Source of the DNA: Oceaniferula flava
GTDB taxonomy: Bacteria; Verrucomicrobiota; Verrucomicrobiia; Verrucomicrobiales; Akkermansiaceae
Assembly: GCF_016811075.1 (NCBI RefSeq)
Contig: NZ_JAFBGL010000002.1
Coordinates: forward strand, 248,001-312,000
Direction: 5' to 3'
Length of the DNA: 64,000 bases
Shown: one piece after another, positions 1 to 64,000 of the stretch
Position numbering within the stretch: position 1 is the first letter of the stretch
Layout: every line of letters begins with the position of its first letter
Translations under genes and position numbers: made by a program
The notes under the pieces: generated by a model
Databases searched by the model: none
What the model was told of the DNA's origin: nothing
The model's input: only the letters and a program-made list of their open reading frames with translations

Positions 1-97
1 GGGCTGAAGCAATCGCAGTGGCTGCTTCGTCGCAGCCGTTGAGGGCGAATGCGACGACGTTGGCTCATCGGCAGGAGTTAACTCGACCTCCCGAGGG
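1..97. other. Left edge, no recognisable gene
   Basis: Short stretch before the msrA stop codon. A reading frame on the minus strand starts near position 68 and stays open to the window edge, but it is only about 22 codons long and matches nothing I recognise, so it is not called as a gene. Confidence 0.4.
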
Positions 98-658
98 TCA
101 ATCCTGTGATGCGAGCAGGTGCTGATAGGTTTTGCGGAACTTGGCGAGCTTCGGTTCGATGACGGCTTGGCAGTAGCCTTTTTCCGAGTTCTGGTTGTAG
201 TAATCGCGGTGGTCGTCTTCGGCGGGGTGGAACTTTTCCAGTTCCTTCACTTCGGTGACCACATCGCGGTCTATCAGCTCGTCCATTTCCGCGATCACGC
301 GCTCGGCGATCTGACGTTCATCATCGGTGCTGTAGAAAATGATGCTGCGGTATTGGGTTCCGACATCGGCACCTTGCGCATTCAGAGTGGTAGGGTCGTG
401 GCTGCCCATGTGCACGCGGATCAGTTCTTCGTAACTGATGACGCTGGGATCGTAGCAGATCTGGATCACCTCGGCATGGCCGGTGGATCCGGAGCAGACT
501 TCGCGGTAGCTGGGAGATGAGGTGGTGCCGCCGCTATAGCCGCTTTCCACGGAGTTCACTCCCTTCAAGCGCTGGAACATGGTTTCGGTGCACCAAAAAC
601 ATCCGCCGCCAAATACGGCGACCGCTTCCTGGCTCTTCGTCTCGTTATTCTCTGTCAT
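98..658 (-). CDS. msrA: Peptide-methionine (S)-S-oxide reductase MsrA
   Basis: A 186-residue protein that reduces methionine-S-sulfoxide in free or protein-bound form back to methionine, repairing oxidative damage in the cytoplasm. The MsrA signature GGGCFWCTE lies at residues 17-25, with the nucleophilic cysteine at C20. Further family motifs are visible: SGYSGG, the GHAEV segment, and the QYRSIIFY strand. A C-terminal cysteine in the GYCQAVIEPK segment is placed where family members carry the resolving cysteine. Length is usual for a stand-alone MsrA, and no MsrB domain or msrB neighbour is present. The ATG at 658 gives a short N-terminal tail with no signal peptide. It is followed after 21 bp by a separate gene lying upstream on the same strand. 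Confidence 0.96.
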   Translation of the reverse strand: MTENNETKSQEAVAVFGGGCFWCTETMFQRLKGVNSVESGYSGGTTSSPSYREVCSGSTGHAEVIQICYDPSVISYEELIRVHMGSHDPTTLNAQGADVGTQYRSIIFYSTDDERQIAERVIAEMDELIDRDVVTEVKELEKFHPAEDDHRDYYNQNSEKGYCQAVIEPKLAKFRKTYQHLLASQD

Positions 659-679
659 CGGTTTGAATGCTTTGTTGGC

Positions 680-1195
680 TTAATACCCCGGCGTGCTGGA
701 CTTCGGCGGACCGAAGACCTCGTGAAGAATCACGGCCTGTCGGGCGGACTCCGGATTGGAGAGGAGTTCGCGGGCGGTGATGTGCCCGCTCGCGGAGCGC
801 TTGCGGCGTCGTTTGCCCGGGCTCTTCAGCAGCTCCTGGAACCGCTCAGCCGCGGCTTTTTCCTCTTCACTGAGTTCGGGTTTCTTGATCTTGAAAGTCT
901 GCGGGGCGATGGCGATCGCTTGTTGCGGCACGGCTGCCGGGGCAGCGCGTTCCACGGCGACCACTGGCCGCGGTTGGGGCGGTGGCTGGCTGCCGGGCAG
1001 CGGTGGTGGCGCGGGTGGACCGGCGACCTCCGTCTGACGGCGGCGGATTTCCTCGCGGAAATCATCGTAGATGTCCTCCAGTGATTCGTTGACCTCACCC
1101 TCCTGTCCCTTGCCTTGGATCTTTTTGATCAGCCACTGGATGCCGCTGATCACTACAAAGAGGATCAGGACAATGACTTGGCCGTCTAATTCCAT
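680..1195 (-). CDS. Small membrane-anchored protein of unknown function
   Basis: A 171-residue protein I cannot assign to a family. One hydrophobic segment at about residues 7-24 would anchor the N-terminus in the membrane. Then come a charged stretch, a proline-rich linker at about 59-80 (PPAPPPLPG and following), a lysine/glutamate-rich segment with coiled-coil character, and a basic KRRRKRS patch. The tail sequence ITARELLSNPESARQAVILHEVFGPP resembles a short helical motif found at the ends of several PVC-group membrane proteins, which is from memory and unverified. It lies 57 bp downstream of floA on the same strand, so co-transcription and a role near the FloA membrane domains are plausible but inferred. 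Confidence 0.7.
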   Translation of the reverse strand: MELDGQVIVLILFVVISGIQWLIKKIQGKGQEGEVNESLEDIYDDFREEIRRRQTEVAGPPAPPPLPGSQPPPQPRPVVAVERAAPAAVPQQAIAIAPQTFKIKKPELSEEEKAAAERFQELLKSPGKRRRKRSASGHITARELLSNPESARQAVILHEVFGPPKSSTPGY

Positions 1196-1252
1196 GGTGT
1201 TTGGGAAAGTTGGTGAGGGGGAGACTGAGTGAAGCGCGGTGCGGCGGATGAA

Positions 1253-2281
1253 TTACTCGTTCTCGTCGCTGTCGCCAGCGATGGAATCGCGCATCTTGGT
1301 ATCGGCTTTGACGTTCTGGTATTTGACGTAGTCCATGATGCCGAGGTTACCGGAGCGGAAGGCTTCGGCGATGGCCATGGGGATATCGGCTTCGGCTTCC
1401 ACCACCTTGGCGCGCATTTCCTGGGTGCGGGCGGACATTTCCTGCTCCACAGCCACGGCAGCAGCGCGGCGCATCTCGGCCTTGGCTTGAGCGACTTGTT
1501 TGTCGGCCTCGGCCTGCTCCGCCTGGAGGCGAGCGCCAATGTTATCGGCGACGTCGACATCGGCGATGTCGATGGAAAGGATTTCGAAGGCGGTGGAGGC
1601 ATCGACGCCTTTTTCCAGCACCAACTTGGAGATGTTGTCGGGGTTTTCCAGCACGTGTTTGTAGGAACTTGCGGAACCGACGGAGGTCACGATGCCTTCA
1701 CCGACACGGGCGATGATGGTTTCTTCGGTGGCACCACCGACAAAGCGATCGAGGTTGGTTCTCACGGTGACTCGGGCGCGGGCGTTGACTGCGATGCCGT
1801 CCTTGGCCACAGCGGTGATCTTGCTGCTGCCGCTGTTGGGGTTCGGGCAATCGATGACTTTCGGGTTAATCGAGGTGCGCACGGCTTCGAGCACGGTCTT
1901 GCCAGTGTCCTTGGTGGCGAGGTCGATGGCGCAAGCGCGATCGAAGGAAAGGGAGATGCCTGCCTTGTCGGCGGCGATCATGGCGAGCACGACGTGGGCG
2001 ACGTCACCGCCGGAGAGGTAGTGGGCCTCGAGCATTTCCGTGCTGAAATCCAGTCCGGCTTTGACCGAGGTGATTCGGCTGTCGACGATCATGCCGAAGG
2101 GAACTTTCCGCAGCCACATACCGATCAGGCTGCCCATGCTGACCGGTGCCTGCGACAGGCGGGCGCGCAGCCAGGTTTTGAAAAACTTCAGCAGAACGAG
2201 GAAAAAGATCAGGCCGAAGATCAGGGCTACGACAAGAAGGATGGGCGCGATGAAATCAGCGGCGAGAATAGGGAGTGGCAT
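1253..2281 (-). CDS. floA: Flotillin-like protein FloA
   Basis: A 342-residue membrane scaffold protein of the FloA (YqfA) family, which in Bacillus organises functional membrane microdomains. The N-terminus carries a hydrophobic hairpin (about residues 8-32) that is inserted from the cytoplasmic side. It is followed by the SPFH-like core with [21 protein letters not shown] and the [21 protein letters not shown] segment. The C-terminal third is rich in Ala/Glu/Lys ([29 protein letters not shown]) and should form the oligomerising helices. The frame is open further upstream to 2362, but the extra 27 residues are not flotillin-like, so I start at the ATG at 2281. The protein is about as long as other FloA proteins. 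Confidence 0.93.
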
Positions 2282-2421
2282 GACGGTGGTTGTTGGAAGC
2301 GTGGCAGGTCGTTGGAAACCCACTGCCAATGTGTGTGATGATCCTTGATCTTGCAAGAACACAGGGGATAAAAATTAGTGCGGAATGTCGCCTTGCTTTC
2401 CCTCAAAGATGGGGTATTCAC

Positions 2422-2628
2422 ATGCCTGACATGAAACAGATCATTTTGAGCACTTTAGCCGTAGCCGGTATGTTTGCCTTCATTTCCTGTGAGCGCCACT
2501 CCTGGGAAGACAGCGATGGGGAAAAAGGAACCAAGAACCTTTACCCAACAAAAACTGAACACGGTGATCACGGCGACCATGCCGACGCCGACGCTGGCGA
2601 CGATTCTCACGAAGGGCACAATCACTAA
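2422..2628 (+). CDS. Small His/Asp-rich lipoprotein
   Basis: A 68-residue protein with a signal peptide ending in a lipobox-like AFISC, so the mature part (about 47 residues) is probably lipid-anchored outside the cytoplasm. The mature tail is rich in His and Asp (HGDHGDHADADAGDD, ending in HEGHNH), which suggests metal binding, for example zinc, copper or nickel. That is inferred from composition only. Two start codons are possible, ATG at 2422 and at 2431. I chose 2422 because a purine-rich GATGGGG lies 8-10 bases before it. It starts divergently from floA with about 140 bp between the starts, and no family name can be given. Confidence 0.65.
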   Translation: MPDMKQIILSTLAVAGMFAFISCERHSWEDSDGEKGTKNLYPTKTEHGDHGDHADADAGDDSHEGHNH

Positions 2629-2691
2629 GAGAGTGCTCTTTCATGCTGCCCGGGGAACGATCCGGGCAGACGATGAGTGCGGCGCTAGGCT

Positions 2692-3621
2692 ATGGAGAAA
2701 AATCGGCCTCCATTCTGGTTGATTCCCAACTTGCTGAGCGTCGATGCTCCGTTGGTTGCGCTGGCGTGGATGTGGATGCTGGCGAAAGCCTTGCGGGTGG
2801 AATACATTCCCTCCACGTCTTGGTGGGTGCTGCCTGCTGCTATCTGGTGCGTTTATGTGCTGGATCGCCTGATCGATAGCTGGACGCACACCGATGTGCG
2901 CGATATTTCGCCCCGCCATCGATGGCATTGGAAATGGCGCTGGCCTCTGCTGGGAGCCACCGTGATCGTCAGTGCCACCTGCCTGTATCAGGCGATGTAT
3001 GTGCTGCCGCGGTCGGTCTTTTCCGCCGGCGTTGTGCTGATGGTCCTCTGCGGGATCTACTTCCTGCTCGCGTGGTTTCGCAGTCGCGAAGTCCCCTACA
3101 TCAAGAATTTCCTCGCCGGGATGATCTTTGCCATGGGAGTGGGGATTCCGGTGAATGCCGCCAATGCCTCGCTGTTGGTGACCGATCTGAAAGACGTCAT
3201 TTACGCGCTGCAGCACACTGGGCTGCTGGATGCGCTGTGGAACTTCGGCCTGATGGTGCTGCGCACCTTGGTGGTGATCTTTTACCACTGCCGCGAAGTT
3301 TGGGTCTTTGGCGCCCTGTGCATGATGAACATCACGGCCATTGACCTATGGGAGCGTGCAGATCAGGCGGAAACCGAGGAAGCCGCCTATTCTCATGAAG
3401 CCACCCTGACACTTGGGTTGATTGTGCTCGCTGGGGGAAGTTTGGTGTTTGCCGCGATGTATGCCGACCAGTATTCCAAGCCATTTTTCTACTCGGTGAT
3501 GGTTTCCGCGGCGGCCCTGCAGCTGGTGAACCACTACCGCACCCGCTTCTCGCTGAATGCCCAACGGGTGCTGGCGGATGTTGCGTTGATTGTGCCGCTG
3601 CCTATTTTTCTCGTCGCCTGA
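2692..3621 (+). CDS. Polytopic membrane protein, possibly UbiA-like
   Basis: A 309-residue integral membrane protein with about eight hydrophobic segments. The segment YVLDRLIDSWTHTD near residues 55-68 places aspartates and arginines where UbiA-type prenyltransferases carry their first Asp-rich motif, and the second half has a FLAGMIFAMGVGIPV-type helix. The match is weak: the usual second Asp motif is not obvious, so enzyme activity should not be assumed. It is followed after 31 bp by the SprT-like gene on the same strand. No substrate or pathway can be read from the neighbours. Confidence 0.6.
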   Translation: MEKNRPPFWLIPNLLSVDAPLVALAWMWMLAKALRVEYIPSTSWWVLPAAIWCVYVLDRLIDSWTHTDVRDISPRHRWHWKWRWPLLGATVIVSATCLYQAMYVLPRSVFSAGVVLMVLCGIYFLLAWFRSREVPYIKNFLAGMIFAMGVGIPVNAANASLLVTDLKDVIYALQHTGLLDALWNFGLMVLRTLVVIFYHCREVWVFGALCMMNITAIDLWERADQAETEEAAYSHEATLTLGLIVLAGGSLVFAAMYADQYSKPFFYSVMVSAAALQLVNHYRTRFSLNAQRVLADVALIVPLPIFLVA

Positions 3622-3652
3622 TCTCGGCGGCTAGCTTAGCAAGGGGACTGTG

Positions 3653-4273
3653 ATGCAGCTGGAATTTTTCTTCTCTCGCAAAGATCGCTCGAGCGATGCT
3701 CAGGACAAGCAGGCTGCCAAAAAGGAGCCCAAGAAGCCACTGACTGCGGAGATCCCATCGAATGCCGACGATGCTCTGACCGGTCGCTGTGCCAACATGC
3801 TGCGCGGCCTGGGGCTGGATCAGCTGGGCGGAGTGGTGGTGGTGGCCTGGAACCCGCGGATGCGAACCACGGCGGGCCGGGCGTTTTGGCCGCAGGCGAT
3901 CATCGAACTCAACCCCAAGCTTTGGGAAGTGGCGCCGGAAGAGGTGGAGCGCACCCTGCTCCATGAGCTGGCGCATCTGGTGGCCTATGCCCGGGCGGGT
4001 CGCAAAAGAATCTCAGCGCACGGCATCGAGTGGCAGCAAGCCTGTGCCGATCTCGGCATCCCCGGGGAGAAAGCAACCCACTCGCTGCCGTTGCCGGGAC
4101 GCAGGATGGCGCGGAAGTGGCGCTACACCTGTCCGGAATGCGGTGAGGGATTTGACCGGGTGCGTAAAATGAAACGCCAAGCCGGATGTTACGCCTGCTG
4201 CAAGGCGCACAACGGAGGCTATTACCACAAGCGCTTCCGCCTGGTGGAAAGTCAGCTCGAGGTGACGGATTGA
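3653..4273 (+). CDS. SprT-like zinc metalloprotease-domain protein
   Basis: A 206-residue protein of the SprT/Spartan-like family. The zinc-binding HELAH motif is visible in LLHELAHLVAYA (about residues 104-115), with a third ligand candidate in the downstream ISAHGIEWQQAC segment. A C-terminal zinc ribbon is formed by YTCPECGEGF and the later CYACC cysteines, as in SprT proteins. Bacterial members are poorly characterised, while eukaryotic Spartan cleaves DNA-protein crosslinks, so a DNA-linked protease role is inference. A GTG (3650) directly precedes the ATG (3653). I chose the ATG because AAGGGG at 3641-3646 is then better spaced. The 3' end overlaps the convergent DUF3817 gene by 22 bp. 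Confidence 0.88.
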   Translation: MQLEFFFSRKDRSSDAQDKQAAKKEPKKPLTAEIPSNADDALTGRCANMLRGLGLDQLGGVVVVAWNPRMRTTAGRAFWPQAIIELNPKLWEVAPEEVERTLLHELAHLVAYARAGRKRISAHGIEWQQACADLGIPGEKATHSLPLPGRRMARKWRYTCPECGEGFDRVRKMKRQAGCYACCKAHNGGYYHKRFRLVESQLEVTD

Positions 4274-4569
4274 TCTTTTTCCGACTGCTTCTTCAGCCAA
4301 ATCTCCACCCAGATTGGGGCGAAGGGGATGAGGGAGGCGAGGAAGATGAGTGATGGTATCTTCAGCTTCCACTTGTGCGCCAGCATGGCATCGAGCAGGG
4401 CGATGCAGAAGAGGCAGAACAGCAGGCCGTGGATCATGCCCGGCACGCGGATGGCGTCTTCCACCCCAAGAATGCGCTTGGTGTAGATGGAATGATACAG
4501 CAGGTAGAGAAAGGAAAGCCCCTCAATGACACTGATGATGCGAAGTCGGCCGATGGCTGTGCTGAACAT
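4252..4569 (-). CDS. DUF3817 small integral membrane protein
   Basis: A 105-residue protein with three or four hydrophobic segments. The family pattern is visible: LRIISVIEGLSFLYLL near the start, PGMIHGLLFCLFCIALL in the middle and a LIPFAPIWVEIWL-type end. DUF3817 proteins are widespread inner-membrane proteins of unknown function. The tail is charged (KKQSEKDQS) and probably cytoplasmic. It is convergent with the SprT-like gene and shares 22 bp with its 3' end, and it is divergent from the chromate-transporter gene. Confidence 0.88.
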   Translation of the reverse strand: MFSTAIGRLRIISVIEGLSFLYLLYHSIYTKRILGVEDAIRVPGMIHGLLFCLFCIALLDAMLAHKWKLKIPSLIFLASLIPFAPIWVEIWLKKQSEKDQSVTSS

Positions 4570-4608
4570 GACGCCGTATTAAGGCGATTTTGTAACAGAG
4601 GCAAGGAT

Positions 4609-4624
4609 TTGGTATTTGGAATTT
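4609..4624 (+). repeat. 16-bp word shared with the uvrD upstream region
   Basis: TTGGTATTTGGAATTT lies 26 bp before the start of the chromate transporter. The identical 16-mer occurs at 60984-60999, 36 bp before the helicase gene. Both copies are followed by a TCCGCYATGTC start-codon context. Confidence 0.6.
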
Positions 4625-4650
4625 ACGTTTTCATTCCTACTGTCCGCCGC

Positions 4651-5838
4651 ATGTCTCGTGGATTTTTCGAATGTTTCTGGATCGCTCTCAAGTTGGGTTT
4701 GATTTCCTTTGGTGGGCCGGTGGCGCATCTGGGGTATTTGCGCGATACCTATGTGAATCAAAAACATTGGCTCAGCGAAGAACGTTATGCCGAACTGGTC
4801 GCGCTCACCCAGTTCCTGCCGGGGCCTGGGAGTAGTCAGTTGGGCGCCGCCATTGGCTACGAGCGTGGTGGCTGGCTCGGCGGCCTCGGGGCCTGGCTGG
4901 GCTTCACTTTGCCATCGGCGCTGGCGATGATTGCTTTTGCCGTGGGCATGGGCAGTGTGCAGCAGTGGCTGGGGGCCGGTTGGCTGCACGGTTTGAAACT
5001 GGCCGCCGTGGCGGTGGTGGCGGTGGCCCTGCTGGGGATGCGGAAAAGCCTCTGTCCCAAGCTGCCAGAGGTGCTGCTGGCGGTGGTCGCGTTGATCATT
5101 TTAACCATCGTGCCGCAAGCATGGGTGCAGCCTCTGGTGATCCTGCTCGGTGCGTCCGCCGGGGTGATGATGTTTCGCCGTGCTTGCGCGGATCAGGAGT
5201 TGGGCAAACCGACACCCGCTCGCGAGGGGAAATCGGTTTGGTGGCGCAGTGTGCTGGTCGCTGCGGTGGGGATGGTCGTGCTGTTGTCGATCCCAGCCGT
5301 TATGCTCAACGGGCGCGATGCCCAAGGGGTGGGTGGCCTGCTCCATGCCGGATCGCTGGTCTTTGGTGGCGGGCATGTGGTGCTGCCTCTGCTGGAAAGC
5401 TCCACCGTGGATGCCGGCCTGGTGACGGAGGATTCCTTTTTGGCGGGTTATGGTGCGGCGCAGGCGGTGCCGGGGCCTCTGTTTACCTTTGGTGGATTTT
5501 TGGGCGCTGACATGGCCCTGCTGGGGAATGCCTGGCTCGGTGGAGCCGTTGGAACGGTGGCGGTCTTTCTTCCCGGCATGGTGCTGCTGGCTGGCGGACT
5601 GCCGGTGTGGAATCGATTGAAACATCTCCCGTCTGCCCGCGCTGCGGTGCGTGGTGCCAATGCCTCCGTGGTGGGCGTGCTTGCAGCCGCCTTATTGGGG
5701 ATGCTGACGGGCGGTGGGGTGTCGGGGATCGTCGATGCTGCGGTGGTGTTTGTGCTGGCTTTGGCCATCAATCACAAGTGGCTGCCGGTCTGGGCCTTAG
5801 TCGTCTTATCCGCTGTGGGCGCGGGTGCGATGGCCTGA
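4651..5838 (+). CDS. chrA: Chromate transporter, two-domain CHR family
   Basis: A 395-residue inner-membrane protein of the CHR superfamily, whose studied members export chromate. Each half begins with the conserved pattern: FWIALKLGLISFGGPVAHLGYL in the N-terminal half and GSLVFGGGHVVLPLLE in the C-terminal half. Each half also has a family PGP motif, LTQFLPGPGSSQLGAAIGY and AAQAVPGPLFTFGGFLG. This is the long bidomain form. The frame is open upstream to 4375, but the upstream residues are charged and not membrane-like, so I start at the ATG at 4651. Whether chromate or sulfate is the real substrate cannot be told from sequence. Confidence 0.93.
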   Translation: MSRGFFECFWIALKLGLISFGGPVAHLGYLRDTYVNQKHWLSEERYAELVALTQFLPGPGSSQLGAAIGYERGGWLGGLGAWLGFTLPSALAMIAFAVGMGSVQQWLGAGWLHGLKLAAVAVVAVALLGMRKSLCPKLPEVLLAVVALIILTIVPQAWVQPLVILLGASAGVMMFRRACADQELGKPTPAREGKSVWWRSVLVAAVGMVVLLSIPAVMLNGRDAQGVGGLLHAGSLVFGGGHVVLPLLESSTVDAGLVTEDSFLAGYGAAQAVPGPLFTFGGFLGADMALLGNAWLGGAVGTVAVFLPGMVLLAGGLPVWNRLKHLPSARAAVRGANASVVGVLAAALLGMLTGGGVSGIVDAAVVFVLALAINHKWLPVWALVVLSAVGAGAMA

Positions 5839-5953
5839 TGGCGGTGGAAAGGGGGAAAAAGCGCGACAATTTTGCGACTTTGCTCCGCTGCTTGGGTTAG
5901 AGTTCTTGTCTAAGGAAGTACACATCGATCGAACCCTATAACAACACCATCAT

Positions 5954-7333
5954 ATGAAAGCTACAGTTCTTGGGCCCGTCGCGGCTCTCGTCATCGGAGG
6001 TGCCGCAGGATTTCTTGCCGGCAAAAACACCGCTCCAGGGATGGATGCGGATAAAGATATTCCCGCAGATGCACGCTCCGCAGCACGCCGTGCGGCCAGT
6101 GCCTCGTCCGGAGGGGCCGCCAGCCGTGGCGACCGGGTCAAAAGCGTCAAGGATGCGCTAGCCACTCGCGGCCAAAGTGCCCGCACCCAGGCACTGCTCG
6201 ATTTTTACGCCAGCCTGGACCCGTCCCAATTTGCGGATGAAGCAAAAAAACTCGAAGACCTGCCGTGGAGCGAGCGCATCATGGCTGGTTACCTGCTATT
6301 TGCCCGTTGGGGTGAAGAAGATCCTACGGCTGCCATGGCCTACACCAAAACCATGGGCATGGCCGGGAACTTCGTCCGTGGCACTGTGATGCAGAGCTGG
6401 GCCGCCAAGTATCCTGAGGATGCCGCAAAATACTACACGGATAACCCTGCCGAATTTCGTATGGCCGGTATGATGCGTGGAGGTGGAGGCCGCGGAGGTT
6501 CCACCGCCGGCGTGATCGCTGCCGAGTGGGCTCGCCAGGACAGCGACAGTGCCATGGCCTGGGCGACATCCTTGGATGGACGCGACCAGCGTGATGCCGT
6601 CCGCAGCATCGTCAGCGAAGCTGCCAAGGAAGATCCTGCTGAAGCCGCTGCCATGCTCTCGTCCATCGACGATGCTGATGCCAAGAAAGATGCTCAGAAC
6701 ACCATCGCTCGTGAGTGGGGTAAGTCCAACTGGGGTGAAGCTCAGGCATGGATCGCCACACTTCCTGCCGATCAACAATCAGACGCTTTGTCCCGTGCTC
6801 TGCGCGGACTGGCCGAGGCCGACCCGGAAGCTGCCGCAGCCAACATCACTGCCATCCCCGAGGGTGAAGACCGTGATGCAGCGGTAGAAGACATCGCACG
6901 TGAGTGGGGCCGCCAAGATCCCTCCGCCGCAGCTTCTTGGTTGCTGGCCAATGGATCTGCTGATGCTCAAGAAGACGGAATTGGTCGTGTGGTCTCCTCA
7001 TGGGTGACTCAAGACTCCGAAGCTGCCTACGCCTTTGTGAACGAACAACCAGCCGGTGAAGTTCGCGATGAGGCCGTTTCTTCCTACGTCCGTGCCAACA
7101 TGGGTGGCGATGTGCAGCAGAATCTGCAACTTGCAGAAAGCATCACCAATGACCGTGATCGTGCTCGCACCGTCGGAATGACTGCTATGATGTGGGCTCG
7201 CTCCGATAAGGAAGCCGCTACCGAGTATATCGAAAACACCAGCGCCCTGAGCGATGAAGCTCGTGCGCGTGTGCTGCAAATGTCCCAAGGCGGTGGCCGT
7301 GGCGGACGTGGCGGTGGCGGACGTGGCCGTTAA
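5954..7333 (+). CDS. Secreted/membrane-anchored protein with W-x3-D helical repeats
   Basis: A 459-residue protein with an N-terminal hydrophobic segment (ATVLGPVAALVIGGAAGFLAG) that should act as signal or anchor. After a low-complexity Ala/Ser linker there are about seven imperfect repeats of 30-35 residues. Each centres on a W-[AG]-x2-[DN]-x3-A-x2-[WYA] pattern, such as EWARQDSDSAMAWATSL, REWGKSNWGEAQAWIATLP and REWGRQDPSAAASWLLA. They look like paired alpha-helices of the TPR/HEAT kind. The last residues are GGGRGGRGGGGRGR, a Gly/Arg tail. Repeat proteins of this kind are common in Verrucomicrobiota, from memory, but their function is unknown to me. The gene is monocistronic and is followed by an intrinsic terminator. 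Confidence 0.8.
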   Translation: MKATVLGPVAALVIGGAAGFLAGKNTAPGMDADKDIPADARSAARRAASASSGGAASRGDRVKSVKDALATRGQSARTQALLDFYASLDPSQFADEAKKLEDLPWSERIMAGYLLFARWGEEDPTAAMAYTKTMGMAGNFVRGTVMQSWAAKYPEDAAKYYTDNPAEFRMAGMMRGGGGRGGSTAGVIAAEWARQDSDSAMAWATSLDGRDQRDAVRSIVSEAAKEDPAEAAAMLSSIDDADAKKDAQNTIAREWGKSNWGEAQAWIATLPADQQSDALSRALRGLAEADPEAAAANITAIPEGEDRDAAVEDIAREWGRQDPSAAASWLLANGSADAQEDGIGRVVSSWVTQDSEAAYAFVNEQPAGEVRDEAVSSYVRANMGGDVQQNLQLAESITNDRDRARTVGMTAMMWARSDKEAATEYIENTSALSDEARARVLQMSQGGGRGGRGGGGRGR

Positions 7334-7356
7334 TCGAAAACAATCTATCTAGCTAG

Positions 7357-7393
7357 CGGGTGCGTCTCCATCGGGGGGCGCGCCCGTTTTTTT
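7357..7393 (+). terminator. Intrinsic terminator after the repeat-protein gene
   Basis: CGGGTGCG (7357-7364) pairs with CGCGCCCG (7379-7386), all eight positions including one G-U, and is followed directly by seven T. Confidence 0.85.
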
Positions 7394-7448
7394 ATCCCCC
7401 CCGAGTGCATTTGAGGCAGCGGGGAAATGGTGTTATGGGTATGCTCTG

Positions 7449-7640
7449 ATGAAAGCACAATCCAAAGCACAGCAACGAGCCGCCGGTGCGGCACTATCAG
7501 CCAAGCGGGGAGAAACGAACCCCGAGGAGCTTCGTGGCGCATCGCAAGAGATGTTCGACCGAATGAGCGAAGAGGAGCTCAAAGAAATAGCCTCCACGGA
7601 GCGGCAAGGTCTGCCGGATCACGTGGAGGCTGATGATTGA
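7449..7640 (+). CDS. DUF3008 small protein
   Basis: A 63-residue, highly charged soluble protein. It has the layout of the DUF3008 family: KAQQRAAGAALSAKRGE near the start, then PEELRGASQEMF, and a C-terminal STERQGLPDHV. Members are short and widespread, and in some bacteria are annotated as stress-associated. I know no firm biochemical function. It is convergent with lipA, whose stop lies 15 bp away. Confidence 0.85.
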   Translation: MKAQSKAQQRAAGAALSAKRGETNPEELRGASQEMFDRMSEEELKEIASTERQGLPDHVEADD

Positions 7641-7654
7641 CTGAGGGGGCAAGC

Positions 7655-8596
7655 CTAGGCCTGCACCGCTGCTTCTTTCTCGATGTCCTCGATGAGATCC
7701 AGCTCCGGGCGGAAGTCCGCAGCGTGGTAGGAGGAGCGAACCAGGGGACCACTGGCGACGTGGCGGAAGCCTTTGTCGAGGGCCACCTGCTTGTATTCGT
7801 CGAACTTCTCAGGAGTGATGTATTCCACCACGGGAAGGTGGCGTGGTGTCGGGCGCAGATACTGACCGAGGGTGAGCACGGTGACATCGTGAGCCAGCAG
7901 ATCATCCATCGCTTGGTAAAGCTCTTCCTCTTTTTCACCGAGACCTAACATCAGGCCGCTCTTGGTGACGACTTTGCCGCCGGCCATGGCCTTGGCTTTT
8001 TTCAGCACGGTGAGCGAGCGTTGGTATTTGGCGCGACTGCGGACGATGGGAGTCAGGCGTTCGACGGTTTCCAAGTTGTGGTTGAAAATGTGAGGCCGCG
8101 CGCTCATGCAGAGTTCCAGGGCGAAATCCTTATCGTTGAAATCCGGAGTCAGCACCTCGATGATGATGCCCGGGTTGACCTCGCGCACCTTGTTGATGAC
8201 ATTCTTGAAATGCTCGCCGCCACCATCGCGGAGATCGTCACGCGCAACGGCGGTGATGACCACGTGTTTCAGGTCGAGACGTTTGGTGGCCTCGGCAACG
8301 CGCGCCGGCTCATCGAGCTCGAGGGCATCGGGGCGAGCCGTTTTCACGGCGCAGAATCCGCAAGCGCGGGTGCACTTTTCACCGGCGATCATGAAGGTCG
8401 CGGTGCCTTGGCCCCAGCATTCCCAGCGATTGGGGCACTGGGCCTCTTCACAGACAGTGACCAGGTTCAGGTCGGTGATCATCGACTTCGTCGACCAGAA
8501 TTTCGGGTCGTTGGGAAGGCGGACTTTGATCCAATCAGGCTTGCGCTCGGTGTGCAGCGCAGGGTCCATCTTCATCTTCGGGCCGTGGCAGTTCAT
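7655..8596 (-). CDS. lipA: Lipoyl synthase
   Basis: A 313-residue radical-SAM enzyme that inserts two sulfur atoms into protein-bound octanoyl groups to form lipoyl cofactors for pyruvate and 2-oxoglutarate dehydrogenases and the glycine cleavage system. Both iron-sulfur sites are visible. The auxiliary cluster motif C49-x4-C54-x5-C60 sits in CEEAQCPNRWEC, and the radical-SAM motif C75-x3-C79-x2-C82 in CTRACGFC. The conserved SGLMLGLGE and TLGQYLRPT segments follow, and an RSSYHA motif near the C-terminus carries the serine ligand of the auxiliary cluster. Length is usual. No lipB gene is seen next to it. Confidence 0.98.
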   Translation of the reverse strand: MNCHGPKMKMDPALHTERKPDWIKVRLPNDPKFWSTKSMITDLNLVTVCEEAQCPNRWECWGQGTATFMIAGEKCTRACGFCAVKTARPDALELDEPARVAEATKRLDLKHVVITAVARDDLRDGGGEHFKNVINKVREVNPGIIIEVLTPDFNDKDFALELCMSARPHIFNHNLETVERLTPIVRSRAKYQRSLTVLKKAKAMAGGKVVTKSGLMLGLGEKEEELYQAMDDLLAHDVTVLTLGQYLRPTPRHLPVVEYITPEKFDEYKQVALDKGFRHVASGPLVRSSYHAADFRPELDLIEDIEKEAAVQA

Positions 8597-8640
8597 GCCG
8601 CCCTTCTAAACCTGAAAAGACAACATTCAAGTGCCAATTT

Positions 8641-9762
8641 TCAAGGAACCAGAAGATTAAAATCGGCCGACTGTGTCATTTTTCCGTTCACCAGCACTTC
8701 GACGCGTTGTTTACCGCTGTAATACCGCCGTGTGGTGATGGGTTTCAGGGGGTGCGATTTCGAGAGGGTCACTGACTCACCTGCTTGTAGGGCTAAGTTT
8801 TTCCATTTGAAAACCTTGGCCGCAGTCCGGCCGTTGGCCTTCATGAAATGGATGGCGTAATCGATGACCAGGCGCTGCTTTTTCGTGGAGGTGGAGCGGA
8901 TGGTGGTGGTGATGTGGAGCGCTCCACCGAGTTCTACGGTGCCGGGTGTCAGCGTTGGTGGCGTAATTTTGACCACTGGCTTGGCGGTGAATCCGAGGAG
9001 GGGGAAGACTTCGGGGTGACCGGACTTGACCAGCGTGCGGGTGGCGTGCCTGACGATCCATTGACGTTCCGGCACGGCATCGGCCAGCCAGCGACGGCAG
9101 GTTTCCAGCACCAGCTCCGGATGGTCTTTGGAAATGTCGTTGAGGTTATTGGCGACCGAGCGGCGGACGTAGTCGGACGGGTCGTCGCGCAGGTTCTCGA
9201 GCAATGCGATGATGTCGCTGGGGTTTTCGATATAACTCGGCAGTTGTCGACCCCAGGGCAGGCGGGGGCGAATTCCCTCGGATGCGAGCCGGCGCACGTC
9301 CGCGCTGGAGTCCAGACACCAAAGCACCATCTGACGGTAGGTCATTTCCGGATGGCATTCCAAAAATGGCCGAATGGCAAACTCCGCGGTGTAGAGTGGT
9401 GTGAGGTAACGCAGCAGCGGAAGCGCCACTTCAGGATGATTCAGTCCGTATTCGGCGACGTAGTCGGTGATCGGCCAGGCGGCGAAGGAGCTGAGATTAT
9501 CGTTGGGGTCTCCCTTGTCCCAGTGGTCGCGGATGCGGCCGAGGATCTTGGCGCTCTGCGGAAAGGATGACGGCAGGTGTTTCCCCATGACCACGATGAG
9601 GTGTCGCACCCGGTCCTTCAGCTCCAGGCGAGGGAGGGCCGAGAGCGCGTCTTTGCGGAAGACGGCGTGGGAAAAATCCGCACCCGCCCCGTGGAGACCA
9701 TCAATGATCCGCTCCACCGCGGCCTCGCCCAGGCCGTCTTTCATGAGTGCATTCGCTGCCAT
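8641..9762 (-). CDS. AlkC-type DNA alkylation repair protein with C-terminal Ig-like domain
   Basis: A 373-residue protein whose first two thirds are HEAT-like helical repeats of the AlkC/AlkD DNA glycosylase superfamily. The segments RRLASEGIRPRLPWG and DDPSDYVRRSVANNLNDISKDHPELVL, and later WIVRHATRTLVKSGHPEVFPLLG, are typical of the AlkC branch. These enzymes excise 3-methyladenine-type alkylated bases. From about residue 265 on the sequence becomes beta-rich (VVKITPPTLTPGTVELGG, later YYSGKQRVEVLVNGK), matching the Ig-like domain described for AlkC proteins. It is probably cytoplasmic. It is transcribed alone, with lipA downstream on the same strand after a 44-bp gap. Confidence 0.85.
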   Translation of the reverse strand: MAANALMKDGLGEAAVERIIDGLHGAGADFSHAVFRKDALSALPRLELKDRVRHLIVVMGKHLPSSFPQSAKILGRIRDHWDKGDPNDNLSSFAAWPITDYVAEYGLNHPEVALPLLRYLTPLYTAEFAIRPFLECHPEMTYRQMVLWCLDSSADVRRLASEGIRPRLPWGRQLPSYIENPSDIIALLENLRDDPSDYVRRSVANNLNDISKDHPELVLETCRRWLADAVPERQWIVRHATRTLVKSGHPEVFPLLGFTAKPVVKITPPTLTPGTVELGGALHITTTIRSTSTKKQRLVIDYAIHFMKANGRTAAKVFKWKNLALQAGESVTLSKSHPLKPITTRRYYSGKQRVEVLVNGKMTQSADFNLLVP

Positions 9763-9833
9763 GTTCTAAGCGCAGCGATGGCAAAGCATTTTTAAGCACA
9801 GGGCAAGGTGAATTTACTGTCACAGGCGAGTTC

Positions 9834-12821
9834 TTAGCCCATGTTGGAAATCCAAGCACATCCGTAAGGGGGGAGATCGAGGTGGGTGTCCTGACTGCTG
9901 TAGGAGGTGCCGGTGAGCAAATCCGTCCAGCGTTCCGTGGTGATCAGGTTCAAGTCCACCAGCGGAATATGCTGCGGTTGATCGGAGATGTTGTGGATGG
10001 CGAAGATCGACTGCGAACGGTCCAAGCTCTCGCGCCAGAAGGCGAAGATGTGATTGCCGAAGTGCAGGGTGTATTGGGTGGCGTTCGGGTGGAAAGCCGC
10101 CTGCTGCTTGCGGATGCCGATGCGGCGTCTGAGTTCTTCGAACAGGTGCTTGTGGTGCAGCTCGTCGTTGGCGAGCGTCTCGTCCAGCTCTTGCTGGTCC
10201 CACTTGTAGCGATTGATCGAGCGTGCCTGACCGGTATCGGCCATGCCCTGAAGATCGTTCTCCGTCCCTAACAGGCTGTGGATGTAGAATGCCGGTAAGC
10301 CTTCCAGTGCCAGCATGATGGTGTGGGCGGTGATGAAGCGATCCAGCTGCCACTGGTCACGACCATGTTCGATGGTGCCGGCCATGGCGCTGTAGAGGGA
10401 AATGTTGGCCTCGTAGGGTTTCAGTTCGCCATCGGGCATCCGGCGCATGGAGATCTCGCCGCCAAACTCGCGGATGGTTCCCAGCAGTTGCTCGTTTTCC
10501 TTGTCGGACAGAAGGCCCTCGGCAGGACGCAGGCCGATGCCGTCGTGGGAGGCGATGAAGTTCAGGTAGGCCCGGCCACGGCGTGCCGGCGGCATCGACA
10601 TCATCCACTTTTTCAAGTGACGGCAGTCGCCGCTGAGCATGGTGTGCAGCAGCAGGGGCGGCAGGGAGAAGTTGTAGATCAGGTGGGCTTCGTTGCCATT
10701 GCCAAAGTAGCTGAGGTTCTCCTTGTTCGGCACATTGGTCTCGGTGATCAGCACGGCGGACGGCTCGAGGCTCTCGAGGATCAGGCGCAGCAGGCGGATG
10801 ATCTCGTGGGTCTGCGGGCGGTGCACACAATTGGTGCCATCTTCTTTCCAGAGGAAGGCGACGGCATCGAGGCGGAAAATGTGGATCCCTTTGTCGAGGT
10901 AGAGTTGAATGATGCGGATGACTTCCAGCAGCACTTCAGGGTTGGCAAAGTTCAGATCGACCTGGTCTTCACTGAAGGTGCACCAGACCTGTTTCTCGCC
11001 CTCGATCGTTTGCACGGAGGTCAGCAGCGGCGTGCTGCGTGGTCGCACCACCTTGCGCAGGTCTTTGAATTTGGAGCCGTCGATGAAGTAGTCTTTCCCC
11101 GGAGAAATATCGCGCAGGTAGTTGCGGAACCAGGTTGATTTCGTCGAGCAATGGTTCAGCACCAGATCGGCCATGATCTTGAAGTGCTTGGTGAACTGCT
11201 CGATGTCCGCCCAAGACCCGTGATCGGGGTTGATGGCATTGTAGTCGATGACGGAAAAACCATCGTCCGAGCTGTAGGGGTTGAAGGGCAGGATGTGGAC
11301 GTTGTTCACGTGATGCTTCAGCTCCTTGCGGAAAAACTCAAAGAGGGTGCGCAGTGGCGGCTCGTTCTTGCTGCGGATCGAGTCGGCATAGGTGATGGCC
11401 ATGATGTCTTGCTCATTCCACTTGTTGACGCTGGGAGTGGATTCGATCGCCTTTTTCGCCAGTGGCGCGAGGTTGAAAATCTTCTCGGTCACGGGCTCTG
11501 TGGCTTCTTCGCCGTAGATGTTGCGGACGCGCTCTTGGATGCCCAGACGAAGTTGGTTCACCTTCGGGTGCTGCATGACATCGTAGCGGGTGTTCTCGCC
11601 AAACTCCCGGCGGTCTGCTTCCACGGCATCGAGCAGCATGTCCATGATGTTCGGAACCGCGGAAATGACGCGCTTCCAGCTGGGCATGAAGGGGGTGTCC
11701 ATGGACATGTCCGGATTGAGGAAGTCATTGCCGGCCTGCATGATGTTCTCGGCGAAGACTTCGATGGCGTGGCCCTCGGTGTGCATGTCGTAGCCCAGGC
11801 CATTGATGGCGGCGTCACTGTGGTAGCTATCGACCAGATCGAGGGCGATGCGGTAGTAAGTGGCCTTGATGGTGCGGATGCGCTCTTGGGTGAAGACTTC
11901 CCCTTGGGTAGCCATCTTGCGGTAGAGCGATTTCGCGATGTCGCAGCTCATCTTCGAGAGCCCCTTGGTCTTGTCGTCGAGAGAGAGGTCCTGGTGTTTG
12001 TGATCGTAGGTATCGGCAACATCGACCTGGCAGATCTGATTGGTGGCGTAGTTGCGGTGCATCTCGGAGAGCGTGCCCATTTCCAAACCCCAATCGGACG
12101 GGATGCGGATGTCCTCGATGACATCGCGCGAGAGGGAGAACTCACCGGCGAGCGGATAACGGAAGCTGTCGAGGAAATCGAGGTAGTCGTTCGGGCCGCA
12201 AACTTTCTTCAGGGCACGCAGCAGAGGGGTGACTAACAGACGGCAGGCACGGCCGTTCATCGAGTTGTTGGCGATGCGGGCGTAGTATCCTTTGCAGAAC
12301 TTGTAGCTCAATGCCGGATTCGCGACCGGGTAGATCAGTCGGGCTAACAGATCTCGTTTGTAAGTGAGGATATCGCAGTCGTGGATGGCCACGGTATCGG
12401 CCTTTCCTGATGCAAGGATGTAGCCGAACATATACCAGACATTGCGGCCCTTGCCGGCTTCCTGGGGAGCGAGCCCCTTTTCCTGAAGCAGGGCGTCGAT
12501 TTTCCGCAGCCTTGGGCCATCGTTCCAAAGGATGTCGGGGTGCTGAGGTAGGCGATCGAAAAATTGCAGAGCTTTCTTGAACTGGCTTTCATCGGCGCGG
12601 TCGAGGCCGACGACGACTTGGTCAAGGTAGGGGACGCTGGAGATTTCATCCACGATCGAGCTCAGCGCCGGGCCTTCGAGCTCGGAGTAGAGTGATGGGA
12701 GGATGAGGCCCATCGGTTTCTTTTTACGGATGGCTAGCAGTTCTTCCTCGAGCTCTTCGAGGGGGCGGTCATTGAGCTGGTGCAGGGTGGTTACGACGCC
12801 GAATTGATGAAAGTCTCCCAT
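9834..12821 (-). CDS. Fusion: glucosyl-3-phosphoglycerate synthase-like GT + GH13_18 glucosylglycerate phosphorylase-like enzyme
   Basis: A 995-residue two-enzyme protein. Residues 1 to about 400 look like a GT-A glycosyltransferase of the GpgS/MpgS type (GT81-like), with the metal-binding DCD at 148-150 in VAIHDCDILTYKRDLL. Such enzymes join glucose from an NDP-sugar to 3-phosphoglycerate. From about 420 to the end is a GH13 subfamily 18 phosphorylase. It has NPYSSDDGFSVIDYNAINP (514-532), nucleophile D652 in FRLDAVAF, acid/base E694 in LITETNVP and the third acid D760 in ASHDGIGL. The WKEDGTNC and RPQTHEIIRLLR stretches are as I remember them in E. coli YcjM-type glucosylglycerate phosphorylases. 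The frame is open to 12953, but the upstream part overlaps the phosphatase gene, so I start at 12821. This start lies 4 bp after that gene's stop. Substrates are inferred from family and neighbours. No stop or frameshift interrupts the fusion. Confidence 0.88.
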   Translation of the reverse strand: MGDFHQFGVVTTLHQLNDRPLEELEEELLAIRKKKPMGLILPSLYSELEGPALSSIVDEISSVPYLDQVVVGLDRADESQFKKALQFFDRLPQHPDILWNDGPRLRKIDALLQEKGLAPQEAGKGRNVWYMFGYILASGKADTVAIHDCDILTYKRDLLARLIYPVANPALSYKFCKGYYARIANNSMNGRACRLLVTPLLRALKKVCGPNDYLDFLDSFRYPLAGEFSLSRDVIEDIRIPSDWGLEMGTLSEMHRNYATNQICQVDVADTYDHKHQDLSLDDKTKGLSKMSCDIAKSLYRKMATQGEVFTQERIRTIKATYYRIALDLVDSYHSDAAINGLGYDMHTEGHAIEVFAENIMQAGNDFLNPDMSMDTPFMPSWKRVISAVPNIMDMLLDAVEADRREFGENTRYDVMQHPKVNQLRLGIQERVRNIYGEEATEPVTEKIFNLAPLAKKAIESTPSVNKWNEQDIMAITYADSIRSKNEPPLRTLFEFFRKELKHHVNNVHILPFNPYSSDDGFSVIDYNAINPDHGSWADIEQFTKHFKIMADLVLNHCSTKSTWFRNYLRDISPGKDYFIDGSKFKDLRKVVRPRSTPLLTSVQTIEGEKQVWCTFSEDQVDLNFANPEVLLEVIRIIQLYLDKGIHIFRLDAVAFLWKEDGTNCVHRPQTHEIIRLLRLILESLEPSAVLITETNVPNKENLSYFGNGNEAHLIYNFSLPPLLLHTMLSGDCRHLKKWMMSMPPARRGRAYLNFIASHDGIGLRPAEGLLSDKENEQLLGTIREFGGEISMRRMPDGELKPYEANISLYSAMAGTIEHGRDQWQLDRFITAHTIMLALEGLPAFYIHSLLGTENDLQGMADTGQARSINRYKWDQQELDETLANDELHHKHLFEELRRRIGIRKQQAAFHPNATQYTLHFGNHIFAFWRESLDRSQSIFAIHNISDQPQHIPLVDLNLITTERWTDLLTGTSYSSQDTHLDLPPYGCAWISNMG

Positions 12822-12825
12822 GGTG

Positions 12826-13665
12826 TTAGATTGGTTGTGTAAGTTCGAATGTGGATAGCAATTTGAGAATGGAATGGTTCCAGCCCTTCGAGGCAGGGTA
12901 GGGGGCTTGGAGGATGTGGGTGCCGGCGGGGTGCACCTTGACTCCGTCAGCATGGGGGATGATGATGCCTATATCGGCAGCTTCAAGCATCGACTGATCA
13001 TTCGCGCTGTCGCCCAGCGCTACAGTGGTTAAAAAGGAGTGGGGATTGCATTTCTGATAGAGGTCGCGAGCGGCTTGCAGTCCGTCAGCCTTATCGGCCG
13101 GCCCCATCAGGTGAATAAAACGTCCGCCGCGCAGGGTGCGAATGCCTTGTGAATGAAGGGTCTTCTGGAAGCGCTCCCAATTTTCCTCGTTGTCCTTCCA
13201 GAGGATGGGCTCGGAGACATGCCGTTGGCGCGCCATCTTCGCGGCCTCGATGCTAAGGCCAGTCAGCTCAGAAAGTTCCTGATCGCTCATGTCGCTGAAT
13301 CCGGTGAACTGGTAGCCATGTTCATCTCGCGCGGCGTGGGCGTGTTCGATGATGAAGTCGCGCGACAATCCGGTGATCAGGGTGCGGTAGCCTTGGTCGC
13401 TGTGCCAGCCGGAGTCGTCACAAAACGCAGCCAACGGTGAGCTCTCCGGCACCGCGACGATGCCTCCATTTTCCGCAATCAGCGGTGTGGTGAGTGCCAG
13501 CTCATCGGCGAGCGATTCGATCTCGGCGAGAGTTTTGCTGGAGTTGAAAATGAGGGGGAAGTCACGCGCGGCGAGCTGCTCGATGGCTTCTTGGGCCTCG
13601 CTGTATTGATAGTTGTCATCGATGAAGCTGGCATCGAGGTCGGTGATGATTAGGAGTTTTTTCAT
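12826..13665 (-). CDS. gpgP: HAD phosphatase, mannosyl/glucosyl-3-phosphoglycerate phosphatase family
   Basis: A 279-residue HAD-superfamily phosphatase of the MPGP group (Cof-type cap). Motif I is TDLDASFID with the nucleophile D9 and D11. Motif II is in LIFNSSKT, the ENGG segment follows, and motif III/IV is in VALGDSANDQSMLEAAD. In this family the enzyme removes phosphate from mannosyl- or glucosyl-3-phosphoglycerate. Because it lies between a glycerate kinase and the GpgS-like fusion, glucosyl-3-phosphoglycerate is the probable substrate. The gene starts 9 bp after the kinase stop and ends 4 bp before the fusion start, so the three genes should be one operon. Trehalose- or sucrose-phosphate phosphatase is a less likely alternative. 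Confidence 0.88.
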   Translation of the reverse strand: MKKLLIITDLDASFIDDNYQYSEAQEAIEQLAARDFPLIFNSSKTLAEIESLADELALTTPLIAENGGIVAVPESSPLAAFCDDSGWHSDQGYRTLITGLSRDFIIEHAHAARDEHGYQFTGFSDMSDQELSELTGLSIEAAKMARQRHVSEPILWKDNEENWERFQKTLHSQGIRTLRGGRFIHLMGPADKADGLQAARDLYQKCNPHSFLTTVALGDSANDQSMLEAADIGIIIPHADGVKVHPAGTHILQAPYPASKGWNHSILKLLSTFELTQPI

Positions 13666-13674
13666 CGATGCGGC

Positions 13675-14559
13675 TTAACGTTTGAGATACTTGGCGGTGG
13701 CAATGCTGTGGTCGTGACTCAGCTCCAGCACGCAGTCGGCGCGGTCCGGCATTTCTTGAAACATCCAGCGAGTGAGTCGTTCGTAGTGCATGATAAATCG
13801 TGTGATTTGTTCGTCATCCATGATGCCCGCGCCTTGCTGGCGTAGGCGCAGTTTGTCCTCTTGCAGTCGGCGCCATTCGTAGACGCATTCGAAATCCGGG
13901 GCCTTGAGCATGACCAGGCGGTCCATCAGGGCGAAGAGCTGGGGGTAGGCCGTTTCCAGCTGCGCATTGACGTAGCTGCGCCAGGCGGCGTCGGCGTCTT
14001 CCGTTTTTTCAAGTTGGTTGCAGGGTTCCGTCAGCGCAGATGCCGGCTGAGCCATGGCTCCGACGCACCAGCCTTCGAAGAGGATGACGTCCACGGGTTG
14101 CGTGAAACTGACCCACTGGGATTTGGGTGCCCGATCGTCCACCGCCTTGTCGAACACGGGGATGGCGGGTGTTTTCCGCGCTTTGAGCTGCTGGATGAGG
14201 TCGATCCCCATGGCAACATCGTGGGTGCCGGGCACGCCGCGGGTCTGCAGCAGTGGGTGGACGTCGCAAGCCAGCTGGCTGCGCTCGTCACGGGTGAGAT
14301 AGATGTCATCGATGGAAATAATCGCGCAGCTGAGCTGATGCTCGTGCTCCAGGGCGAGTGCCAGCACCTTCGACATGGTGGATTTTCCTGTCCCCTGGGC
14401 TCCATTGACGCCGACTACCAAGGGGCCGCTTTCTTGTTTCGCCCAACCGACGATGGCGTCCGCCAATGGCAGGTAGTGTGTCACTGCGAGATCCTCGAAT
14501 TGTGGGGGCAGAGATTCGGTGCGGATCAAGGATTGAAGCCAGTTGGGAGCGATGGGCAT
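13675..14559 (-). CDS. Glycerate kinase, P-loop GLYK/Tda10-like
   Basis: A 294-residue P-loop kinase with Walker A GVNGAQGTGKST (about residues 49-60), a SIDDIYLTRDE segment, LLQTRGVPGTHD and VILFEGWCVGA. These are the marks of the plant-type D-glycerate 3-kinase / yeast Tda10 group, which makes 3-phosphoglycerate from D-glycerate and ATP. It is the first gene of the glucosylglycerate operon. Its product can be the acceptor for the GpgS-like domain, while its substrate is what the phosphorylase domain would release. Length is typical. An uridine-kinase-like function is possible but fits the context less well. Confidence 0.9.
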   Translation of the reverse strand: MPIAPNWLQSLIRTESLPPQFEDLAVTHYLPLADAIVGWAKQESGPLVVGVNGAQGTGKSTMSKVLALALEHEHQLSCAIISIDDIYLTRDERSQLACDVHPLLQTRGVPGTHDVAMGIDLIQQLKARKTPAIPVFDKAVDDRAPKSQWVSFTQPVDVILFEGWCVGAMAQPASALTEPCNQLEKTEDADAAWRSYVNAQLETAYPQLFALMDRLVMLKAPDFECVYEWRRLQEDKLRLRQQGAGIMDDEQITRFIMHYERLTRWMFQEMPDRADCVLELSHDHSIATAKYLKR

Positions 14560-14719
14560 GGATGAATTGAAGTAGGGTCAGTGGGGAGTATGAAAGATGA
14601 TTTTAATTCATAGCAAGCACAATGCCATGACAGTTTTTAAATGAAACCAGCGCCGCGGATCCCCACCATTCGGCGTTTCGCGCATGGACATTTGCCGATT
14701 TTCAGCAATGCTGCCGCTG

Positions 14720-17179
14720 ATGTCTGCTGCCACTGATCGAGAGCCTGAATTGCTATCCCCTGCGGGAAACTGGGATTGTGCCCGCGCCGCGGTGGCGAAT
14801 GGCGCGGATGCCATCTTCTTTGGCTTGCCGAAATTCAACGCCCGGCTGCGTGCCGACAATTTCACCGAGGCCGATCTCCCCGAGCTGATGGACTTCCTCC
14901 ACGCCCACGGCGTGCGCGGATTTGTCACCATGAACACGCTGATCTTCACCGGCGAGCTGGAGGCGGCGGAGAAGCAACTGCGGCTGCTGGAGGAGTCGGG
15001 GGTGGATGCCATCATCGTGCAGGACCTGGGACTGGCCCGGCTGTGCCGACACGTGGCTCCATCGATTGAAATCCACGCGTCCACGCAGATGACGATCACT
15101 TCGCCGGAAGGTCTCGCCTTCGCGGATCAGCTCTATCAGCTCGACCGTGCGGTGCTCGCGCGTGAGTTATCGCTGAAGCACATTGAAAAATTTAAACCGC
15201 AGGAGTGCGTGCCGCTGGAGGTCTTTGTCCACGGTGCACTGTGCGTGGCCTATTCCGGTCAGTGTCTCACCAGTGAGAGTCTCGGTCAGCGATCGGCGAA
15301 CCGTGGCGAGTGCGCGCAGGCGTGCCGGATGCCGTATACGCTGGTGGTCGATGGCGAGGAGCGCGACATGGAAGACGTGCGCTACCTGCTCAGCCCGCAG
15401 GATCTGGCGGCAGTGGATTTTGTCCCTGATCTGGTCAGACAAGGTGTGGTCTCGTATAAAATCGAGGGCCGACTGAAGTCGCCGGAATATGTCGCAGCGA
15501 TCACCAAAGTGTATCGCAAAGCGATCGATGCCGCCGTGGCGGAGCAGGCAAGTCCGGTCACCGATGAAGATCGCTACTCGATGGAGATGACCTTTTCCCG
15601 TGGTCTGTCGTCCGGCTGGCTGGAGGGAACCAATCACCCGCGCCTGACTCATGGTAAGTTTGGTAAAAAACGCGGCGTCTACCTCGGCGAAGTCACCGCC
15701 TGCGACTACGGCTGGGTGGAGGTGAAGCTGGCAACCCAGATTCCGGTGAAGGCGGGCGATGGCATTGTCTTCGATGCCGGCGAGGACCGCAATCAGGAGC
15801 AGGGCGCTCGTATTTGGAGTGTGAAGGGCGATCGTCTTCTGTTCCATCGCAAGGAAAGTGGGCTCGACTGGAAACGGATCGAGGTCGGACAGAAAATTTG
15901 GAAAACCGACGACCCGAAACTCAACAAATCTCTCACCGCGAGCTGGAAAAATGCCAAGCTCGAACCTGTCCGCGATGTGCTGAACATCGTGGTCACTGGA
16001 AAAGCCGGCGCTGCAATGACTCTGGCCTGTGGAAAAATCCAAGTGAGCTCGGAAGAAAAACTCGAAGCCGCTGAGAGCCGACCGTTCACCCAGGAGTTTC
16101 TGGAAAAACAGTTGGGTCGGCTCGGTGGCACCGCATGGAAACTCGGAACCGTCACGAACCAGTTAGAAGGTGCGGTGATGATGCCGGTCTCCGCAGTGAA
16201 CCGGCTCCGCCGTGCTCTGGTGGATGCGATGGATCAGGTGGAAAAGACGCCGGAAGTCAAAGTCGCCTCGACCGGTCAGCTCGCCGATCTGATGCCAGCT
16301 CGCAAGACCGATGAATCGCACCAGCGGGAGCTCTCGGTGCTGTGCCGGACCATGGAGCAAATCGAGGCCTCTCTGGAATCGGGAGTTTCTAACATCTACG
16401 TCGATTTCGAGGACATCAAGCGTGGCAAGGACGCCGTGGCGGCTGTCCGCCAAGTTGATGGCGCACGGATTCACCTCGCCACACCGCGCATCCAAAAATC
16501 CGGCGAGGCAGGGTTTTTCAAAGTGGTCGAGCGTGCCGAACCTGATGGTGTGCTGATTCGCAACCTCGGAGGCATCGCCTATTTCAAAGATAACAAGGAG
16601 CTTTATAAAACCGGCGACTTCTCACTGAACTGCGCCAATCCGGTGACCGCCAAGATTCTCAAGGAAGAAGGGAAACTGGACAAACTCACCGTCTCCTACG
16701 ACCTCAATGTCGAGCAGGTCATGGACCTTCTGTTAGCCGCGCCCACCGATTGGTTTGAGCTCACCTTGCACCAGCACATGCCGATGTTTCATATGGAGCA
16801 CTGCGTGTTCTGCACCTTCCTCAGCGATGGCGGCACCAGCATTCTGAACTGCGGCAAACCCTGCGAGAAACACCACGTGCAGCTGAAAGACAGGGTGGGG
16901 CAGTTGCACACCTTGAAGGCGGACGTGGGATGCCGGAACACCCTGTTTAATGGTCGGGCCCAGACGGGTGCGCGTTTCTACCAGCAAATGCGCGGCACCG
17001 GGCTGCGGAAGTGCCGCATGGACTTCCTCGATGAAGATCACGCCGCCGCGATGAAGTCGATCCACGCTTACCAGCAGCTGCTCGCCGGGGAAACCAGTGG
17101 CAACCACCTGTGGCAGGATCTGGATGTGATGGAGCAGTTAGGCGTGACCGAGGGGACTCTACAGGTCATCGGTCGATAG
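14720..17179 (+). CDS. Peptidase U32 family protein (RlhA/YegQ-like) with extended C-terminus
   Basis: An 819-residue protein. The first 300 residues are a U32 domain: ELLSPAGNWDCARAAVANGADAIFFGL, IHASTQMTITS, and the signature LEVFVHGALCVAYSGQC with the cysteine-rich SANRGECAQACRMPY. The four conserved cysteines can hold an iron-sulfur cluster. A middle region with TRP-like beta content and a DUF3656-type segment follows. The C-terminal 250 residues end with HCVFCTFLSDG and CGKPCEKHHV, a further cysteine set. E. coli RlhA hydroxylates 23S rRNA C2501, and other U32 proteins have related tRNA/rRNA or ubiquinone hydroxylation roles, so an RNA-modification role is likely here. In-frame ATGs occur at 14684, 14708 and 14720. 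I chose 14720 because the family starts close to ELLSPAG, but no clear ribosome-binding site decides it. Confidence 0.85.
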   Translation: MSAATDREPELLSPAGNWDCARAAVANGADAIFFGLPKFNARLRADNFTEADLPELMDFLHAHGVRGFVTMNTLIFTGELEAAEKQLRLLEESGVDAIIVQDLGLARLCRHVAPSIEIHASTQMTITSPEGLAFADQLYQLDRAVLARELSLKHIEKFKPQECVPLEVFVHGALCVAYSGQCLTSESLGQRSANRGECAQACRMPYTLVVDGEERDMEDVRYLLSPQDLAAVDFVPDLVRQGVVSYKIEGRLKSPEYVAAITKVYRKAIDAAVAEQASPVTDEDRYSMEMTFSRGLSSGWLEGTNHPRLTHGKFGKKRGVYLGEVTACDYGWVEVKLATQIPVKAGDGIVFDAGEDRNQEQGARIWSVKGDRLLFHRKESGLDWKRIEVGQKIWKTDDPKLNKSLTASWKNAKLEPVRDVLNIVVTGKAGAAMTLACGKIQVSSEEKLEAAESRPFTQEFLEKQLGRLGGTAWKLGTVTNQLEGAVMMPVSAVNRLRRALVDAMDQVEKTPEVKVASTGQLADLMPARKTDESHQRELSVLCRTMEQIEASLESGVSNIYVDFEDIKRGKDAVAAVRQVDGARIHLATPRIQKSGEAGFFKVVERAEPDGVLIRNLGGIAYFKDNKELYKTGDFSLNCANPVTAKILKEEGKLDKLTVSYDLNVEQVMDLLLAAPTDWFELTLHQHMPMFHMEHCVFCTFLSDGGTSILNCGKPCEKHHVQLKDRVGQLHTLKADVGCRNTLFNGRAQTGARFYQQMRGTGLRKCRMDFLDEDHAAAMKSIHAYQQLLAGETSGNHLWQDLDVMEQLGVTEGTLQVIGR

Positions 17180-17197
17180 GGGAAAACGTTCCATCCG

Positions 17198-18205
17198 ATG
17201 AGTGCTCCAAAACCTCACTTTGCAGTGCTCGATGTGCTGCGGGCCTTGGCCGCCTTTGTGGTGTGTCTGTTTCACTTCAATTACCGCAACGGGGGAAACC
17301 TTTCCGCGGCCTTGGAATATGGCCACTACGGCGTGGAGGTGTTTTTTGTCATCTCCGGTTTTGTCATCCCGCTGGCGATGAGTTGGTCGAGTTTCAAATA
17401 CCGCGACACTCCGAACTTTCTGCTGCGGCGCTTTATCCGCCTCTACCCGGTCTTTGCCATCGTGGCCTTGAGTAATGTGATTTTGGCGACCTATGGCAGT
17501 CCGCTGTTAGGATACGGTGGCGACTCGCCTGACCTCACGTGGTCCCGGGCACTGGCGAACTTCACCCTGACTTGTGACTTGGTGGGGGAGTCTTGGTATC
17601 TTCCGGTCTTCTGGACCTTGGCGATCGAGGCGCAGTATTACTTCCTCATCGCGCTGTCGTTTCCCATGCTGGTGCATCAGAAAACCTGGGTGCAGGTTGG
17701 GGCCTTACTGCTGTGGATCGTTCCGAGCTATTTTGTCGGTTACGGCGAAACGGTTTTCACCTGGACCGCATTTTTTGCCATCGGCATCCTCGCCTTTCTC
17801 AAGCAGCAGAAACGTATCCCCGCCCATGTCTTTTGGCCCATGCTGGTTCTGGCGGCCTTTTGCCATACTGAAACGCGGAACCTAACAAGTGCCAACATTG
17901 GTGTGCTCACGGCGCTGTGTATTCTCTACTGTCCACCGATCAACGTGAAGTGGCTGGTGAAGCTGGGGGCGATTTCCTACTCGCTCTACCTGCTGCACCT
18001 CGCCTTCGGTGGGGCGATTCTGATCCACCTGAGAAACTTGCCTGAGAACTGGCAGTGGATCAACGTGCAGCCGGTGGGCATCACCCTGTCGACACTTGTC
18101 TCCGTTGCTGCGGCCCTGCTGTTTTACCGATGGATCGAGCTGCCGATCCACAACCTCGCCAGAAAATTCAAAACCCGCGCGCGGGAGAAGGAATTGGCGA
18201 AGTAG
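17198..18205 (+). CDS. Acyltransferase 3 family membrane protein
   Basis: A 335-residue polytopic membrane protein of the acyltransferase-3 (OafA/NodX-like) family, which transfers acyl groups to sugars of the cell envelope. The start FAVLDVLRALAAFVVCLFHF contains the R-x10-H pair expected for the active site. EYGHYGVEVFFVISGFVIP is the second family motif, and RRFIRLYPVFAI the third. About ten hydrophobic segments follow and the C-terminus is basic. It starts 18 bp after the U32 gene, so it may be co-transcribed with it. The acceptor is unknown. Confidence 0.9.
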   Translation: MSAPKPHFAVLDVLRALAAFVVCLFHFNYRNGGNLSAALEYGHYGVEVFFVISGFVIPLAMSWSSFKYRDTPNFLLRRFIRLYPVFAIVALSNVILATYGSPLLGYGGDSPDLTWSRALANFTLTCDLVGESWYLPVFWTLAIEAQYYFLIALSFPMLVHQKTWVQVGALLLWIVPSYFVGYGETVFTWTAFFAIGILAFLKQQKRIPAHVFWPMLVLAAFCHTETRNLTSANIGVLTALCILYCPPINVKWLVKLGAISYSLYLLHLAFGGAILIHLRNLPENWQWINVQPVGITLSTLVSVAAALLFYRWIELPIHNLARKFKTRAREKELAK

Positions 18206-18254
18206 GACAGCTTTGTGACTTCGTCGAATTAGGCTGACATGATAGAATTTCGCA

Positions 18255-19076
18255 ATGGAGCATCATGAAAGTCCAAAAGATTTCTGGTTAAAGGTCGTGC
18301 TGGTGGTGGCGATTTTATTGGTTTTGTTCATGATGATGACACCGGTGACCATGTCCTCCCCTAGGAAGGCTGATATGACCACGGCCACGAACAATGCGAA
18401 GCAGATTTTTCTATTGATGGTCGAATTTGACGATGATTTTGGCGAATTTCCTAGTGATCAGAGTGCCAGTAAAAAGGATGCGTTGAAGGCCTACACTGGC
18501 GAGTATTCCAATGACTACCTCGGCCAATTTCTTGCGGGGGGCTACGTGCAGAGTGAAGAGATTTTCTACGCCAAGGGGGGAAAGCGTAGGGTGAAGCCGG
18601 ATAATGATTACAGCAGCAAAGATACGACGCTGGCTGAGGGCGAGTGCGGTTTTGCTTATATCAAAGGGCTGAGCACTTCGGACCTGGCGGGGACACCTCT
18701 CTTGTTAGCTTCGATGTATGGCGATGGTTACAAGTTCAACAGCGATGTGTATAAGGGAAAGGCCGTGGTGCTGCGGATTGATGGCTCGGTGCAAACGCTG
18801 CGACTGAATAAGGATCGGTTAGCCAAGTTGCCCAATGGCAAAACTCTCTTCGAAGGAGGTGCCGATACCGTGTGGGGTGAAGAGGGCTTTGATTCCAGTC
18901 GGCTGCTCTACGCAAAACACCCCTACGATTTCAAACCTGCAATTGTTAGGAAAGAGTGGGTCACACCGCCAACGATTGCTGTGGCGCTCATCTTCCTATT
19001 CATCTGCATTTACATCGGCAAAAAAATCGCCCGCAAGCCGAAACAAGAGGGGGCTTGTCCGGAGTCAGGCGAATGA
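18255..19076 (+). CDS. Membrane-anchored protein, paralogue of the next gene
   Basis: A 273-residue protein of unknown function. It has an N-terminal transmembrane segment at about 12-30 and a second one near the C-terminus at about 237-255 (PPTIAVALIFLFICIYIG), followed by a basic tail. The region between, starting NAKQIFLLMVEFDDDFGEFPSD and including NDYLGQFLAGGY, ECGFAYIKGLS and AVVLRIDGSV, is shared almost block by block with the next gene. This resembles the globular part of PVC-group pseudopilin-like proteins, but the prepilin cleavage motif is missing. The pair probably arose by tandem duplication. Confidence 0.75.
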   Translation: MEHHESPKDFWLKVVLVVAILLVLFMMMTPVTMSSPRKADMTTATNNAKQIFLLMVEFDDDFGEFPSDQSASKKDALKAYTGEYSNDYLGQFLAGGYVQSEEIFYAKGGKRRVKPDNDYSSKDTTLAEGECGFAYIKGLSTSDLAGTPLLLASMYGDGYKFNSDVYKGKAVVLRIDGSVQTLRLNKDRLAKLPNGKTLFEGGADTVWGEEGFDSSRLLYAKHPYDFKPAIVRKEWVTPPTIAVALIFLFICIYIGKKIARKPKQEGACPESGE

Positions 19077-19089
19077 TAGAGTCGCAAGA

Positions 19090-19779
19090 ATGAAAACCTC
19101 ACGGATTAGAAAATGCGCAGCGCTCTCGCTTCTTGGTGCCGGCTTGCTGATGCCTGTTGCCCATGCTCAACAGGCAAAACCAGCCGGAGGGGTGATTGGG
19201 AAGCTGCTGAATAAAAGCAAGCGCGGCGAAATGACGAAGGCCGTGATGAACGCCAAGCAGATCTTCCTGTTGATGGCCGAATTTGACCTAGATTACGGTG
19301 AATTTCCCAACGATGAAACCGCCAACAGTGATGACTTGCTGAAAGCTTACCGAGGAAAACATTCCAACGATTATCTCGGCCAATTTTTAGCAGGTGGCTA
19401 CACCCAGTCCGAGCAGCTTTTCTTCGTCAAAGGTGGAGCGCCTACCGATAAAAAGCCGGATAACGACATCTCCACCAAAGCCAAGACCTTGGAGGCCGGC
19501 GAGTGTGGCTTTGCCTATTACAAAGGGCTGTCCATGGGGAAGAATGCCGCGATGCCACTGCTGCTGGCTCCAATGACCGGAAAAGGTTTTAAATTCGATC
19601 CCAAAGCTTTCGATGGCAAGGCGATCGTCTTGCGGTTGGACGGCTCGGTGACCACTTATCCGATTGATGCCAACGGCGATGTGATCCTGGCCAATGGCAA
19701 AAGGCTCTTCGAAGGGGGTGCCGGAACGATTTGGGGCAATGAGGGACCGGATGCCAAGCGGTTGCTGTTTCCCAAGTAA
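19090..19779 (+). CDS. Secreted protein, tandem paralogue
   Basis: A 229-residue protein with a Sec-type signal peptide (basic MKTSRIRK, hydrophobic ALSLLGAGLLM, cleavage near VAHAQQ). The mature part carries NAKQIFLLMAEFDLDYGEFPND, NDYLGQFLAGGY, ECGFAYYKGLS and AIVLRLDGSV, clearly homologous to the preceding gene. It lacks the C-terminal membrane segment of its neighbour, so it should be exported to the periplasm. The frame is open upstream, but the ATG at 19090 is the one that yields the signal peptide. Function is unknown. The 13-bp gap suggests co-transcription of the pair. Confidence 0.75.
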   Translation: MKTSRIRKCAALSLLGAGLLMPVAHAQQAKPAGGVIGKLLNKSKRGEMTKAVMNAKQIFLLMAEFDLDYGEFPNDETANSDDLLKAYRGKHSNDYLGQFLAGGYTQSEQLFFVKGGAPTDKKPDNDISTKAKTLEAGECGFAYYKGLSMGKNAAMPLLLAPMTGKGFKFDPKAFDGKAIVLRLDGSVTTYPIDANGDVILANGKRLFEGGAGTIWGNEGPDAKRLLFPK

Positions 19780-19869
19780 TGGATCCGTGCACTTGGCCAT
19801 AGTGGAGAGGGTTGGATAAAAATCCAAATTTCTGGTGAATATTTGGCCCCGAGCTTTCGTCGAAAGGGC

Positions 19870-20109
19870 ATGATACACCAACTCTCATCCGTTAAATTAG
19901 CCGTCGGAGCGATGATATCTGCTCTGTTTCTTGCCAACTGCACCACGACCTACGACTCCTACGGTCGCCCGGTCCAGAGCGTTGATCCCGTAGCCGCCAC
20001 CGTTGGCGCTGTGGCCATTGGCGCGATTGCCTACTCGGCGGGGAAAAACAACAGCTCGCACCATGGTCACCACGGACATTACCGCCGTGGCCATCGTTGG
20101 CACCGATAG
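19870..20109 (+). CDS. Small lipoprotein with His-rich tail
   Basis: A 79-residue protein with a lipobox FLANC at about residues 19-23, so it should be lipid-anchored. The mature part begins TTTYDSYGRPVQSVDP, has a small hydrophobic alanine/glycine segment (AATVGAVAIGAIAYSAG) and ends in HHGHHGHYRRGHRWHR, a His/Arg-rich tail. I chose the ATG at 19870 because CGAAAGGG lies directly before it and because it gives a normal signal peptide. The glycine-rich hydrophobic stretch resembles glycine-zipper lipoproteins. Function is unknown. Confidence 0.65.
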   Translation: MIHQLSSVKLAVGAMISALFLANCTTTYDSYGRPVQSVDPVAATVGAVAIGAIAYSAGKNNSSHHGHHGHYRRGHRWHR

Positions 20110-20229
20110 TGTAATTTTTGCGTAGTTCCCCTTTTTCCTACGCAATCACCAGATTCCCAGCTTCTGCTGTGGGAGGGAGAGAAATTTTCCTCGCACGCGG
20201 GGCTGGGATCACTTATCGATGGGGCCAAC

Positions 20230-20967
20230 GTGGAAGACGCCGATTACAAAGTCAGACTCGATATTTTCGAAGGTCCTCTGGATTTGCTCCTTTATCTCAT
20301 CAAGAAGGATGAGGTGGATATCCACAGCGTATCGATCGAGCGGATTACTAGGCAATACCTCGATTACATCAACACGTTCAAAATGCTCAACATCGATCTC
20401 GCCTCCGAGTTCATCGTGATGGCAGCGAACTTGATGTATATTAAAAGCCGGACCCTGCTGCCGAAGGCCGAGCAACCGCCGGAGGAGGATATCGAGGAGG
20501 ACGACCCTCGCTGGGAGCTGATCCGCCAGCTGATCGAGTATAAAAAGTTCAAGGACGCCGCCGGGTTTCTGTCGCGCAAGGAAACCGAGCAGGAAGACTA
20601 CTTCGCCCACGTGCCGGAAAAAGTGGCCCCGCCCGTGCAGGAGGTCGAGGAGCCGCTGCCGGATGTCAATATTTTCGATCTCATCCGCGCGTTTCAGAAC
20701 GTGCTGAAGCGCTTCGAGGAGGCCAATGACCTCGGCGATATTGTCGATGATCGCTACACGGTCTCCGATAAAATCGAACTCATGCTCGCCACCGTGCAAC
20801 CGGGTGGCAGCGTGCAATTTTCTTCGTTGTTTGAAAAAGCCACCTCCAAGGCCGAAGTCATCGTGACCTTCCTGGCGGTGTTAGAGCTGATGAAGATGAA
20901 TCAGTTCCGCATTCGCCAGGACCACATCCTCGGTGAGATTGAGGTGGAGCGGAAGTCTGTGACGTGA
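20230..20967 (+). CDS. scpA: Segregation and condensation protein A
   Basis: A 245-residue kleisin subunit of the SMC-ScpAB condensin complex, which organises and segregates the chromosome. The N-terminal family motif VRLDIFEGPLDLLLYLIKKDEVDI (residues 8-31) is textbook, followed by LASEFIVMAANLMYIKSRTLLP. An acidic linker (EEDIEEDDP) and a C-terminal winged-helix end with FLAVLELMKMNQFRIRQ follow. The start is GTG at 20230. No ATG gives the complete N-terminus. scpB is not adjacent. It faces polA, with a hairpin between them. Confidence 0.96.
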   Translation: MEDADYKVRLDIFEGPLDLLLYLIKKDEVDIHSVSIERITRQYLDYINTFKMLNIDLASEFIVMAANLMYIKSRTLLPKAEQPPEEDIEEDDPRWELIRQLIEYKKFKDAAGFLSRKETEQEDYFAHVPEKVAPPVQEVEEPLPDVNIFDLIRAFQNVLKRFEEANDLGDIVDDRYTVSDKIELMLATVQPGGSVQFSSLFEKATSKAEVIVTFLAVLELMKMNQFRIRQDHILGEIEVERKSVT

Positions 20968-20972
20968 CGCTC

Positions 20973-21002
20973 CGTGGCATGACCGGGACGGATCATGCCA
21001 CG
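20973..21002. terminator. Perfect hairpin between convergent scpA and polA
   Basis: CGTGGCATGA (20973-20982) and TCATGCCACG (20993-21002) form a 10-bp stem with a 10-base loop between two convergent genes. There is no T-run on either side, so it may slow or end transcription from both directions without being a classical intrinsic terminator. Confidence 0.5.
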
Positions 21003-21008
21003 CCCCCA

Positions 21009-23834
21009 CTAGTGGGCTGCCAGCCAGTTGTCGCCGGTGCCGGTTTCCACCTTGCACTGAATCCCGTGGGGCAGCACGAGGGCGTTTTCCATCGTTTTGA
21101 CAATCTGGGGAACCAGCGTCTCCTGCTCGCTGAGGTGGAGGTCGAACAGCAGTTCATCATGCACCTGCAGCAGCATCTTGGTTTTGGCTTCCTGCTTGTC
21201 CAAGAGTGCACGCACCTGGACCATGGCCAGCTTGATCATATCGGCCGCCGTGCCCTGCACCGGGGCATTGATCGCGGCACGCTCGGCACCACTGCGGATG
21301 GTGCCATTTTTCGAATCGATGTTACGCACATGGCAGCGCCGACCACTGATCGTCTCGACATAGCCATTTTCCTTGGCGGATTCGATCGTGCTTTCCATGT
21401 AGTTTTTCACTCCCGGATATTGCTTGAAGTAGGTTTCAATGATCTCGGAGGCCTCGCCGCGTGGGATGTCGAGACGCTGTGAGAGGCCGAAGGCGGAGAT
21501 GCCGTAGATGATGCCGAAGTTGACCATCTTGGCATTGCGGCGCATCTCGGAGGTGACTTCGTCCATGGCCACTCCGTAAACGCGCGCGGCAGTGGCGGTG
21601 TGGATATCGAGATCGGCCTTGATCGCTTCGATCATCGCTTCGTCGCCAGAGAGGGCGGCCATCACACGCAGTTCCACCTGGGAGTAATCCGCGGCGAGCA
21701 GGGTGTGGTGTAGATCCCGAGGCACAAAGGCCTTGCGAATCTCACGGCCGGCGACGGAGCGCACGGGGATGTTTTGCAAATTGGGGTCGTTGGAGGCGAG
21801 TCTGCCCGTTGAGGTCATCAGCTGTTGGTAATGGGTGTGCACCCGACCGGTCTTGCTGGAAACGTGCTGCGGCAGGGCATCGACGTAGGTGGACTTGAGT
21901 TTGCTCGCCTCGCGGTAGTCGAGGATATCGGCCACGATCTGGTGCTTGGGTGCGAGCGCGGAGAGCGTTTGCTCATCGGTCTTGAACTGACCGGTCTTGG
22001 TCTTCTTCGGCTTCTCGACCAGTTCCATTTCGCCAAAGAGAATCTCGCCGAGCTGTTTGGGTGAGTTTAGGTTGAACTCACGTCCGGCAGCCTCGATGAT
22101 GGCTTCGGAGAGCTTGGAAATACGTTTCGTCAGCGAGTCGCCGATTCCTTTCAAGGCGACGATGTCCAGCGAGATGCCTTCGTTTTCCATCGCGGTAAGC
22201 ACCGGCATCAGCGGGGCTTCGATGTTCTGGTAGATGGGCTGCTGGCCGCTTTCCTCCAGTTGACCTCTGAGAATTTCGGCAATTTGCCACGTCACATCGG
22301 CATCCTCCGCCGCGTAATCGGCGAGCTCATCCACGGGGATGAGGTGCATTTTGATTTCCTTCTTCTTGGTCGACTTCTTCGCAGGCTTTGGTTCTTCCTC
22401 ATCGAAGCCAAACAGATCTCCGTCCGCCCCTTTCGAGTTCTGCGAGAGGTCGGCCAGTTTCACCGGCGTGTAGCCTAACAAGGCCTCGGAAACGAAGTCC
22501 ATGCTGTGGCGTTGGTCGGCGGCGACCAATGCGTGCACCAACATAGTGTCAAAAAACGGACCACTCACCGGGCAGCCGTGGGCCAGTAGCACGGAGAGAT
22601 CAAATTTCAGGTTGTGGCCCACTTTTTCAATCTTGGAATCCAGCACCACGTTGAGTTTGTCCAAGACCATGTCGATGCTCAGCTTGCTCCCCGCACCGGT
22701 GTGCACGAAGTAGGCTTCGTGGGCCTGAACGGCAAAGGCGATACCGAGAATTTGGCAGCTACGGGGATCGAGAGACGTGGTTTCCAGGTCGAAACAGAAA
22801 CGACTGGAAAGCGAGAGTTTCTTGATCAGTTGGTGCAAATCCTTGGCGTCATCGATCAGATGATAGCTGTGCTCGACATCGGCGATGGTCTTGAGATTGG
22901 CGCTTTCCGGCTCTTCGTTGGCGGTCGTGGTGCTTTCTTCATGCCCCCGACCCGCCACAAAGCTGTCGCCGTAGAGTCGCTTGGCAATGGAGTTGAATTC
23001 CATTTCCGTGAGCAGCGCCTGCAGGGCCTCGTCGTCACGCTGGCTGATCACCAGGTCATCCCAGCTGACCTCGACGGGTGCATCCAGAATGATGGTCGCG
23101 AGCTCCTTCGACAGCCGTGCCTGATCGGCAAAGTTGATGAGGTTCTCCTTCTGTTTTCCCTTCAACTGATCGGTCGACTCCAGCAGCTTTTCCACCGAGC
23201 CGAACTGGCCGACCAGTTTCTTTGCGGTCTTCTCACCGATGCCGGGCACCCCGGGGATGTTGTCCGAGGCATCGCCCCAGAGGCCGAGGATATCGATCAC
23301 TTGTTTTGGCGATTCCACCTGCCACTGGTTCTGAATCGCGGCGACATCGAGCAGCTCGTGGTTGTTGCCCTGTCGACCCGGTTTCCACATGGTGGTGGTG
23401 TCGGTGACCAGCTGGGCGAAATCTTTGTCCGGTGTCACCATGTAGGTGTGAATGCCGCCGTCGGCATCGGCGCGGTGGGCGAGGGTGCCGATGATGTCGT
23501 CCGCCTCATAACCATCGAGCTCCAGCACCGGAATGCCGAAGGCCTTGCACAGTTGTTTGACGTAGGGGATGGCCGCCGCGAGCTCCTCGGGCATCGCTTC
23601 ACGCTGGGCCTTGTAGGGCGGATAAAGCTCGTGTCGGCACGTCGGGGCGCGGGTGTCGAATGCGACCCCAATGTGACTGGCATCGTGGTTGTCGATGATG
23701 TCCAGCAGCGCGTTGGCAAAACCGTAAACCGCCGAGGTATTGAAGCCCTTACTGGTCAGGATGGGATTGCGCATGAAGGCAAAATGAGCGCGATAAACCA
23801 GCGCCATGCCGTCGAGTAGGAAGAGATTGTGCAT
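21009..23834 (-). CDS. polA: DNA polymerase I
   Basis: A 941-residue DNA polymerase I for gap filling and Okazaki fragment processing. The N-terminal 5' nuclease is complete (LLDGMALVYRAHFAF, ELDGYEADDIIGTLA, TPDKDFAQLVT, GIGEKTAKKLV). The 3'-5' proofreading domain looks active: FDLETTSLDP, VGHNLKFDLSVLLAHG and YAAEDADVTWQIA carry the acidic residues. The polymerase motifs are DYSQVELRVMAALSG (A), RRNAKMVNFGIIYGISAFG (B) and LLQVHDELLFDL (C). It is about 10-20 residues longer than E. coli Pol I, with a Lys/Glu-rich insert (PKPAKKSTKKKEIKM) inside the exonuclease domain. The start is the ATG at 23834. Confidence 0.98.
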   Translation of the reverse strand: MHNLFLLDGMALVYRAHFAFMRNPILTSKGFNTSAVYGFANALLDIIDNHDASHIGVAFDTRAPTCRHELYPPYKAQREAMPEELAAAIPYVKQLCKAFGIPVLELDGYEADDIIGTLAHRADADGGIHTYMVTPDKDFAQLVTDTTTMWKPGRQGNNHELLDVAAIQNQWQVESPKQVIDILGLWGDASDNIPGVPGIGEKTAKKLVGQFGSVEKLLESTDQLKGKQKENLINFADQARLSKELATIILDAPVEVSWDDLVISQRDDEALQALLTEMEFNSIAKRLYGDSFVAGRGHEESTTTANEEPESANLKTIADVEHSYHLIDDAKDLHQLIKKLSLSSRFCFDLETTSLDPRSCQILGIAFAVQAHEAYFVHTGAGSKLSIDMVLDKLNVVLDSKIEKVGHNLKFDLSVLLAHGCPVSGPFFDTMLVHALVAADQRHSMDFVSEALLGYTPVKLADLSQNSKGADGDLFGFDEEEPKPAKKSTKKKEIKMHLIPVDELADYAAEDADVTWQIAEILRGQLEESGQQPIYQNIEAPLMPVLTAMENEGISLDIVALKGIGDSLTKRISKLSEAIIEAAGREFNLNSPKQLGEILFGEMELVEKPKKTKTGQFKTDEQTLSALAPKHQIVADILDYREASKLKSTYVDALPQHVSSKTGRVHTHYQQLMTSTGRLASNDPNLQNIPVRSVAGREIRKAFVPRDLHHTLLAADYSQVELRVMAALSGDEAMIEAIKADLDIHTATAARVYGVAMDEVTSEMRRNAKMVNFGIIYGISAFGLSQRLDIPRGEASEIIETYFKQYPGVKNYMESTIESAKENGYVETISGRRCHVRNIDSKNGTIRSGAERAAINAPVQGTAADMIKLAMVQVRALLDKQEAKTKMLLQVHDELLFDLHLSEQETLVPQIVKTMENALVLPHGIQCKVETGTGDNWLAAH

Positions 23835-23997
23835 TGGGTAAAAAAAGGTAATCGGACGAAGGTCATCCGGATAAAATGCTAGGTGGTGGGGGGCACAGAG
23901 CAGGTGTGGGCAGACAAGGTGTCAGAAATGCACGCCAAGGAAAAGTGACAAGCGGGGAATTGGCGATAAAAATGATGTGAGCGTTCGGGCTGAGGGC

Positions 23998-24915
23998 TTA
24001 CTCCGGCTCAGGGGATTCCGCAAAGAGGTGCGAATACGCATTCTCCGTGATCACTTTTGCCAGTGGGTGTTTGACCAGTCGCTCGCCGGTGATGGCGTAG
24101 AAATCGCTGCCGCACTCTTCCACCTTGGCGATGACTTTCAACCCATAATGTTTCAGCGCCGCTTGATCGACCACGGTGGGCACGGTGGTGAAACCAAGGC
24201 CGCCCGCCGCGGCTACTTCCATCAGAGTGGAATCTTCGAACTCGCCGACAAGCTGCGGGCGCACTCCTTGTTTGTCGAACCACGCCTCCAGTGCCCAGCG
24301 CATGCCCATGTTGTCACTGGGCAGAAGCGCGGGAGCTCCGTGGAGCGACTGTGGGAAGCCGCGACGAAGTTTGGCTGCCAGCTGAGGAGTCGCGCAGAAA
24401 GTGACCCCAGAACGCCCCAGCCGATGGTTGTAAGTCTTGGTCTTCAAGCTGGTAGTGGCCGGTTCGTCCGCCAGAACGAGATCCAGTCGGTGGGCTTGCA
24501 GCTGGTGAATCAATACTGCGAGTTCGCCTTGCCGTGAGACCACATGGGTAGGGCGTGAGTATTGGTAGGCGGGTTTCAGGATTTCATAGGCGATGAGTTT
24601 CGATAACGAATCCGTCATGCCAACGTTGAGTCGGGTGGCCCGGTTATTCGAGCCCTGGCTGATGGCATTGGTGAGCTCCCGCCCCGCGGAAAAGATCTCA
24701 TCGGCGTAAGTCAGCGCGATTTGCCCAGCCTCGGTGAGCACCAGCTTTCTGCCCGAGCGGTGGAACAGTTTCTCACCGAATGATTCTTCTAGCAGTTTCA
24801 GCTGGGCGCTGATGGATGGCTGCGAGACACCCAAATCCTCGGCGGCTTGCCGCACACTGCCTGTGCGAGCCACCGTCCAGAAGTATCGCAGGTGGTGATA
24901 GTTGAGGAAATCCAT
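23998..24915 (-). CDS. LysR-family regulator, NhaR-like
   Basis: A 305-residue DNA-binding regulator. The N-terminal winged helix-turn-helix reads FLNYHHLRYFWTVARTGSVRQAAEDLGVSQPSISAQLKLLE, and the LNYHHL-x-YFW start is characteristic of NhaR-like proteins. The effector domain starts near residue 90 (RLNVGMTDSLSKLIAYEIL). It is transcribed divergently from a Rnk-type gene with 97 bp between the starts. LysR regulators usually bind such an interval and control the divergent gene and themselves. In E. coli NhaR responds to sodium and activates nhaA, but no antiporter gene is nearby, so the ligand is unknown. Confidence 0.92.
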   Translation of the reverse strand: MDFLNYHHLRYFWTVARTGSVRQAAEDLGVSQPSISAQLKLLEESFGEKLFHRSGRKLVLTEAGQIALTYADEIFSAGRELTNAISQGSNNRATRLNVGMTDSLSKLIAYEILKPAYQYSRPTHVVSRQGELAVLIHQLQAHRLDLVLADEPATTSLKTKTYNHRLGRSGVTFCATPQLAAKLRRGFPQSLHGAPALLPSDNMGMRWALEAWFDKQGVRPQLVGEFEDSTLMEVAAAGGLGFTTVPTVVDQAALKHYGLKVIAKVEECGSDFYAITGERLVKHPLAKVITENAYSHLFAESPEPE

Positions 24916-25012
24916 GGGTTCGATGATGTATAGGAAAAAGTTATGAAAGCAATCGTATATGAGTCTTAGTCAAAATATGTGATCTTGTTATCTTAGGCGG
25001 AGTTTATTTAAA
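24916..25012. promoter_or_regulatory. Divergent promoter interval between LysR gene and rnk-like gene
   Basis: AT-rich 97-bp gap between two divergent genes, a usual place for LysR binding. AGGCGGAG at 24995-25002 is the likely ribosome-binding site of the plus-strand gene. I see no unambiguous T-N11-A palindrome or promoter hexamers. Confidence 0.4.
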
Positions 25013-25444
25013 ATGATTATGAAAACATCAACATCAAGTGCCGTTCAGTCGTTGCCCATTCACATCACTTCAGAGGATAAAGCACGCTTGGAGGGTATGA
25101 TTGCCAAGATGCAACGCAGTGGTGAACAACGGGACGGCTTAAGCACCTTGATTCATGAGCTGGATCGTGCGTCGGTGATTTCCGAGGGGGAGGTATCGCG
25201 TGATCTGGTTACGATGAACTCAGAGGTCTCGATCATCAACCAAGACACGGCTGAGAAATTACAATTCACCTTGGTCTATCCTGAAGATGCGGATGTGGAC
25301 GCCGGTAAGATTTCCGTGCTGTCACCAATTGGTTGTGGCATGTTAGGCTACAAGGTTGGCGATGAATTTGAGTGGCAAGTGCCTGCTGGAGTGCGCCGGT
25401 TTGTGGTCGCCAAGGTGGATTTCCAACCCGGAAAAAGAAGCTAG
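25013..25444 (+). CDS. Rnk-like regulator with GreA/GreB C-terminal domain
   Basis: A 143-residue protein of the Rnk group: a short N-terminal helical part (ITSEDKARLEGMIAKM) and a GreA/GreB-type C-terminal domain. The segments RDLVTMNSEVSIIN, FTLVYPEDADVDAGKISVLSPIGCGMLGYKVGDEFEWQVPAG are the diagnostic block. Rnk binds RNA polymerase near its secondary channel without acting as a cleavage factor, and in E. coli it affects nucleoside diphosphate kinase levels. ATG codons occur at 25013 and 25019; the upstream purine-rich sequence fits either. It is divergent from the NhaR-like regulator, a pairing I remember from other genomes. Confidence 0.88.
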   Translation: MIMKTSTSSAVQSLPIHITSEDKARLEGMIAKMQRSGEQRDGLSTLIHELDRASVISEGEVSRDLVTMNSEVSIINQDTAEKLQFTLVYPEDADVDAGKISVLSPIGCGMLGYKVGDEFEWQVPAGVRRFVVAKVDFQPGKRS

Positions 25445-25479
25445 ATGCGTTCGCGGCGCTCGATGTCACGAGCTGTGAG

Positions 25480-25902
25480 CTAATCGTTAATCCCCTCCGT
25501 CCGCGCTTCGACGGCGCGTTGGAAGGCTTCGCGGTCGCCGTAGCGTTTGATGCTGAACTTGACGCAGCGGCGCTGGCCGGGGGCGGGGGACCAGGTGGCT
25601 TGCCAGAAGTGATAGGTGGTGCCGTTGGCGGCGCTGACGGTGATTTTGGAAACGCCTACCACGCCCGAGCTGTTGCGCGGTGAGCGCTCGCAGATACGTG
25701 CTTGGTCGGTGAGCTTTTCCAGCAGGGCATTGCGCCAGCGGCGGGCGGCGAGCAGGGCGTGCTCCGGATGACCGTGCACCCGATCGCCAAAGAACTTGGC
25801 ATACTTGATGCCGCGGCGTTGCAGTCGCACCTGCCACCCGTGGGTCCCGGCATCGGGGAGATCGATGCGGGCAATGGCGTAGTTTGGATCAGGCTGACTC
25901 AT
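25480..25902 (-). CDS. AP2/ERF-like domain protein
   Basis: A 140-residue protein. The second half (about residues 79-135) reads SSGVVGVSKITVSAANGTTYHFWQATW and then RRCVKFSIKRYGDREAFQRAVEAR, the three-strand-plus-helix layout of a bacterial AP2 DNA-binding domain. The first half has a related basic segment (GWQVRLQRRGIKYAKFFGD) and may be a degenerate second copy. Bacterial AP2 proteins are often linked to mobile homing nucleases, but no nuclease is present here. The frame continues upstream to 26040 into an inverted-repeat element. I start at the ATG at 25902, where protein-like sequence begins. Confidence 0.75.
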   Translation of the reverse strand: MSQPDPNYAIARIDLPDAGTHGWQVRLQRRGIKYAKFFGDRVHGHPEHALLAARRWRNALLEKLTDQARICERSPRNSSGVVGVSKITVSAANGTTYHFWQATWSPAPGQRRCVKFSIKRYGDREAFQRAVEARTEGIND

Positions 25903-25968
25903 GGATGTGCGGAGAAAATTGCCACGGATGGGGGCTGGTGTCAATTTTCCGGCTGGTGGTCTGCGACG

Positions 25969-26078
25969 CTGGACAGAATTAACATAATTTCGCAGAATTT
26001 TTTCTTCGGTTGTTAATTCAACTGGCATGTGGACGCTCAAACTAAGTAATTCTGAAAAATTCTGTTAATTCTGTCCAG
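25969..26078. repeat. 110-bp element with 31-bp terminal inverted repeats
   Basis: The left arm (25969-25999) begins CTGGACAGAATTAACA, and the right arm (26048-26078) is its inverted copy, with about 27 of 31 positions matching. Each arm also carries a 10-bp internal period of CAGAATT-like words. No coding sequence fits inside. It lies between the divergent AP2 and RlmI-like genes. Confidence 0.8.
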
Positions 26079-26147
26079 CACCGCAGGTATCCACAATGTG
26101 CGAATTGTCTCCCATTTCCTCGCCAACCATGCTTCAACGGTGTCGCC

Positions 26148-27320
26148 ATGCCAGGAATTATCATCAGACCACGCGCACGTATTTTTCACGGACACGATTG
26201 GGTTTACGCTTCGGAAATCCAGAAAGTCTTTGGCGACCCCCAGCCAGGGGAGGTGATCTCGCTCAAGGATTTCCGCGATCGGCCACTGGGCACGGCGATT
26301 TACAACCCGCAGTCGCAGATTGTCGCCCGCCGGATTTCACGTCGCAAGCAGAAGCTGGAAGCGGAGTTTTTCGAGCGCCGGATCTCCCAAGCGATCGAGC
26401 TGCGTGAGCGGTCGGGGATCGATCCCAAGCTGGCGCGCATTGTCTGGAGTGAGTCGGACGGACTGCCCGGCGTGGTGGTGGATCGCTATGACGACCACGT
26501 GGTGCTGCAAACCCTGACTCTAGCGATGTATCTCAATCGCGAAATCATCGGCGAGGTGCTGGTGAAACTGCTGAATCCCAAGTGCCTGATCCTGCGCAAT
26601 GACTCGCCAATGCTTGCTGCCGAGGGGATCGAGGAGGAAATCACCATCATGCATGGTGAAAAACCCGACCCGTTTGTGGTCGAGGCTCCCACCGCCGAGG
26701 GTGGCGTGAAGTTTGAAATCGATTTGTTAGATGGCCAGAAAACCGGATTGTATCTTGACCAGTTAGACGCGCACCGCGAGGTGGCGAAGCTGGCGAAGGG
26801 CAAGCGGGTGCTGGATTGTTTTTGCAACCAAGGAGGCTTTGCCCTCGCTTGTGCCAAGGCGGGTGCCGCCAGTGTCACGGCGGTCGATTCCTCCGAGCCG
26901 GCGATTGCTGCGGCGATGCGCAATGCGGAGCTCAATGGTGTGGAAATCAATGCGGTGAAACACAACGCCTTTGATTTCCTGAAGCATTGTGAAGATCAAT
27001 ACGACATCGTGATTCTCGATCCTCCGTCGTTCACCAAAAACAAAAAGAGCCTGAACAATGCCATGCGCGGATACAAAGAGATCCACCTGCGTGGATTGAA
27101 GTTGCTCGACAAGGAAGGCATCTTGGCGAGCTACTGCTGCTCGCATCACGCCACCCGTGAGCTGTTCCTGCAGAATATCGTATCGGCCTCGGTGGATGCC
27201 AAGCGCTCGCTGCGCATGGTGGCTTCACACGGTCAACGACTCGACCACCCGGTGCTGCCGGCAATTCCCGAGACCGAATACCTCAAGGGCTTTGTCCTGC
27301 AGGTGATGCCCTCGCGCTAA
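26148..27320 (+). CDS. Class I SAM-dependent rRNA methyltransferase, RlmI-like
   Basis: A 390-residue protein with an N-terminal PUA domain (IIRPRARIFHGHDWVYASEIQKV, then PGEVISLKDFRDRPLGTAIYNPQSQIVARRIS), a middle EEHEH-type region and a Rossmann methyltransferase. SAM-binding motif I is VLDCFCNQGGFALACAKAGA, and the catalytic-site motif is DIVILDPPSFTKNKKSL. E. coli RlmI methylates C1962 of 23S rRNA at C5, and this is the closest characterised relative I can name. The GLYLDQLDAHR and CCSHHA segments are also family marks. It is read alone. Confidence 0.93.
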   Translation: MPGIIIRPRARIFHGHDWVYASEIQKVFGDPQPGEVISLKDFRDRPLGTAIYNPQSQIVARRISRRKQKLEAEFFERRISQAIELRERSGIDPKLARIVWSESDGLPGVVVDRYDDHVVLQTLTLAMYLNREIIGEVLVKLLNPKCLILRNDSPMLAAEGIEEEITIMHGEKPDPFVVEAPTAEGGVKFEIDLLDGQKTGLYLDQLDAHREVAKLAKGKRVLDCFCNQGGFALACAKAGAASVTAVDSSEPAIAAAMRNAELNGVEINAVKHNAFDFLKHCEDQYDIVILDPPSFTKNKKSLNNAMRGYKEIHLRGLKLLDKEGILASYCCSHHATRELFLQNIVSASVDAKRSLRMVASHGQRLDHPVLPAIPETEYLKGFVLQVMPSR

Positions 27321-27357
27321 GACGCCTACGCTGTTCATTTTCAAAACCCTCCTCCAG

Positions 27358-27765
27358 CTACGGTGCGAGGTGGGAGAAGGGCGTGGCTGGGAGGTTGCGG
27401 AGGATGGTGAAGATGGCAATGATCGCCACTCCTGCCCACAGCCAGATAGGGTGGATGTTAGAAAAGGAGGGAGCTTTTTTTCCCAGCACCGAGATTCGGA
27501 CGATCAGGTAGAGGCAGACCGCGATGAACAGGAAGGCGGCGGCTGCCAGGAGAACGTTGTGATCAAAGGCGGCACCGATGTTGCCATTGGCCAAGCTCTT
27601 GGCGCAGCGCGTTCCTCCACAGCCGGGGCAGTAAAAGCCTGTGTATTTCAGGACGGTGCATTGGGCTCCGCCTCCACTGAGCCAGTGGGTGATTCCGAGG
27701 AATGCCGTGATGATGGCCAAGGCCACGATTGGCAGCAGGAGCGGCCACAGGCGATGACGTTTCAT
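27358..27765 (-). CDS. DUF2752 membrane protein
   Basis: A 135-residue protein with three or four transmembrane segments. The family core YTGFYCPGCGGTRCAKSLANGNIGAAFDHNVL, with CPGCGGTR, is unmistakable. DUF2752 proteins have no established function. It is followed on the same strand, and upstream of it, by a GYF/DUF4190 protein, and the two may be co-transcribed with a 33-bp gap. Confidence 0.92.
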   Translation of the reverse strand: MKRHRLWPLLLPIVALAIITAFLGITHWLSGGGAQCTVLKYTGFYCPGCGGTRCAKSLANGNIGAAFDHNVLLAAAAFLFIAVCLYLIVRISVLGKKAPSFSNIHPIWLWAGVAIIAIFTILRNLPATPFSHLAP

Positions 27766-27798
27766 TGAGCTGTTAGTCGTGCCTGTTGATGAGCCTGG

Positions 27799-28332
27799 TT
27801 AGGGCATGCCTGCGCCAGCGGAGGCACTGGCGAATGCGACGATGAAGCCAATGATGGCAAGCACCTGGATACCAATGCCGATGTAACCGCAAATGAGCCC
27901 CGCGATGGCCATGCCTTTGCCGGCGATGGGAGTGGCGCTGTTGTTGATTTTCTTCAGCGACATGTGACCGCAGATCACTGCCGGGATACCGAAAATGGCC
28001 CAGATGTAGCAGATGATCACGGCGAGAATGCCGCAGACCAGACTGGTGATTGCCAAGGCGTCGGTTGGGATCGTGCCGACGTCAGGCTGCTGCCCGGCAT
28101 AGGTTTGTGGGGCGTTGTAAGGATTCGCTCCGGGGGCCGGGGTGCCATCGGCTGAGGTGGCGACCACGGACTGGAATTCCTGCACGTCCTTGAGCGGTAA
28201 CCAATCGGCCATGCCCTCGCGCCAGATGATGGTCTCGGGTTGAACCTCGCCGGAGCTGATCAGGGTGCGGATTTCCAAATCAGAAACCGGACCGTGCTGC
28301 GTATTGTCTTTGCCGTAAAACCACTCTGCCAT
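27799..28332 (-). CDS. GYF_2 domain plus DUF4190 membrane protein
   Basis: A 177-residue protein. The N-terminal 55 residues are a bacterial GYF_2 domain (EWFYGKDNTQHGPVSDLEIRTLISSGEVQPETIIWREGMADW), usually a protein-protein interaction module. After a Pro/Asn/Tyr-rich linker, the C-terminal half is a DUF4190 membrane unit with two hydrophobic segments around ITSLVCGILAVIICYIWAIFGIPAVICGHMSLKKI. I chose the ATG at 28332, directly before the domain, over one 13 codons further upstream. Function is unknown. The layout is common in Planctomycetota and Verrucomicrobiota. Confidence 0.88.
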   Translation of the reverse strand: MAEWFYGKDNTQHGPVSDLEIRTLISSGEVQPETIIWREGMADWLPLKDVQEFQSVVATSADGTPAPGANPYNAPQTYAGQQPDVGTIPTDALAITSLVCGILAVIICYIWAIFGIPAVICGHMSLKKINNSATPIAGKGMAIAGLICGYIGIGIQVLAIIGFIVAFASASAGAGMP

Positions 28333-28487
28333 AACTGCGCCGAGCATTGATAAAACGGGCTGCGGATGCAATGCAGAAATGGAACATGCATCTGATCAGT
28401 TTGGGTGAGACTGTTTCATTCTTTGATGCCACAACAAGCTGACTTGGTGATTGATTCGTAAATTCATCTTTTCCAGTATCTTGCCTC

Positions 28488-30299
28488 ATGTTCACGCTGG
28501 TCATCGCGCTCGGTTCCTTTGTTTTCTACCTGATTGCCTATAACACCTACGGCAAATGGTTGGCGAACAAGATCTTTAAGCTCGACCCCGAAGCGAAAGT
28601 TCCCTCGGTGGAGTTCGAGGATGGCAGCGATTATGTGCCCACGAGCAAGGGGGTGGTTTTTGGCCACCACTTCACGTCCATCGCCGGCACCGGGCCGATT
28701 GTGGGGCCCTCCCTCGCGGTGATGTGGGGCTGGCTACCGGCCTTGATCTGGGTGCTGGTGGGCTCCGTCTTTATCGGGGCGGTGCATGATTTCGGCGCGC
28801 TGATTGTCTCGATGCGGAACCGCGGTCAGACCGTGGGCGACATCGCTGGGCGGGTGATCTCTCCGCGGGTGCGAGTGCTGTTTTTACTCATCCTCTTTCT
28901 CGCGCTGACCATTGTGCTGGCGATCTTCGGACTGGTGATCGCGCTGGTCTTCCGCGCCTATCCTCAGTCGATCACCCCCTGTCTGCTGCAAATCCCCCTG
29001 GCGGTGATAATCGGTCTGTTCATTCACCGCAAAGGCGGAAACATGATGCTCGCCTCGGTGGGAGCCCTCGTCCTGATGTATCTCTCGGTGATCTTTGGCG
29101 ATGTCGGTTGGCTCGGGGGGCTCAATGAGTCATTGAAATCGTGGGGGCTGATGACCTGGGTGACGGTGCTGTTAGTTTATTCCTACATCGCCTCGGTGCT
29201 GCCGGTCTGGACCCTGCTGCAGCCGCGGGACTACATCAATGCCCTGCAGCTGTTATCCGCCCTCGGCCTGGTGGTGCTGGGGCTGATCGTGGCAGGCCTT
29301 TGGGGCGGGGCACCGGTCGAGGGGATTCGGCCGAACTTGGAAATTGCCGCCCCGGCGCTGGAGTCCTCGTTTGAGGCGAAGCAGCTGCCGATGATTTTCC
29401 CCTTCCTCTTCATCACCATCGCCTGCGGGGCGATCTCCGGTTTTCACTGCCTGGTTTCCTCCGGCACATCATCGAAGCAACTGCGCTGCGAAACCGACGC
29501 CCGCTTTGTTGGATACGGCTCGATGCTGACGGAGGGCTTTCTCGCTGTGCTGGTGATCCTGGCCTGTGTGGCCGGGCTGGGGCTCGGGATTCAGTCGTCC
29601 GATGGCTCGGTGCTGTTAGGTGCCGATGCCTGGGATGCGCGCTATGCCGGCTGGAACGCGATGGGCCTGGGAGCCAAGGTCGGTGCCTTTGTCGATGGCT
29701 CGGCGAATTTCCTCAAGGCGATGGGCGTTCCCGGTCAATACGCCACCGCGCTGATGGGGGTGTTTGTGGCGTCCTTTGCCGCCACCACCCTCGATAGCGC
29801 CTGCCGACTCCAACGTTATGTGGTGCAGGAGCTGGCCGGGGGATTGATGCGGAAGGAGGTGGACGCCGGTGCCCCGCAGCCGATCGCCCTGAATGCCAAT
29901 CCGCTCAGCTGGCTGGCGAATAAACACGGAGCGTCTATTTTTGCCATCGCCGTGGCCTGGGGGATGGCTTCCCTGCCTGCCGCCGCAGGAAAACCGGCTG
30001 GCACCGGAGGCATGATTCTCTGGCCATTGTTCGGCGCCACCAACCAGCTGCTCGGTGGCTTGGCCTTCCTAGTGGTGATCTTCTGGATGAAAAGAAACCG
30101 ACTGCCGGTCTGGTTTGTGGTGTTGCCCGCCGTGCCGATGCTCGTGCTGCCGGCTTGGGCGATGGCTCATCAGATTTTTGTCAGCGCGCTGGGGTCAACA
30201 GAGAGCTGGATCGCCCAGGAGCGATGGTTGCTGGTGGGAATCGGGTCGGTCTCCCTGCTGCTCGAGCTCTGGATGGTGGTCGAAGCGGTGGCCGCCTAG
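28488..30299 (+). CDS. cstA: Carbon starvation protein CstA family transporter
   Basis: A 603-residue inner-membrane protein of the CstA/BtsT family, which imports peptides or pyruvate during nutrient limitation. It has about 15 hydrophobic segments. Family motifs include FYLIAYNTYGKWLANKIFKLD at the start, FGHHFTSIAGTGPIVGPSLAVMWGWLPAL, GAVHDFGALIVSMRNRGQTVG, AISGFHCLVSSGTSSKQL and LFGATNQLLGGLAFLV. It is shorter than the E. coli proteins (about 700), as usual for this subgroup. No histidine-kinase regulator of the BtsSR type is adjacent, and the true substrate cannot be read from sequence. Confidence 0.95.
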   Translation: MFTLVIALGSFVFYLIAYNTYGKWLANKIFKLDPEAKVPSVEFEDGSDYVPTSKGVVFGHHFTSIAGTGPIVGPSLAVMWGWLPALIWVLVGSVFIGAVHDFGALIVSMRNRGQTVGDIAGRVISPRVRVLFLLILFLALTIVLAIFGLVIALVFRAYPQSITPCLLQIPLAVIIGLFIHRKGGNMMLASVGALVLMYLSVIFGDVGWLGGLNESLKSWGLMTWVTVLLVYSYIASVLPVWTLLQPRDYINALQLLSALGLVVLGLIVAGLWGGAPVEGIRPNLEIAAPALESSFEAKQLPMIFPFLFITIACGAISGFHCLVSSGTSSKQLRCETDARFVGYGSMLTEGFLAVLVILACVAGLGLGIQSSDGSVLLGADAWDARYAGWNAMGLGAKVGAFVDGSANFLKAMGVPGQYATALMGVFVASFAATTLDSACRLQRYVVQELAGGLMRKEVDAGAPQPIALNANPLSWLANKHGASIFAIAVAWGMASLPAAAGKPAGTGGMILWPLFGATNQLLGGLAFLVVIFWMKRNRLPVWFVVLPAVPMLVLPAWAMAHQIFVSALGSTESWIAQERWLLVGIGSVSLLLELWMVVEAVAA

Positions 30300-30404
30300 C
30301 GGCGTTTCAAGGAGCCGGATGAGTGTGATTCGGCTGAACTTGCATCTTGATCAATCAAGGAGTTCGCTCTGGACAGCTCCCGCCGTGACGTGAATAATCT
30401 CTCC

Positions 30405-31097
30405 ATGCGCGTTCGTTTTCTGATTCTTTTCATGGTTGCCATGGCTGGCTTTTCCAGCGTGGCAGAATCTGCCCAGCGGCATTTGATTCTCAGCGGCGGC
30501 CCGGCTCTTCGGAAGTGGGAAAATCTGCGTGTCACCCGCGATCAGCACGACCGCTGGTGGGCGAACTTCATCCGTGGCGCCACTCTGCGGATGGTGGAGA
30601 TCCGCCGCGCCTACGGGTCGGACGCTCCGATCACCTGGATGGTTTACCGTCCCGGCTACGCTTCGAGAGGCCTGGAGGACCGGAAACCTTACACCACCTG
30701 GATCACCGAACTTGCAGAACGGCGCAAGGTGACTCTCGTCTGGGTCAGTAGTGGCCAGGATGTGATTAATACCATCAACCGTCAGCCGTCGCGCTCGGTC
30801 ATTGGTTTCGATTTCTTCGGCCACTCGAACAAGTATTGCTTCCTGCTCGATTACAGTCGCGAGATCATTGGCGCGAGTAAAGCCTGGCTACACCAAGATG
30901 ATCTTTCCAAGATTCGCGGCAGTGTTTTTGCGCGGAATGCCGACTGCACAAGCTGGGGCTGCCACACGGGCGAAAGCATGAGCGCCGTCTGGAAACGGGC
31001 CGTCGGCACCACCTTGGTGGGAGCCAAGGGCAAGACCAACTACGAATCTGTCGGCCAAGGGAAAATGCCCACCGTCAGCGGCCGATGGGTGCGCTAG
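30405..31097 (+). CDS. Secreted protein of unknown function
   Basis: A 230-residue protein with a Sec signal peptide (MRVRFLILFMVAMAGF, cleavage near AESAQ). The mature part starts RHLILSGGPALRKWENLRVTRDQHDRWWANFIRGA and later contains VIGFDFFGHSNKYCFLLDYS, DLSKIRGSVFARNADCTSWGCHTGESMS and WKRAVGTTLVGAKGKTNY. The segments with GHSN and CHTGES look like possible active-site loops, and several invariant-looking tryptophans suggest an enzyme or a carbohydrate-binding fold. I cannot name the family. An upstream GTG at 30390 is possible, but the ATG at 30405 gives the better signal peptide. Confidence 0.7.
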   Translation: MRVRFLILFMVAMAGFSSVAESAQRHLILSGGPALRKWENLRVTRDQHDRWWANFIRGATLRMVEIRRAYGSDAPITWMVYRPGYASRGLEDRKPYTTWITELAERRKVTLVWVSSGQDVINTINRQPSRSVIGFDFFGHSNKYCFLLDYSREIIGASKAWLHQDDLSKIRGSVFARNADCTSWGCHTGESMSAVWKRAVGTTLVGAKGKTNYESVGQGKMPTVSGRWVR

Positions 31098-31185
31098 CCT
31101 GAGGCCTTGCCTTTCTCCTCTGCGGCACCTACTGCCCCAGACGTCACCACTTTTCCAACCACCCACATTTTATCCATTATTACCT

Positions 31186-32205
31186 ATGAAATACGACGAA
31201 TTGCATCGCGTTCACAGCCTTCCGCTCTTTGAGCTTCTTAAAAAATCCCGCGAGGTGCATGAGGCGAATTGGCCGCAGAATGAGGTGCAGCTCTGCACCC
31301 TGCTTTCCATCAAAACCGGAGGCTGCTCCGAGGATTGTTCCTACTGTTCGCAGTCGGCGCGTCACAGCACTGGTCTGGAAATCGAACGCCTGATGGAAAA
31401 AGACGCCGTCATGGAGCGCGCTCGCGCAGCCCGTGCCAGTGGCTCCACTCGCTTCTGCATGGGCGCTGCCTGGAAGGGCGTGCGTGCCGGCACGAAGCGA
31501 TTCGAGCAGGTGAAGGACATCATCGAGTCGGTCTCCGAACTCGGCATGGAAGTCTGCGTCACCCTCGGTGAACTCGGTGCCGAGGAAGCCGTCGAGCTCA
31601 AGGACGCCGGTGTCACCGCCTATAACCACAACGTCGATACCTCACGCGAGCACTATCCGAACATCGTCACCACCCACACCTATGACGATCGCCTCAACAC
31701 CATCCGCCACGCCCAGAATGCGGGCATGAGCATCTGCTGCGGTGGTATTCTCGGCCTCGGCGAAACTTCGGAGGATCGCTTGAAAATGATCGAGACCATC
31801 TCCGAGTTCAACCCGCAGCCGGAAAGTGTGCCGATCAACTCCCTCATGCCGATGCCCGGCACCCCGCTCGGCGATTCCGATCCGGTCGATATTTTCGACG
31901 TCGTGAGAATGATTGCCGTCGCCCGAATCGCCTGTCCCAAGGCGAAGGTCCGCCTCTCCGCAGGCCGCACCCAGATGAGCGAGGAAGGCCAGGCGATGTG
32001 CTTCTTCGCCGGAGCGAACTCGATTTTCTACGGCGATAAACTGCTCACCGCCGAGAACCCGGCGATTAAGAAGGACCTCGCTTTGATTGAAAAACTCGAT
32101 CTCAAAGCCCAGGCACCGAACCCTTCCATGGCGGCACCCTGCAAGGAAGAGGACCGACCCGCTTCGCCAGCCCCTTGTGAGTCGAACTCACCCTGCTGCG
32201 GCTAG
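31186..32205 (+). CDS. bioB: Biotin synthase
   Basis: A 339-residue radical-SAM enzyme that inserts sulfur into dethiobiotin to make biotin. The radical-SAM cysteines are C47-x3-C51-x2-C54 in GGCSEDCSYCSQS, and the [2Fe-2S] ligands are in the GSTRFCMGAAW and later CVTLGEL segments. YNHNVDTS and CCGGILGLGE are further family marks. The C-terminal 30 residues are an unusual Pro/Cys/Ser-rich tail (PAPCESNSPCCG) with five cysteines not found in typical BioB. It is followed after 23 bp by a ketoacyl synthase gene, so the two may form an operon. Other bio genes are not in the window. Confidence 0.97.
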   Translation: MKYDELHRVHSLPLFELLKKSREVHEANWPQNEVQLCTLLSIKTGGCSEDCSYCSQSARHSTGLEIERLMEKDAVMERARAARASGSTRFCMGAAWKGVRAGTKRFEQVKDIIESVSELGMEVCVTLGELGAEEAVELKDAGVTAYNHNVDTSREHYPNIVTTHTYDDRLNTIRHAQNAGMSICCGGILGLGETSEDRLKMIETISEFNPQPESVPINSLMPMPGTPLGDSDPVDIFDVVRMIAVARIACPKAKVRLSAGRTQMSEEGQAMCFFAGANSIFYGDKLLTAENPAIKKDLALIEKLDLKAQAPNPSMAAPCKEEDRPASPAPCESNSPCCG

Positions 32206-32228
32206 TCGTCCGCGCCGAACATTCTGCC

Positions 32229-33398
32229 ATGCACATTGCCATCACGGGAATTGGCCTGACGTCCGGCCTCGGCGATGGTCCGGACGAGCACGCCGCCAAG
32301 ATCAGGGCGGGGGAATGCCAGCTGGCTCCCTTGTCTGGCTTGTTAGGTGCGGAGTCGGACTATGCCGAGCTCTCCGCCTCGTGGATTCAGCGGCGTGATC
32401 TGCTTTGTTCCAGGAAATGGGCACCTGCGTCGTTTCTGTCGCTGCACGTCGCACGGCAGGCGATCATCGATTCCGGCCTGACCCAGGACGATCTTCGCGA
32501 TGCCGCTGTCATCGTCGGTAGCAGCCGTGGCAATATCGCCGGTTGGGTCTCGCCCTGGCCCGGTCGACGCCCCTTCGGCCTCATGGCCGCCAGTAATTCG
32601 ATGCACGGCGAGCTTGCCTCTGCCGTCAGCATCGAGTTCGGTATTCGCGGCCCCTGGCAGGTGATCTCCAGTGGCTGCGCCGCCAGTTTGGATGCGCTCG
32701 GCATGGCAAACATGATGCTGCGGCAAGGTATGGTGAAACGCGCCATCGTCATCGGTGTGGAACTGCCGCTGATGGATGAGGTGCTCGATGTTTACGCACA
32801 AACTGGGGTGCTGTCATCCACCGCCGTAAACGACCCTTGGTCGCCAGAAACCTCCGGCTTTTTCCCCGGCGAGGCAGGTGCCGCGCTGGTGCTGGAATCA
32901 TTTTCTAACATCGAGGAAAAACCCGACGCCGTCTCACTAACAGGATACTGGTGCAACTCGGATGCAGATTCGCCCATTGGCATGCCCGAGGACGGAGCCG
33001 GCCTCCGTGAATTGCTCACCAAGGCGGTCGCCGATCTGGAAAACGAGCCTGCCATCACTGCGGTTTGCCCTCACGCCAGTGGCACTCTGTTACACGGCAA
33101 GGCGGAGCTCTCCGCGCTGCACGAGTCGCTCCCCGCTGGCGACCCAGTTTCGCTGCACCCGCTCAAGCCATTCACCGGCCACACTGTCGGCGCCAGTGGC
33201 GTGCTCGATGTCGCTATCCTTACCGACTTCTTACGGAAGCGCGAACTGCCACCGAACCTGCCGAACCTCACTCAGCCGGAAGGGTTCAATCTGTCCCCGA
33301 ACGATCTGGATCCCGGCGGCTCCACCGTGCTGAAAATCGCCGTCGGCATGGGCGGCCACAACTCCGCCGTCTCCCTCCGCACCCCAGCCCAAGCGTGA
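32229..33398 (+). CDS. Beta-ketoacyl synthase family protein
   Basis: A 389-residue thiolase-fold enzyme of the KAS I/II (FabF/FabB-like) group. The catalytic triad is recognisable: cysteine in ISSGCAASLDALGMA, first histidine in AVCPHASGTLLHGKAEL, second histidine in LKPFTGHTVGASGVLD. It starts ITGIGLTSGLGDG as such enzymes do. It is somewhat divergent in the N-terminal half. It sits between bioB and an L,D-transpeptidase gene, overlapping the latter by one base. A role in making the pimelate moiety of biotin is conceivable from position, as is a secondary fatty-acid or polyketide role. No acyl carrier protein gene is nearby. Confidence 0.88.
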   Translation: MHIAITGIGLTSGLGDGPDEHAAKIRAGECQLAPLSGLLGAESDYAELSASWIQRRDLLCSRKWAPASFLSLHVARQAIIDSGLTQDDLRDAAVIVGSSRGNIAGWVSPWPGRRPFGLMAASNSMHGELASAVSIEFGIRGPWQVISSGCAASLDALGMANMMLRQGMVKRAIVIGVELPLMDEVLDVYAQTGVLSSTAVNDPWSPETSGFFPGEAGAALVLESFSNIEEKPDAVSLTGYWCNSDADSPIGMPEDGAGLRELLTKAVADLENEPAITAVCPHASGTLLHGKAELSALHESLPAGDPVSLHPLKPFTGHTVGASGVLDVAILTDFLRKRELPPNLPNLTQPEGFNLSPNDLDPGGSTVLKIAVGMGGHNSAVSLRTPAQA

Positions 33399-33844
33399 TG
33401 CATATCCGAGTCTCTATCAGCGACCAAACGCTCTACCTCCTCGAGCAAGGTGAGCTGGTCATCAGCTACCCCATTTCCAGCGCCGCCAATGGTCTTGGTT
33501 TCGAGGAAGGTAGCTACTGCACACCCACCGGTCGGTTCGAAGTCTGTGAAAAAATTGGCGACGGCGAGGCTCCCGGCACGGTTTTCAAATCCCGGCTCCC
33601 CATCGGCCACTGGGACGGAGCCCCGTCCGATGCCGACCTCGTTCTCACCCGCATCCTCCGCCTGAATGGACTCGACCCGGAGAACGCCAACAGCCGAGAT
33701 CGCTACATCTACATCCACGGCACCAATCAGGAACACCTGCTAGGTCAGCCCGCCAGCTGCGGCTGCATCCGCCTGAGCAACCAAGACGTCATCGACCTCT
33801 ACGACCGCATCGAAGAAGGCACCCCAATGACCATCGAACCCTAA
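33398..33844 (+). CDS. L,D-transpeptidase (YkuD domain)
   Basis: A 148-residue protein that is almost entirely a YkuD domain. The catalytic motif reads YIHGTNQEHLLGQPASCGCIRLSN, with H107 and the nucleophile C123. Such enzymes crosslink peptidoglycan or attach proteins to it. There is no signal peptide, although substrates are outside the cytoplasm, so export may use another route or the start may be misjudged. The ATG at 33398 overlaps the stop of the preceding gene (TGATG), which indicates translational coupling and decides the start. Confidence 0.9.
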   Translation: MHIRVSISDQTLYLLEQGELVISYPISSAANGLGFEEGSYCTPTGRFEVCEKIGDGEAPGTVFKSRLPIGHWDGAPSDADLVLTRILRLNGLDPENANSRDRYIYIHGTNQEHLLGQPASCGCIRLSNQDVIDLYDRIEEGTPMTIEP

Positions 33845-33860
33845 ACTGCTAAGTTTCCGA

Positions 33861-33931
33861 ACCGCGAATCGCACGAATCCAACGAATCGTCAGGATAAGA
33901 AAAAATTCGCCCAATTCGCCAGATTCGCGGT
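33861..33931. repeat. 71-bp inverted-repeat element with 9-bp internal period
   Basis: The left arm (33861-33887) starts ACCGCGAATC and carries CGAAT at 9-bp steps. The right arm (33905-33931) is its imperfect inverted copy, ending GATTCGCGGT. No gene is possible inside. It lies between the convergent transpeptidase and phosphatase genes. Confidence 0.7.
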
Positions 33932-33981
33932 CCAAAAAACCTGAGTCATCAACCCCAGAGAATTTAGCGTCCTCCGCGTAT

Positions 33982-34479
33982 TTAGCGGTCCAACTCCCCA
34001 TCCTGATAGCGCCGAATAATCTCCGCGCAGCCGTCCTCTAACATATCAGCCACCTGCTCGAACCCCTCGGCACCGCCGTAATACGGATCAGGTACATCGG
34101 GAATGCGGTTTGCCTCCACCGTGCAGAAGCTGGTGAACATCTTCACCTTCGTGAGCGTTTCGGCATCTGGGGCTAAGGAGGAAACGTTGCTGTAGTTCTC
34201 CTCGTCCATGGTGAGGATGAGGTCGAATTTCTGGAAATCACAGACCGTAAACTGCCGCGCACTTCCATCGCTGGGCACACCGCGCGCCCGCAGTGTGGCA
34301 CACATCCTCCGGTCCGGTCCCTTGCCGGTGTGGTAATTGGCGGTGCCGGCGGAATCGATCCGGATCGCGTCGGCTAGGCCTGCTTCCTTCACTTGATGGC
34401 GGAAAATATTTTCTCCGGCAGGCGACCTGCAAATGTTCCCCAGACAGACAAAAAGCACGTTGAAAGGCGTTCTTGGCAT
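33982..34479 (-). CDS. Low-molecular-weight protein-tyrosine phosphatase
   Basis: A 165-residue phosphatase with the P-loop VCLGNICRS (C12-x5-R18) at the N-terminus and the general-acid segment DVPDPYYGG near residues 131-139. This is the whole LMW-PTP signature. Such enzymes dephosphorylate tyrosine kinases that control exopolysaccharide export. No such kinase is adjacent. I chose the ATG at 34479 because the family starts just before the P-loop strand. The gene is divergent from the sulfatase-like gene with only 28 bp between the start codons. Confidence 0.94.
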   Translation of the reverse strand: MPRTPFNVLFVCLGNICRSPAGENIFRHQVKEAGLADAIRIDSAGTANYHTGKGPDRRMCATLRARGVPSDGSARQFTVCDFQKFDLILTMDEENYSNVSSLAPDAETLTKVKMFTSFCTVEANRIPDVPDPYYGGAEGFEQVADMLEDGCAEIIRRYQDGELDR

Positions 34480-34507
34480 GATGCCTCCATGTTGTAGTCT
34501 CACATCC

Positions 34508-36049
34508 ATGCTGACAAGAGTTCTCTATCTGATCTTCGCGCTCTGTTCCTGCCTGAGCGCAGAGTCGATCAAGCCCCATGTCATCCTCGTCCAGCTGGCC
34601 ACAGGTGAAAGCAATGGCTTGGAGATGGATGTCTTGAAAGGCGAACACTGGCAGCAGCATCAAGGCCGCTACCTCGTCAGCCCCGGCCGTTCCGCCACGC
34701 AGGCGGCTTTACTTTTCGGCCTGCCCCCACTTCAGCTTGGCGTGGTCAAGGACCTCGATTGGCGACGTCAACCCGTCGCGTCTAACACGACGCCCTCATT
34801 AGCCAAACGCTTCGAGGAAAAAGGATACCGCAGCCACTTTCTCGGAGCTTGGGCCTTGGGTGCCTCCGCTCCCTTCGATCCTGCCAGCCGCGGTTTCACC
34901 CAAGCAAACGCCTTCGAAGCCGCTGAGAAAAACACCCTCACAGATCCCTGGGGCAGTGCTCCGCCGGAGTTCGTGTTGGCCAAGCCTGCCGCAGACATGC
35001 CCAGTTTCATCCACCTCGCCGAAGGCCGTCACCTGAGTCGCAGCAAGATCGAAGTATTGCTCAAAGCCTGGTTAGAAGAGCATCAGCATCCCACCGTGAT
35101 CATAGTCGCCGAAATGCCATCGATGGAGGAGCCCGACTACCATCATCAGGCCACGTGGCACTGCTACACCTCCCAATACGCCCAGGAGCCAGAAGACATC
35201 TTCACCGACTGGGATCTCAACCACGCTCTGCGAAAAATGTTAGGATGGAAAGTGGCACCCGCAGCTAGCGCCATGATTTTTCACCGCGGCAACTGGCCAG
35301 TCAACGAGTCCCCGGAGAAACATCGCCACCATGGCTCCCTGGTTCTTGCCGATGGTCTGGCTCTGGCTGATGGCCTCAGCCTTTACCGTGCGAACAACCA
35401 CCGACCCGATACCGCGCAGGAACTCGACATCGCCACCCATCAGCAAGCGCATCAAAAACTCCTCACCGCCCACGCCCAATGGTGGCAAAAAGCCAGCCGG
35501 GCGCTCAACGATCCTCGCGCCTTCACCGTGGGAGCAAAAGACAACCAGGTCACCCGCCTCACCGCGCTCGACTGGCGCAGCACCAAAATCATCGCGGCCG
35601 ATGGCAGCTCGCCGCTCTCCGCTCCCATGGTCGGCCAGCAGCACCTGCTCGACGTGTTAGAAGGGCTGAAAACTAGCGCCAAATACAAGGAAACCTTCCC
35701 GGCCTATTCCGGTAGTTGGTCGGTGCACATCGCGCGCCCGGGTCGCTACAAGATCACCGCCAGCCTGCTGCCCGTCGAAACCCAAGACCCGGAGCAGAAA
35801 AAGCTGATGAAGCTCAAGGGTGGCACCGCCCACATTCGGCTCGGCCAGAACGAAGTTCAGCTCCGCCTGCACCCCGGCGCCACCGCCGTCAGCGTGCAAA
35901 CCGACGCCGAAGCCGGCACCACCCAGCTCGAGTCCTGGTTCACCGGCCAGCTCTCCCTCACCAGAGAGCTCGGCGCCTTTTTCGTGGAAATCGAACGTGT
36001 GGGAGATAAAAAATTCGACCTCAAAGCCAAGGCGACTGAAGGGAAGTGA
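34508..36049 (+). CDS. Degenerate sulfatase-fold secreted protein
   Basis: A 513-residue protein with a signal peptide (LTRVLYLIFALCSCLSAES). It follows the type I sulfatase outline but has lost the active site. Where sulfatases have C/S-x-P-x-R, it has V57-S-P-G-R61 followed by SATQAALLFGL, and where they have GKWHLG it has GAWALG (113-118). The line SLAKRFEEKGYRSHFLG and the following FDPASRGF are otherwise typical. Without the formylglycine-forming cysteine/serine and the Lys/His pair it should not hydrolyse sulfate esters, so it may be a binding or structural relative. The C-terminal third (SGSWSVHIARPGRYKITASLLPVE) is beta-rich, like sulfatase C-terminal or carbohydrate-binding domains. 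Confidence 0.75.
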   Translation: MLTRVLYLIFALCSCLSAESIKPHVILVQLATGESNGLEMDVLKGEHWQQHQGRYLVSPGRSATQAALLFGLPPLQLGVVKDLDWRRQPVASNTTPSLAKRFEEKGYRSHFLGAWALGASAPFDPASRGFTQANAFEAAEKNTLTDPWGSAPPEFVLAKPAADMPSFIHLAEGRHLSRSKIEVLLKAWLEEHQHPTVIIVAEMPSMEEPDYHHQATWHCYTSQYAQEPEDIFTDWDLNHALRKMLGWKVAPAASAMIFHRGNWPVNESPEKHRHHGSLVLADGLALADGLSLYRANNHRPDTAQELDIATHQQAHQKLLTAHAQWWQKASRALNDPRAFTVGAKDNQVTRLTALDWRSTKIIAADGSSPLSAPMVGQQHLLDVLEGLKTSAKYKETFPAYSGSWSVHIARPGRYKITASLLPVETQDPEQKKLMKLKGGTAHIRLGQNEVQLRLHPGATAVSVQTDAEAGTTQLESWFTGQLSLTRELGAFFVEIERVGDKKFDLKAKATEGK

Positions 36050-36282
36050 TCAGAAGTCGCGCGTAACGTGCCAGTGGAGCACGCCCTCAACACAAGCAAC
36101 CTCGAAGAGGTGACATAGACTAGCGCGGGGTGACAAGCCCGGGAATCAGACCGGCCCGATACATCGAGTTCCGGAGGAACGATAGAAGGCGAACGCGTAA
36201 CTTAACTAGCCATTAGGATGCTGAAACAGGGCACACGGACGGTTTAAGAAGACAACAGGTTAAAATGATCTCATGATTGAAT
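36050..36282 (+). other. CRISPR-proximal intergenic region, candidate leader with a structured element
   Basis: A 233-bp gap without a gene, upstream of the first repeat in the direction of crRNA reading. It contains the tight hairpin GTTCCGGAGGAAC followed by GATAGAAGG, and a second GC-rich stem around CGGGGTGACAAGCCCGG. I recall similar dispersed structured elements from PVC genomes but cannot verify it. The last 60 bp before repeat 1 are AT-rich, as expected for a leader. Confidence 0.45.
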
Positions 36283-37765
36283 GCTTTGCCTTGATTCCAA
36301 AACCCAACAGGGCAACATTCTTCCGGCTCGTCGACCTCTTCGATGATGGCTTTGCCTTGATTCCAAAACCCAACAGGGCAACATAACCACGGAACAATAG
36401 CCTATCTCGTCGCCGCTTTGCCTTGATTCCAAAACCCAACAGGGCAACATCCATGAGTCTTTAGCCATCGGGTAGGACCAGCTTTGCCTTGATTCCAAAA
36501 CCCAACAGGGCAACATCGCACCGGCCGCGTGGTCGAGGTCATTTGCGCTTTGCCTTGATTCCAAAACCCAACAGGGCAACATATACTGCGTGGTCAGTGT
36601 CCGCTTGTAGATGCTTTGCCTTGATTCCAAAACCCAACAGGGCAACATTCGATAAGATTATACCCCTCCCACGATGGGCTTTGCCTTGATTCCAAAACCC
36701 AACAGGGCAACATTAGACTCGCATCCCCCTTGAGCCCATCCATGCTTTGCCTTGATTCCAAAACCCAACAGGGCAACATCTTGGCGCATAGTTCAGCCCC
36801 TAGCTTTGGGCTTTGCCTTGATTCCAAAACCCAACAGGGCAACATTTTCGCACGAATGCCGAACCGTTTTAAGGTGCTTTGCCTTGATTCCAAAACCCAA
36901 CAGGGCAACATCAAGATCCCGGTCATGTTAAGGGATCCGAGGCTTTGCCTTGATTCCAAAACCCAACAGGGCAACATGCATTCATCTATGAAAACCAGAT
37001 CGGGCTTGCTTTGCCTTGATTCCAAAACCCAACAGGGCAACATTCCTCTACGTTCGATTTACGAGACATCGTAGCTTTGCCTTGATTCCAAAACCCAACA
37101 GGGCAACATTGTATCAATCACGTTGTCGCTGCCGTCATTGCTTTGCCTTGATTCCAAAACCCAACAGGGCAACATTCTTTGCGCTAGACATCACGATAAG
37201 CCCTTGCTTTGCCTTGATTCCAAAACCCAACAGGGCAACATCGTGGGTCACGTATGAAACCGAGTCAGCGCTTTGCCTTGATTCCAAAACCCAACAGGGC
37301 AACATAAGTCAATCACACGACCGACACCATCCAGCGCTTTGCCTTGATTCCAAAACCCAACAGGGCAACATCAGCTCCGCGAAAGGGGCATCCGATAGGC
37401 CGCTTTGCCTTGATTCCAAAACCCAACAGGGCAACATACCCTCAGGCGAGGTGATCCGGCAGTCATAGCTTTGCCTTGATTCCAAAACCCAACAGGGCAA
37501 CATATCCTTCACCACCACCTCGTCATCTTCCTTGCTTTGCCTTGATTCCAAAACCCAACAGGGCAACATTAGCGTTGTGTGCGGCTCTTTATTCCGAAAG
37601 CTTTGCCTTGATTCCAAAACCCAACAGGGCAACATCTTCTTGTCAGCTGCGAAGAAGGCTTTGCCGCTTTGCCTTGATTCCAAAACCCAACAGGGCAACA
37701 TTAGGTGTAGTGTGTAGGTTGTTTCTAGTGCTTTGCCTTGATTCCAAAACCCAACAGGGCAACAT
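36283..37765 (+). CRISPR. CRISPR array, 23 repeats and 22 spacers
   Basis: Twenty-three copies of a 36-bp repeat that begins GCTTTGCCTTGATTCC and ends CAGGGCAACAT. All copies look identical. The 22 spacers are mostly 30 bp, with one of 29 and two of 28. The strand is fixed by the tracrRNA: its anti-repeat pairs with the 5' half of the repeat as read on the plus strand. crRNAs therefore run on the plus strand, towards cas2. Each repeat contains TTGATT and, 16 bp later, CAACAT, which could act as a promoter inside every repeat, as known for Neisseria and Campylobacter type II-C arrays. The repeat ends (TTGCC and GGCAA) can pair. Nothing in the window clearly matches a spacer. Confidence 0.98.
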
Positions 37766-37782
37766 GGTTGTCTTGTTGGGTT
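37748..37782 (+). terminator. RNA hairpin between the last repeat and an anti-repeat after the array
   Basis: The last 16 informative bases of repeat 23 (37748-37763) pair along their whole length with 37767-37782, using two G-U pairs, around a 3-base loop. It is followed by CTTATTAT, not a strong T-run. It could end array transcription before the convergent cas2 gene. Confidence 0.5.
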
Positions 37783-37797
37783 CTTATTATCAATGAG

Positions 37798-38133
37798 TTA
37801 CCATAGTAGTGTTTGGTCTGGGAGTGTCTCTGGAGGCACTTCCTCTGCGGGGCTTCCATGGATGATGTAGGAGCGTTCCCATTGGGCGCGGGTAATGTAA
37901 ATGGCACGGACGGAGCCTTCTGGGGGCATGTGGGCTTTGACGCGGCGAAGGTGGGTTTGCTGGCGAGAGGCGGTGACACAGGGGCGAATGTAAACGCTGA
38001 ATTGCATCATCTGGTAGCCGTCCTCGATGAGGAATTTACGGAAGTTTGTAGCGGCCTTCCGTTCCTTTTTTGTAGTGACCGGGAGGTCGAATGCTACCAT
38101 CAGCCAGCCCATTTTGAATTTGAGTGTGTCCAT
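37798..38133 (-). CDS. cas2: CRISPR-associated protein Cas2
   Basis: A 111-residue Cas2, the structural partner of Cas1 in spacer integration. The beta-alpha core WLMVAFDLPVTTKKERKAATNFRKFLIEDGYQMMQFSVYIRPC is typical of type II-C, and the conserved aspartate is in FDLPV. It begins inside the cas1 3' end (34-bp overlap if the ATG at 38133 is used, 13 bp if 38112). I chose 38133 because type II-C Cas2 proteins, such as that of Neisseria, have about ten residues before the first strand. The stop lies 32 bp from the array. Confidence 0.96.
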   Translation of the reverse strand: MDTLKFKMGWLMVAFDLPVTTKKERKAATNFRKFLIEDGYQMMQFSVYIRPCVTASRQQTHLRRVKAHMPPEGSVRAIYITRAQWERSYIIHGSPAEEVPPETLPDQTLLW

Positions 38134-39029
38134 GGTTTATAAAGTCCGGATTTTTGCTCGATGAGAGCTTTGCGGAAGGAGCGGATGACGCCTTCGATGC
38201 AGCTGCGGATATCGAGATGGAGCCCAAAGTAATCGATGAGCACTGCAGGGAAGCCTGTAACCCAGCGGCGGAACTCCGGACTAACGTTCCAATTGTCAGT
38301 TTCCTGACAATCTGGATGTTGTTTCACCCATTGCGCGACGCGCCAATCGACGCAAGGGCGGAAAGGCTCCATGAGATCGTATGCTAGTGGGGTGGAGCGT
38401 TCACGTACAACGTGGTTGATGCCGAACGTGGGGTCAATTCCAAGAGCGAAGCAGTTTTGCAGCACGGTGGAGAGCAAAACTGCGTAGCCGTAGTTTAGAA
38501 GCTGATTGATGCCCCCTTCATTCCGTCCGCGCTTGAAGTCATCGGTTTCGGCAACGGTATCACCGTAGATATCCCAAAACGCACGAGCGCAGATGGATTC
38601 CTTATGTTGCTTACGGCCTTTGGCGGTCATTTCGAGAAGGGGAATGGCTCGATGAGATGGGCCGATTTGCTGGGCGAGGCTTAGTTGGTTCAGAGTTTTG
38701 GCATTGATAGTTTTCTTCCAGAGATTGTCGCGGATTTTTTTGGGGAGGCTGATCTGGGCTCGGGTGAGAAGGGTGTCGGTGCTACGGTTTGCGGGAAGGA
38801 CGAGAGAGGCCGGCTTGAAGGATTCACAGAGGACCAGGGCGACGCCGAGTTTGGCGGCTTCTAGCAGGAGCTTGGAGTGGATGGAGGCGGAAAATGAAGT
38901 TATTACAATGGCGGCAACGTCCTCAAGGGGGATGGAATTGGAGCCTTCTGGTGTTGTGCAGGTCAGTTGCCCTTTCTTGCATGAGATAGAGCACTCGGGG
39001 GTGTCGATGCTGACGATGTGATAGGACAT
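38100..39029 (-). CDS. cas1: CRISPR-associated endonuclease Cas1, type II
   Basis: A 309-residue integrase that inserts new spacers together with Cas2. The metal-binding residues are visible as E144 (KESICARAFWDIYG), H206 (FGINHVV) and E221 (YDLMEPFRPCVDW). The GGINQLLNYGYAVLLSTV helix is the Cas1 signature. The N-terminal beta domain starts HIVSIDTPECSISCKKGQL. A GTG at 39050 could add seven residues. I chose the ATG at 39029, where the family starts. It lies 220 bp after the cas9 stop, not directly in tandem, and has a possible own promoter. Confidence 0.97.
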   Translation of the reverse strand: MSYHIVSIDTPECSISCKKGQLTCTTPEGSNSIPLEDVAAIVITSFSASIHSKLLLEAAKLGVALVLCESFKPASLVLPANRSTDTLLTRAQISLPKKIRDNLWKKTINAKTLNQLSLAQQIGPSHRAIPLLEMTAKGRKQHKESICARAFWDIYGDTVAETDDFKRGRNEGGINQLLNYGYAVLLSTVLQNCFALGIDPTFGINHVVRERSTPLAYDLMEPFRPCVDWRVAQWVKQHPDCQETDNWNVSPEFRRWVTGFPAVLIDYFGLHLDIRSCIEGVIRSFRKALIEQKSGLYKPWTHSNSKWAG

Positions 39030-39249
39030 AAATCTAACGGTATTATACACAATGCCCGATCTGCGTCGTAAGCGTCAACAATGAAAACGATGACACCAGA
39101 TAAGCCCTGCATCATCTTTCCAAGGTTTTGGAAAGGGATGACAGTGCAGAGGAGTTTATCAATCCGAGCAGGTCGGAGATAATCGAGATACCGTGGGTAT
39201 AGTTTTGCAGAGAGCAAGCGGCTTGCGCATAGCCCATCAAAGACTGTTT
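39030..39249 (-). other. 220-bp interval between cas9 and cas1
   Basis: Unusually long gap for a cas operon. A minus-strand frame covering 39298 to 38963 is open through it, overlaps both genes and gives a 111-residue product without recognisable domain. I do not call it a gene. A TATAAT hexamer sits just before cas1. Confidence 0.5.
39042..39047 (-). promoter_or_regulatory. Perfect TATAAT -10 box before cas1
   Basis: TATAAT on the minus strand ends 12 bp before the cas1 ATG, which would place a start of transcription only a few bases before the codon. A TTGACG further upstream is 26 bp away and too far for a standard -35, so the assignment rests on the -10 box alone. Confidence 0.4.
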
Positions 39250-42200
39250 TTACGTGTCCCACCCTGAGTAAGTATTTGTGACAATTTCCATGCCACATTC
39301 AAGCAGAGGGTCGAGTGTTTTATTCATTCCCGACCAAGCAACTCCGTTACGGGCCGTGATATAGGCAGGACGGATGAGGTCGAGTAGAAATTTTCCCTTG
39401 TTGTTTTTGATAGATACTATTTTCCAGATGCCGATGTAATCCTGTTGCGAACGTGGAGGGTTCGCTTTCAGGCGAATGAGCATGCCGTTTCTTAAAATGC
39501 GCGGGACCTGTCCATTATTTATCTCTGTTATTGCATCAAGCTGACGTTGGACTTGGTGAAAAGGGATAACTTGGGGTTCGGGATCAAGCACAAGACCGAA
39601 GTTCTCCCCGATGATGAGAGCTCCATTGACAGCTTTGAGTTTACCCGAGCCATGGTGGGGCTTTGGACCTAGTAATTTATCTGGACGCTCGGTTCGGATT
39701 TTGTGAGTTTTTACTCTGATATTGCTTTCGGTGGTTGATGTTTTCTGATGTAGCTTGACCTGTTCTTGAGAATACTCCGTGATACCCCAAGTCATTAGTT
39801 CGGCTTTTGTCCCCGAGCGGTTGGCCGGAATGTGTTGCACGACGCGGCCTTGGGCGAGGTGATGAATAACTTGCTCTTTGACGTCCTTGTGCAGCGGATT
39901 AAGGCTGAATTCTGTGCGGACTTTGGAAATGTCTTTTTTGTCTCTGCGCTCGTGTTCACTGAATAGTTTGAGCGACCGGAGGAACTTTTTCTCCTCCTCA
40001 GTTTTGTTGCGGTTAACGAGGGCTTGCCAGATCTTGCCTGACTGGTTCTGGCCAAATTGGGTGAGCGGGAAGTAATGGGTGATGAGCCCGATAGTCAGGG
40101 CATCGAGAGCGTGGTGCAGGTGCGTCAGGCTGCGGATTTCGTCTTTGGGTTTTGGCACACGGCGCAGGATGGCGTGGCAATGTGGGCAATGGGCTTGGGA
40201 GACAGAAATATCCTCTGGCCAAGATAGAGGCTTTTCACACTCGTCATTCGGACAGACGGGTGCTGCTTTGACGGCTTTTTTGTTTGCAGGATCGGGTGTT
40301 CCGAGGGCTGGAAACTTGTTGTATCCATCAGTGACGAGTTGACCTGTTTCCCGGTCTCGTTTTTCCAACCAACGCATGGCTTCGTTTCCGCAGACATTGG
40401 GATGGCCGAGAGTGCCGAGTAAACTCCATGATTTTCTGATTTCTCCCGTGGCGATGCCTGGGATGGAGACAAGGTTTGCATGGGGGAGTCGTTTAATTAG
40501 ACCGCGCATGGCGAGTTTAATGAGGTGACTGGACTGTGTGAGTGAGCCTTCGGTGAACCCTTGTTCCTTCTTCTCGAACGTAGTGACTTCTAGTAGTGCC
40601 TTACGTGCGCGTTGGCGTTTGCGGTCATCGTCGTGGCCTTTAACTTTGAGTTTACCTACGAGTTTGAGGTAAGGCTTCTCGCCTAGAATCGATAGTAGTT
40701 CCTTGTTAGGCACTTTTTTGCCGCCTTCATCGATAACAAACTTTCTGGCTGTGCGGTTACCCTTCCAGCGGTTGACTTCTGGCCATGTCAGTACGAGCGC
40801 GTGCAAGGCATTGGTCTTGCGAGAGGAAAACGGGATGATGTGCTCGAGTTCAAGTTTGGGTAGTTCGTAAGCATCGTATGACTTCCCTGTAAACGGGCAA
40901 GTCCAGCCCATATCCATGGCTATGCGGCACTTGCGGATGAGCCCCCCAGTTACAGGTAGGGTAGGAGCTTCTTTTTCGAGGTGCGAGACAGCGGCCTTGA
41001 AGTCTTTGAGTCGACCATTAAGCTCGCTTGCTATCTCCTTGGCAGTCTTGCCCGACAGTTCTTTGACTTCGCGGGCAACCTCTACGGTGATTTCGTTAAT
41101 GGATTTTTCGTCGTTCGGGGCAAACTCCTTGATCATATCCTCAAGAAGACGTTCGAGAATGAGAAGCCTATGCCGGACAAGCGGGTTGTTGGTTAGTTTT
41201 TCAAGAGGGCGTTTTTGCAGGAGTTGGTTAACCTCTGAATTAGGCACGGAAAATTCGTAGAGAACACCATCGGATGGTTTTCGTTCTCCTTTTTCTTGGT
41301 CTGTGGCCAAGCAGGCTTTTGTGGCATCAAAGCCAGCGAGGATTTCTTGAGTAACTTGTTTCAGCACGGGGCGGGCAAAAGGAGCACGCCCTGTCGGCCA
41401 CTTCACGGAGGCTTTTGTGCGTTGGCAAAAATCATCAATATCGGCGAAATTCTTTTTCGCTTTTTTGAACTGCTTTTCGATTTCGCTTTCCAGGGCGGCT
41501 TCATTACCTGTTCCCTTGGTTTGTTCGATGATCCAGTGAAGGTTGACCGAGTCGCCCTTTTGCCAAGTATCAACTGCTGATGCATCCGTTGATTCGGGAA
41601 GGAATTTCCAGAATGGGGAGAGTTTAGCACGTGTTCCCTTGGCCTTGTGAAGCTCGTGCATCACGGGATCAAATACGAGCGCTTCCTCGCTATCCGGGTG
41701 CAGCTGGAAGTAGGTGTGAATGTTTGTGTTAGAATTGGGGTGATGCTGCTGAATGATTGTTTCCAGATCCTTGTGAGTGAGCCTGCCCTGATCTTGGGCT
41801 GTTTTGAAAATGGCTTGTCTGGTAGCGGCAGAGACCGGTTCGCCGTCGGCCTTGAGGTTGGCTAGAATCCTGGCTAACCGATATTCAAGAAATTCAGGAC
41901 ATTTTTTAGCAGGAACTTTGGCATCACGTTCCGCAATGCGGCAGGCCTCTTTTTCATCGGTGCCTTTTTCAATCTCTGCTCTGTAGATTTTCGCCCAAGT
42001 GATGGGACAGCGCGATATGATGCGGTTATCAAAGCGGGGAACGAGTTGGCCGAACAGCAGTCCTCCATGATACCGCTTAGGAAGCTTGATCTTTGCTTTG
42101 GTAAGTAATGTCCGTTCCTCGTGAGTCAAATCCCTGTCGGGAAAAATAAGTTTGCAGGTGGTGGAGTCCAGACCTGCGATTTGGTCGCAGTGCAGATCGA

Positions 42201-42816
42201 GAATGCGTGATACCTCCTCTGTTATTATCGAGCGAGGATAGGCTGTATTGAGTGTTTTGTATGGAAGGAATGAGGATATTTTTTTATCCACATCGGCAGG
42301 TTTGAGATCGAGTAACTGACAGACAGTCTCAGCCATTGTATGTGTGCCGAATTTGTTGAGTTGTTCCTTCGCATTTTTGACTTTTTCAGTGTCCTCAGAA
42401 TCATCATCGTCCTGCCGCGACCAGCGGGAGTTTCCGTCGTAGCCGCGGTTGTGGGCATACCAGCGGAGGACGTGCCAGAGTTCGAGTGCCGTGAGTTTTC
42501 TCACACCTGTGAGGGCAGCTGAGGCCAAAAGAAACGGCGCTGCATGACCCGGCTGGTCAAGTTCTTCTCGGGTTAGGACGTTTCTGTGCTCAAGCCAGAG
42601 CTTGAGCCGCTCAATACGCTGCCGTGTGGCACGAATATTGCGTCGCGTGCGGCGGTGATCGCGTCGTGTGGATGCAAGGCAATCATCTGCGGGAAAAGTC
42701 ACAACTCCCGCCCCTAGGATTTTTGGGTGTAGGTTTGGCGTTTTTTCTAAAACGGCCCAGCCGATGGATGAATGACCAATGTCGAAAGAGAAGGATAAGT
42801 TTTTGCTTGAGGGCAT
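39250..42816 (-). CDS. cas9: CRISPR-associated endonuclease Cas9, type II-C
   Basis: A 1188-residue crRNA/tracrRNA-guided DNA nuclease. RuvC-I is FSFDIGHSSIGWAVLE with D12. The Arg-rich bridge helix is RRDHRRTRRNIRATRQRIERLK. RuvC-II is ITVEVAREV with E579. The HNH domain has LELEHIIPFSS with H659 (Asp of the usual DHI replaced by Glu) and NRWKGNRTARKF. RuvC-III is LHHALDAL with H901/H902 and D905. All catalytic positions are therefore present. An extra Cys4 segment lies between HNH and RuvC-III: C855-x4-C860 and C877-x2-C880, in CPNDEC and CPHC. Length, the absence of csn2 and cas4, and the gene order cas9-cas1-cas2 make it type II-C. The C-terminal PAM-reading domain is about residues 1000-1188, but the PAM cannot be predicted. 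Confidence 0.98.
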   Translation of the reverse strand: MPSSKNLSFSFDIGHSSIGWAVLEKTPNLHPKILGAGVVTFPADDCLASTRRDHRRTRRNIRATRQRIERLKLWLEHRNVLTREELDQPGHAAPFLLASAALTGVRKLTALELWHVLRWYAHNRGYDGNSRWSRQDDDDSEDTEKVKNAKEQLNKFGTHTMAETVCQLLDLKPADVDKKISSFLPYKTLNTAYPRSIITEEVSRILDLHCDQIAGLDSTTCKLIFPDRDLTHEERTLLTKAKIKLPKRYHGGLLFGQLVPRFDNRIISRCPITWAKIYRAEIEKGTDEKEACRIAERDAKVPAKKCPEFLEYRLARILANLKADGEPVSAATRQAIFKTAQDQGRLTHKDLETIIQQHHPNSNTNIHTYFQLHPDSEEALVFDPVMHELHKAKGTRAKLSPFWKFLPESTDASAVDTWQKGDSVNLHWIIEQTKGTGNEAALESEIEKQFKKAKKNFADIDDFCQRTKASVKWPTGRAPFARPVLKQVTQEILAGFDATKACLATDQEKGERKPSDGVLYEFSVPNSEVNQLLQKRPLEKLTNNPLVRHRLLILERLLEDMIKEFAPNDEKSINEITVEVAREVKELSGKTAKEIASELNGRLKDFKAAVSHLEKEAPTLPVTGGLIRKCRIAMDMGWTCPFTGKSYDAYELPKLELEHIIPFSSRKTNALHALVLTWPEVNRWKGNRTARKFVIDEGGKKVPNKELLSILGEKPYLKLVGKLKVKGHDDDRKRQRARKALLEVTTFEKKEQGFTEGSLTQSSHLIKLAMRGLIKRLPHANLVSIPGIATGEIRKSWSLLGTLGHPNVCGNEAMRWLEKRDRETGQLVTDGYNKFPALGTPDPANKKAVKAAPVCPNDECEKPLSWPEDISVSQAHCPHCHAILRRVPKPKDEIRSLTHLHHALDALTIGLITHYFPLTQFGQNQSGKIWQALVNRNKTEEEKKFLRSLKLFSEHERRDKKDISKVRTEFSLNPLHKDVKEQVIHHLAQGRVVQHIPANRSGTKAELMTWGITEYSQEQVKLHQKTSTTESNIRVKTHKIRTERPDKLLGPKPHHGSGKLKAVNGALIIGENFGLVLDPEPQVIPFHQVQRQLDAITEINNGQVPRILRNGMLIRLKANPPRSQQDYIGIWKIVSIKNNKGKFLLDLIRPAYITARNGVAWSGMNKTLDPLLECGMEIVTNTYSGWDT

Positions 42817-42840
42817 AGGATAAGAATGTTAGAAATTTAT

Positions 42841-42957
42841 TCGGAATCAAGACAAAGTTTGAAACGCAAGTCGGCTCACTGCATTGCACACCGTCATCAA
42901 AAGCGTTTACTTCCTGTGGCCCCGCCTTTCTGATCAGAGGCGGGGTCGCTTTTTATA
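42841..42957 (+). ncRNA. tracrRNA of the type II-C system
   Basis: GGAATCAAGACAAAGT (42843-42858) is an anti-repeat: it pairs with the first 16 bases of the plus-strand repeat at 14 Watson-Crick positions, one G-U and one mismatch. The tail can fold with AAACGC (42862-42867) against GCGTTT (42903-42908) and ends in a strong terminator. It runs divergently from cas9, whose start codon is only 25 bp away. The 5' end is not precise. Confidence 0.88.
42920..42954 (+). terminator. Intrinsic terminator ending the tracrRNA
   Basis: CCCCGCCT (42920-42927) pairs with AGGCGGGG (42938-42945), followed by TCGCTTTTT. The T-run lies on the plus-strand side only, which supports a plus-strand transcript. 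Confidence 0.88.
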
Positions 42958-42999
42958 AGGGGAGAAGATTCTCGGGATTATCAAATGAGCCTATTGGCT

Positions 43000-43989
43000 C
43001 TATCTCCCGCTCCTAAACAACAGCCAAAGAAAAAACGGGCCACCTAACAGTGCGGTGATAATGCCTACGGGGACTTCGGCGGAGGTGGCTAGGGTGCGAG
43101 CGATGGTGTCGCATAGGGTGAGGAAACTGCCGCCGAAGAGAATGGAGGCTGGGATTAGGTGGCGGTGGTTGGTGCCGATGAGCAGGCGGCAGATGTGCGG
43201 GGCCATGATGCCAACAAAACCAATGGGACCACAGACGGTGACGATGCCGGCAATCATCAGCGAGACTGCGATGAAGAGGGTGAAACGCATGGGTTCCACT
43301 CGCAGCCCGTAACTTGCGGCGAGGTCGTCATCGATGGTCAGCAGGTTCAACTCCCGGTGCAGGTAGGCGATGATTAAGGAGCCACTGAAAATGAAGGGGA
43401 GGACCTGGAAAACAGTGTCGTAGCTGGCACGACTGAGGTCGCCCATCAGCCAGTGGATGATGCGGAAGGTGTTGCTAAGGTCGCCGAGGTATTGGAACAG
43501 CAGGATCAGGCTGGAGAAGAAAAAGCTGATCGCCACACCGCCTAACAACATTGTCTGCGGTGAGGTGTTTCCCGTGGCTTTGGCAACGCCGTAGACCAAG
43601 GCAATGGAAACTATGGCTCCCAACAGCGCGGCAAGCGAGAGCCCGGAGACACCGAGGAAGGTGAACTGGATGCCGAGGAAAAGCGAGAGAGTCACACCGA
43701 GCGAGGCTCCACCAGCCACGCCCAAGGTGAAGGGGGTGGCCAGCGGGTTCCTGAAGATGGCTTGAAACACGACACCACCAAGCGACAGGCCGATGCCGGC
43801 GAGCATGGCCAAGAGCACCCGCGGCACGCGGATTTGCCAGAAGACGAGGGCATCGAGATCCTCGGCTCCAGGGCGGGCGATCACCGACCAATCAGGGCTG
43901 CTGATCCCCACCCAAGGGGCGATCAGTAGAGTCAGCACTGCCACAGGAAGCAGCACGCCGAAGATGGTTTTCCTGGGTGACTTAGTCAT
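43000..43989 (-). CDS. btuC: ABC transporter permease, BtuC/FecCD family
   Basis: A 329-residue inner-membrane permease with about nine to ten transmembrane helices. Family marks are RVPRVLLAMLAGIGLSLGGVVFQAIFRNPLATPFTLGVAGGASLG, LLGGVAISFFFSSLILL, WLMGDLSRASYD and GPIGFVGIMAPHICRLL. This family imports vitamin B12, siderophores and haem. The riboswitch upstream of the operon points to a corrinoid here. It is the last gene of the operon. The ATG at 43989 overlaps the end of the ATPase gene by 8 bp, which decides the start over longer open frames. Confidence 0.93.
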   Translation of the reverse strand: MTKSPRKTIFGVLLPVAVLTLLIAPWVGISSPDWSVIARPGAEDLDALVFWQIRVPRVLLAMLAGIGLSLGGVVFQAIFRNPLATPFTLGVAGGASLGVTLSLFLGIQFTFLGVSGLSLAALLGAIVSIALVYGVAKATGNTSPQTMLLGGVAISFFFSSLILLFQYLGDLSNTFRIIHWLMGDLSRASYDTVFQVLPFIFSGSLIIAYLHRELNLLTIDDDLAASYGLRVEPMRFTLFIAVSLMIAGIVTVCGPIGFVGIMAPHICRLLIGTNHRHLIPASILFGGSFLTLCDTIARTLATSAEVPVGIITALLGGPFFLWLLFRSGR

Positions 43990-44788
43990 GGCTCGGGTGG
44001 CGGTGATGTCTGGGGACGACCATGGGAGCTCCGCTCTCGGGGTGTGGCTGAACCGACCAGCGGGAATCGAAAATTTCCTCCAGCGTCTCCGTGGTGATGA
44101 AATCGTTGGGGGTGGCGTCGTAGAGGACTTCGCCATTTTTCATGCCAATGATACGATCGAAATCCATCGCCGCCCAGTTGAGGTCGTGGGTGACGCTGAC
44201 GATGGTGCGTTTTTCGCCCTGGCCGATGTCTCCTAACAACTCCTGAATCGATTCGCGCTGTTTCGGATCGAGATGCGCTGCCGGTTCATCGAGCAGGAGG
44301 ATGGGGGACTGCTGGGTGAGTGCGGCGGCGATGTTGACCTTCTGCCGTTCGCCACCGCTCAGCGTGTTCAGGCTTCTTTGGGCGAGGTGATCCACTCCGG
44401 CGCGCTGCATCATGTCCTTGGCGATATGCCGGCCATCGTGATCGTGGGGTAAAATCCCGGGGCCGATGGCTGCGTGGGAGTAGCGGCTCATCAGGATGAA
44501 GTCCTGCACGGAAAAGGGAATGTCTCCGCCGAGGCCCTGAGGGACGTAGGCGATTTTTTGGGCAATCTGCGCGCGTGTGAGCCGGGTGATGGTTTCTCCT
44601 TGGATGCGGACCTCGCCGTGATCGGGGGTGATCAATCCTAACAGGCAGCGCAGCAAGCTGGTCTTGCCCGCCCCATTGGCCCCAACAATGGCCACCCGCT
44701 CGCCACTCCGGATCGAGCAGCTGACTCCCGTGAGGAGCCGCTGCGCGCCAATGGTTAGCGAGAGCTGATGGATATCGAGTGCGGGCAT
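43982..44788 (-). CDS. btuD: ABC transporter ATP-binding protein, BtuD-like
   Basis: A 268-residue ATPase for the BtuC-type permease. Walker A is VAIVGANGAGKTSLLRCLLG, Q-loop IAYVPQGLGG, signature LNTLSGGERQKVNIAAAL, Walker B PILLLDEPAAHLD and H-loop VSVTHDLN. All are intact. It hydrolyses ATP at the inner face of the membrane. It lies between a binding-protein gene (35-bp gap) and the permease gene (8-bp overlap) in the same direction. Confidence 0.95.
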   Translation of the reverse strand: MPALDIHQLSLTIGAQRLLTGVSCSIRSGERVAIVGANGAGKTSLLRCLLGLITPDHGEVRIQGETITRLTRAQIAQKIAYVPQGLGGDIPFSVQDFILMSRYSHAAIGPGILPHDHDGRHIAKDMMQRAGVDHLAQRSLNTLSGGERQKVNIAAALTQQSPILLLDEPAAHLDPKQRESIQELLGDIGQGEKRTIVSVTHDLNWAAMDFDRIIGMKNGEVLYDATPNDFITTETLEEIFDSRWSVQPHPESGAPMVVPRHHRHPSHD

Positions 44789-44823
44789 GGACGTGTGAAT
44801 CTTGGGGAAATGGTTTCCCTTTC

Positions 44824-45759
44824 CTACTTGGGTGAGATGGCTTGGGCGAAGGCTTCGAGGGTGTCAGGGAAGCGGGGGCCGGGGATGTGATGTTGGTTTT
44901 GGTGAATGATGACGATGCGTTGGTTTTGCACCGCCTTCAGCTCGGAGTAGCTCGACCATGCTTGCAGGAGCTGATCACGGTCGGCCTTTTCCCAGACCTT
45001 CTCAGGGATCAGGTCGATGATGACATCAGGGTTGATCTGAATCAGTTTCTCGCGTGAGAGCGAGGGGTAGGCGATGGCTCCACGATAAGCGTTCCGACCG
45101 CCGGCCATGGTGATGTATTCCTGATGCACTCCGGCATTGCCTGCGGCGATGATGCGGTCGGGGTGCGCTGAGCTGGTATCGCGGGAAATACAGACCAGCA
45201 CCCGCGGCGGTGGTGACGGGGCTGGGTATTGTTGCCGCACCTGCTGGACCCGCTCACGGATGTGGCGGACGATGCTGTGGGCCTTGTCCTCTTTACCGAA
45301 GGCTGAACCCAAGACCTCGATGGAGTCGATGATTCCGGTGGTGCTGGTGTGATCCACCGAGATGGTTTCGATGCCGAGCTGCTGCAGCCGCTGCGCCAGC
45401 GACTCCTGCTCGACGAGTAGCAGGACGTGATCGGGCTCGAGTTGGAGCAGAGCTTCAAAGTCGAGATCGAGGTAGCCGCCGACGACTGGCTTGGAGCTGA
45501 CTTCCGGTGGGAACTGGCAGAAGCGGGAGACACCGACGAGTTGCTCGGCAAGGTCTAACTGGTAGATGATTTCCACGGCGCTGGGTGACAAGGCAACAAT
45601 GCGCGGCGTGCTCTCACTGCGGTCGGACGGCGGGTAGGATCGGGCGACCGCTTGGTCCAAGGATTGTCTCCACCAGTGGCTGGCGGCAAAGATGGCGACC
45701 ACAGCCACGACCATGATGACAAGGCCCTTGTAGCGACGGGGATGGGTCGGTTTGGACAT
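44824..45759 (-). CDS. ABC substrate-binding protein, BtuF-like, with signal anchor
   Basis: A 311-residue class III (helical-backbone) binding protein. The N-terminus YKGLVIMVVAVVAIFAASHWW is a signal or membrane anchor without lipobox. PRIVALSPSAVEIIYQLDLAEQLVGVSRFCQFPPEV is the family start, and later VVGGYLDLDFEALLQLEPDHVLLL. It should capture the ligand in the periplasm and pass it to the permease. The ATG at 45759 shares one base with the stop of the preceding gene (TGATG), so translation is probably coupled. That decides the start. Confidence 0.9.
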   Translation of the reverse strand: MSKPTHPRRYKGLVIMVVAVVAIFAASHWWRQSLDQAVARSYPPSDRSESTPRIVALSPSAVEIIYQLDLAEQLVGVSRFCQFPPEVSSKPVVGGYLDLDFEALLQLEPDHVLLLVEQESLAQRLQQLGIETISVDHTSTTGIIDSIEVLGSAFGKEDKAHSIVRHIRERVQQVRQQYPAPSPPPRVLVCISRDTSSAHPDRIIAAGNAGVHQEYITMAGGRNAYRGAIAYPSLSREKLIQINPDVIIDLIPEKVWEKADRDQLLQAWSSYSELKAVQNQRIVIIHQNQHHIPGPRFPDTLEAFAQAISPK

Positions 45760-46568
45760 CACGCGTGGAGTTGCTGGTGCAGCCACTCAGCGGTGTCGAG
45801 GATGCTGGGGCCGTCTTGAATGATATTCTTGCCGGGGGTCACCGTGGAAAGGATGATCTGAGAGTCCATGTCCCACTGGCGTTGGAAGATGAGCTCTTCC
45901 GCATTGAGCTCGTATTCCGGCTCGTGGAAGAAGAGATAGACGTCCGGCTTCTGGCTGGCGACGTAATCGAAATCGGGGACGAGGTAATCCGTGCTGTTGT
46001 CGCGATAGATGAGATCGCCACCTGCAATGTCGACCAGGTCCTGGATGTAGGAACCACCACCGACGGTGTGCATTTCTCCATCGACCCAGATCTCCACATA
46101 GACCCGAGGTCGCCGTGCGGGGGCATTTTGCCTCAAAATATTCACCCGCTCGGTGAGTGACGCCGTCAGTGTGCGGGCTTCCTCAAGCTGGTTCATCAAC
46201 CTGCCGAGAACGCGGATGTTTTCCAGAATTCCGTAGAAACTCTGCGGCAGCGGGAGGACAAAAACCGGCAGGCCTTCCCTAGCGAGCTGGTTGGCGAGAT
46301 TCCTTTGAATCCCATTGGTGGTCAGGATGAGCGAGGGCTTCAGAACCTTGATCTTATCGATGTCGCAGTAGACATATTGCCCCACCACCGGGGCCTCGAG
46401 CTCCGGCACGTAGCGGCGACAGTATTCGGAGGCACCCACCAGCGAATCAGCGAGGCCCATCGTGTGAAGGGTCTCGGTGGCAAAGGGCAAAAGGCTAACG
46501 ACTCGAGCCGGACGAGTGGCAAGAATGAAGTAGTGATCAATTGCTTCGCAATAAATGGTCCGGTTCAT
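45759..46568 (-). CDS. BtuF-like binding protein without signal peptide
   Basis: A 269-residue protein of the same helical-backbone family as its neighbour: RVVSLLPFATETLHTMGLADSLVGASEYCRRYVPELEAPVVGQYVYCDIDKIKVLKPSLIL. The first 20 residues (NRTIYCEAIDHYFILATRP) are not a signal peptide and no longer start is available upstream in frame. It may therefore act in the cytoplasm or be exported by another way. The hits of this kind in other genomes are often called cobalamin-binding protein. The two binding-protein genes overlap and are probably coupled. Confidence 0.85.
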   Translation of the reverse strand: MNRTIYCEAIDHYFILATRPARVVSLLPFATETLHTMGLADSLVGASEYCRRYVPELEAPVVGQYVYCDIDKIKVLKPSLILTTNGIQRNLANQLAREGLPVFVLPLPQSFYGILENIRVLGRLMNQLEEARTLTASLTERVNILRQNAPARRPRVYVEIWVDGEMHTVGGGSYIQDLVDIAGGDLIYRDNSTDYLVPDFDYVASQKPDVYLFFHEPEYELNAEELIFQRQWDMDSQIILSTVTPGKNIIQDGPSILDTAEWLHQQLHA

Positions 46569-46579
46569 AGATGGGCGGG

Positions 46580-46609
46580 GGCAGGATCACCTGATCGGGC
46601 GATCCTGCC
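46580..46609 (-). terminator. Hairpin between the receptor gene and the binding-protein genes
   Basis: GGCAGGATC (46580-46588) and GATCCTGCC (46601-46609) form a perfect 9-bp stem in a 54-bp gap. No T-run follows on the minus strand, so partial termination or mRNA stabilisation between btuB and the transporter genes is more likely than full termination. Confidence 0.45.
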
Positions 46610-46622
46610 AAGCAGCGAATGC

Positions 46623-48536
46623 TTACCATTCAAAAGTAATGCCGCCAAAGAGACCGCGGCCTCGTCCTGGGTAGGTGGTTTGATACAGACCACTGCCGAA
46701 ATTGGCGAACTCGTAGTCCTCATCGAAGACATTGGTCACTCTGGCATTCAGGGTGATGCCGGGCCTGATCTGGTAGTTGGCATGCAGGTTGACGAGGGTG
46801 TAGGCATCCACCTCGTTGCCACCCCAGCTACGGTCGTCGAGGTAATTGACGCTGAAGCCTGCTTCCAAGGTGTCGGTGACATCGGTGCTGACACGCAGAC
46901 CGGCGGAGTGCTCGGGCTGGTCTTGCAGTGACTCGGCCAGCCAGGTGTAATTCACGCTGCCGCGGACGCGGCCGTCCAGCCACGTAGCGTGCGCTTCCAA
47001 TTCCACGCCACGGGTGACCGTGGTGCCGGGGGCGTTGGTGGTGATCGGAGCGTAGAACGGAGGGCCTCCATAGGTGGTGGTGATCTGGTCCTCGATCCGG
47101 TTTTCAAAATAGCCGACGCTTACGAGATACTGACCATCGCAGAACGATTGATCGACACCGAGGTCCCAACCGATCGATTGCTCAGCTTCCAAGTCGAAGT
47201 TGGAGGTGCCACCAAAGCCGTAGATATCGATGAAGGACGGAGGACGGAAACCTTTGCCGACGCTGGCGCGGAACTTGGTGCCGGTGGACTCGATCCGATA
47301 CGCTGCTGCTGCGCGCCAGGTGACCTCATCGCCGTAGGTGTCATAATCCTCCCAGCGAACTCCGCCAGTCAGGGTGAAGGCCTCAGTGATGTCCCAGCTG
47401 TGGTTGACGTAGGCGCCGTACTGGCGGACGTCACGTTGGTCCTCGGTCAGGCCGTAGTAGTAACTTTGATATTGGAAATCAGTGGTTTCATAGACCAGGC
47501 CAGCCGTTGTGCTGTGGCGATCGTTCCACTGCACGGTGTTGTCCCAGTAAATCGCCTTTTTCTCCCCGTCGGTGCGGTAGAAGTTGGCCGAGGCGTAGGT
47601 GGTGGAATCAAAATCCTCCTCGTAAAGACCGAGTGTGAGTTTGGATTTCCAGATTTCGTTCACCTGCAGCTCGCCGTAGATGGTGGCGAGGGTGCTGGTG
47701 GTGTCATCGTCGGCATCGCGGGAGAAGCTGGGGTCCGAGTAAATAGGACGACGGAACTCGGAATCGAAGCCCCGCAGGGTCAGGCCTATGTCGAGAGAGT
47801 CATTGACCTGGTAATCGAGACGCAGCGCGTAGCTCAGCTGGCTGAAGTCGTTATTCGGCAGATCGTTGTCCGTGCTTTCGTAGCCGATACCGAAGTTGTA
47901 GGAGAGTTGGTCGATTTGCCCTTGGAAGTTCAGGCTGCTGGAAAAGCTATCGAACGAGCCGGCTTCCAGTCGCAGCGAGCCACTGGGAGCGCCGCTGCCT
48001 TTGGCGGAGTAGAGCCCCAATACGCCACCGATGGCATCGCCGCCATACAGAGCACTCTGGGGTCCGCGGAGGATTTCAACGCGGGATAATCCGAGCAGCC
48101 CGGAGCCGCCGAAGAAACTGCCCGAGGTGATGTTAGGGCCGGAAACACGCATGCCATCGACCCGAATGTGAGCGTGGCCGGTGGTGGTGCCACGCAGCAG
48201 CAGGGATGAAGCTGAGCCGCGCTGGCCGGAAATGGATTCTGAGATCACGCCGGGAGCAAATTTCAGGGCGTCGTCCAGGTGATAGATGCCGTCGCTTTCC
48301 AGTCCGCTGACATCGAGCACGGTCACTGCGCTGCCGACTTTGGAAAGATCCGTCTCGGCGCGGTTAGCGATGATGGTGGTGTTCGGAAGTTCGTTCTCTT
48401 CCTCATTGGCACATGCCATGCCGAGGCTGGCGGCGGTGGCTGCAATGGTGATGATCCCGGTGTGACGCTGAATGTTAGGCGTAAGACGGGCCGACGATGA
48501 GGCACTTGAATCGAGTGCTGATTGGTTATGTTTCAT
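46623..48536 (-). CDS. btuB: TonB-dependent receptor, BtuB-like
   Basis: A 637-residue outer-membrane receptor with an extended signal region ending near SLGMACANEE. The plug reads TTIIANRAETDLSKVGSAVTVLDV, DALKFAPGVISESISGQRGSASSLLLRGTTTGHAHIRVDGMRVSGPN and SRVEILRGPQSALYGGDAIGGVL. A 22-strand barrel follows and ends in the aromatic FGGITFEW typical of outer-membrane proteins. Energy comes from TonB-ExbBD, which are not in the window. The cobalamin riboswitch directly upstream makes vitamin B12 or another corrinoid the expected ligand. Confidence 0.95.
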   Translation of the reverse strand: MKHNQSALDSSASSSARLTPNIQRHTGIITIAATAASLGMACANEEENELPNTTIIANRAETDLSKVGSAVTVLDVSGLESDGIYHLDDALKFAPGVISESISGQRGSASSLLLRGTTTGHAHIRVDGMRVSGPNITSGSFFGGSGLLGLSRVEILRGPQSALYGGDAIGGVLGLYSAKGSGAPSGSLRLEAGSFDSFSSSLNFQGQIDQLSYNFGIGYESTDNDLPNNDFSQLSYALRLDYQVNDSLDIGLTLRGFDSEFRRPIYSDPSFSRDADDDTTSTLATIYGELQVNEIWKSKLTLGLYEEDFDSTTYASANFYRTDGEKKAIYWDNTVQWNDRHSTTAGLVYETTDFQYQSYYYGLTEDQRDVRQYGAYVNHSWDITEAFTLTGGVRWEDYDTYGDEVTWRAAAAYRIESTGTKFRASVGKGFRPPSFIDIYGFGGTSNFDLEAEQSIGWDLGVDQSFCDGQYLVSVGYFENRIEDQITTTYGGPPFYAPITTNAPGTTVTRGVELEAHATWLDGRVRGSVNYTWLAESLQDQPEHSAGLRVSTDVTDTLEAGFSVNYLDDRSWGGNEVDAYTLVNLHANYQIRPGITLNARVTNVFDEDYEFANFGSGLYQTTYPGRGRGLFGGITFEW

Positions 48537-48579
48537 AGGTCTGAGTGGTTCCTGTTAGTCGCAGGAAGGTTCTCGGATC

Positions 48580-48768
48580 CTCTCAGGCTGGTGTTCTGGC
48601 TCACCGGATCGTGTTTGATCCTGGCTCACAGTGGCGTAACCGCTCCGGAATGGCATCGACTGATGTGTCACCGGATTCCCCATCGATTTCCTGCCCGTGC
48701 TACGGGCCTCCCGAAAGGTGCTGCCGGATGTCCGACAGCGCGCGGATACTTGGACGGGGTTCAATAAA
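48580..48768 (-). promoter_or_regulatory. Cobalamin riboswitch
   Basis: On the minus strand, in the leader of the btuB-like gene. The B12 box AGCCAGAACACCAGCCTG lies at 48584-48601. GCCACTG (48629-48635), the adjoining GGGGAATCCGGTGA and the GGAGCGG segment are the other conserved parts of the adenosylcobalamin/AqCbl riboswitch core. Binding of cobalamin should lower expression of the downstream uptake operon. Outer limits are approximate. Confidence 0.93.
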
Positions 48769-48807
48769 TAACAATGAAAATCCGTTGCATCGCTCAGAGT
48801 GGGCGAT

Positions 48808-48836
48808 TTGACAAAGATTTGATTACAGATTATCCT
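48808..48836 (+). promoter_or_regulatory. Sigma-70-type promoter of the DksA-like gene
   Basis: TTGACA (48808-48813), 17 bp, then TATCCT (48831-48836), 32 bp before the ATG of the next gene. Confidence 0.6.
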
Positions 48837-48868
48837 TCAGAATCATCCCTAATAGTGATGCCTGAGCC

Positions 48869-49216
48869 ATGAATAAAAGCGAACTCAATAAGATACGGAA
48901 GGCCTTGGTGCTGCAGCGCCAAGAGGTGCTGGAGGATTTGAACCGTCACGGTGTCGCCAACACAGGCACCGCTGGCGCACTTGCTGACGAGGCGGATCGC
49001 GCTGAGAAGATTGCCGAGTCCGTGGTGGAACATCAGCTGGGATACACCGAAAGTAAGCTGCTCGAGAAAATCGACTTCGCACTCCAACGCATTGATGAAG
49101 GAGGCTACGGTATTTGTGAAGAATGTGGTGGGGAAATCAGCATGGCCCGCTTGGAGGCCAAACCTTCTGTCTCTCTGTGCATTGATTGCCAGAGCGCCAA
49201 GGAAAAGTCGGCTTGA
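48869..49216 (+). CDS. DksA/TraR-type zinc-finger protein
   Basis: A 115-residue protein of the DksA/TraR family, which acts in the secondary channel of RNA polymerase, usually together with ppGpp. The coiled-coil N-terminus (LNKIRKALVLQRQEVLEDLNRH) and the helix DEADRAEKIAESVVEHQLG are followed by RIDEGGYGICEECGGEIS and ARLEAKPSVSLCIDCQ with four zinc-binding cysteines. It is shorter than E. coli DksA, and the coiled-coil tip Asp residues are not clearly preserved. It is divergent from the cobalamin operon. Confidence 0.92.
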   Translation: MNKSELNKIRKALVLQRQEVLEDLNRHGVANTGTAGALADEADRAEKIAESVVEHQLGYTESKLLEKIDFALQRIDEGGYGICEECGGEISMARLEAKPSVSLCIDCQSAKEKSA

Positions 49217-49284
49217 AGTGTAGGGATCAGCCTCAGCCCGTGGGAGGGAGCAAGGTATAGCTCTCCATTCAACGTCCCAAGCTG

Positions 49285-50007
49285 TTAGCGCAGGCCTTTT
49301 TTCACCTCCTTGGGTTTCTCGAACTCCATGTAAGTGATGCCGGTGACTTTCTGGGTGCCGAGTTTGTAGGTCTCCACATTCATTTTTTCCAAGGTTTGCA
49401 CATCGCCCACCTTCATCAGGTTGGTCACGTGGAAGCGTTTGAGGAGCTGGCCATCGCGGTTGTAGCCGGAGACTTGCATCAGGGCTCCATATTTTTTGTG
49501 CACCCAGATGTAGACGATGCCATAGCTACCGTCGCGTGTGGGGTTCACCAGGCGGATTTTATAACAGTCCTGAGTTTTGATTTTCTCTGAACCCTCGATC
49601 GTGGCATTGGGCCAGTAGAGAAAGCGGAATGCGAGATCTTCGTAGGTGAGATCTGTTCCCATGATCGGCTGGCTGAGTTTGCTGCTGGGAAAGCGCAGAG
49701 TCTTGCCATTTTTCAGCTCGAAGAGATCGAATTTGTCTTTCTTCAAACGCATGTGAAATTTCTGCCAAACTTTACCATCGAAATATTGGAACTGAATGTT
49801 CTCCCCGCGCAGGAACAAAGCGATGGGGGAGCGCTTGCCATTTTTGCGCAAGTTGCCGGTGAGATTGTTCTGCTGGAGGGTGGCGGAAAGGCGCACTCCC
49901 TCAAGAATCCGATCGGCGGCTTCATCCGCACGGACGTTAGAAACCAAGCAGGTGGCGACTGCAAAGGCCGCAGCGATCAAGGGGAGAAAGGATGGACGGA
50001 TTGTCAT
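49285..50007 (-). CDS. Outer-membrane lipoprotein-sorting (LolA-like) family protein
   Basis: A 240-residue exported protein with a Sec signal peptide (FLPLIAAAFAVATCLVSNVRA). The mature region has the beta-rich pattern of this LolA/LolB-fold family: LRGENIQFQYFDGKVWQKFHMRLK, FPSSKLSQPIMGTDLTYEDLAFRFLYWP and CYKIRLVNPTRDGSYGIVYIWVHKKYGALMQVSGYNRDGQLLKRF. Such proteins carry or measure lipidic ligands in the periplasm, and the exact role is unknown. Three further upstream ATGs are in frame, but only the one at 50007 puts the signal peptide at the N-terminus. Confidence 0.85.
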   Translation of the reverse strand: MTIRPSFLPLIAAAFAVATCLVSNVRADEAADRILEGVRLSATLQQNNLTGNLRKNGKRSPIALFLRGENIQFQYFDGKVWQKFHMRLKKDKFDLFELKNGKTLRFPSSKLSQPIMGTDLTYEDLAFRFLYWPNATIEGSEKIKTQDCYKIRLVNPTRDGSYGIVYIWVHKKYGALMQVSGYNRDGQLLKRFHVTNLMKVGDVQTLEKMNVETYKLGTQKVTGITYMEFEKPKEVKKGLR

Positions 50008-50198
50008 GCTGGAAAAATAACACTTCATACTCCTATAGACGACAAGAATAAAATAGTTATTCACAAAATGATTCATTTGGCTGCAAATTTTAAAATCATG
50101 CTTGAGCGTAACGGTTTCAAGGCATTTCATGAGCGCAGATTTTTATCACATCTCTGTTCCCCGCAGATTTGTCTTACGCGCCCCTCCCAAACTACATC

Positions 50199-51179
50199 AT
50201 GAGCTTACGCACGCAACTCAACGACACTCTCACCGAGTATCTTCCTGCGAATCCCAAAGAAGCCATTAAGGGCACTGAGCTAATTCGACTGATTCGGATG
50301 AAACTGGACGGCAATTATTCCGATGCCTCGCTGCGTTATCATTTTTCGATCATGTCCTGTGATCCCACCTCGCCAATTGCCAAGGTGGAAAAAGGCCAAG
50401 GTTATTATCGCCGCACCGCACCCATTCCGGCGCTCTCCAGTGCCCAAGAAATCTACTCGCAGTATCAAGGGCGACTGGATGATATCCAGGGCGATCAAGC
50501 GCAGGTCGATCATGCGATGATGCGCATTCGCAAATTCCGCGCCATCGTGAACAAGTGGTGCGATGTCAATGGACGTTTCCCTTTTCCTTTCCGCGAACCC
50601 TTTGCCGCTGACGCCCCTATCGGAAATCTTTGGAAGTTCCCGGAGATGTTATTGGTCGATTGGGAAAGTCGCGAAGGTGATGAGCAGGCGATGCCTCTGA
50701 GAAAGCTGAAAACGCAGCTCGGTCTGCCACCGTTTCGCTTGCACGCAGCACGTCTCCGCATCCTGCCGGCGCACCACTCGTTCCGTGAAGATTTTTTCCA
50801 AACCCTGAGTGCCTCGGTCTGGGCGCAGGGCGGTGAGCTGATTTATGCCGCGCCGATTGAGGACGAAGCCCTGGCCGATTCCATTCGCCGCTTGAGCATC
50901 GCCTTCGGCATCGGTGTGACCACCTTCGGTCTCACTGCGGAAATCCTCGATGACCTGCCACGCCCGGCCAACATTCTCAACGCCCACCCACGGGAAACCG
51001 AGGCTCTGATGGAGCGACTGGATGTGACGCGTGTGTCCGCAGTGAAATCGAGAAGCCACATCGACTGGTCGTCACTGGAAGCGCTCCGTGGCGACAGCAC
51101 CGAGGTGGATGACCTGTTAGCCTGGCTCTCCGAGAGTGCCGATGTCGGCAGCATGAGCCCATACGGTGGCGGCGAGTAG
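50199..51179 (+). CDS. Protein of unknown function with N-terminal winged-helix-like region
   Basis: A 326-residue soluble protein I cannot assign. The first 60 residues, NPKEAIKGTELIRLIRMKLDGNYSDASLRYHFSIMSCDPTSPIAKVEKGQGYYRR, look like a DNA-binding winged helix. The middle (DAPIGNLWKFPEMLLVDWESR) is reminiscent of a nuclease fold, and ARLRILPAHHSFREDFFQTLSASVWAQGGELIYAAPIEDEALADSIRRLSIAFGIGV follows. No active-site motif is certain. A TTG at 50169 could add ten residues. I use the ATG at 50199. It is convergent with the TIGR03790 gene. Confidence 0.7.
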   Translation: MSLRTQLNDTLTEYLPANPKEAIKGTELIRLIRMKLDGNYSDASLRYHFSIMSCDPTSPIAKVEKGQGYYRRTAPIPALSSAQEIYSQYQGRLDDIQGDQAQVDHAMMRIRKFRAIVNKWCDVNGRFPFPFREPFAADAPIGNLWKFPEMLLVDWESREGDEQAMPLRKLKTQLGLPPFRLHAARLRILPAHHSFREDFFQTLSASVWAQGGELIYAAPIEDEALADSIRRLSIAFGIGVTTFGLTAEILDDLPRPANILNAHPRETEALMERLDVTRVSAVKSRSHIDWSSLEALRGDSTEVDDLLAWLSESADVGSMSPYGGGE

Positions 51180-51192
51180 GCCGTGCTACGGC

Positions 51193-52764
51193 TTACTGCT
51201 TGGCCTTCGCTGGCTTCACGGCATCTGCCGGTGGTGGCGGCGGTGGATCGAGGATATTGAGTAGGGCGGTGACGGTTTTCCCCTCGGGGATGTCGCTATA
51301 ACGTTCACGCGCTTTTTTCAGCACGGAGATCGCCATGGCCTTGTCCGCTGCAGCCCGGTGGACGTCTGCGGTGTAGAGCCACTGACGTAGTTGGTCGGCA
51401 GGTTGTATATGTTTTTTCGCGGCGGAATCGAAGAAGGCCATCGCCACCTTGTCCTGGTTTCTAGCGCGGAACCAGAGGCCAAGGTATTCGTAGAATCGGG
51501 CTTTGCCCTTGTCCGCCGCCACGGTGCGCAGTTTTTTCACCATGGTCTCCGGCTCCTTGCCCCAGCGTTGATTGGCCACGCGGATGGCGCGGAAGTCGCG
51601 GTCTTCTTCGGCGACGGTGCCGCCGCCATTGAGGTGCAGGAAGGGGCGGTAGAGGGGATCGCCTAACACAACATTCTGCCACGAGAGGTAAGGGACGGAC
51701 ATGTAGGCGGCTTCAACCAAGGAATGACCTTCGATCAGGCGCTGATGGAAGATGTCAAAATAGTGGGTCAGCTGCAGATAGGGTTCGTAAACATTGCCCA
51801 GCGTCGCTGCGGCTCCTTTTTCCAGAATGGGACCGACCCATTTTTTATTCGCATGGCGGAGGTCGGCGGCGCTGAAGGAGTGAAGGTGCACGGCGACTGC
51901 GCCACGGCGGAAACGGAATGCCGGATTGAGCAGCGGGCCATTGCGATTGGTGGTGTACCAGCCGAAATACAATGCCGCATCATTCATCGGATAATTGGTG
52001 GTGAATGTTTGTTTGTTCGCATCCATCACGGTGGGGATGCCGGTGGCGTCATTCAGGCGAGCGATGTGATCGAGCCACTGGTCGCCAATGGCGTAACCGG
52101 CGCCTTTCAGTGCCTTGTCGAGATAACACATCCCCCACAGCCCTTGCTGTTCGGTGAGGATGGCGTCATCGATCATCCGCTTGCAGGTGCTGTAGGACGG
52201 GCCGTCGATTCTTCCGACGAGCAGAACGTAGGGTAGTTTGGCTTCGGCGATGGAGCTGTCTTTTTTGAAGTAGGGGTTGTTCACGGGGCCGGCGACTGGC
52301 ACTCCGTGGACGCCAGCCATGGCGAGCTCGGAATCGACGGCGGCTTCGGTGCGCTTGGCAAACTGGGCCGGCAGCTTCTGCGGTGGGGTGTCGCTGACCG
52401 GGCTGCGTGAAATCTGGTAGGGCACGCCGCGCATGCAGACCAGGGTGCTGACCTTGCTGCGCACTGGCAGGGCAAAACCTTGGGCATTTTTACCCATGGT
52501 CCAGAAGCCTTCGGTGACCAGAAGACGGCGTAGGGGATCGCGTAGGGTGGAGTCATACTCAGCGCGGGTAATGGCATTTTTTTCGGAGAGATCCAGACCG
52601 ATGAGGTTCTTGCTAGGGATCTTTCTGGCCTTGGCGTAGTGCTCGGCGAGGTCCTTGGATTCTGGTAGCCGTTTGTTGTAGAGCACGACCACTTGGGCTG
52701 GCTCAATGGGCGCGGCCACGACGCTCAGGGCCGTGAGCAGGAAAAGGCAGAAGAATGTTTTCAT
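51193..52764 (-). CDS. TIGR03790 family protein
   Basis: A 523-residue exported protein with a clear signal peptide (FFCLFLLTALSVVAA). It follows the TIGR03790 pattern: PAQVVVLYNKRLPESKDLAEHYAKARKIPSKNLIGLDLS at the start, then STLVCMRGVPYQIS, PYVLLVGRIDGPSYSTCKRMIDDAI, GYAIGDQWLDH and GPILEKGAAATLGNVYEPYLQLTHYFDIFHQRLIEGHSLVEAAY. The fold is caspase-like in appearance, but I see no Cys/His dyad that I would trust. The family is known mainly from Verrucomicrobiota, Planctomycetota and Acidobacteriota, and its function is unknown. The C-terminal 60 residues form helical TPR-like repeats and a Pro-rich end. Confidence 0.85.
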   Translation of the reverse strand: MKTFFCLFLLTALSVVAAPIEPAQVVVLYNKRLPESKDLAEHYAKARKIPSKNLIGLDLSEKNAITRAEYDSTLRDPLRRLLVTEGFWTMGKNAQGFALPVRSKVSTLVCMRGVPYQISRSPVSDTPPQKLPAQFAKRTEAAVDSELAMAGVHGVPVAGPVNNPYFKKDSSIAEAKLPYVLLVGRIDGPSYSTCKRMIDDAILTEQQGLWGMCYLDKALKGAGYAIGDQWLDHIARLNDATGIPTVMDANKQTFTTNYPMNDAALYFGWYTTNRNGPLLNPAFRFRRGAVAVHLHSFSAADLRHANKKWVGPILEKGAAATLGNVYEPYLQLTHYFDIFHQRLIEGHSLVEAAYMSVPYLSWQNVVLGDPLYRPFLHLNGGGTVAEEDRDFRAIRVANQRWGKEPETMVKKLRTVAADKGKARFYEYLGLWFRARNQDKVAMAFFDSAAKKHIQPADQLRQWLYTADVHRAAADKAMAISVLKKARERYSDIPEGKTVTALLNILDPPPPPPADAVKPAKAKQ

Positions 52765-52776
52765 AATGGTGTTTGG

Positions 52777-53568
52777 TTAGAGGTCGATGGGAAAGGTGAG
52801 CTTCAATCCATCGTGGGCAAATTGTGCATGCTCCGGCAGTTCCACCTCACGCACGTCAAGCTCGTGGGAAATGTGGGTCAGGTAAACTTGCTTCACCCCC
52901 AGCTCCCCAGCGGTGGCCAGTGCTTCGTCCAGGTTCATGTGGGTCGGGTGTTCGCGCCGGTGCAGGCAATCGATGATCAGGGTGTCGAGGTTTTCTAACA
53001 AATTCTTGCTGCTCTCGGGGATACTTTTCACATCGGGCAGATAAGCCAGGCTGGGCATGCCGAGGTAGTCGAAGCGATAGCCCTGGGTCTCCACCGAGCC
53101 ATGGACAACAGGCACCGGAGTGACGGTGAGTTTTCCCAAGGTAAAGGCTCCGTCGGTTTCGATGGGTGCAGGTTTGATGTATCCTCGGTAGGTATTGGTC
53201 GGTAGAAAAGCCCAGCTGAACATGCGCTTGATCTCGGCTAGGCAGCCGGGAGATCCATACATCGGCAAGGGCTCGTCGCGGTGCCAGCAGAAGGCACGGA
53301 GTTCATCGAAGCCGGTGATGTGATCGAGGTGGGAGTGGGTGTAGAGCACGGTGTCCACTTGCGCCAGGCCCTCGCGCAGCGCCTGCTCGCGCAGGTCCGG
53401 TCCGCTATCGACCAGGATCGAATATTCGTCCGTCTGCAGGTGGATGGACGAGCGGGTGCGGATCAGCAGAGGATCGCCAGAAGTGCAGACCGCACATGAG
53501 CAGCCGATCACCGGAACTCCGGTGGATGTGCTGGTGCCAAGAAAGGTGAGTGAAATTTCAGGTTTCAA
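52777..53568 (-). CDS. MBL-fold hydrolase, PhnP-like
   Basis: A 263-residue metallo-beta-lactamase-fold enzyme. LTFLGTSTSTGVPVIGCSCAVC with the CSCAVC cysteines, the metal motif THSHLDHITG, VVHGSVETQGYRFDYLG and LTHISHELD are those of the PhnP branch, which hydrolyses cyclic phosphodiesters of ribose. The gene starts with TTG at 53568: no ATG or GTG is possible, because a stop codon lies eight codons upstream. It begins 12 bp upstream of the TIGR03790 gene in the same direction and is divergent from recN. It is not in a phosphonate cluster. Confidence 0.9.
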   Translation of the reverse strand: MKPEISLTFLGTSTSTGVPVIGCSCAVCTSGDPLLIRTRSSIHLQTDEYSILVDSGPDLREQALREGLAQVDTVLYTHSHLDHITGFDELRAFCWHRDEPLPMYGSPGCLAEIKRMFSWAFLPTNTYRGYIKPAPIETDGAFTLGKLTVTPVPVVHGSVETQGYRFDYLGMPSLAYLPDVKSIPESSKNLLENLDTLIIDCLHRREHPTHMNLDEALATAGELGVKQVYLTHISHELDVREVELPEHAQFAHDGLKLTFPIDL

Positions 53569-53623
53569 CTTGGCGAAAGCTTTGCATACTTACGCCCGTC
53601 TCGAAAGAGGATAAAATCACAGC

Positions 53624-55276
53624 ATGCTGAGCTTACTTAAAATCAACAATCTGGCATTGGTCGATCAACTGTCGTGGTCTCTGGATCAGGGACTTGTCGG
53701 TGTCACAGGGGAGACTGGAGCGGGGAAATCTGTCATCGTCGGAGCACTGAAACTGGTTCTCGGAGAGCGCGCCGATAAGTCGCTGATCCGAACTGGTGAA
53801 GACACCTGCACGGTGGAAGCCGTGTTTGACCTTGCCGATCCACCGGTGATCAATGCGATTCTGGAAGACAGCGGCTTGGACCCCTGCGATGATGGTCAAC
53901 TGATTGTCAAACGGGTCATCGGGCAGAGCTCGAACCGACAGTTCATCAATAACTCGCCGGCAACCTTGGCGGTTTTGAAAAGCATGGGGGCCTTCCTCGT
54001 GGATCTACACGGTCCGCACGACCACCAAGGGCTGCTGTCGACCGAGCGACAACTTTCTATGTTAGACGCCTATGCCGGTGCCACCAACTTGGGACGAAGC
54101 TATCACGAAGCCTGGAAAAAGTGGCGCGAGGCGGACGAGGCGTTCACCTCGTTTCAGTCGGCAGGCATCGAGGGCGAGCGCGAGCTCGAGCTGCTGCGAC
54201 ATCAGCTGCAGGAAATCGACGCCGCCAAACCGAACCCCGATGAGGAAGAGGAGTTGGAAGCTCTCTATCAGCGCGCCTCAAACAGCTCCCGACTGGTCGA
54301 GCTGGCATCCGGCGCGAGTAATTTGATTTCCGCCGGCGAGGACACCTTGATGGATCGCTTCGGGCAGCTGCAGAAGATGTGTCGCGATCTGGAAAAGCTC
54401 GATCCCGGCCTGCGTGAAACCCTCGAGGGTATCGATCGTGCGGTGATGGAACTGCAAGAAATCGATGCCGGTCTGGTGGACTATCTGGATGACCTCAGCA
54501 CAGACCCGGCAGAGCTCGCCAGCCTCGAAGAACGGATCAATATTTTAGAAAACCTGAAGCGGAAATACGGCCCCACCCTGGACGATGTGGTGGCGCACCG
54601 TGCAGAGGTCGCCGAGCGTTTGGACTCGGTGGAGAATCGCTCGGAACGCCTGCAGGAGCTGGAGGCTGCGGTGGCCAATGCCCGTCAAGATGCCGATGCC
54701 GCCGGTGCGAAGCTCAGCGATAAACGCCGCAAATCAGCGCCGAAGTTAGCGAAGGAAATTGCCCGCCACCTTAAGGAGTTAGGGTTTAAGCAGGCAGCCT
54801 TTGAAGTGCGCTTGCTGCCTCATGGAAAACCGGAGGCGGGAGGTCTGGAAGGGGTCGAGTTTGAATTTGGCCCGAACCCCGGAGAGCCGTTGAAGCCACT
54901 ACGCCAAATTGCCTCCAGCGGGGAGATTTCCCGCGTGATGCTTTCGGTGAAAAGTGCACTGGCTGACCAAGATGCCACGCCCTTGATGGTCTTCGATGAA
55001 ATCGATGCCAACGTCGGCGGTGAGATTGCCCGGGCTGTCGGTGAGAAGATGGCTCGTCTTGGCGAGCGTCATCAGGTGGTGGCCATCACCCACTTTCCGC
55101 AGGTGGCCGCGGTGGCGGCGACGCACTTTGTGGTCAGCAAGGAAGTGCGTGACGGACGCACCTGCTCGCAGCTGGTGCAGGTCACCGATGAGTCACGCAT
55201 CGAGGAGCTGGTGCGGATGTTAGGTGGTGGCGGTGAGCAAGCCAGAGCCATGGCCGAGAGCCTACTTACTTCCTGA
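53624..55276 (+). CDS. recN: DNA repair protein RecN
   Basis: A 550-residue SMC-like ATPase of double-strand break repair. LLKINNLALVDQLSWSLDQGLVGVTGETGAGKSVIVGALKLVLG carries Walker A at residues 28-41. LVDLHGPHDHQGLL and coiled-coil parts (200-380) follow, with the signature RQIASSGEISRVMLSVKSAL and Walker B PLMVFDEIDANVGG. The D-loop and H region VAITHFPQVAAVA are present. Length is the usual one. The last 11 bp overlap the convergent gene for an acidic membrane protein. Confidence 0.97.
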   Translation: MLSLLKINNLALVDQLSWSLDQGLVGVTGETGAGKSVIVGALKLVLGERADKSLIRTGEDTCTVEAVFDLADPPVINAILEDSGLDPCDDGQLIVKRVIGQSSNRQFINNSPATLAVLKSMGAFLVDLHGPHDHQGLLSTERQLSMLDAYAGATNLGRSYHEAWKKWREADEAFTSFQSAGIEGERELELLRHQLQEIDAAKPNPDEEEELEALYQRASNSSRLVELASGASNLISAGEDTLMDRFGQLQKMCRDLEKLDPGLRETLEGIDRAVMELQEIDAGLVDYLDDLSTDPAELASLEERINILENLKRKYGPTLDDVVAHRAEVAERLDSVENRSERLQELEAAVANARQDADAAGAKLSDKRRKSAPKLAKEIARHLKELGFKQAAFEVRLLPHGKPEAGGLEGVEFEFGPNPGEPLKPLRQIASSGEISRVMLSVKSALADQDATPLMVFDEIDANVGGEIARAVGEKMARLGERHQVVAITHFPQVAAVAATHFVVSKEVRDGRTCSQLVQVTDESRIEELVRMLGGGGEQARAMAESLLTS

Positions 55277-56585
55277 TCGGTTCGACCGTGGTCTTCAGGA
55301 TCTCAGTGAATTCGGAGCTGCTGGCGGAAGCGTCAGCGGCTTCCAGAACCTGGATTTCCCAAGCCATGTGGCGGTCTAACACGTAGGCGTTGAAGTCGCC
55401 TTCCTCGTGAAATCCATCCGTGGCAGAGATCTCCGTGGTCTTCTGACCGTTGGCGAATTTCCCGCCGGAGAATTCCAGCGTGATGGTGTCACCAATGCTG
55501 TTGTCGTCGGCATCAGAGAAGTAGATCCGGAAGGCACCTGAGCCGGATGCGTCGTCGGCCAGGGTGATACTGGCGAAGGGAATCACCTTGGCACCTAGCT
55601 TGACGCCGGCGTTGTTATCGGGCGTTTGCCAGTAGGTCTGGAAGTTGGAAATTGTGGTGTGCTGGCCTTTGATCGGCAGTTCCAGTGAGGCACCCTCACG
55701 ACCAATGCTGTTGCGTTGGTGCAGGAAAATGTATCCCCAAATGGCCAGTCCCAGCAGGCTGATAGCCACGGCTGAGAGCGCGACTTTTTCCACCGCGTTC
55801 AAGCCCAGACGTTTGAGCGGGGCGGTGGCGTCGGGATCGCCTGCTGAGGCAGCTGTGGCTGTCGTCTCGGCCGCGTCTTCCGGCTCGGCACCCAGCTCTT
55901 CGGCAGCACTGGCTTCTGTCGCTGGCTGGATTTTTTGATACTGAGGCTCTTCATCGTCCTCGAATGCATCGATGACGTCGTCCTCGCCTTGTTCGGTCTC
56001 CTCGATGATGGCCGCTTCCTCGGTATCTTCTTCCTCGTCGCTCGCTATGACCTCGGGGGCGAGGTCTTCCTGTTCTTCCGGCTCTTCCAGGTCCTCGATT
56101 GTCTCGAGTTCGTCTTCGATATCGAGATCTTCGATCTGGGTTTTCTTCTCGCTAAGCGTTTCGCTGACGTCCTGGCTGTCGGATGTGTCCTCGGTATCTA
56201 GCACCTCTGCGCTTTCGTCCTCAGGGGAACCGCTTTCCGGCTCTTCGTCTTCTAATTCCTCTAATTCTTCGAGTTCGTAGAACAGGTCGCCGGTTTCCGA
56301 GGCTTCCGGTAGTTCGTCTTCGTTGTCATCGAGTGTCTCTGTTTCTTCGGAAAGTTCTTCTTGCTGAATGTCTTCTTCAGGCTCCTCGGTGCTGCTGGTT
56401 TCAGCCGTTTCATCGACTGTTTTTTCTTCAGCGTTGTCAGCGGACGGGCTGTCGGTTTCCTCCTCCTGCTCCGCCGGGCTATCGTCATCGTCCCAGCTGT
56501 CTTCAAGGTCCCAAAGGTCTTCTTCCTCGAGATGATTGCTGAGTTCGCGCGCCTTGCGGGCTGCCTTATTTTTGTTGTCGTCCAT
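55266..56585 (-). CDS. Very acidic single-pass membrane protein
   Basis: A 439-residue protein of unknown function in three parts. Residues 1-250 are almost only Glu, Asp, Ser and Thr (for example EELEELEDEEPE) and should be disordered and strongly negative. One transmembrane helix follows at about 268-288 (VALSAVAISLLGLAIWGYIFL). The last 150 residues, on the outer side if the acidic part is cytoplasmic, are beta-rich: GASLELPIKG, FQTYWQTPDNN, GAFRIYFSDADDNSIGDTITLEFSGGKF. The absence of positive charges before the helix, apart from LKRLG, makes topology uncertain. It overlaps recN by 11 bp at its 3' end. Confidence 0.75.
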   Translation of the reverse strand: MDDNKNKAARKARELSNHLEEEDLWDLEDSWDDDDSPAEQEEETDSPSADNAEEKTVDETAETSSTEEPEEDIQQEELSEETETLDDNEDELPEASETGDLFYELEELEELEDEEPESGSPEDESAEVLDTEDTSDSQDVSETLSEKKTQIEDLDIEDELETIEDLEEPEEQEDLAPEVIASDEEEDTEEAAIIEETEQGEDDVIDAFEDDEEPQYQKIQPATEASAAEELGAEPEDAAETTATAASAGDPDATAPLKRLGLNAVEKVALSAVAISLLGLAIWGYIFLHQRNSIGREGASLELPIKGQHTTISNFQTYWQTPDNNAGVKLGAKVIPFASITLADDASGSGAFRIYFSDADDNSIGDTITLEFSGGKFANGQKTTEISATDGFHEEGDFNAYVLDRHMAWEIQVLEAADASASSSEFTEILKTTVEPIRK

Positions 56586-56786
56586 GTTGCTGAATGCTGG
56601 TTATGAGGTTGGGTAAAGAGGGGAGTAGCTGCAAGGCGATTCTTTGCTCAAAAGGCCACCGAAATGTCGAAATCCAGGAGGGCGGGACGAAAACACCCGC
56701 CGGCGCAGGATTTCAGACTTGCCTAGCTGGCTATCTTAGGCGAAGGAGAAGCGTAAATAGAATCTCACCAGCAAGCATTCAATACC

Positions 56787-57023
56787 ATGGCCGATAAAGA
56801 AGATAAGAATCCCGAGAACGTAGGTGGCACTTTCTACGTTGATAGTCAGTGCATCGATTGCGACCTCTGTCGCGAAACCGCACCGAACAATTTCACCCGC
56901 GAAGAAGACGAGGGGTATTCCTTCGTCTACAAGCAGCCTGAAAACGACGAGGAGCGCGAGCAGTGCGTCGAGGCCATGGACGGTTGTCCGGTCGAGGCCA
57001 TTGGCGATGATGGCGGAGAATAG
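56787..57023 (+). CDS. Small 4Fe-4S ferredoxin
   Basis: A 78-residue acidic ferredoxin with one cluster. The ligands are C22-x2-C25-x2-C28 in QCIDCDLCRETAP and C67 in DGCPVEAIGDDG, and C60 is an additional cysteine, as in monocluster ferredoxins with a disulfide. It will act as a soluble one-electron carrier. The partner enzyme is not visible. It overlaps the next gene by 17 bp. Confidence 0.92.
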   Translation: MADKEDKNPENVGGTFYVDSQCIDCDLCRETAPNNFTREEDEGYSFVYKQPENDEEREQCVEAMDGCPVEAIGDDGGE

Positions 57024-57414
57024 ACCCAGATCAAAAAAAGGTCGGGGCCGCACCAAGGGCACCGACCGCATCCGCGCCAGGCTCCTCACCGAGTGGCGCG
57101 GAGGCATTGATCCGCCGAATCCCAACAGAAACATCCACGAGCCGGCGGAATATCTGGATGATTTGCTCAAGGCGGTCGGACTGACCGACGGCGTTGATGA
57201 GCAGAGGTTGAAAGACGCCTGGAGCACGGTGGCGGGAGAATTTGTCTCTAAGCACACCGTGCCGGAGTCGATCCAGGGCGGCATCCTTGTGCTGCGTGTG
57301 GTGCAGCCGGCGATGAAATTTCACCTGCAACAAATGAGCGGCAAGCTGCTCTCTAACTTACACCGTGAGCTCGGCAAGGGCACGGTGAAGAAAATCGTTT
57401 TTAAAATCGGCTAA
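57007..57414 (+). CDS. DUF721/DciA-like protein
   Basis: A 135-residue basic protein. The second half is the DUF721 domain: LKDAWSTVAGEFVSKHTVPESIQGGILVLRVVQPAMKFHLQQMSGKLLSNLHRELGKGTVKKIVF. The DciA proteins of this family load the replicative helicase DnaB in bacteria without DnaC, which would fit this genome. The N-terminal half is Arg/Lys-rich (RPRSKKGRGRTKGTDRIRARLL). Two adjacent ATGs at 57007 and 57010, both inside the end of the ferredoxin gene, indicate translational coupling. Confidence 0.85.
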   Translation: MMAENRPRSKKGRGRTKGTDRIRARLLTEWRGGIDPPNPNRNIHEPAEYLDDLLKAVGLTDGVDEQRLKDAWSTVAGEFVSKHTVPESIQGGILVLRVVQPAMKFHLQQMSGKLLSNLHRELGKGTVKKIVFKIG

Positions 57415-57438
57415 GGACCGATTGCATCTTCTGGAATC

Positions 57439-58101
57439 ATGAAGGAAAAAATCCACAGCTTCGAGAACTGGATCTTTGATTGGTCCGGCACCTTGGTCGA
57501 TGACCTCGCAATGGTCTTGGATGCCACCAACCACGTGCTCCGGCATTATGGCAAAGAGCAGATCACGCGCGACGAGTTTCGCCTGAGATTCCGCTTACCC
57601 TACGTCGGGTTCTACGAAGAGATCCTGCCGAACATCCCACTGGACGAGCTGGAGGATCATTTTCGGGTAGGATTTGCCAACTCGGCAGCCTCCGGAGTGA
57701 TTTCGCCGCTGCTGCCACATGCCATGGATTTCCTGCAGTTCCTGCAAAGCCGAAACCGTCGCATGTTTATTCTCAGTTCGATGGATGCCCAAGCCTTCGA
57801 AGGCCATGCTGAAGAGCTGGCTGTGGCGCAGTATTTCGAATCATCCTATGCCGGCGTGCTGGATAAGCGTGAGCAGATTCACCAGCTGCTGGAAACCCAC
57901 CAACTGGATGCCAGCAAAACGGTGTTCTTGGGTGACATGACGCATGACGTCGATACCGCCCGTCACGGTGGCGTGGCATCGATCGCGCTGTTGACCGGCT
58001 ATCAGAACGAGCAGCAGCTGCTGAGCTCTGAGCCCGATTGGATTGCCAATGACTTGTCGGTAGTTCGATCTGTGTTAGAAAGTTCCACCCCTTCCCTCTA
58101 A
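57439..58101 (+). CDS. HAD-family hydrolase, phosphoglycolate-phosphatase-like
   Basis: A 220-residue HAD hydrolase with C1 cap. Motif I is IFDWSGTLVDD (nucleophile D14, with Trp-Ser in place of the usual Asp-Gly), motif II LSSMDAQ, motif IV VFLGDMTHDVDTARHGGVASIALLTGY. In motif I the second residue after the nucleophile is Ser where the acid/base Asp usually stands, which weakens a phosphatase assignment. It is followed 7 bp later by folB on the same strand. The substrate is unknown. Confidence 0.85.
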   Translation: MKEKIHSFENWIFDWSGTLVDDLAMVLDATNHVLRHYGKEQITRDEFRLRFRLPYVGFYEEILPNIPLDELEDHFRVGFANSAASGVISPLLPHAMDFLQFLQSRNRRMFILSSMDAQAFEGHAEELAVAQYFESSYAGVLDKREQIHQLLETHQLDASKTVFLGDMTHDVDTARHGGVASIALLTGYQNEQQLLSSEPDWIANDLSVVRSVLESSTPSL

Positions 58102-58108
58102 GCTTCCC

Positions 58109-58498
58109 ATGCTTCCCCAACATTCCCCCGATCAAGTATTCATCCGCGGCCTAGTGGTCAGCAGCTACATCGGAGTGCCCGATGCCGAGCGCGCCAACAG
58201 CCAGGACCTGCTGGTGACCCTCGTCATGACTCCTCAGCCAGAGCTGCTGACGCCGCCTCTGGAAGATGAAATCACACGCACCATCGATTACCACGCGGTG
58301 TCGATCCGGGTGGAGGAAATCTCCATGGAGCGACCACGCAAGCTGATCGAAACTCTCTCGGAAGACATCGCCGCAGCCGTGCTTGCTGAGTTTCCTGTCG
58401 CTGCAGTGACCGTGGAAATCGAAAAATTCATTCTGCCGAACACCCGCTGTGTGGGAGTCGTGACCACACGTTATGCGGATGCTGAGCGGGGGAATTGA
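58109..58498 (+). CDS. folB: Dihydroneopterin aldolase family protein
   Basis: A 129-residue protein of the FolB family, which makes 6-hydroxymethyl-dihydropterin in folate synthesis. The start VFIRGLVVSSYIGVPDAERANSQDLLVTLVM, the TIDYHAVSIRVEEISMERPRKLIETLSEDIA core and VTVEIEKFILPNTRCVGVVTTR are the family pattern, with the catalytic Glu in DAERAN and Lys in EIEKF. The closely spaced HAD gene upstream may be co-transcribed. No other fol gene is seen in the window. Confidence 0.9.
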   Translation: MLPQHSPDQVFIRGLVVSSYIGVPDAERANSQDLLVTLVMTPQPELLTPPLEDEITRTIDYHAVSIRVEEISMERPRKLIETLSEDIAAAVLAEFPVAAVTVEIEKFILPNTRCVGVVTTRYADAERGN

Positions 58499-58659
58499 AC
58501 GTTTCCTCCGGTGACGTGTCTCTCTCTGTAGTCCGCTTTGCCTCGAGCGGTTGTCGTCGTGATCACGTAAGTGGCTTTGACACCCCCTACTAGATCGCCC
58601 ATGTTGGCGATGCACCACAAGCAACCCACCTATTCCCCTTACCCTGATTCCGCCGACCT

Positions 58660-59271
58660 ATGGCTAGAGAGAGAAAATCCGTCGACCCCGATGCCGAACT
58701 GGTCAGTCGGTCCCAAGCCGGTGACACCGCCGCCTTCGATGAGCTGGTGATGCGCTACAGCGGCAAGCTGTATGGCCTAGTCTATAACATGACCTCCAAC
58801 AAAGAGGACACCCACGACCTCTTGCAGGATATTTTCGCCAAGGCCTACCGGTCGCTGCGCCGCTTCCGGGGGAAATCCACCTTCTACACCTGGATCTACT
58901 CGATCGCGGTGAACATGACGCTGAACTACCTCAAAAAGCGGAAAAGGAGGGCTGGCTTCAGCTTCGATGACGTTGATTCCGGCATCCAGAACGATCCGGC
59001 ATTCATCGATCAAGCGCACCATGCCAACCCACGTCGGCAGTCGAATATCCATGAACTTCAAAAAAAATTGAACGAAGCCATGGCTGCGCTGTCTGATGAT
59101 CATAGATCGGTGGTGACCATGTTCGATATCCAGGGCATGCCACACGCTGAAATCAGCGCGATCCTCGGCGTTTCCGAAGGGACCGTCAGATCTCGCCTCT
59201 ACTACGCTCACAAACAACTCCAAGGACACCTTCAGGAATTCACCGGTCGGACGCACTCGCCCGATCAATAA
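58660..59271 (+). CDS. ECF-type RNA polymerase sigma factor
   Basis: A 203-residue sigma-70 family factor of the extracytoplasmic-function type. Region 2 reads FDELVMRYSGKLYGLVYNMTSNKEDTHDLLQDIFAKAYRSLRRFRGKSTFYTWIYSIAVNMTLNYLKKRKRR, and region 4 is LSDDHRSVVTMFDIQGMPHAEISAILGVSEGTVRSRLYYAHKQL. It will direct transcription of a stress or envelope regulon. The next gene, 155 bp downstream, encodes a single-pass membrane protein in the position where an anti-sigma factor often lies. Confidence 0.93.
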   Translation: MARERKSVDPDAELVSRSQAGDTAAFDELVMRYSGKLYGLVYNMTSNKEDTHDLLQDIFAKAYRSLRRFRGKSTFYTWIYSIAVNMTLNYLKKRKRRAGFSFDDVDSGIQNDPAFIDQAHHANPRRQSNIHELQKKLNEAMAALSDDHRSVVTMFDIQGMPHAEISAILGVSEGTVRSRLYYAHKQLQGHLQEFTGRTHSPDQ

Positions 59272-59425
59272 ATCCAACCACTCAGACCAACATCACGCAC
59301 AAAACGGCAGCGGCTTTATTGTCTTGATTTCTTAAGCAATCTTTTTAAAGTAGCTCACCGTCAGATGTCTTTTGCGAAGTAATTTCCAAATCCCCAACCG
59401 TCGAACGCCCAACCACCTCATCATT

Positions 59426-59845
59426 ATGCCGCAAGAAAATTTCAACACTGAAAATTTCCAAGACGTTCAGAAGCTCATCGCACTGAAGCGTTATGAGCAG
59501 CCTGACGATGCCTACTTTGAGGAATTCCTCGATGAGTTCCATCGGCGTCAACGTCAGGACCTGATGCACCGTTCGTCCCGCAGTTTGTTTGTCGAGCGGG
59601 TCGGCACCTGGTTCTCCGGCTGGAACAAACTGAACGTGGTCTATGGCGCGGGCCTGGCCTACGCGGCATTTATGTTAGCCTTCGTGCTCTGGCCGAAAGC
59701 AAACGATCCGGCCCAGCTGCCCACCGCACCGGTGAAGCACGAGGTCCCCTCAGCTACCACTCCACTTGGCCAAGCTGCCGAGGATAAGGAGGAAGACATG
59801 CTGACACCGGACAAAGACCAGACTCCGCACCACGAGGCATACTAA
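59426..59845 (+). CDS. Single-pass membrane protein after the sigma factor, candidate anti-sigma
   Basis: A 139-residue protein with one transmembrane helix at about 73-91 (VYGAGLAYAAFMLAFVLWP). The N-terminal cytoplasmic part (FQDVQKLIALKRYEQPDDAYFEEFLDEFHRRQRQDLMHRSS) is amphipathic, and the C-terminal part is a charged linker. It does not contain a zinc-binding HxxxCxxC motif, so if it is an anti-sigma factor it is of an unclassified kind. It is the only candidate partner of the sigma factor here. The ATG at 59426 was chosen because the extra upstream residues are Arg/Pro-rich. Confidence 0.7.
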   Translation: MPQENFNTENFQDVQKLIALKRYEQPDDAYFEEFLDEFHRRQRQDLMHRSSRSLFVERVGTWFSGWNKLNVVYGAGLAYAAFMLAFVLWPKANDPAQLPTAPVKHEVPSATTPLGQAAEDKEEDMLTPDKDQTPHHEAY

Positions 59846-60006
59846 GCGTCGCTCTGCCACTGGTGAGCCGAGGTGGTGGAAATCGTCATGTCTCCGCGGT
59901 GGCCGGTTTCTCTGTTAGGAGTTAGGTTTGTTCCGCACTCTGACAGAACGCGGTGATATTTGACCTTGTGCCAGCGAGCTGAGGTGCCAGTTTAAGTGTA
60001 ATTTTT

Positions 60007-60903
60007 ATGACTCCTATGAAACGATTCTCTCGTCTAACTCTCGGCACGGTGATCGGTGCCACCTTGTCCATTCTTCAAGCTCAGGCCCAGACCATTGATT
60101 TCGCAGCGCTCGAATCCAAGGGGGGCAAAAAATCCAACTCCGCCTGCGTGCTGTTGGAGGACAATGGGCTCCTGGCCACTGTGGTCGAGCTCGGTTCGGA
60201 TCCGAAAAAGGCGACGCTCAGTATCGGCGAGCAGAAGCTGCCGTTGAAATTCGTTGTCAACGATGCCGACAGCCGCGTGGCGATCTACCAGATGCCGACC
60301 GAATCCGTCGCTAGCATGGGGAAACCCGCCGTCACCGGATCGTCTCAGAACCTCACTCCCGGCCAGCCGCTCCACGGATCTGCCACCGACCGCAGCTCGA
60401 CGGATCGGATGGTCAGTCGGGTCAACCGTTTTCAAGGCAAGGTGCTTCCTCTGGCGGTGCTGCGTGTGAACCACAGCAATGAGGCTCCAAAGCCCGGCAG
60501 TGGCGTCTATGATGCCGACGGAAAACTGATCGGTCTTGTCCGCCAAGCGGTGTTCAATGCCAAGAGCAGCAGCTACACCCTGCCGGTGGAGGTGGTCAGC
60601 CGCATCCGCCAGGACCAGAAACGCAATGGCAACGTCAGTCGCTGCTGGATCGGAATCATCATGGATGAGCTGGTGGCCACTCCCATCGTGGAAAGCGTCC
60701 GCCCCGATTCTCCGGCCCGGAAGGCCGGTCTGAAAAATGGCGACGTCATCCTCAGCATCGGGGGGCACGAGGTCAGTGAGTATGCTGAAGTGGTCGATGC
60801 CTTTTACTATCTTGTCGCCGGAGTGCCGACTTCATTCAAGGTGCTTCGTGGCACCGAAGTGAAGGATCTGCAGGTCACTCCCGAGGTCAGCCCGGGGCGC
60901 TAA
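60007..60903 (+). CDS. Exported PDZ-domain protein with degenerate HtrA-like domain
   Basis: A 298-residue protein with a signal peptide (LTLGTVIGATLSILQAQAQ). Residues 30-200 follow a trypsin-like outline, ending PKPGSGVYDADGKLIGLVRQAVF, where active HtrA proteases have GNSGGPL. The catalytic His and Asp are not visible (ACVLLEDNGLLATVVELG lacks the HV of TNNHVV), so protease activity is unlikely. A PDZ domain lies at about 210-295, with SVRPDSPARKAGLKNGDVILSIGGHEVSEYAEVVDAFYYL. Two start codons are possible (60007 and 60016). The first is used here. Confidence 0.85.
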   Translation: MTPMKRFSRLTLGTVIGATLSILQAQAQTIDFAALESKGGKKSNSACVLLEDNGLLATVVELGSDPKKATLSIGEQKLPLKFVVNDADSRVAIYQMPTESVASMGKPAVTGSSQNLTPGQPLHGSATDRSSTDRMVSRVNRFQGKVLPLAVLRVNHSNEAPKPGSGVYDADGKLIGLVRQAVFNAKSSSYTLPVEVVSRIRQDQKRNGNVSRCWIGIIMDELVATPIVESVRPDSPARKAGLKNGDVILSIGGHEVSEYAEVVDAFYYLVAGVPTSFKVLRGTEVKDLQVTPEVSPGR

Positions 60904-60958
60904 GTTCTCAGGGTGAGTTGATAACGCTCAACAAGGGGCGATTGGCTCCCGATCAAGG

Positions 60959-60983
60959 CGCGCCGTGAGGTGCGTCTTTTTTC
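60959..60983 (+). terminator. Intrinsic terminator after the PDZ protein gene
   Basis: CGCGCC (60959-60964) and GGTGCG (60969-60974) pair with one G-U around GTGA, followed by TCTTTTTT. Confidence 0.75.
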
Positions 60984-60999
60984 TTGGTATTTGGAATTT
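60984..60999 (+). repeat. 16-bp word shared with 4609-4624
   Basis: TTGGTATTTGGAATTT, 36 bp before the helicase start. The identical word is found before the chromate transporter gene. Confidence 0.6.
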
Positions 61000-61035
61000 G
61001 TAACTTGGAGTTTTGCAGCTACATCTCCGTCCGCT

Positions 61036-63021
61036 ATGTCATTTGATCTCTCCAGTCTGAACCCCGCGCAAGCCGAGGCTGTGAATGCCCTCGATGGACC
61101 CGTGCTTATTCTTGCAGGTGCCGGCACCGGGAAAACACGCACCGTGACCTGTCGGATTTCGCACATGGTGGACCGTGGCATCCCAGCCGATCAGATCCTC
61201 GCCGTGACCTTCACCAACAAGGCCGCCAGCGAGATGTCCGAACGTGTCGGCCAGATGGTCAACAAGGCCGCAGGCAAGGAGATCACCGTTTGCACCTTCC
61301 ACTCGCTCTGCGTTCGAATTCTGCGCACCGGCATCGATCGGCTCGGCTACAAACAGAACTTCACCATCTACACTGGCAACGATCAAACCGGTCTGATCAA
61401 GCAAATCATCATCCGCAAGGGGGGCGCCCAGGAGAAAATCGAACCCGGCCTGGTGATCTCCCTGATTTCCAAGGCGAAGAATGCCGGCATCCCATTCTCC
61501 GAGATGGACGATCCCTTTGTGGCGGAGGTCGCCCAGGCTTATGCCAACGAACTGCGCGCGCAGAATGCGGTGGATTTCGATGACCTGCTATTGCTGGCCG
61601 AGCAGCTGCTGCGCGAGTTCCCCGACGTCCGCGACATCTGCCGCAAACGCTGGACCCGCGTCACTGTGGATGAGTTCCAGGATACCAACAGCTTGCAAAT
61701 GCGCCTGCTGCAGCAGCTGGTGGGCGAGCCCTATCACGTCTGCGTGGTCGGCGACGACGATCAAAGTATCTACGGCTGGCGTGGCGCCGAGGTGGCGAAC
61801 ATCCTTCAGTTTGAAAAGTTCTTCCCCAATCCGAAGATCATTCGCTTGGAGTACAACTACCGCAGCTCCGACTCGATCATTCACACTGCAAACTCATTGA
61901 TCGTGCACAACGTCGGGCGGCGGGAAAAGCAGCTCCGCTCGGTGAAACCCGGCGGCGAGGACATCCGCATTATTTCCATGCCTGGTGACGCGGAAGAAGC
62001 GGAATTCATTGCCCATGAGATCACCGACCTCCACCGGGTGGAAAAAATCCCCCTGGAAGACATCGCCATTTTGTTCCGCACCAACTCGCAGTGCCGTCAC
62101 CTCGAGCAGGGGCTGCGCGAGGAAGAGATCCCCTACCGGATGATTGGCGCGCAAAGTTTTTACGACAAACGCGAGGTCCGCGATATTCTCGCCTACTTGC
62201 AGGTGCTGGCCAACCCGTCCGCCGATATTCCGCTGCTGCGCATCATGAACTCACCGCCCCGGGGGATTGGCCAGGCAGCGGCGATTATTCTCACCGATAA
62301 CTCACGGCTGCGTGGTGGCAGCGTGTGGGAATCGATGGGCGTGCCCCCCGAAGACCTTTCCACCCGCGCGAAGAATTCCATCCTCGAGTTCACCACTCTG
62401 ATCATGAAATACCGCGAGCGCATGACCAGCGGTGCCGAGAACATGGGCGATGTCTTGTTGGAGCTGATGGAGGAGACCGGCTACATCGAATGGGTCAAGC
62501 GCAACTCCAAGAATGAGAAGGAAATGGACATGCGCCGCAACAGCATCGACGATGTGGTGCAGCAGCTCAAAGACGCGTCCAAGAAAGGCAAGACGCTGCA
62601 GAAATTCCTCGATCAATCAGCTCTCGCCCGTGACCGCGAGGACGACAATGATATTGAAAAGCAGAAAGGGGTCACCCTCATCACCCTGCATGCCTCCAAG
62701 GGGCTGGAGTATCCCATTGTCTACCTCGTGGGCTTGGAAGAAGGGATCCTGCCGCACAAACGCAGTATTGAAGAAGGCACCACCGATGAGGAACGTCGCT
62801 TGCTCTACGTTGGCATCACCCGCGCCCAGGACCGCTGCACTCTCACTTGGTGCTCGGTGCGCATGAAATGGGGGCAGGAGCACGCAGGCGAAGCGAGTAA
62901 GTTCCTGATGGAGCTCGATGACAAATACGTCGAGCACATGGACTACGATGATATCATGGGTGAGGAAGCCTCCGAGGAAGACCTCGCCAATTTCTTTGCC
63001 GACATGCGTGGTGATTCGTAG
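61036..63021 (+). CDS. UvrD/PcrA/Rep-type superfamily 1 DNA helicase
   Basis: A 661-residue 3'-5' helicase of the UvrD/Rep family, for nucleotide excision, mismatch repair or replication restart. Q motif SSLNPAQAEAV, Walker A LAGAGTGKTRTVTCRI, motif Ia AVTFTNKAASEMSERV, motif II VDEFQDTN, motif III VVGDDDQSIYGWRGAE, motif IV IRLEYNYRSS, motif V VTLITLHASKGLEYPIVYLVGLEEGILPH and motif VI ERRLLYVGITRAQDRC are all present. It is shorter than E. coli UvrD (720) and closest to the Rep/PcrA length. I chose the ATG at 61036; the upstream extension does not look like the family. Confidence 0.95.
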   Translation: MSFDLSSLNPAQAEAVNALDGPVLILAGAGTGKTRTVTCRISHMVDRGIPADQILAVTFTNKAASEMSERVGQMVNKAAGKEITVCTFHSLCVRILRTGIDRLGYKQNFTIYTGNDQTGLIKQIIIRKGGAQEKIEPGLVISLISKAKNAGIPFSEMDDPFVAEVAQAYANELRAQNAVDFDDLLLLAEQLLREFPDVRDICRKRWTRVTVDEFQDTNSLQMRLLQQLVGEPYHVCVVGDDDQSIYGWRGAEVANILQFEKFFPNPKIIRLEYNYRSSDSIIHTANSLIVHNVGRREKQLRSVKPGGEDIRIISMPGDAEEAEFIAHEITDLHRVEKIPLEDIAILFRTNSQCRHLEQGLREEEIPYRMIGAQSFYDKREVRDILAYLQVLANPSADIPLLRIMNSPPRGIGQAAAIILTDNSRLRGGSVWESMGVPPEDLSTRAKNSILEFTTLIMKYRERMTSGAENMGDVLLELMEETGYIEWVKRNSKNEKEMDMRRNSIDDVVQQLKDASKKGKTLQKFLDQSALARDREDDNDIEKQKGVTLITLHASKGLEYPIVYLVGLEEGILPHKRSIEEGTTDEERRLLYVGITRAQDRCTLTWCSVRMKWGQEHAGEASKFLMELDDKYVEHMDYDDIMGEEASEEDLANFFADMRGDS

Positions 63022-63095
63022 ATCGACTTCTCTCACGCTGGGCTTAGCTGAGCTAAGAGCTTGAAAAGCTTCATTGCGGCGATTATATCGGAGCC

Positions 63096-63605
63096 ATGGA
63101 TTCCTACGTCATCAAGATCTTCCTTTACGAAGTGGAGCCGCTCATCTGGCGGCGCTTCACTGTGCCGGCGACAGCGACCTTTGCGGAATTCAATGAAATC
63201 ATCCAGAAGGTCATGGGGTGGAGCGGGGGGCAAGACCACCAGTTCCGTCATGGCAAAGGGCGGCATCTCGGCAGTGTGATCTCGAATACGCAGGAACAAG
63301 TCGGACCACAGGATGATTTTACCGACGAAAAGGAGGTGGTGCTCAAGGATTTTGTCGGTCGCAGACGGCTGTCGCTGCGTCTGATGTATCGCTACGATTT
63401 CTTTGACGAGTGGACCCATGAAGTTGTCATCGAGGAAAAATCCGAGGCCGATGCTCCGAAGGTGTTAGAAGGCGAGCGCGCCTGCCCGCCGGAAGATTGC
63501 GGTGGCTCGTTTGGCTACAAGGAATGCATGGGAGGCTTCGCCGAGTGGATGGATGACGACTTCGATCCAGAGGCCTTCGATCCTGAGTCGATTAAGCTCC
63601 CGTAG
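63096..63605 (+). CDS. Plasmid pRiA4b ORF-3-like protein
   Basis: A 169-residue protein of the PRiA4_ORF3 family. YVIKIFLYEVEPLIWRRFTVPATATFAEFNEIIQKVMGW with the IWRR start, then HQFRHGKGRHLG, YRYDFFDEWTHEVVIEE and GERACPPEDCGGSFGYKECM are the family blocks, including the RACPPEDCGG loop. Function is unknown. The stop codon (63603-63605) lies inside the left arm of an inverted-repeat element. Confidence 0.92.
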   Translation: MDSYVIKIFLYEVEPLIWRRFTVPATATFAEFNEIIQKVMGWSGGQDHQFRHGKGRHLGSVISNTQEQVGPQDDFTDEKEVVLKDFVGRRRLSLRLMYRYDFFDEWTHEVVIEEKSEADAPKVLEGERACPPEDCGGSFGYKECMGGFAEWMDDDFDPEAFDPESIKLP

Positions 63606-63680
63606 CGAAAGGTTTGTAACCTTCGAGCATAGCAAACGGATCTAGCCGCCAACCTACGAAGGTTGCAAACCCTTCGCTAC
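63602..63680. repeat. 79-bp element with 24-bp inverted repeats, containing the stop of the preceding gene
   Basis: GTAGCGAAAGGTTTG... (63602-63625) is matched by its inverted copy ending CCTTCGCTAC (63657-63680), with two differences. The TAG stop codon of the pRiA4b ORF-3-like gene is part of the left arm. The loop has no gene. Confidence 0.8.
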
Positions 63681-63695
63681 AAGCAGAAATAAGCC

Positions 63696-64000
63696 ATGAC
63701 TGTTGCCGATGTGATTGATTACTGTAGCGCTAAAAAGGGCGCGGTGGAAACCACGCCTTTCGGTCCGCAGGCGCTGGTTTACAAGGTGATGGGCAAGATG
63801 TTTGCCCTCACCGATCCGGACGAATACCCGCCTTTTGTGAATCTCAAATGCGACCCTGATCGCGCGCTGGAACTGCGCGATGAACACGAGGCGGTGAAGC
63901 CTGGCTATCACATGAGCAAGAGGCACTGGAATAGCGTCTATCTCGACGGCACACTAGCGCCCGAGCTGATTCGTGAGCTGATCGACTACTCCTACGACTT
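63696..64000 (+). CDS. MmcQ/YjbR family protein, cut by the window edge
   Basis: First 101 residues of a small cytoplasmic protein. MTVADVIDYCSAKKGAVETTPFGP, VYKVMGKMFALTDPDEYPPFVNLKCDPDRALELRDEHEAVKPGYHMSKRHWNSVYLDG are the DUF419/YjbR pattern, with MSKRHWN at its conserved place. Members adopt a CyaY-like double-wing fold and may bind DNA. The sequence continues beyond the window. Confidence 0.92.
   Translation, partial: MTVADVIDYCSAKKGAVETTPFGPQALVYKVMGKMFALTDPDEYPPFVNLKCDPDRALELRDEHEAVKPGYHMSKRHWNSVYLDGTLAPELIRELIDYSYD

Follow-up and report, generated by a model that had tools for sequence, protein, structure and literature searches.

A putative Cys4 zinc ribbon gained within RuvC-III by three related type II-C Cas9 proteins

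The type II-C Cas9 encoded in the window (the whole 64,000-nucleotide stretch of Oceaniferula flava DNA analysed here) carries a Cys4 insertion in the loop immediately before the catalytic helix of RuvC-III, an element that is real, under selection and rare. The position of the insertion, its single origin, the conservation of all four Cys residues and the strong selection on it relative to the flanking linker are established by the comparisons described below, in which three sequences provide the whole of the carrier evidence. The segment itself is very likely a zinc ribbon. We favour the explanation that a compact ribbon of two knuckles, gained once in a small type II-C clade, would bind one zinc ion and would project at the entrance to the RuvC pocket, next to the invariant K891 and R895. 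There it may help to catch the displaced non-target strand or bring it into position for cleavage by RuvC, much as the TNB zinc finger fills the equivalent RuvC slot of TnpB and Cas12. Taken as a whole this explanation is tentative, falling a little short of an even chance. Cas9 and Cas12 have a RuvC fold in common, but it is in TnpB and Cas12 that the literature covered, which is a part of the field, describes a zinc finger beside the last catalytic Asp. Because close relatives of this natural Cas9 lack the ribbon, the two kinds offer a clean comparison for strand loading and nicking, and the insertion also points to a place next to the RuvC pocket where added sequence is tolerated.

The Cys4 motif and its CRISPR locus

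The cas9 gene (39250–42816, minus strand; 1188 aa) scores 215 bits against the NCBIfam model TIGR01865 (E = 1.9e-63; cut-off 100). Its catalytic residues D12, E579, H659, H902 and D905 are intact and invariant among relatives, to which the protein shows about 34–53% identity across the aligned members of the phylum. The RuvC and HNH active sites are thus both present, as is characteristic of a type II-C Cas9, and the HNH domain (residues 640–690; 40747–40899, minus strand) matches Pfam HNH_4 (E = 2.1e-11). The gene is adjoined by cas1 (38100–39050, minus strand; TIGR03639, type II Cas1, E = 3e-42) and cas2 (37798–38133, minus strand; TIGR01573, E = 2.3e-19), and a repeat search found a CRISPR array of 23 repeats of ~36 nt at a spacing of ~66 nt (36282–37765, plus strand). 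No other gene-sized open reading frame is located between array and cas9; judged over this interval, the gene set is that of type II-C, with cas1 and cas2 but neither csn2 nor cas4, and a tracrRNA. The window Cas9 resembles other type II-C Cas9 proteins (GeoCas9, NmeCas9 and the Akkermansia type) in its domain order and catalytic residues, in the cas1 and cas2 genes that adjoin it and in having a tracrRNA.

The Cys4 core reads C855-x4-C860-x16-C877-x2-C880 and occupies 40177–40254 on the minus strand, the four codons being at 40254–40252, 40239–40237, 40188–40186 and 40179–40177. Translation confirms the four Cys residues, their x4/16/x2 spacing, H659 and D905 as given in the original prediction, whose motif end at 40257 is one codon too far (the true span is 40254–40177). 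The core opens a putative zinc ribbon of residues 855–886 (CPNDECEKPLSWPEDISVSQAHCPHCHAILRRV; 40159–40254, minus strand), which is conserved in two other carriers and has CPNDEC and CPHC as its two knuckles. Because the surrounding loop varies in both length and sequence, one could ask whether the Cys pattern arose by chance in an unconstrained region; however, C-x(2,4)-C-x(8,30)-C-x2-C appears in 0.25% of 20,000 shuffles of this 17-Cys Cas9, and the four Cys are retained in three diverged proteins while the identity of the adjoining linker has fallen to 12%, so that a chance origin is scarcely credible.

No Pfam zinc-ribbon model exceeds its cut-off (the best are DZR, E = 0.054, and DNA_ligase_ZBD, E = 0.25), and PHROGs and NCBIfam give only weak matches to the insertion. 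Searches of the PDB returned chance-level matches for the ribbon, with a query headed by four flanking residues from the G045 protein that lie outside the motif, and no useful match for a consensus-like RuvC-III query. In AlphaFold2 models the mean pLDDT is 36 for residues 750–925 alone and 32 for the full protein with one relative in the alignment, values too low for either model to be used.

Position within RuvC-III and likeness to TnpB

The insertion was originally placed between HNH and RuvC-III, but it lies inside RuvC-III, since a RuvC-III strand and helix precede it. In a family profile built from 20 relatives and aligned to the solved GeoCas9, residues 785–801 (IPGIATGEIRKSWSLLG), ahead of the Cys4 motif, align to GeoCas9 VNGRITAHLRSRWNF, and this alignment defines the strand and helix just N-terminal of the insertion (residues 783–800, VSIPGIATGEIRKSWSLL; 40417–40470, minus strand). 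The profile motif IPG-x-x-T-x-E-I-R-K-x-W corresponds to the same GeoCas9 segment, and the alignment resumes 3 residues on at R...HHAVDA; it leaves GeoCas9 just 3 residues in the loop where carriers have an insertion, which in the window protein comprises residues 805–890 (86 aa; 40147–40404, minus strand) as delimited by the alignment and by loop lengths. By motif position, the SpCas9 counterpart of residues 783–800 is KVITLKSKLVSDFRKDF, after which come a very short loop and then K974-V-R976...HHAHDAY.

Directly downstream of the insertion is the RuvC-III catalytic helix K891...R895...HHALDA (40099–40146, minus strand), assigned from its invariance and by SpCas9 numbering. R895 corresponds to SpCas9 R976, and H902 and D905 to H983 and D986; R895 stands six residues ahead of the first His of HHALDA, the same spacing as from R976 to H982 in SpCas9. 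K891, R895, H901, H902 and D905 are invariant in all 46 Cas9s compared. With a strand and helix upstream and R...HHALDA downstream, RuvC-III is thus split by the insertion directly before its catalytic helix. In SpCas9, K974 and R976, which lie in the counterpart of the insertion loop, are needed for non-target-strand cutting. The proposal that the ribbon stabilises the linker that moves HNH finds no support, as the insertion lies beyond the L2 linker and the RuvC-III helix and strand that precede it.

The TNB of TnpB is a CCCC zinc finger (C331, C334, C351 and C354, with 16 residues between the pairs) inserted between RuvC beta5 and alpha4, just ahead of D361, and TNB domains of Cas12 help unwinding and the loading of DNA into RuvC (PMC10097598). 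Like the TNB of TnpB and Cas12f (PF07282), the Cas9 insertion is a Cys4 element in RuvC just before the helix of the last catalytic Asp: by alignment, residues 785–801, 805–890 and 891–906 place it between RuvC beta5 and the third-Asp helix, and 16 residues again separate its Cys pairs. It differs from the TNB of TnpB in that its first pair is x4 rather than x2, in that it is preceded by an extra segment and a long linker, and in that the enzyme also has an HNH domain. Moreover, the catalytic Asp follows the last Cys by 25 residues in Cas9 and by 7 in TnpB, so the geometry may differ. There is no detectable sequence relation to PF07282, which is absent from the Pfam matches up to E = 10 (HMMER filters drop many above about 0.1) and gave no match in a search of the window genome; the likeness to TNB is therefore one of place and type, not of membership, and is most probably convergent.

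The RuvC position, the TNB-equivalent interval and the 16-residue spacing lead us to favour a ribbon that would hold the strand at the RuvC mouth. Position and analogy are the basis of this strand-guiding role; the chance that the ribbon acts on the RuvC and non-target-strand side is a little below even. In TnpB itself the TNB was observed well away from the end of the heteroduplex (PMC10097598), and even the role of the analogue thus varies. It is possible, but rather doubtful, that a ribbon gained independently in the TNB slot loads the non-target strand here as well, in which case class 2 effectors of type II and type V would have converged at the RuvC lid.

Distribution, origin and selection

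The loop bounded by residues 804 and 891 was compared in 46 Cas9s of one phylum, the window protein included. In 43 of them the loop has 10–64 residues (median 15) and at most one Cys, as in G160 with its 15-residue loop LACPEVLDENGNVRP; in the other three (the window protein, G699 and G045) it has 86–94 residues and all four Cys. The carriers belong to the same family and to three different genera. The expectation that most Cas9s have no such motif at this place is thus borne out: alignment to other Verrucomicrobiota Cas9 proteins found the four Cys kept in two relatives against 43 non-carriers, the motif is absent from the PDB alignments inspected, and the possibility that it is common among published II-C structures was not seen in those inspected. 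The RuvC-III loop is an insertion hotspot among these Cas9s. The loop of L009 (G073) and L013 (G091), in a second clade, has an unrelated 64-residue insertion rich in Lys and Glu, without Cys pairs and probably helical, and a third clade (L030, L031 and L041, in G397, G430 and G284) has charged-rich insertions of 41–45 residues in the same loop.

In a tree on 781 columns, from which columns filled in <60% of the rows were dropped, the insertion among them, the three carriers group together with an SH-aLRT of 99, and their clade falls among the non-carriers. This shows a single recent gain within type II-C and not a relic of IscB or II-D. Across the family, a RuvC-III query matched 24 of 260 genomes, 3 of which have the ribbon; no further carriers were found in a class-wide genome sample or among the viral contigs, plasmids and phages searched, and a search of the genome itself for a donor of the ribbon found none. 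The same query gave no Cas9 match in any of 12 other genomes of the same genus, and the nearest Cas9s belong to other genera; horizontal transfer or frequent loss of the cas9 locus may lie behind this. In two genomes cas9 occupies two reading frames (L011/L014 in G102, 516+621 aa; L040/L048 in G249, 423+703 aa), and these are frameshifted genes or assembly errors.

Kinship with the Cys-rich segments of IscB or II-D proteins had been raised in the original prediction. CX(2-4)C motifs are indeed abundant in Cas9d and HEARO proteins (PMC9755519), which like the carriers would combine such ribbon motifs with a Cas9-like nuclease, and the window Cas9 scores against the NCBIfam Cas9d model (E = 3.2e-36). 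The score is, however, 125.3 bits against a cut-off of 375, so that this 1188-aa protein does not fall within Cas9d. Furthermore, the zinc finger described for Cas9d lies within HNH (PMC9755519), whereas the putative ribbon of the carriers lies in RuvC-III and is newly gained in a derived clade. An inherited IscB or Cas9d segment is accordingly very improbable. A search for zinc in papers on the structures of IscB, IsrB and Cas9d found no mention of it.

Between the window protein and G045, the more distant of the two other carriers, the ribbon is 79% identical (23/29), as compared with 67% for HNH, 48% for residues 350–1188 overall and 12% for the linker preceding the ribbon. These differences indicate that the ribbon is under selection. 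In G699 the corresponding identities are 75% for the ribbon and 38% for the linker. The spacer between the Cys pairs of G045 is one residue different in length, with all four Cys retained, and among carriers CPNDEC is constant whereas the second knuckle varies (CPHC, CPCC and CPDC); a reading of CPHC as a thiol-redox motif was rejected on this variation. No other multi-residue insertion specific to the carriers was found in the alignment. The two Cys knuckles kept across homologues give good support to the original reading as a putative small zinc ribbon, and the conservation is, on the residues compared, of the pattern expected of a metal site whose surface also has a function.

The main rival to the strand-guiding reading is a purely structural role, that of a staple in which zinc would fold a long surface loop clear of RuvC with no nucleic-acid contact. 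The loop is a length hotspot and evidently tolerates passenger inserts, since other clades have unrelated insertions of 35–64 aa there without Cys pairs, and I788 and A789, carrier-specific residues in the strand adjoining the insertion, suggest local repacking. A staple would need little beyond the Cys, but the 79% identity of the ribbon, which takes in CPNDECE and HAILRR, exceeds that of HNH, and we regard this alternative as somewhat unlikely. Conservation past the Cys could also mark a surface for docking a protein, such as Cas1-Cas2 in spacer acquisition, or one directed against a phage anti-CRISPR; a rare, lineage-limited element fits an arms-race or adaptor surface. Yet no partner was found, and the set of cas1, cas2 and cas9 is ordinary, which leaves docking improbable.

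The tracrRNA and binding of the guide

The tracrRNA is encoded just upstream of cas9 (42843–42955, plus strand) and consists of the anti-repeat GGAATCAAGACAAAG, a short middle hairpin and a terminator, as recognised from sequence, conservation and fold; its fold has a z of -3.8 relative to shuffles, and it has no match in Rfam. Zinc ribbons often bind nucleic acid, and the end of this one with its flank is basic (HAILRRVPKPK), so the ribbon could instead bind the guide RNA, either at the tracrRNA tail or at the repeat:anti-repeat duplex. However, the two carriers and eight non-carriers compared share one tracrRNA architecture, to which the carriers add no extra RNA element. By homology, moreover, the loop lies beside the RuvC active site. 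The likeness of the tracrRNAs with and without the ribbon makes binding of the guide less likely, and we consider it distinctly unlikely; the earlier suggestion of the tracrRNA tail in particular is unsupported on the same comparison. Both carriers with a readable tracrRNA have a very short middle hairpin. In G045, a 21-nt tandem repeat of ~11 copies (L084, 3897–4123), which is not a CRISPR array, is located just upstream of cas9 and the tracrRNA.
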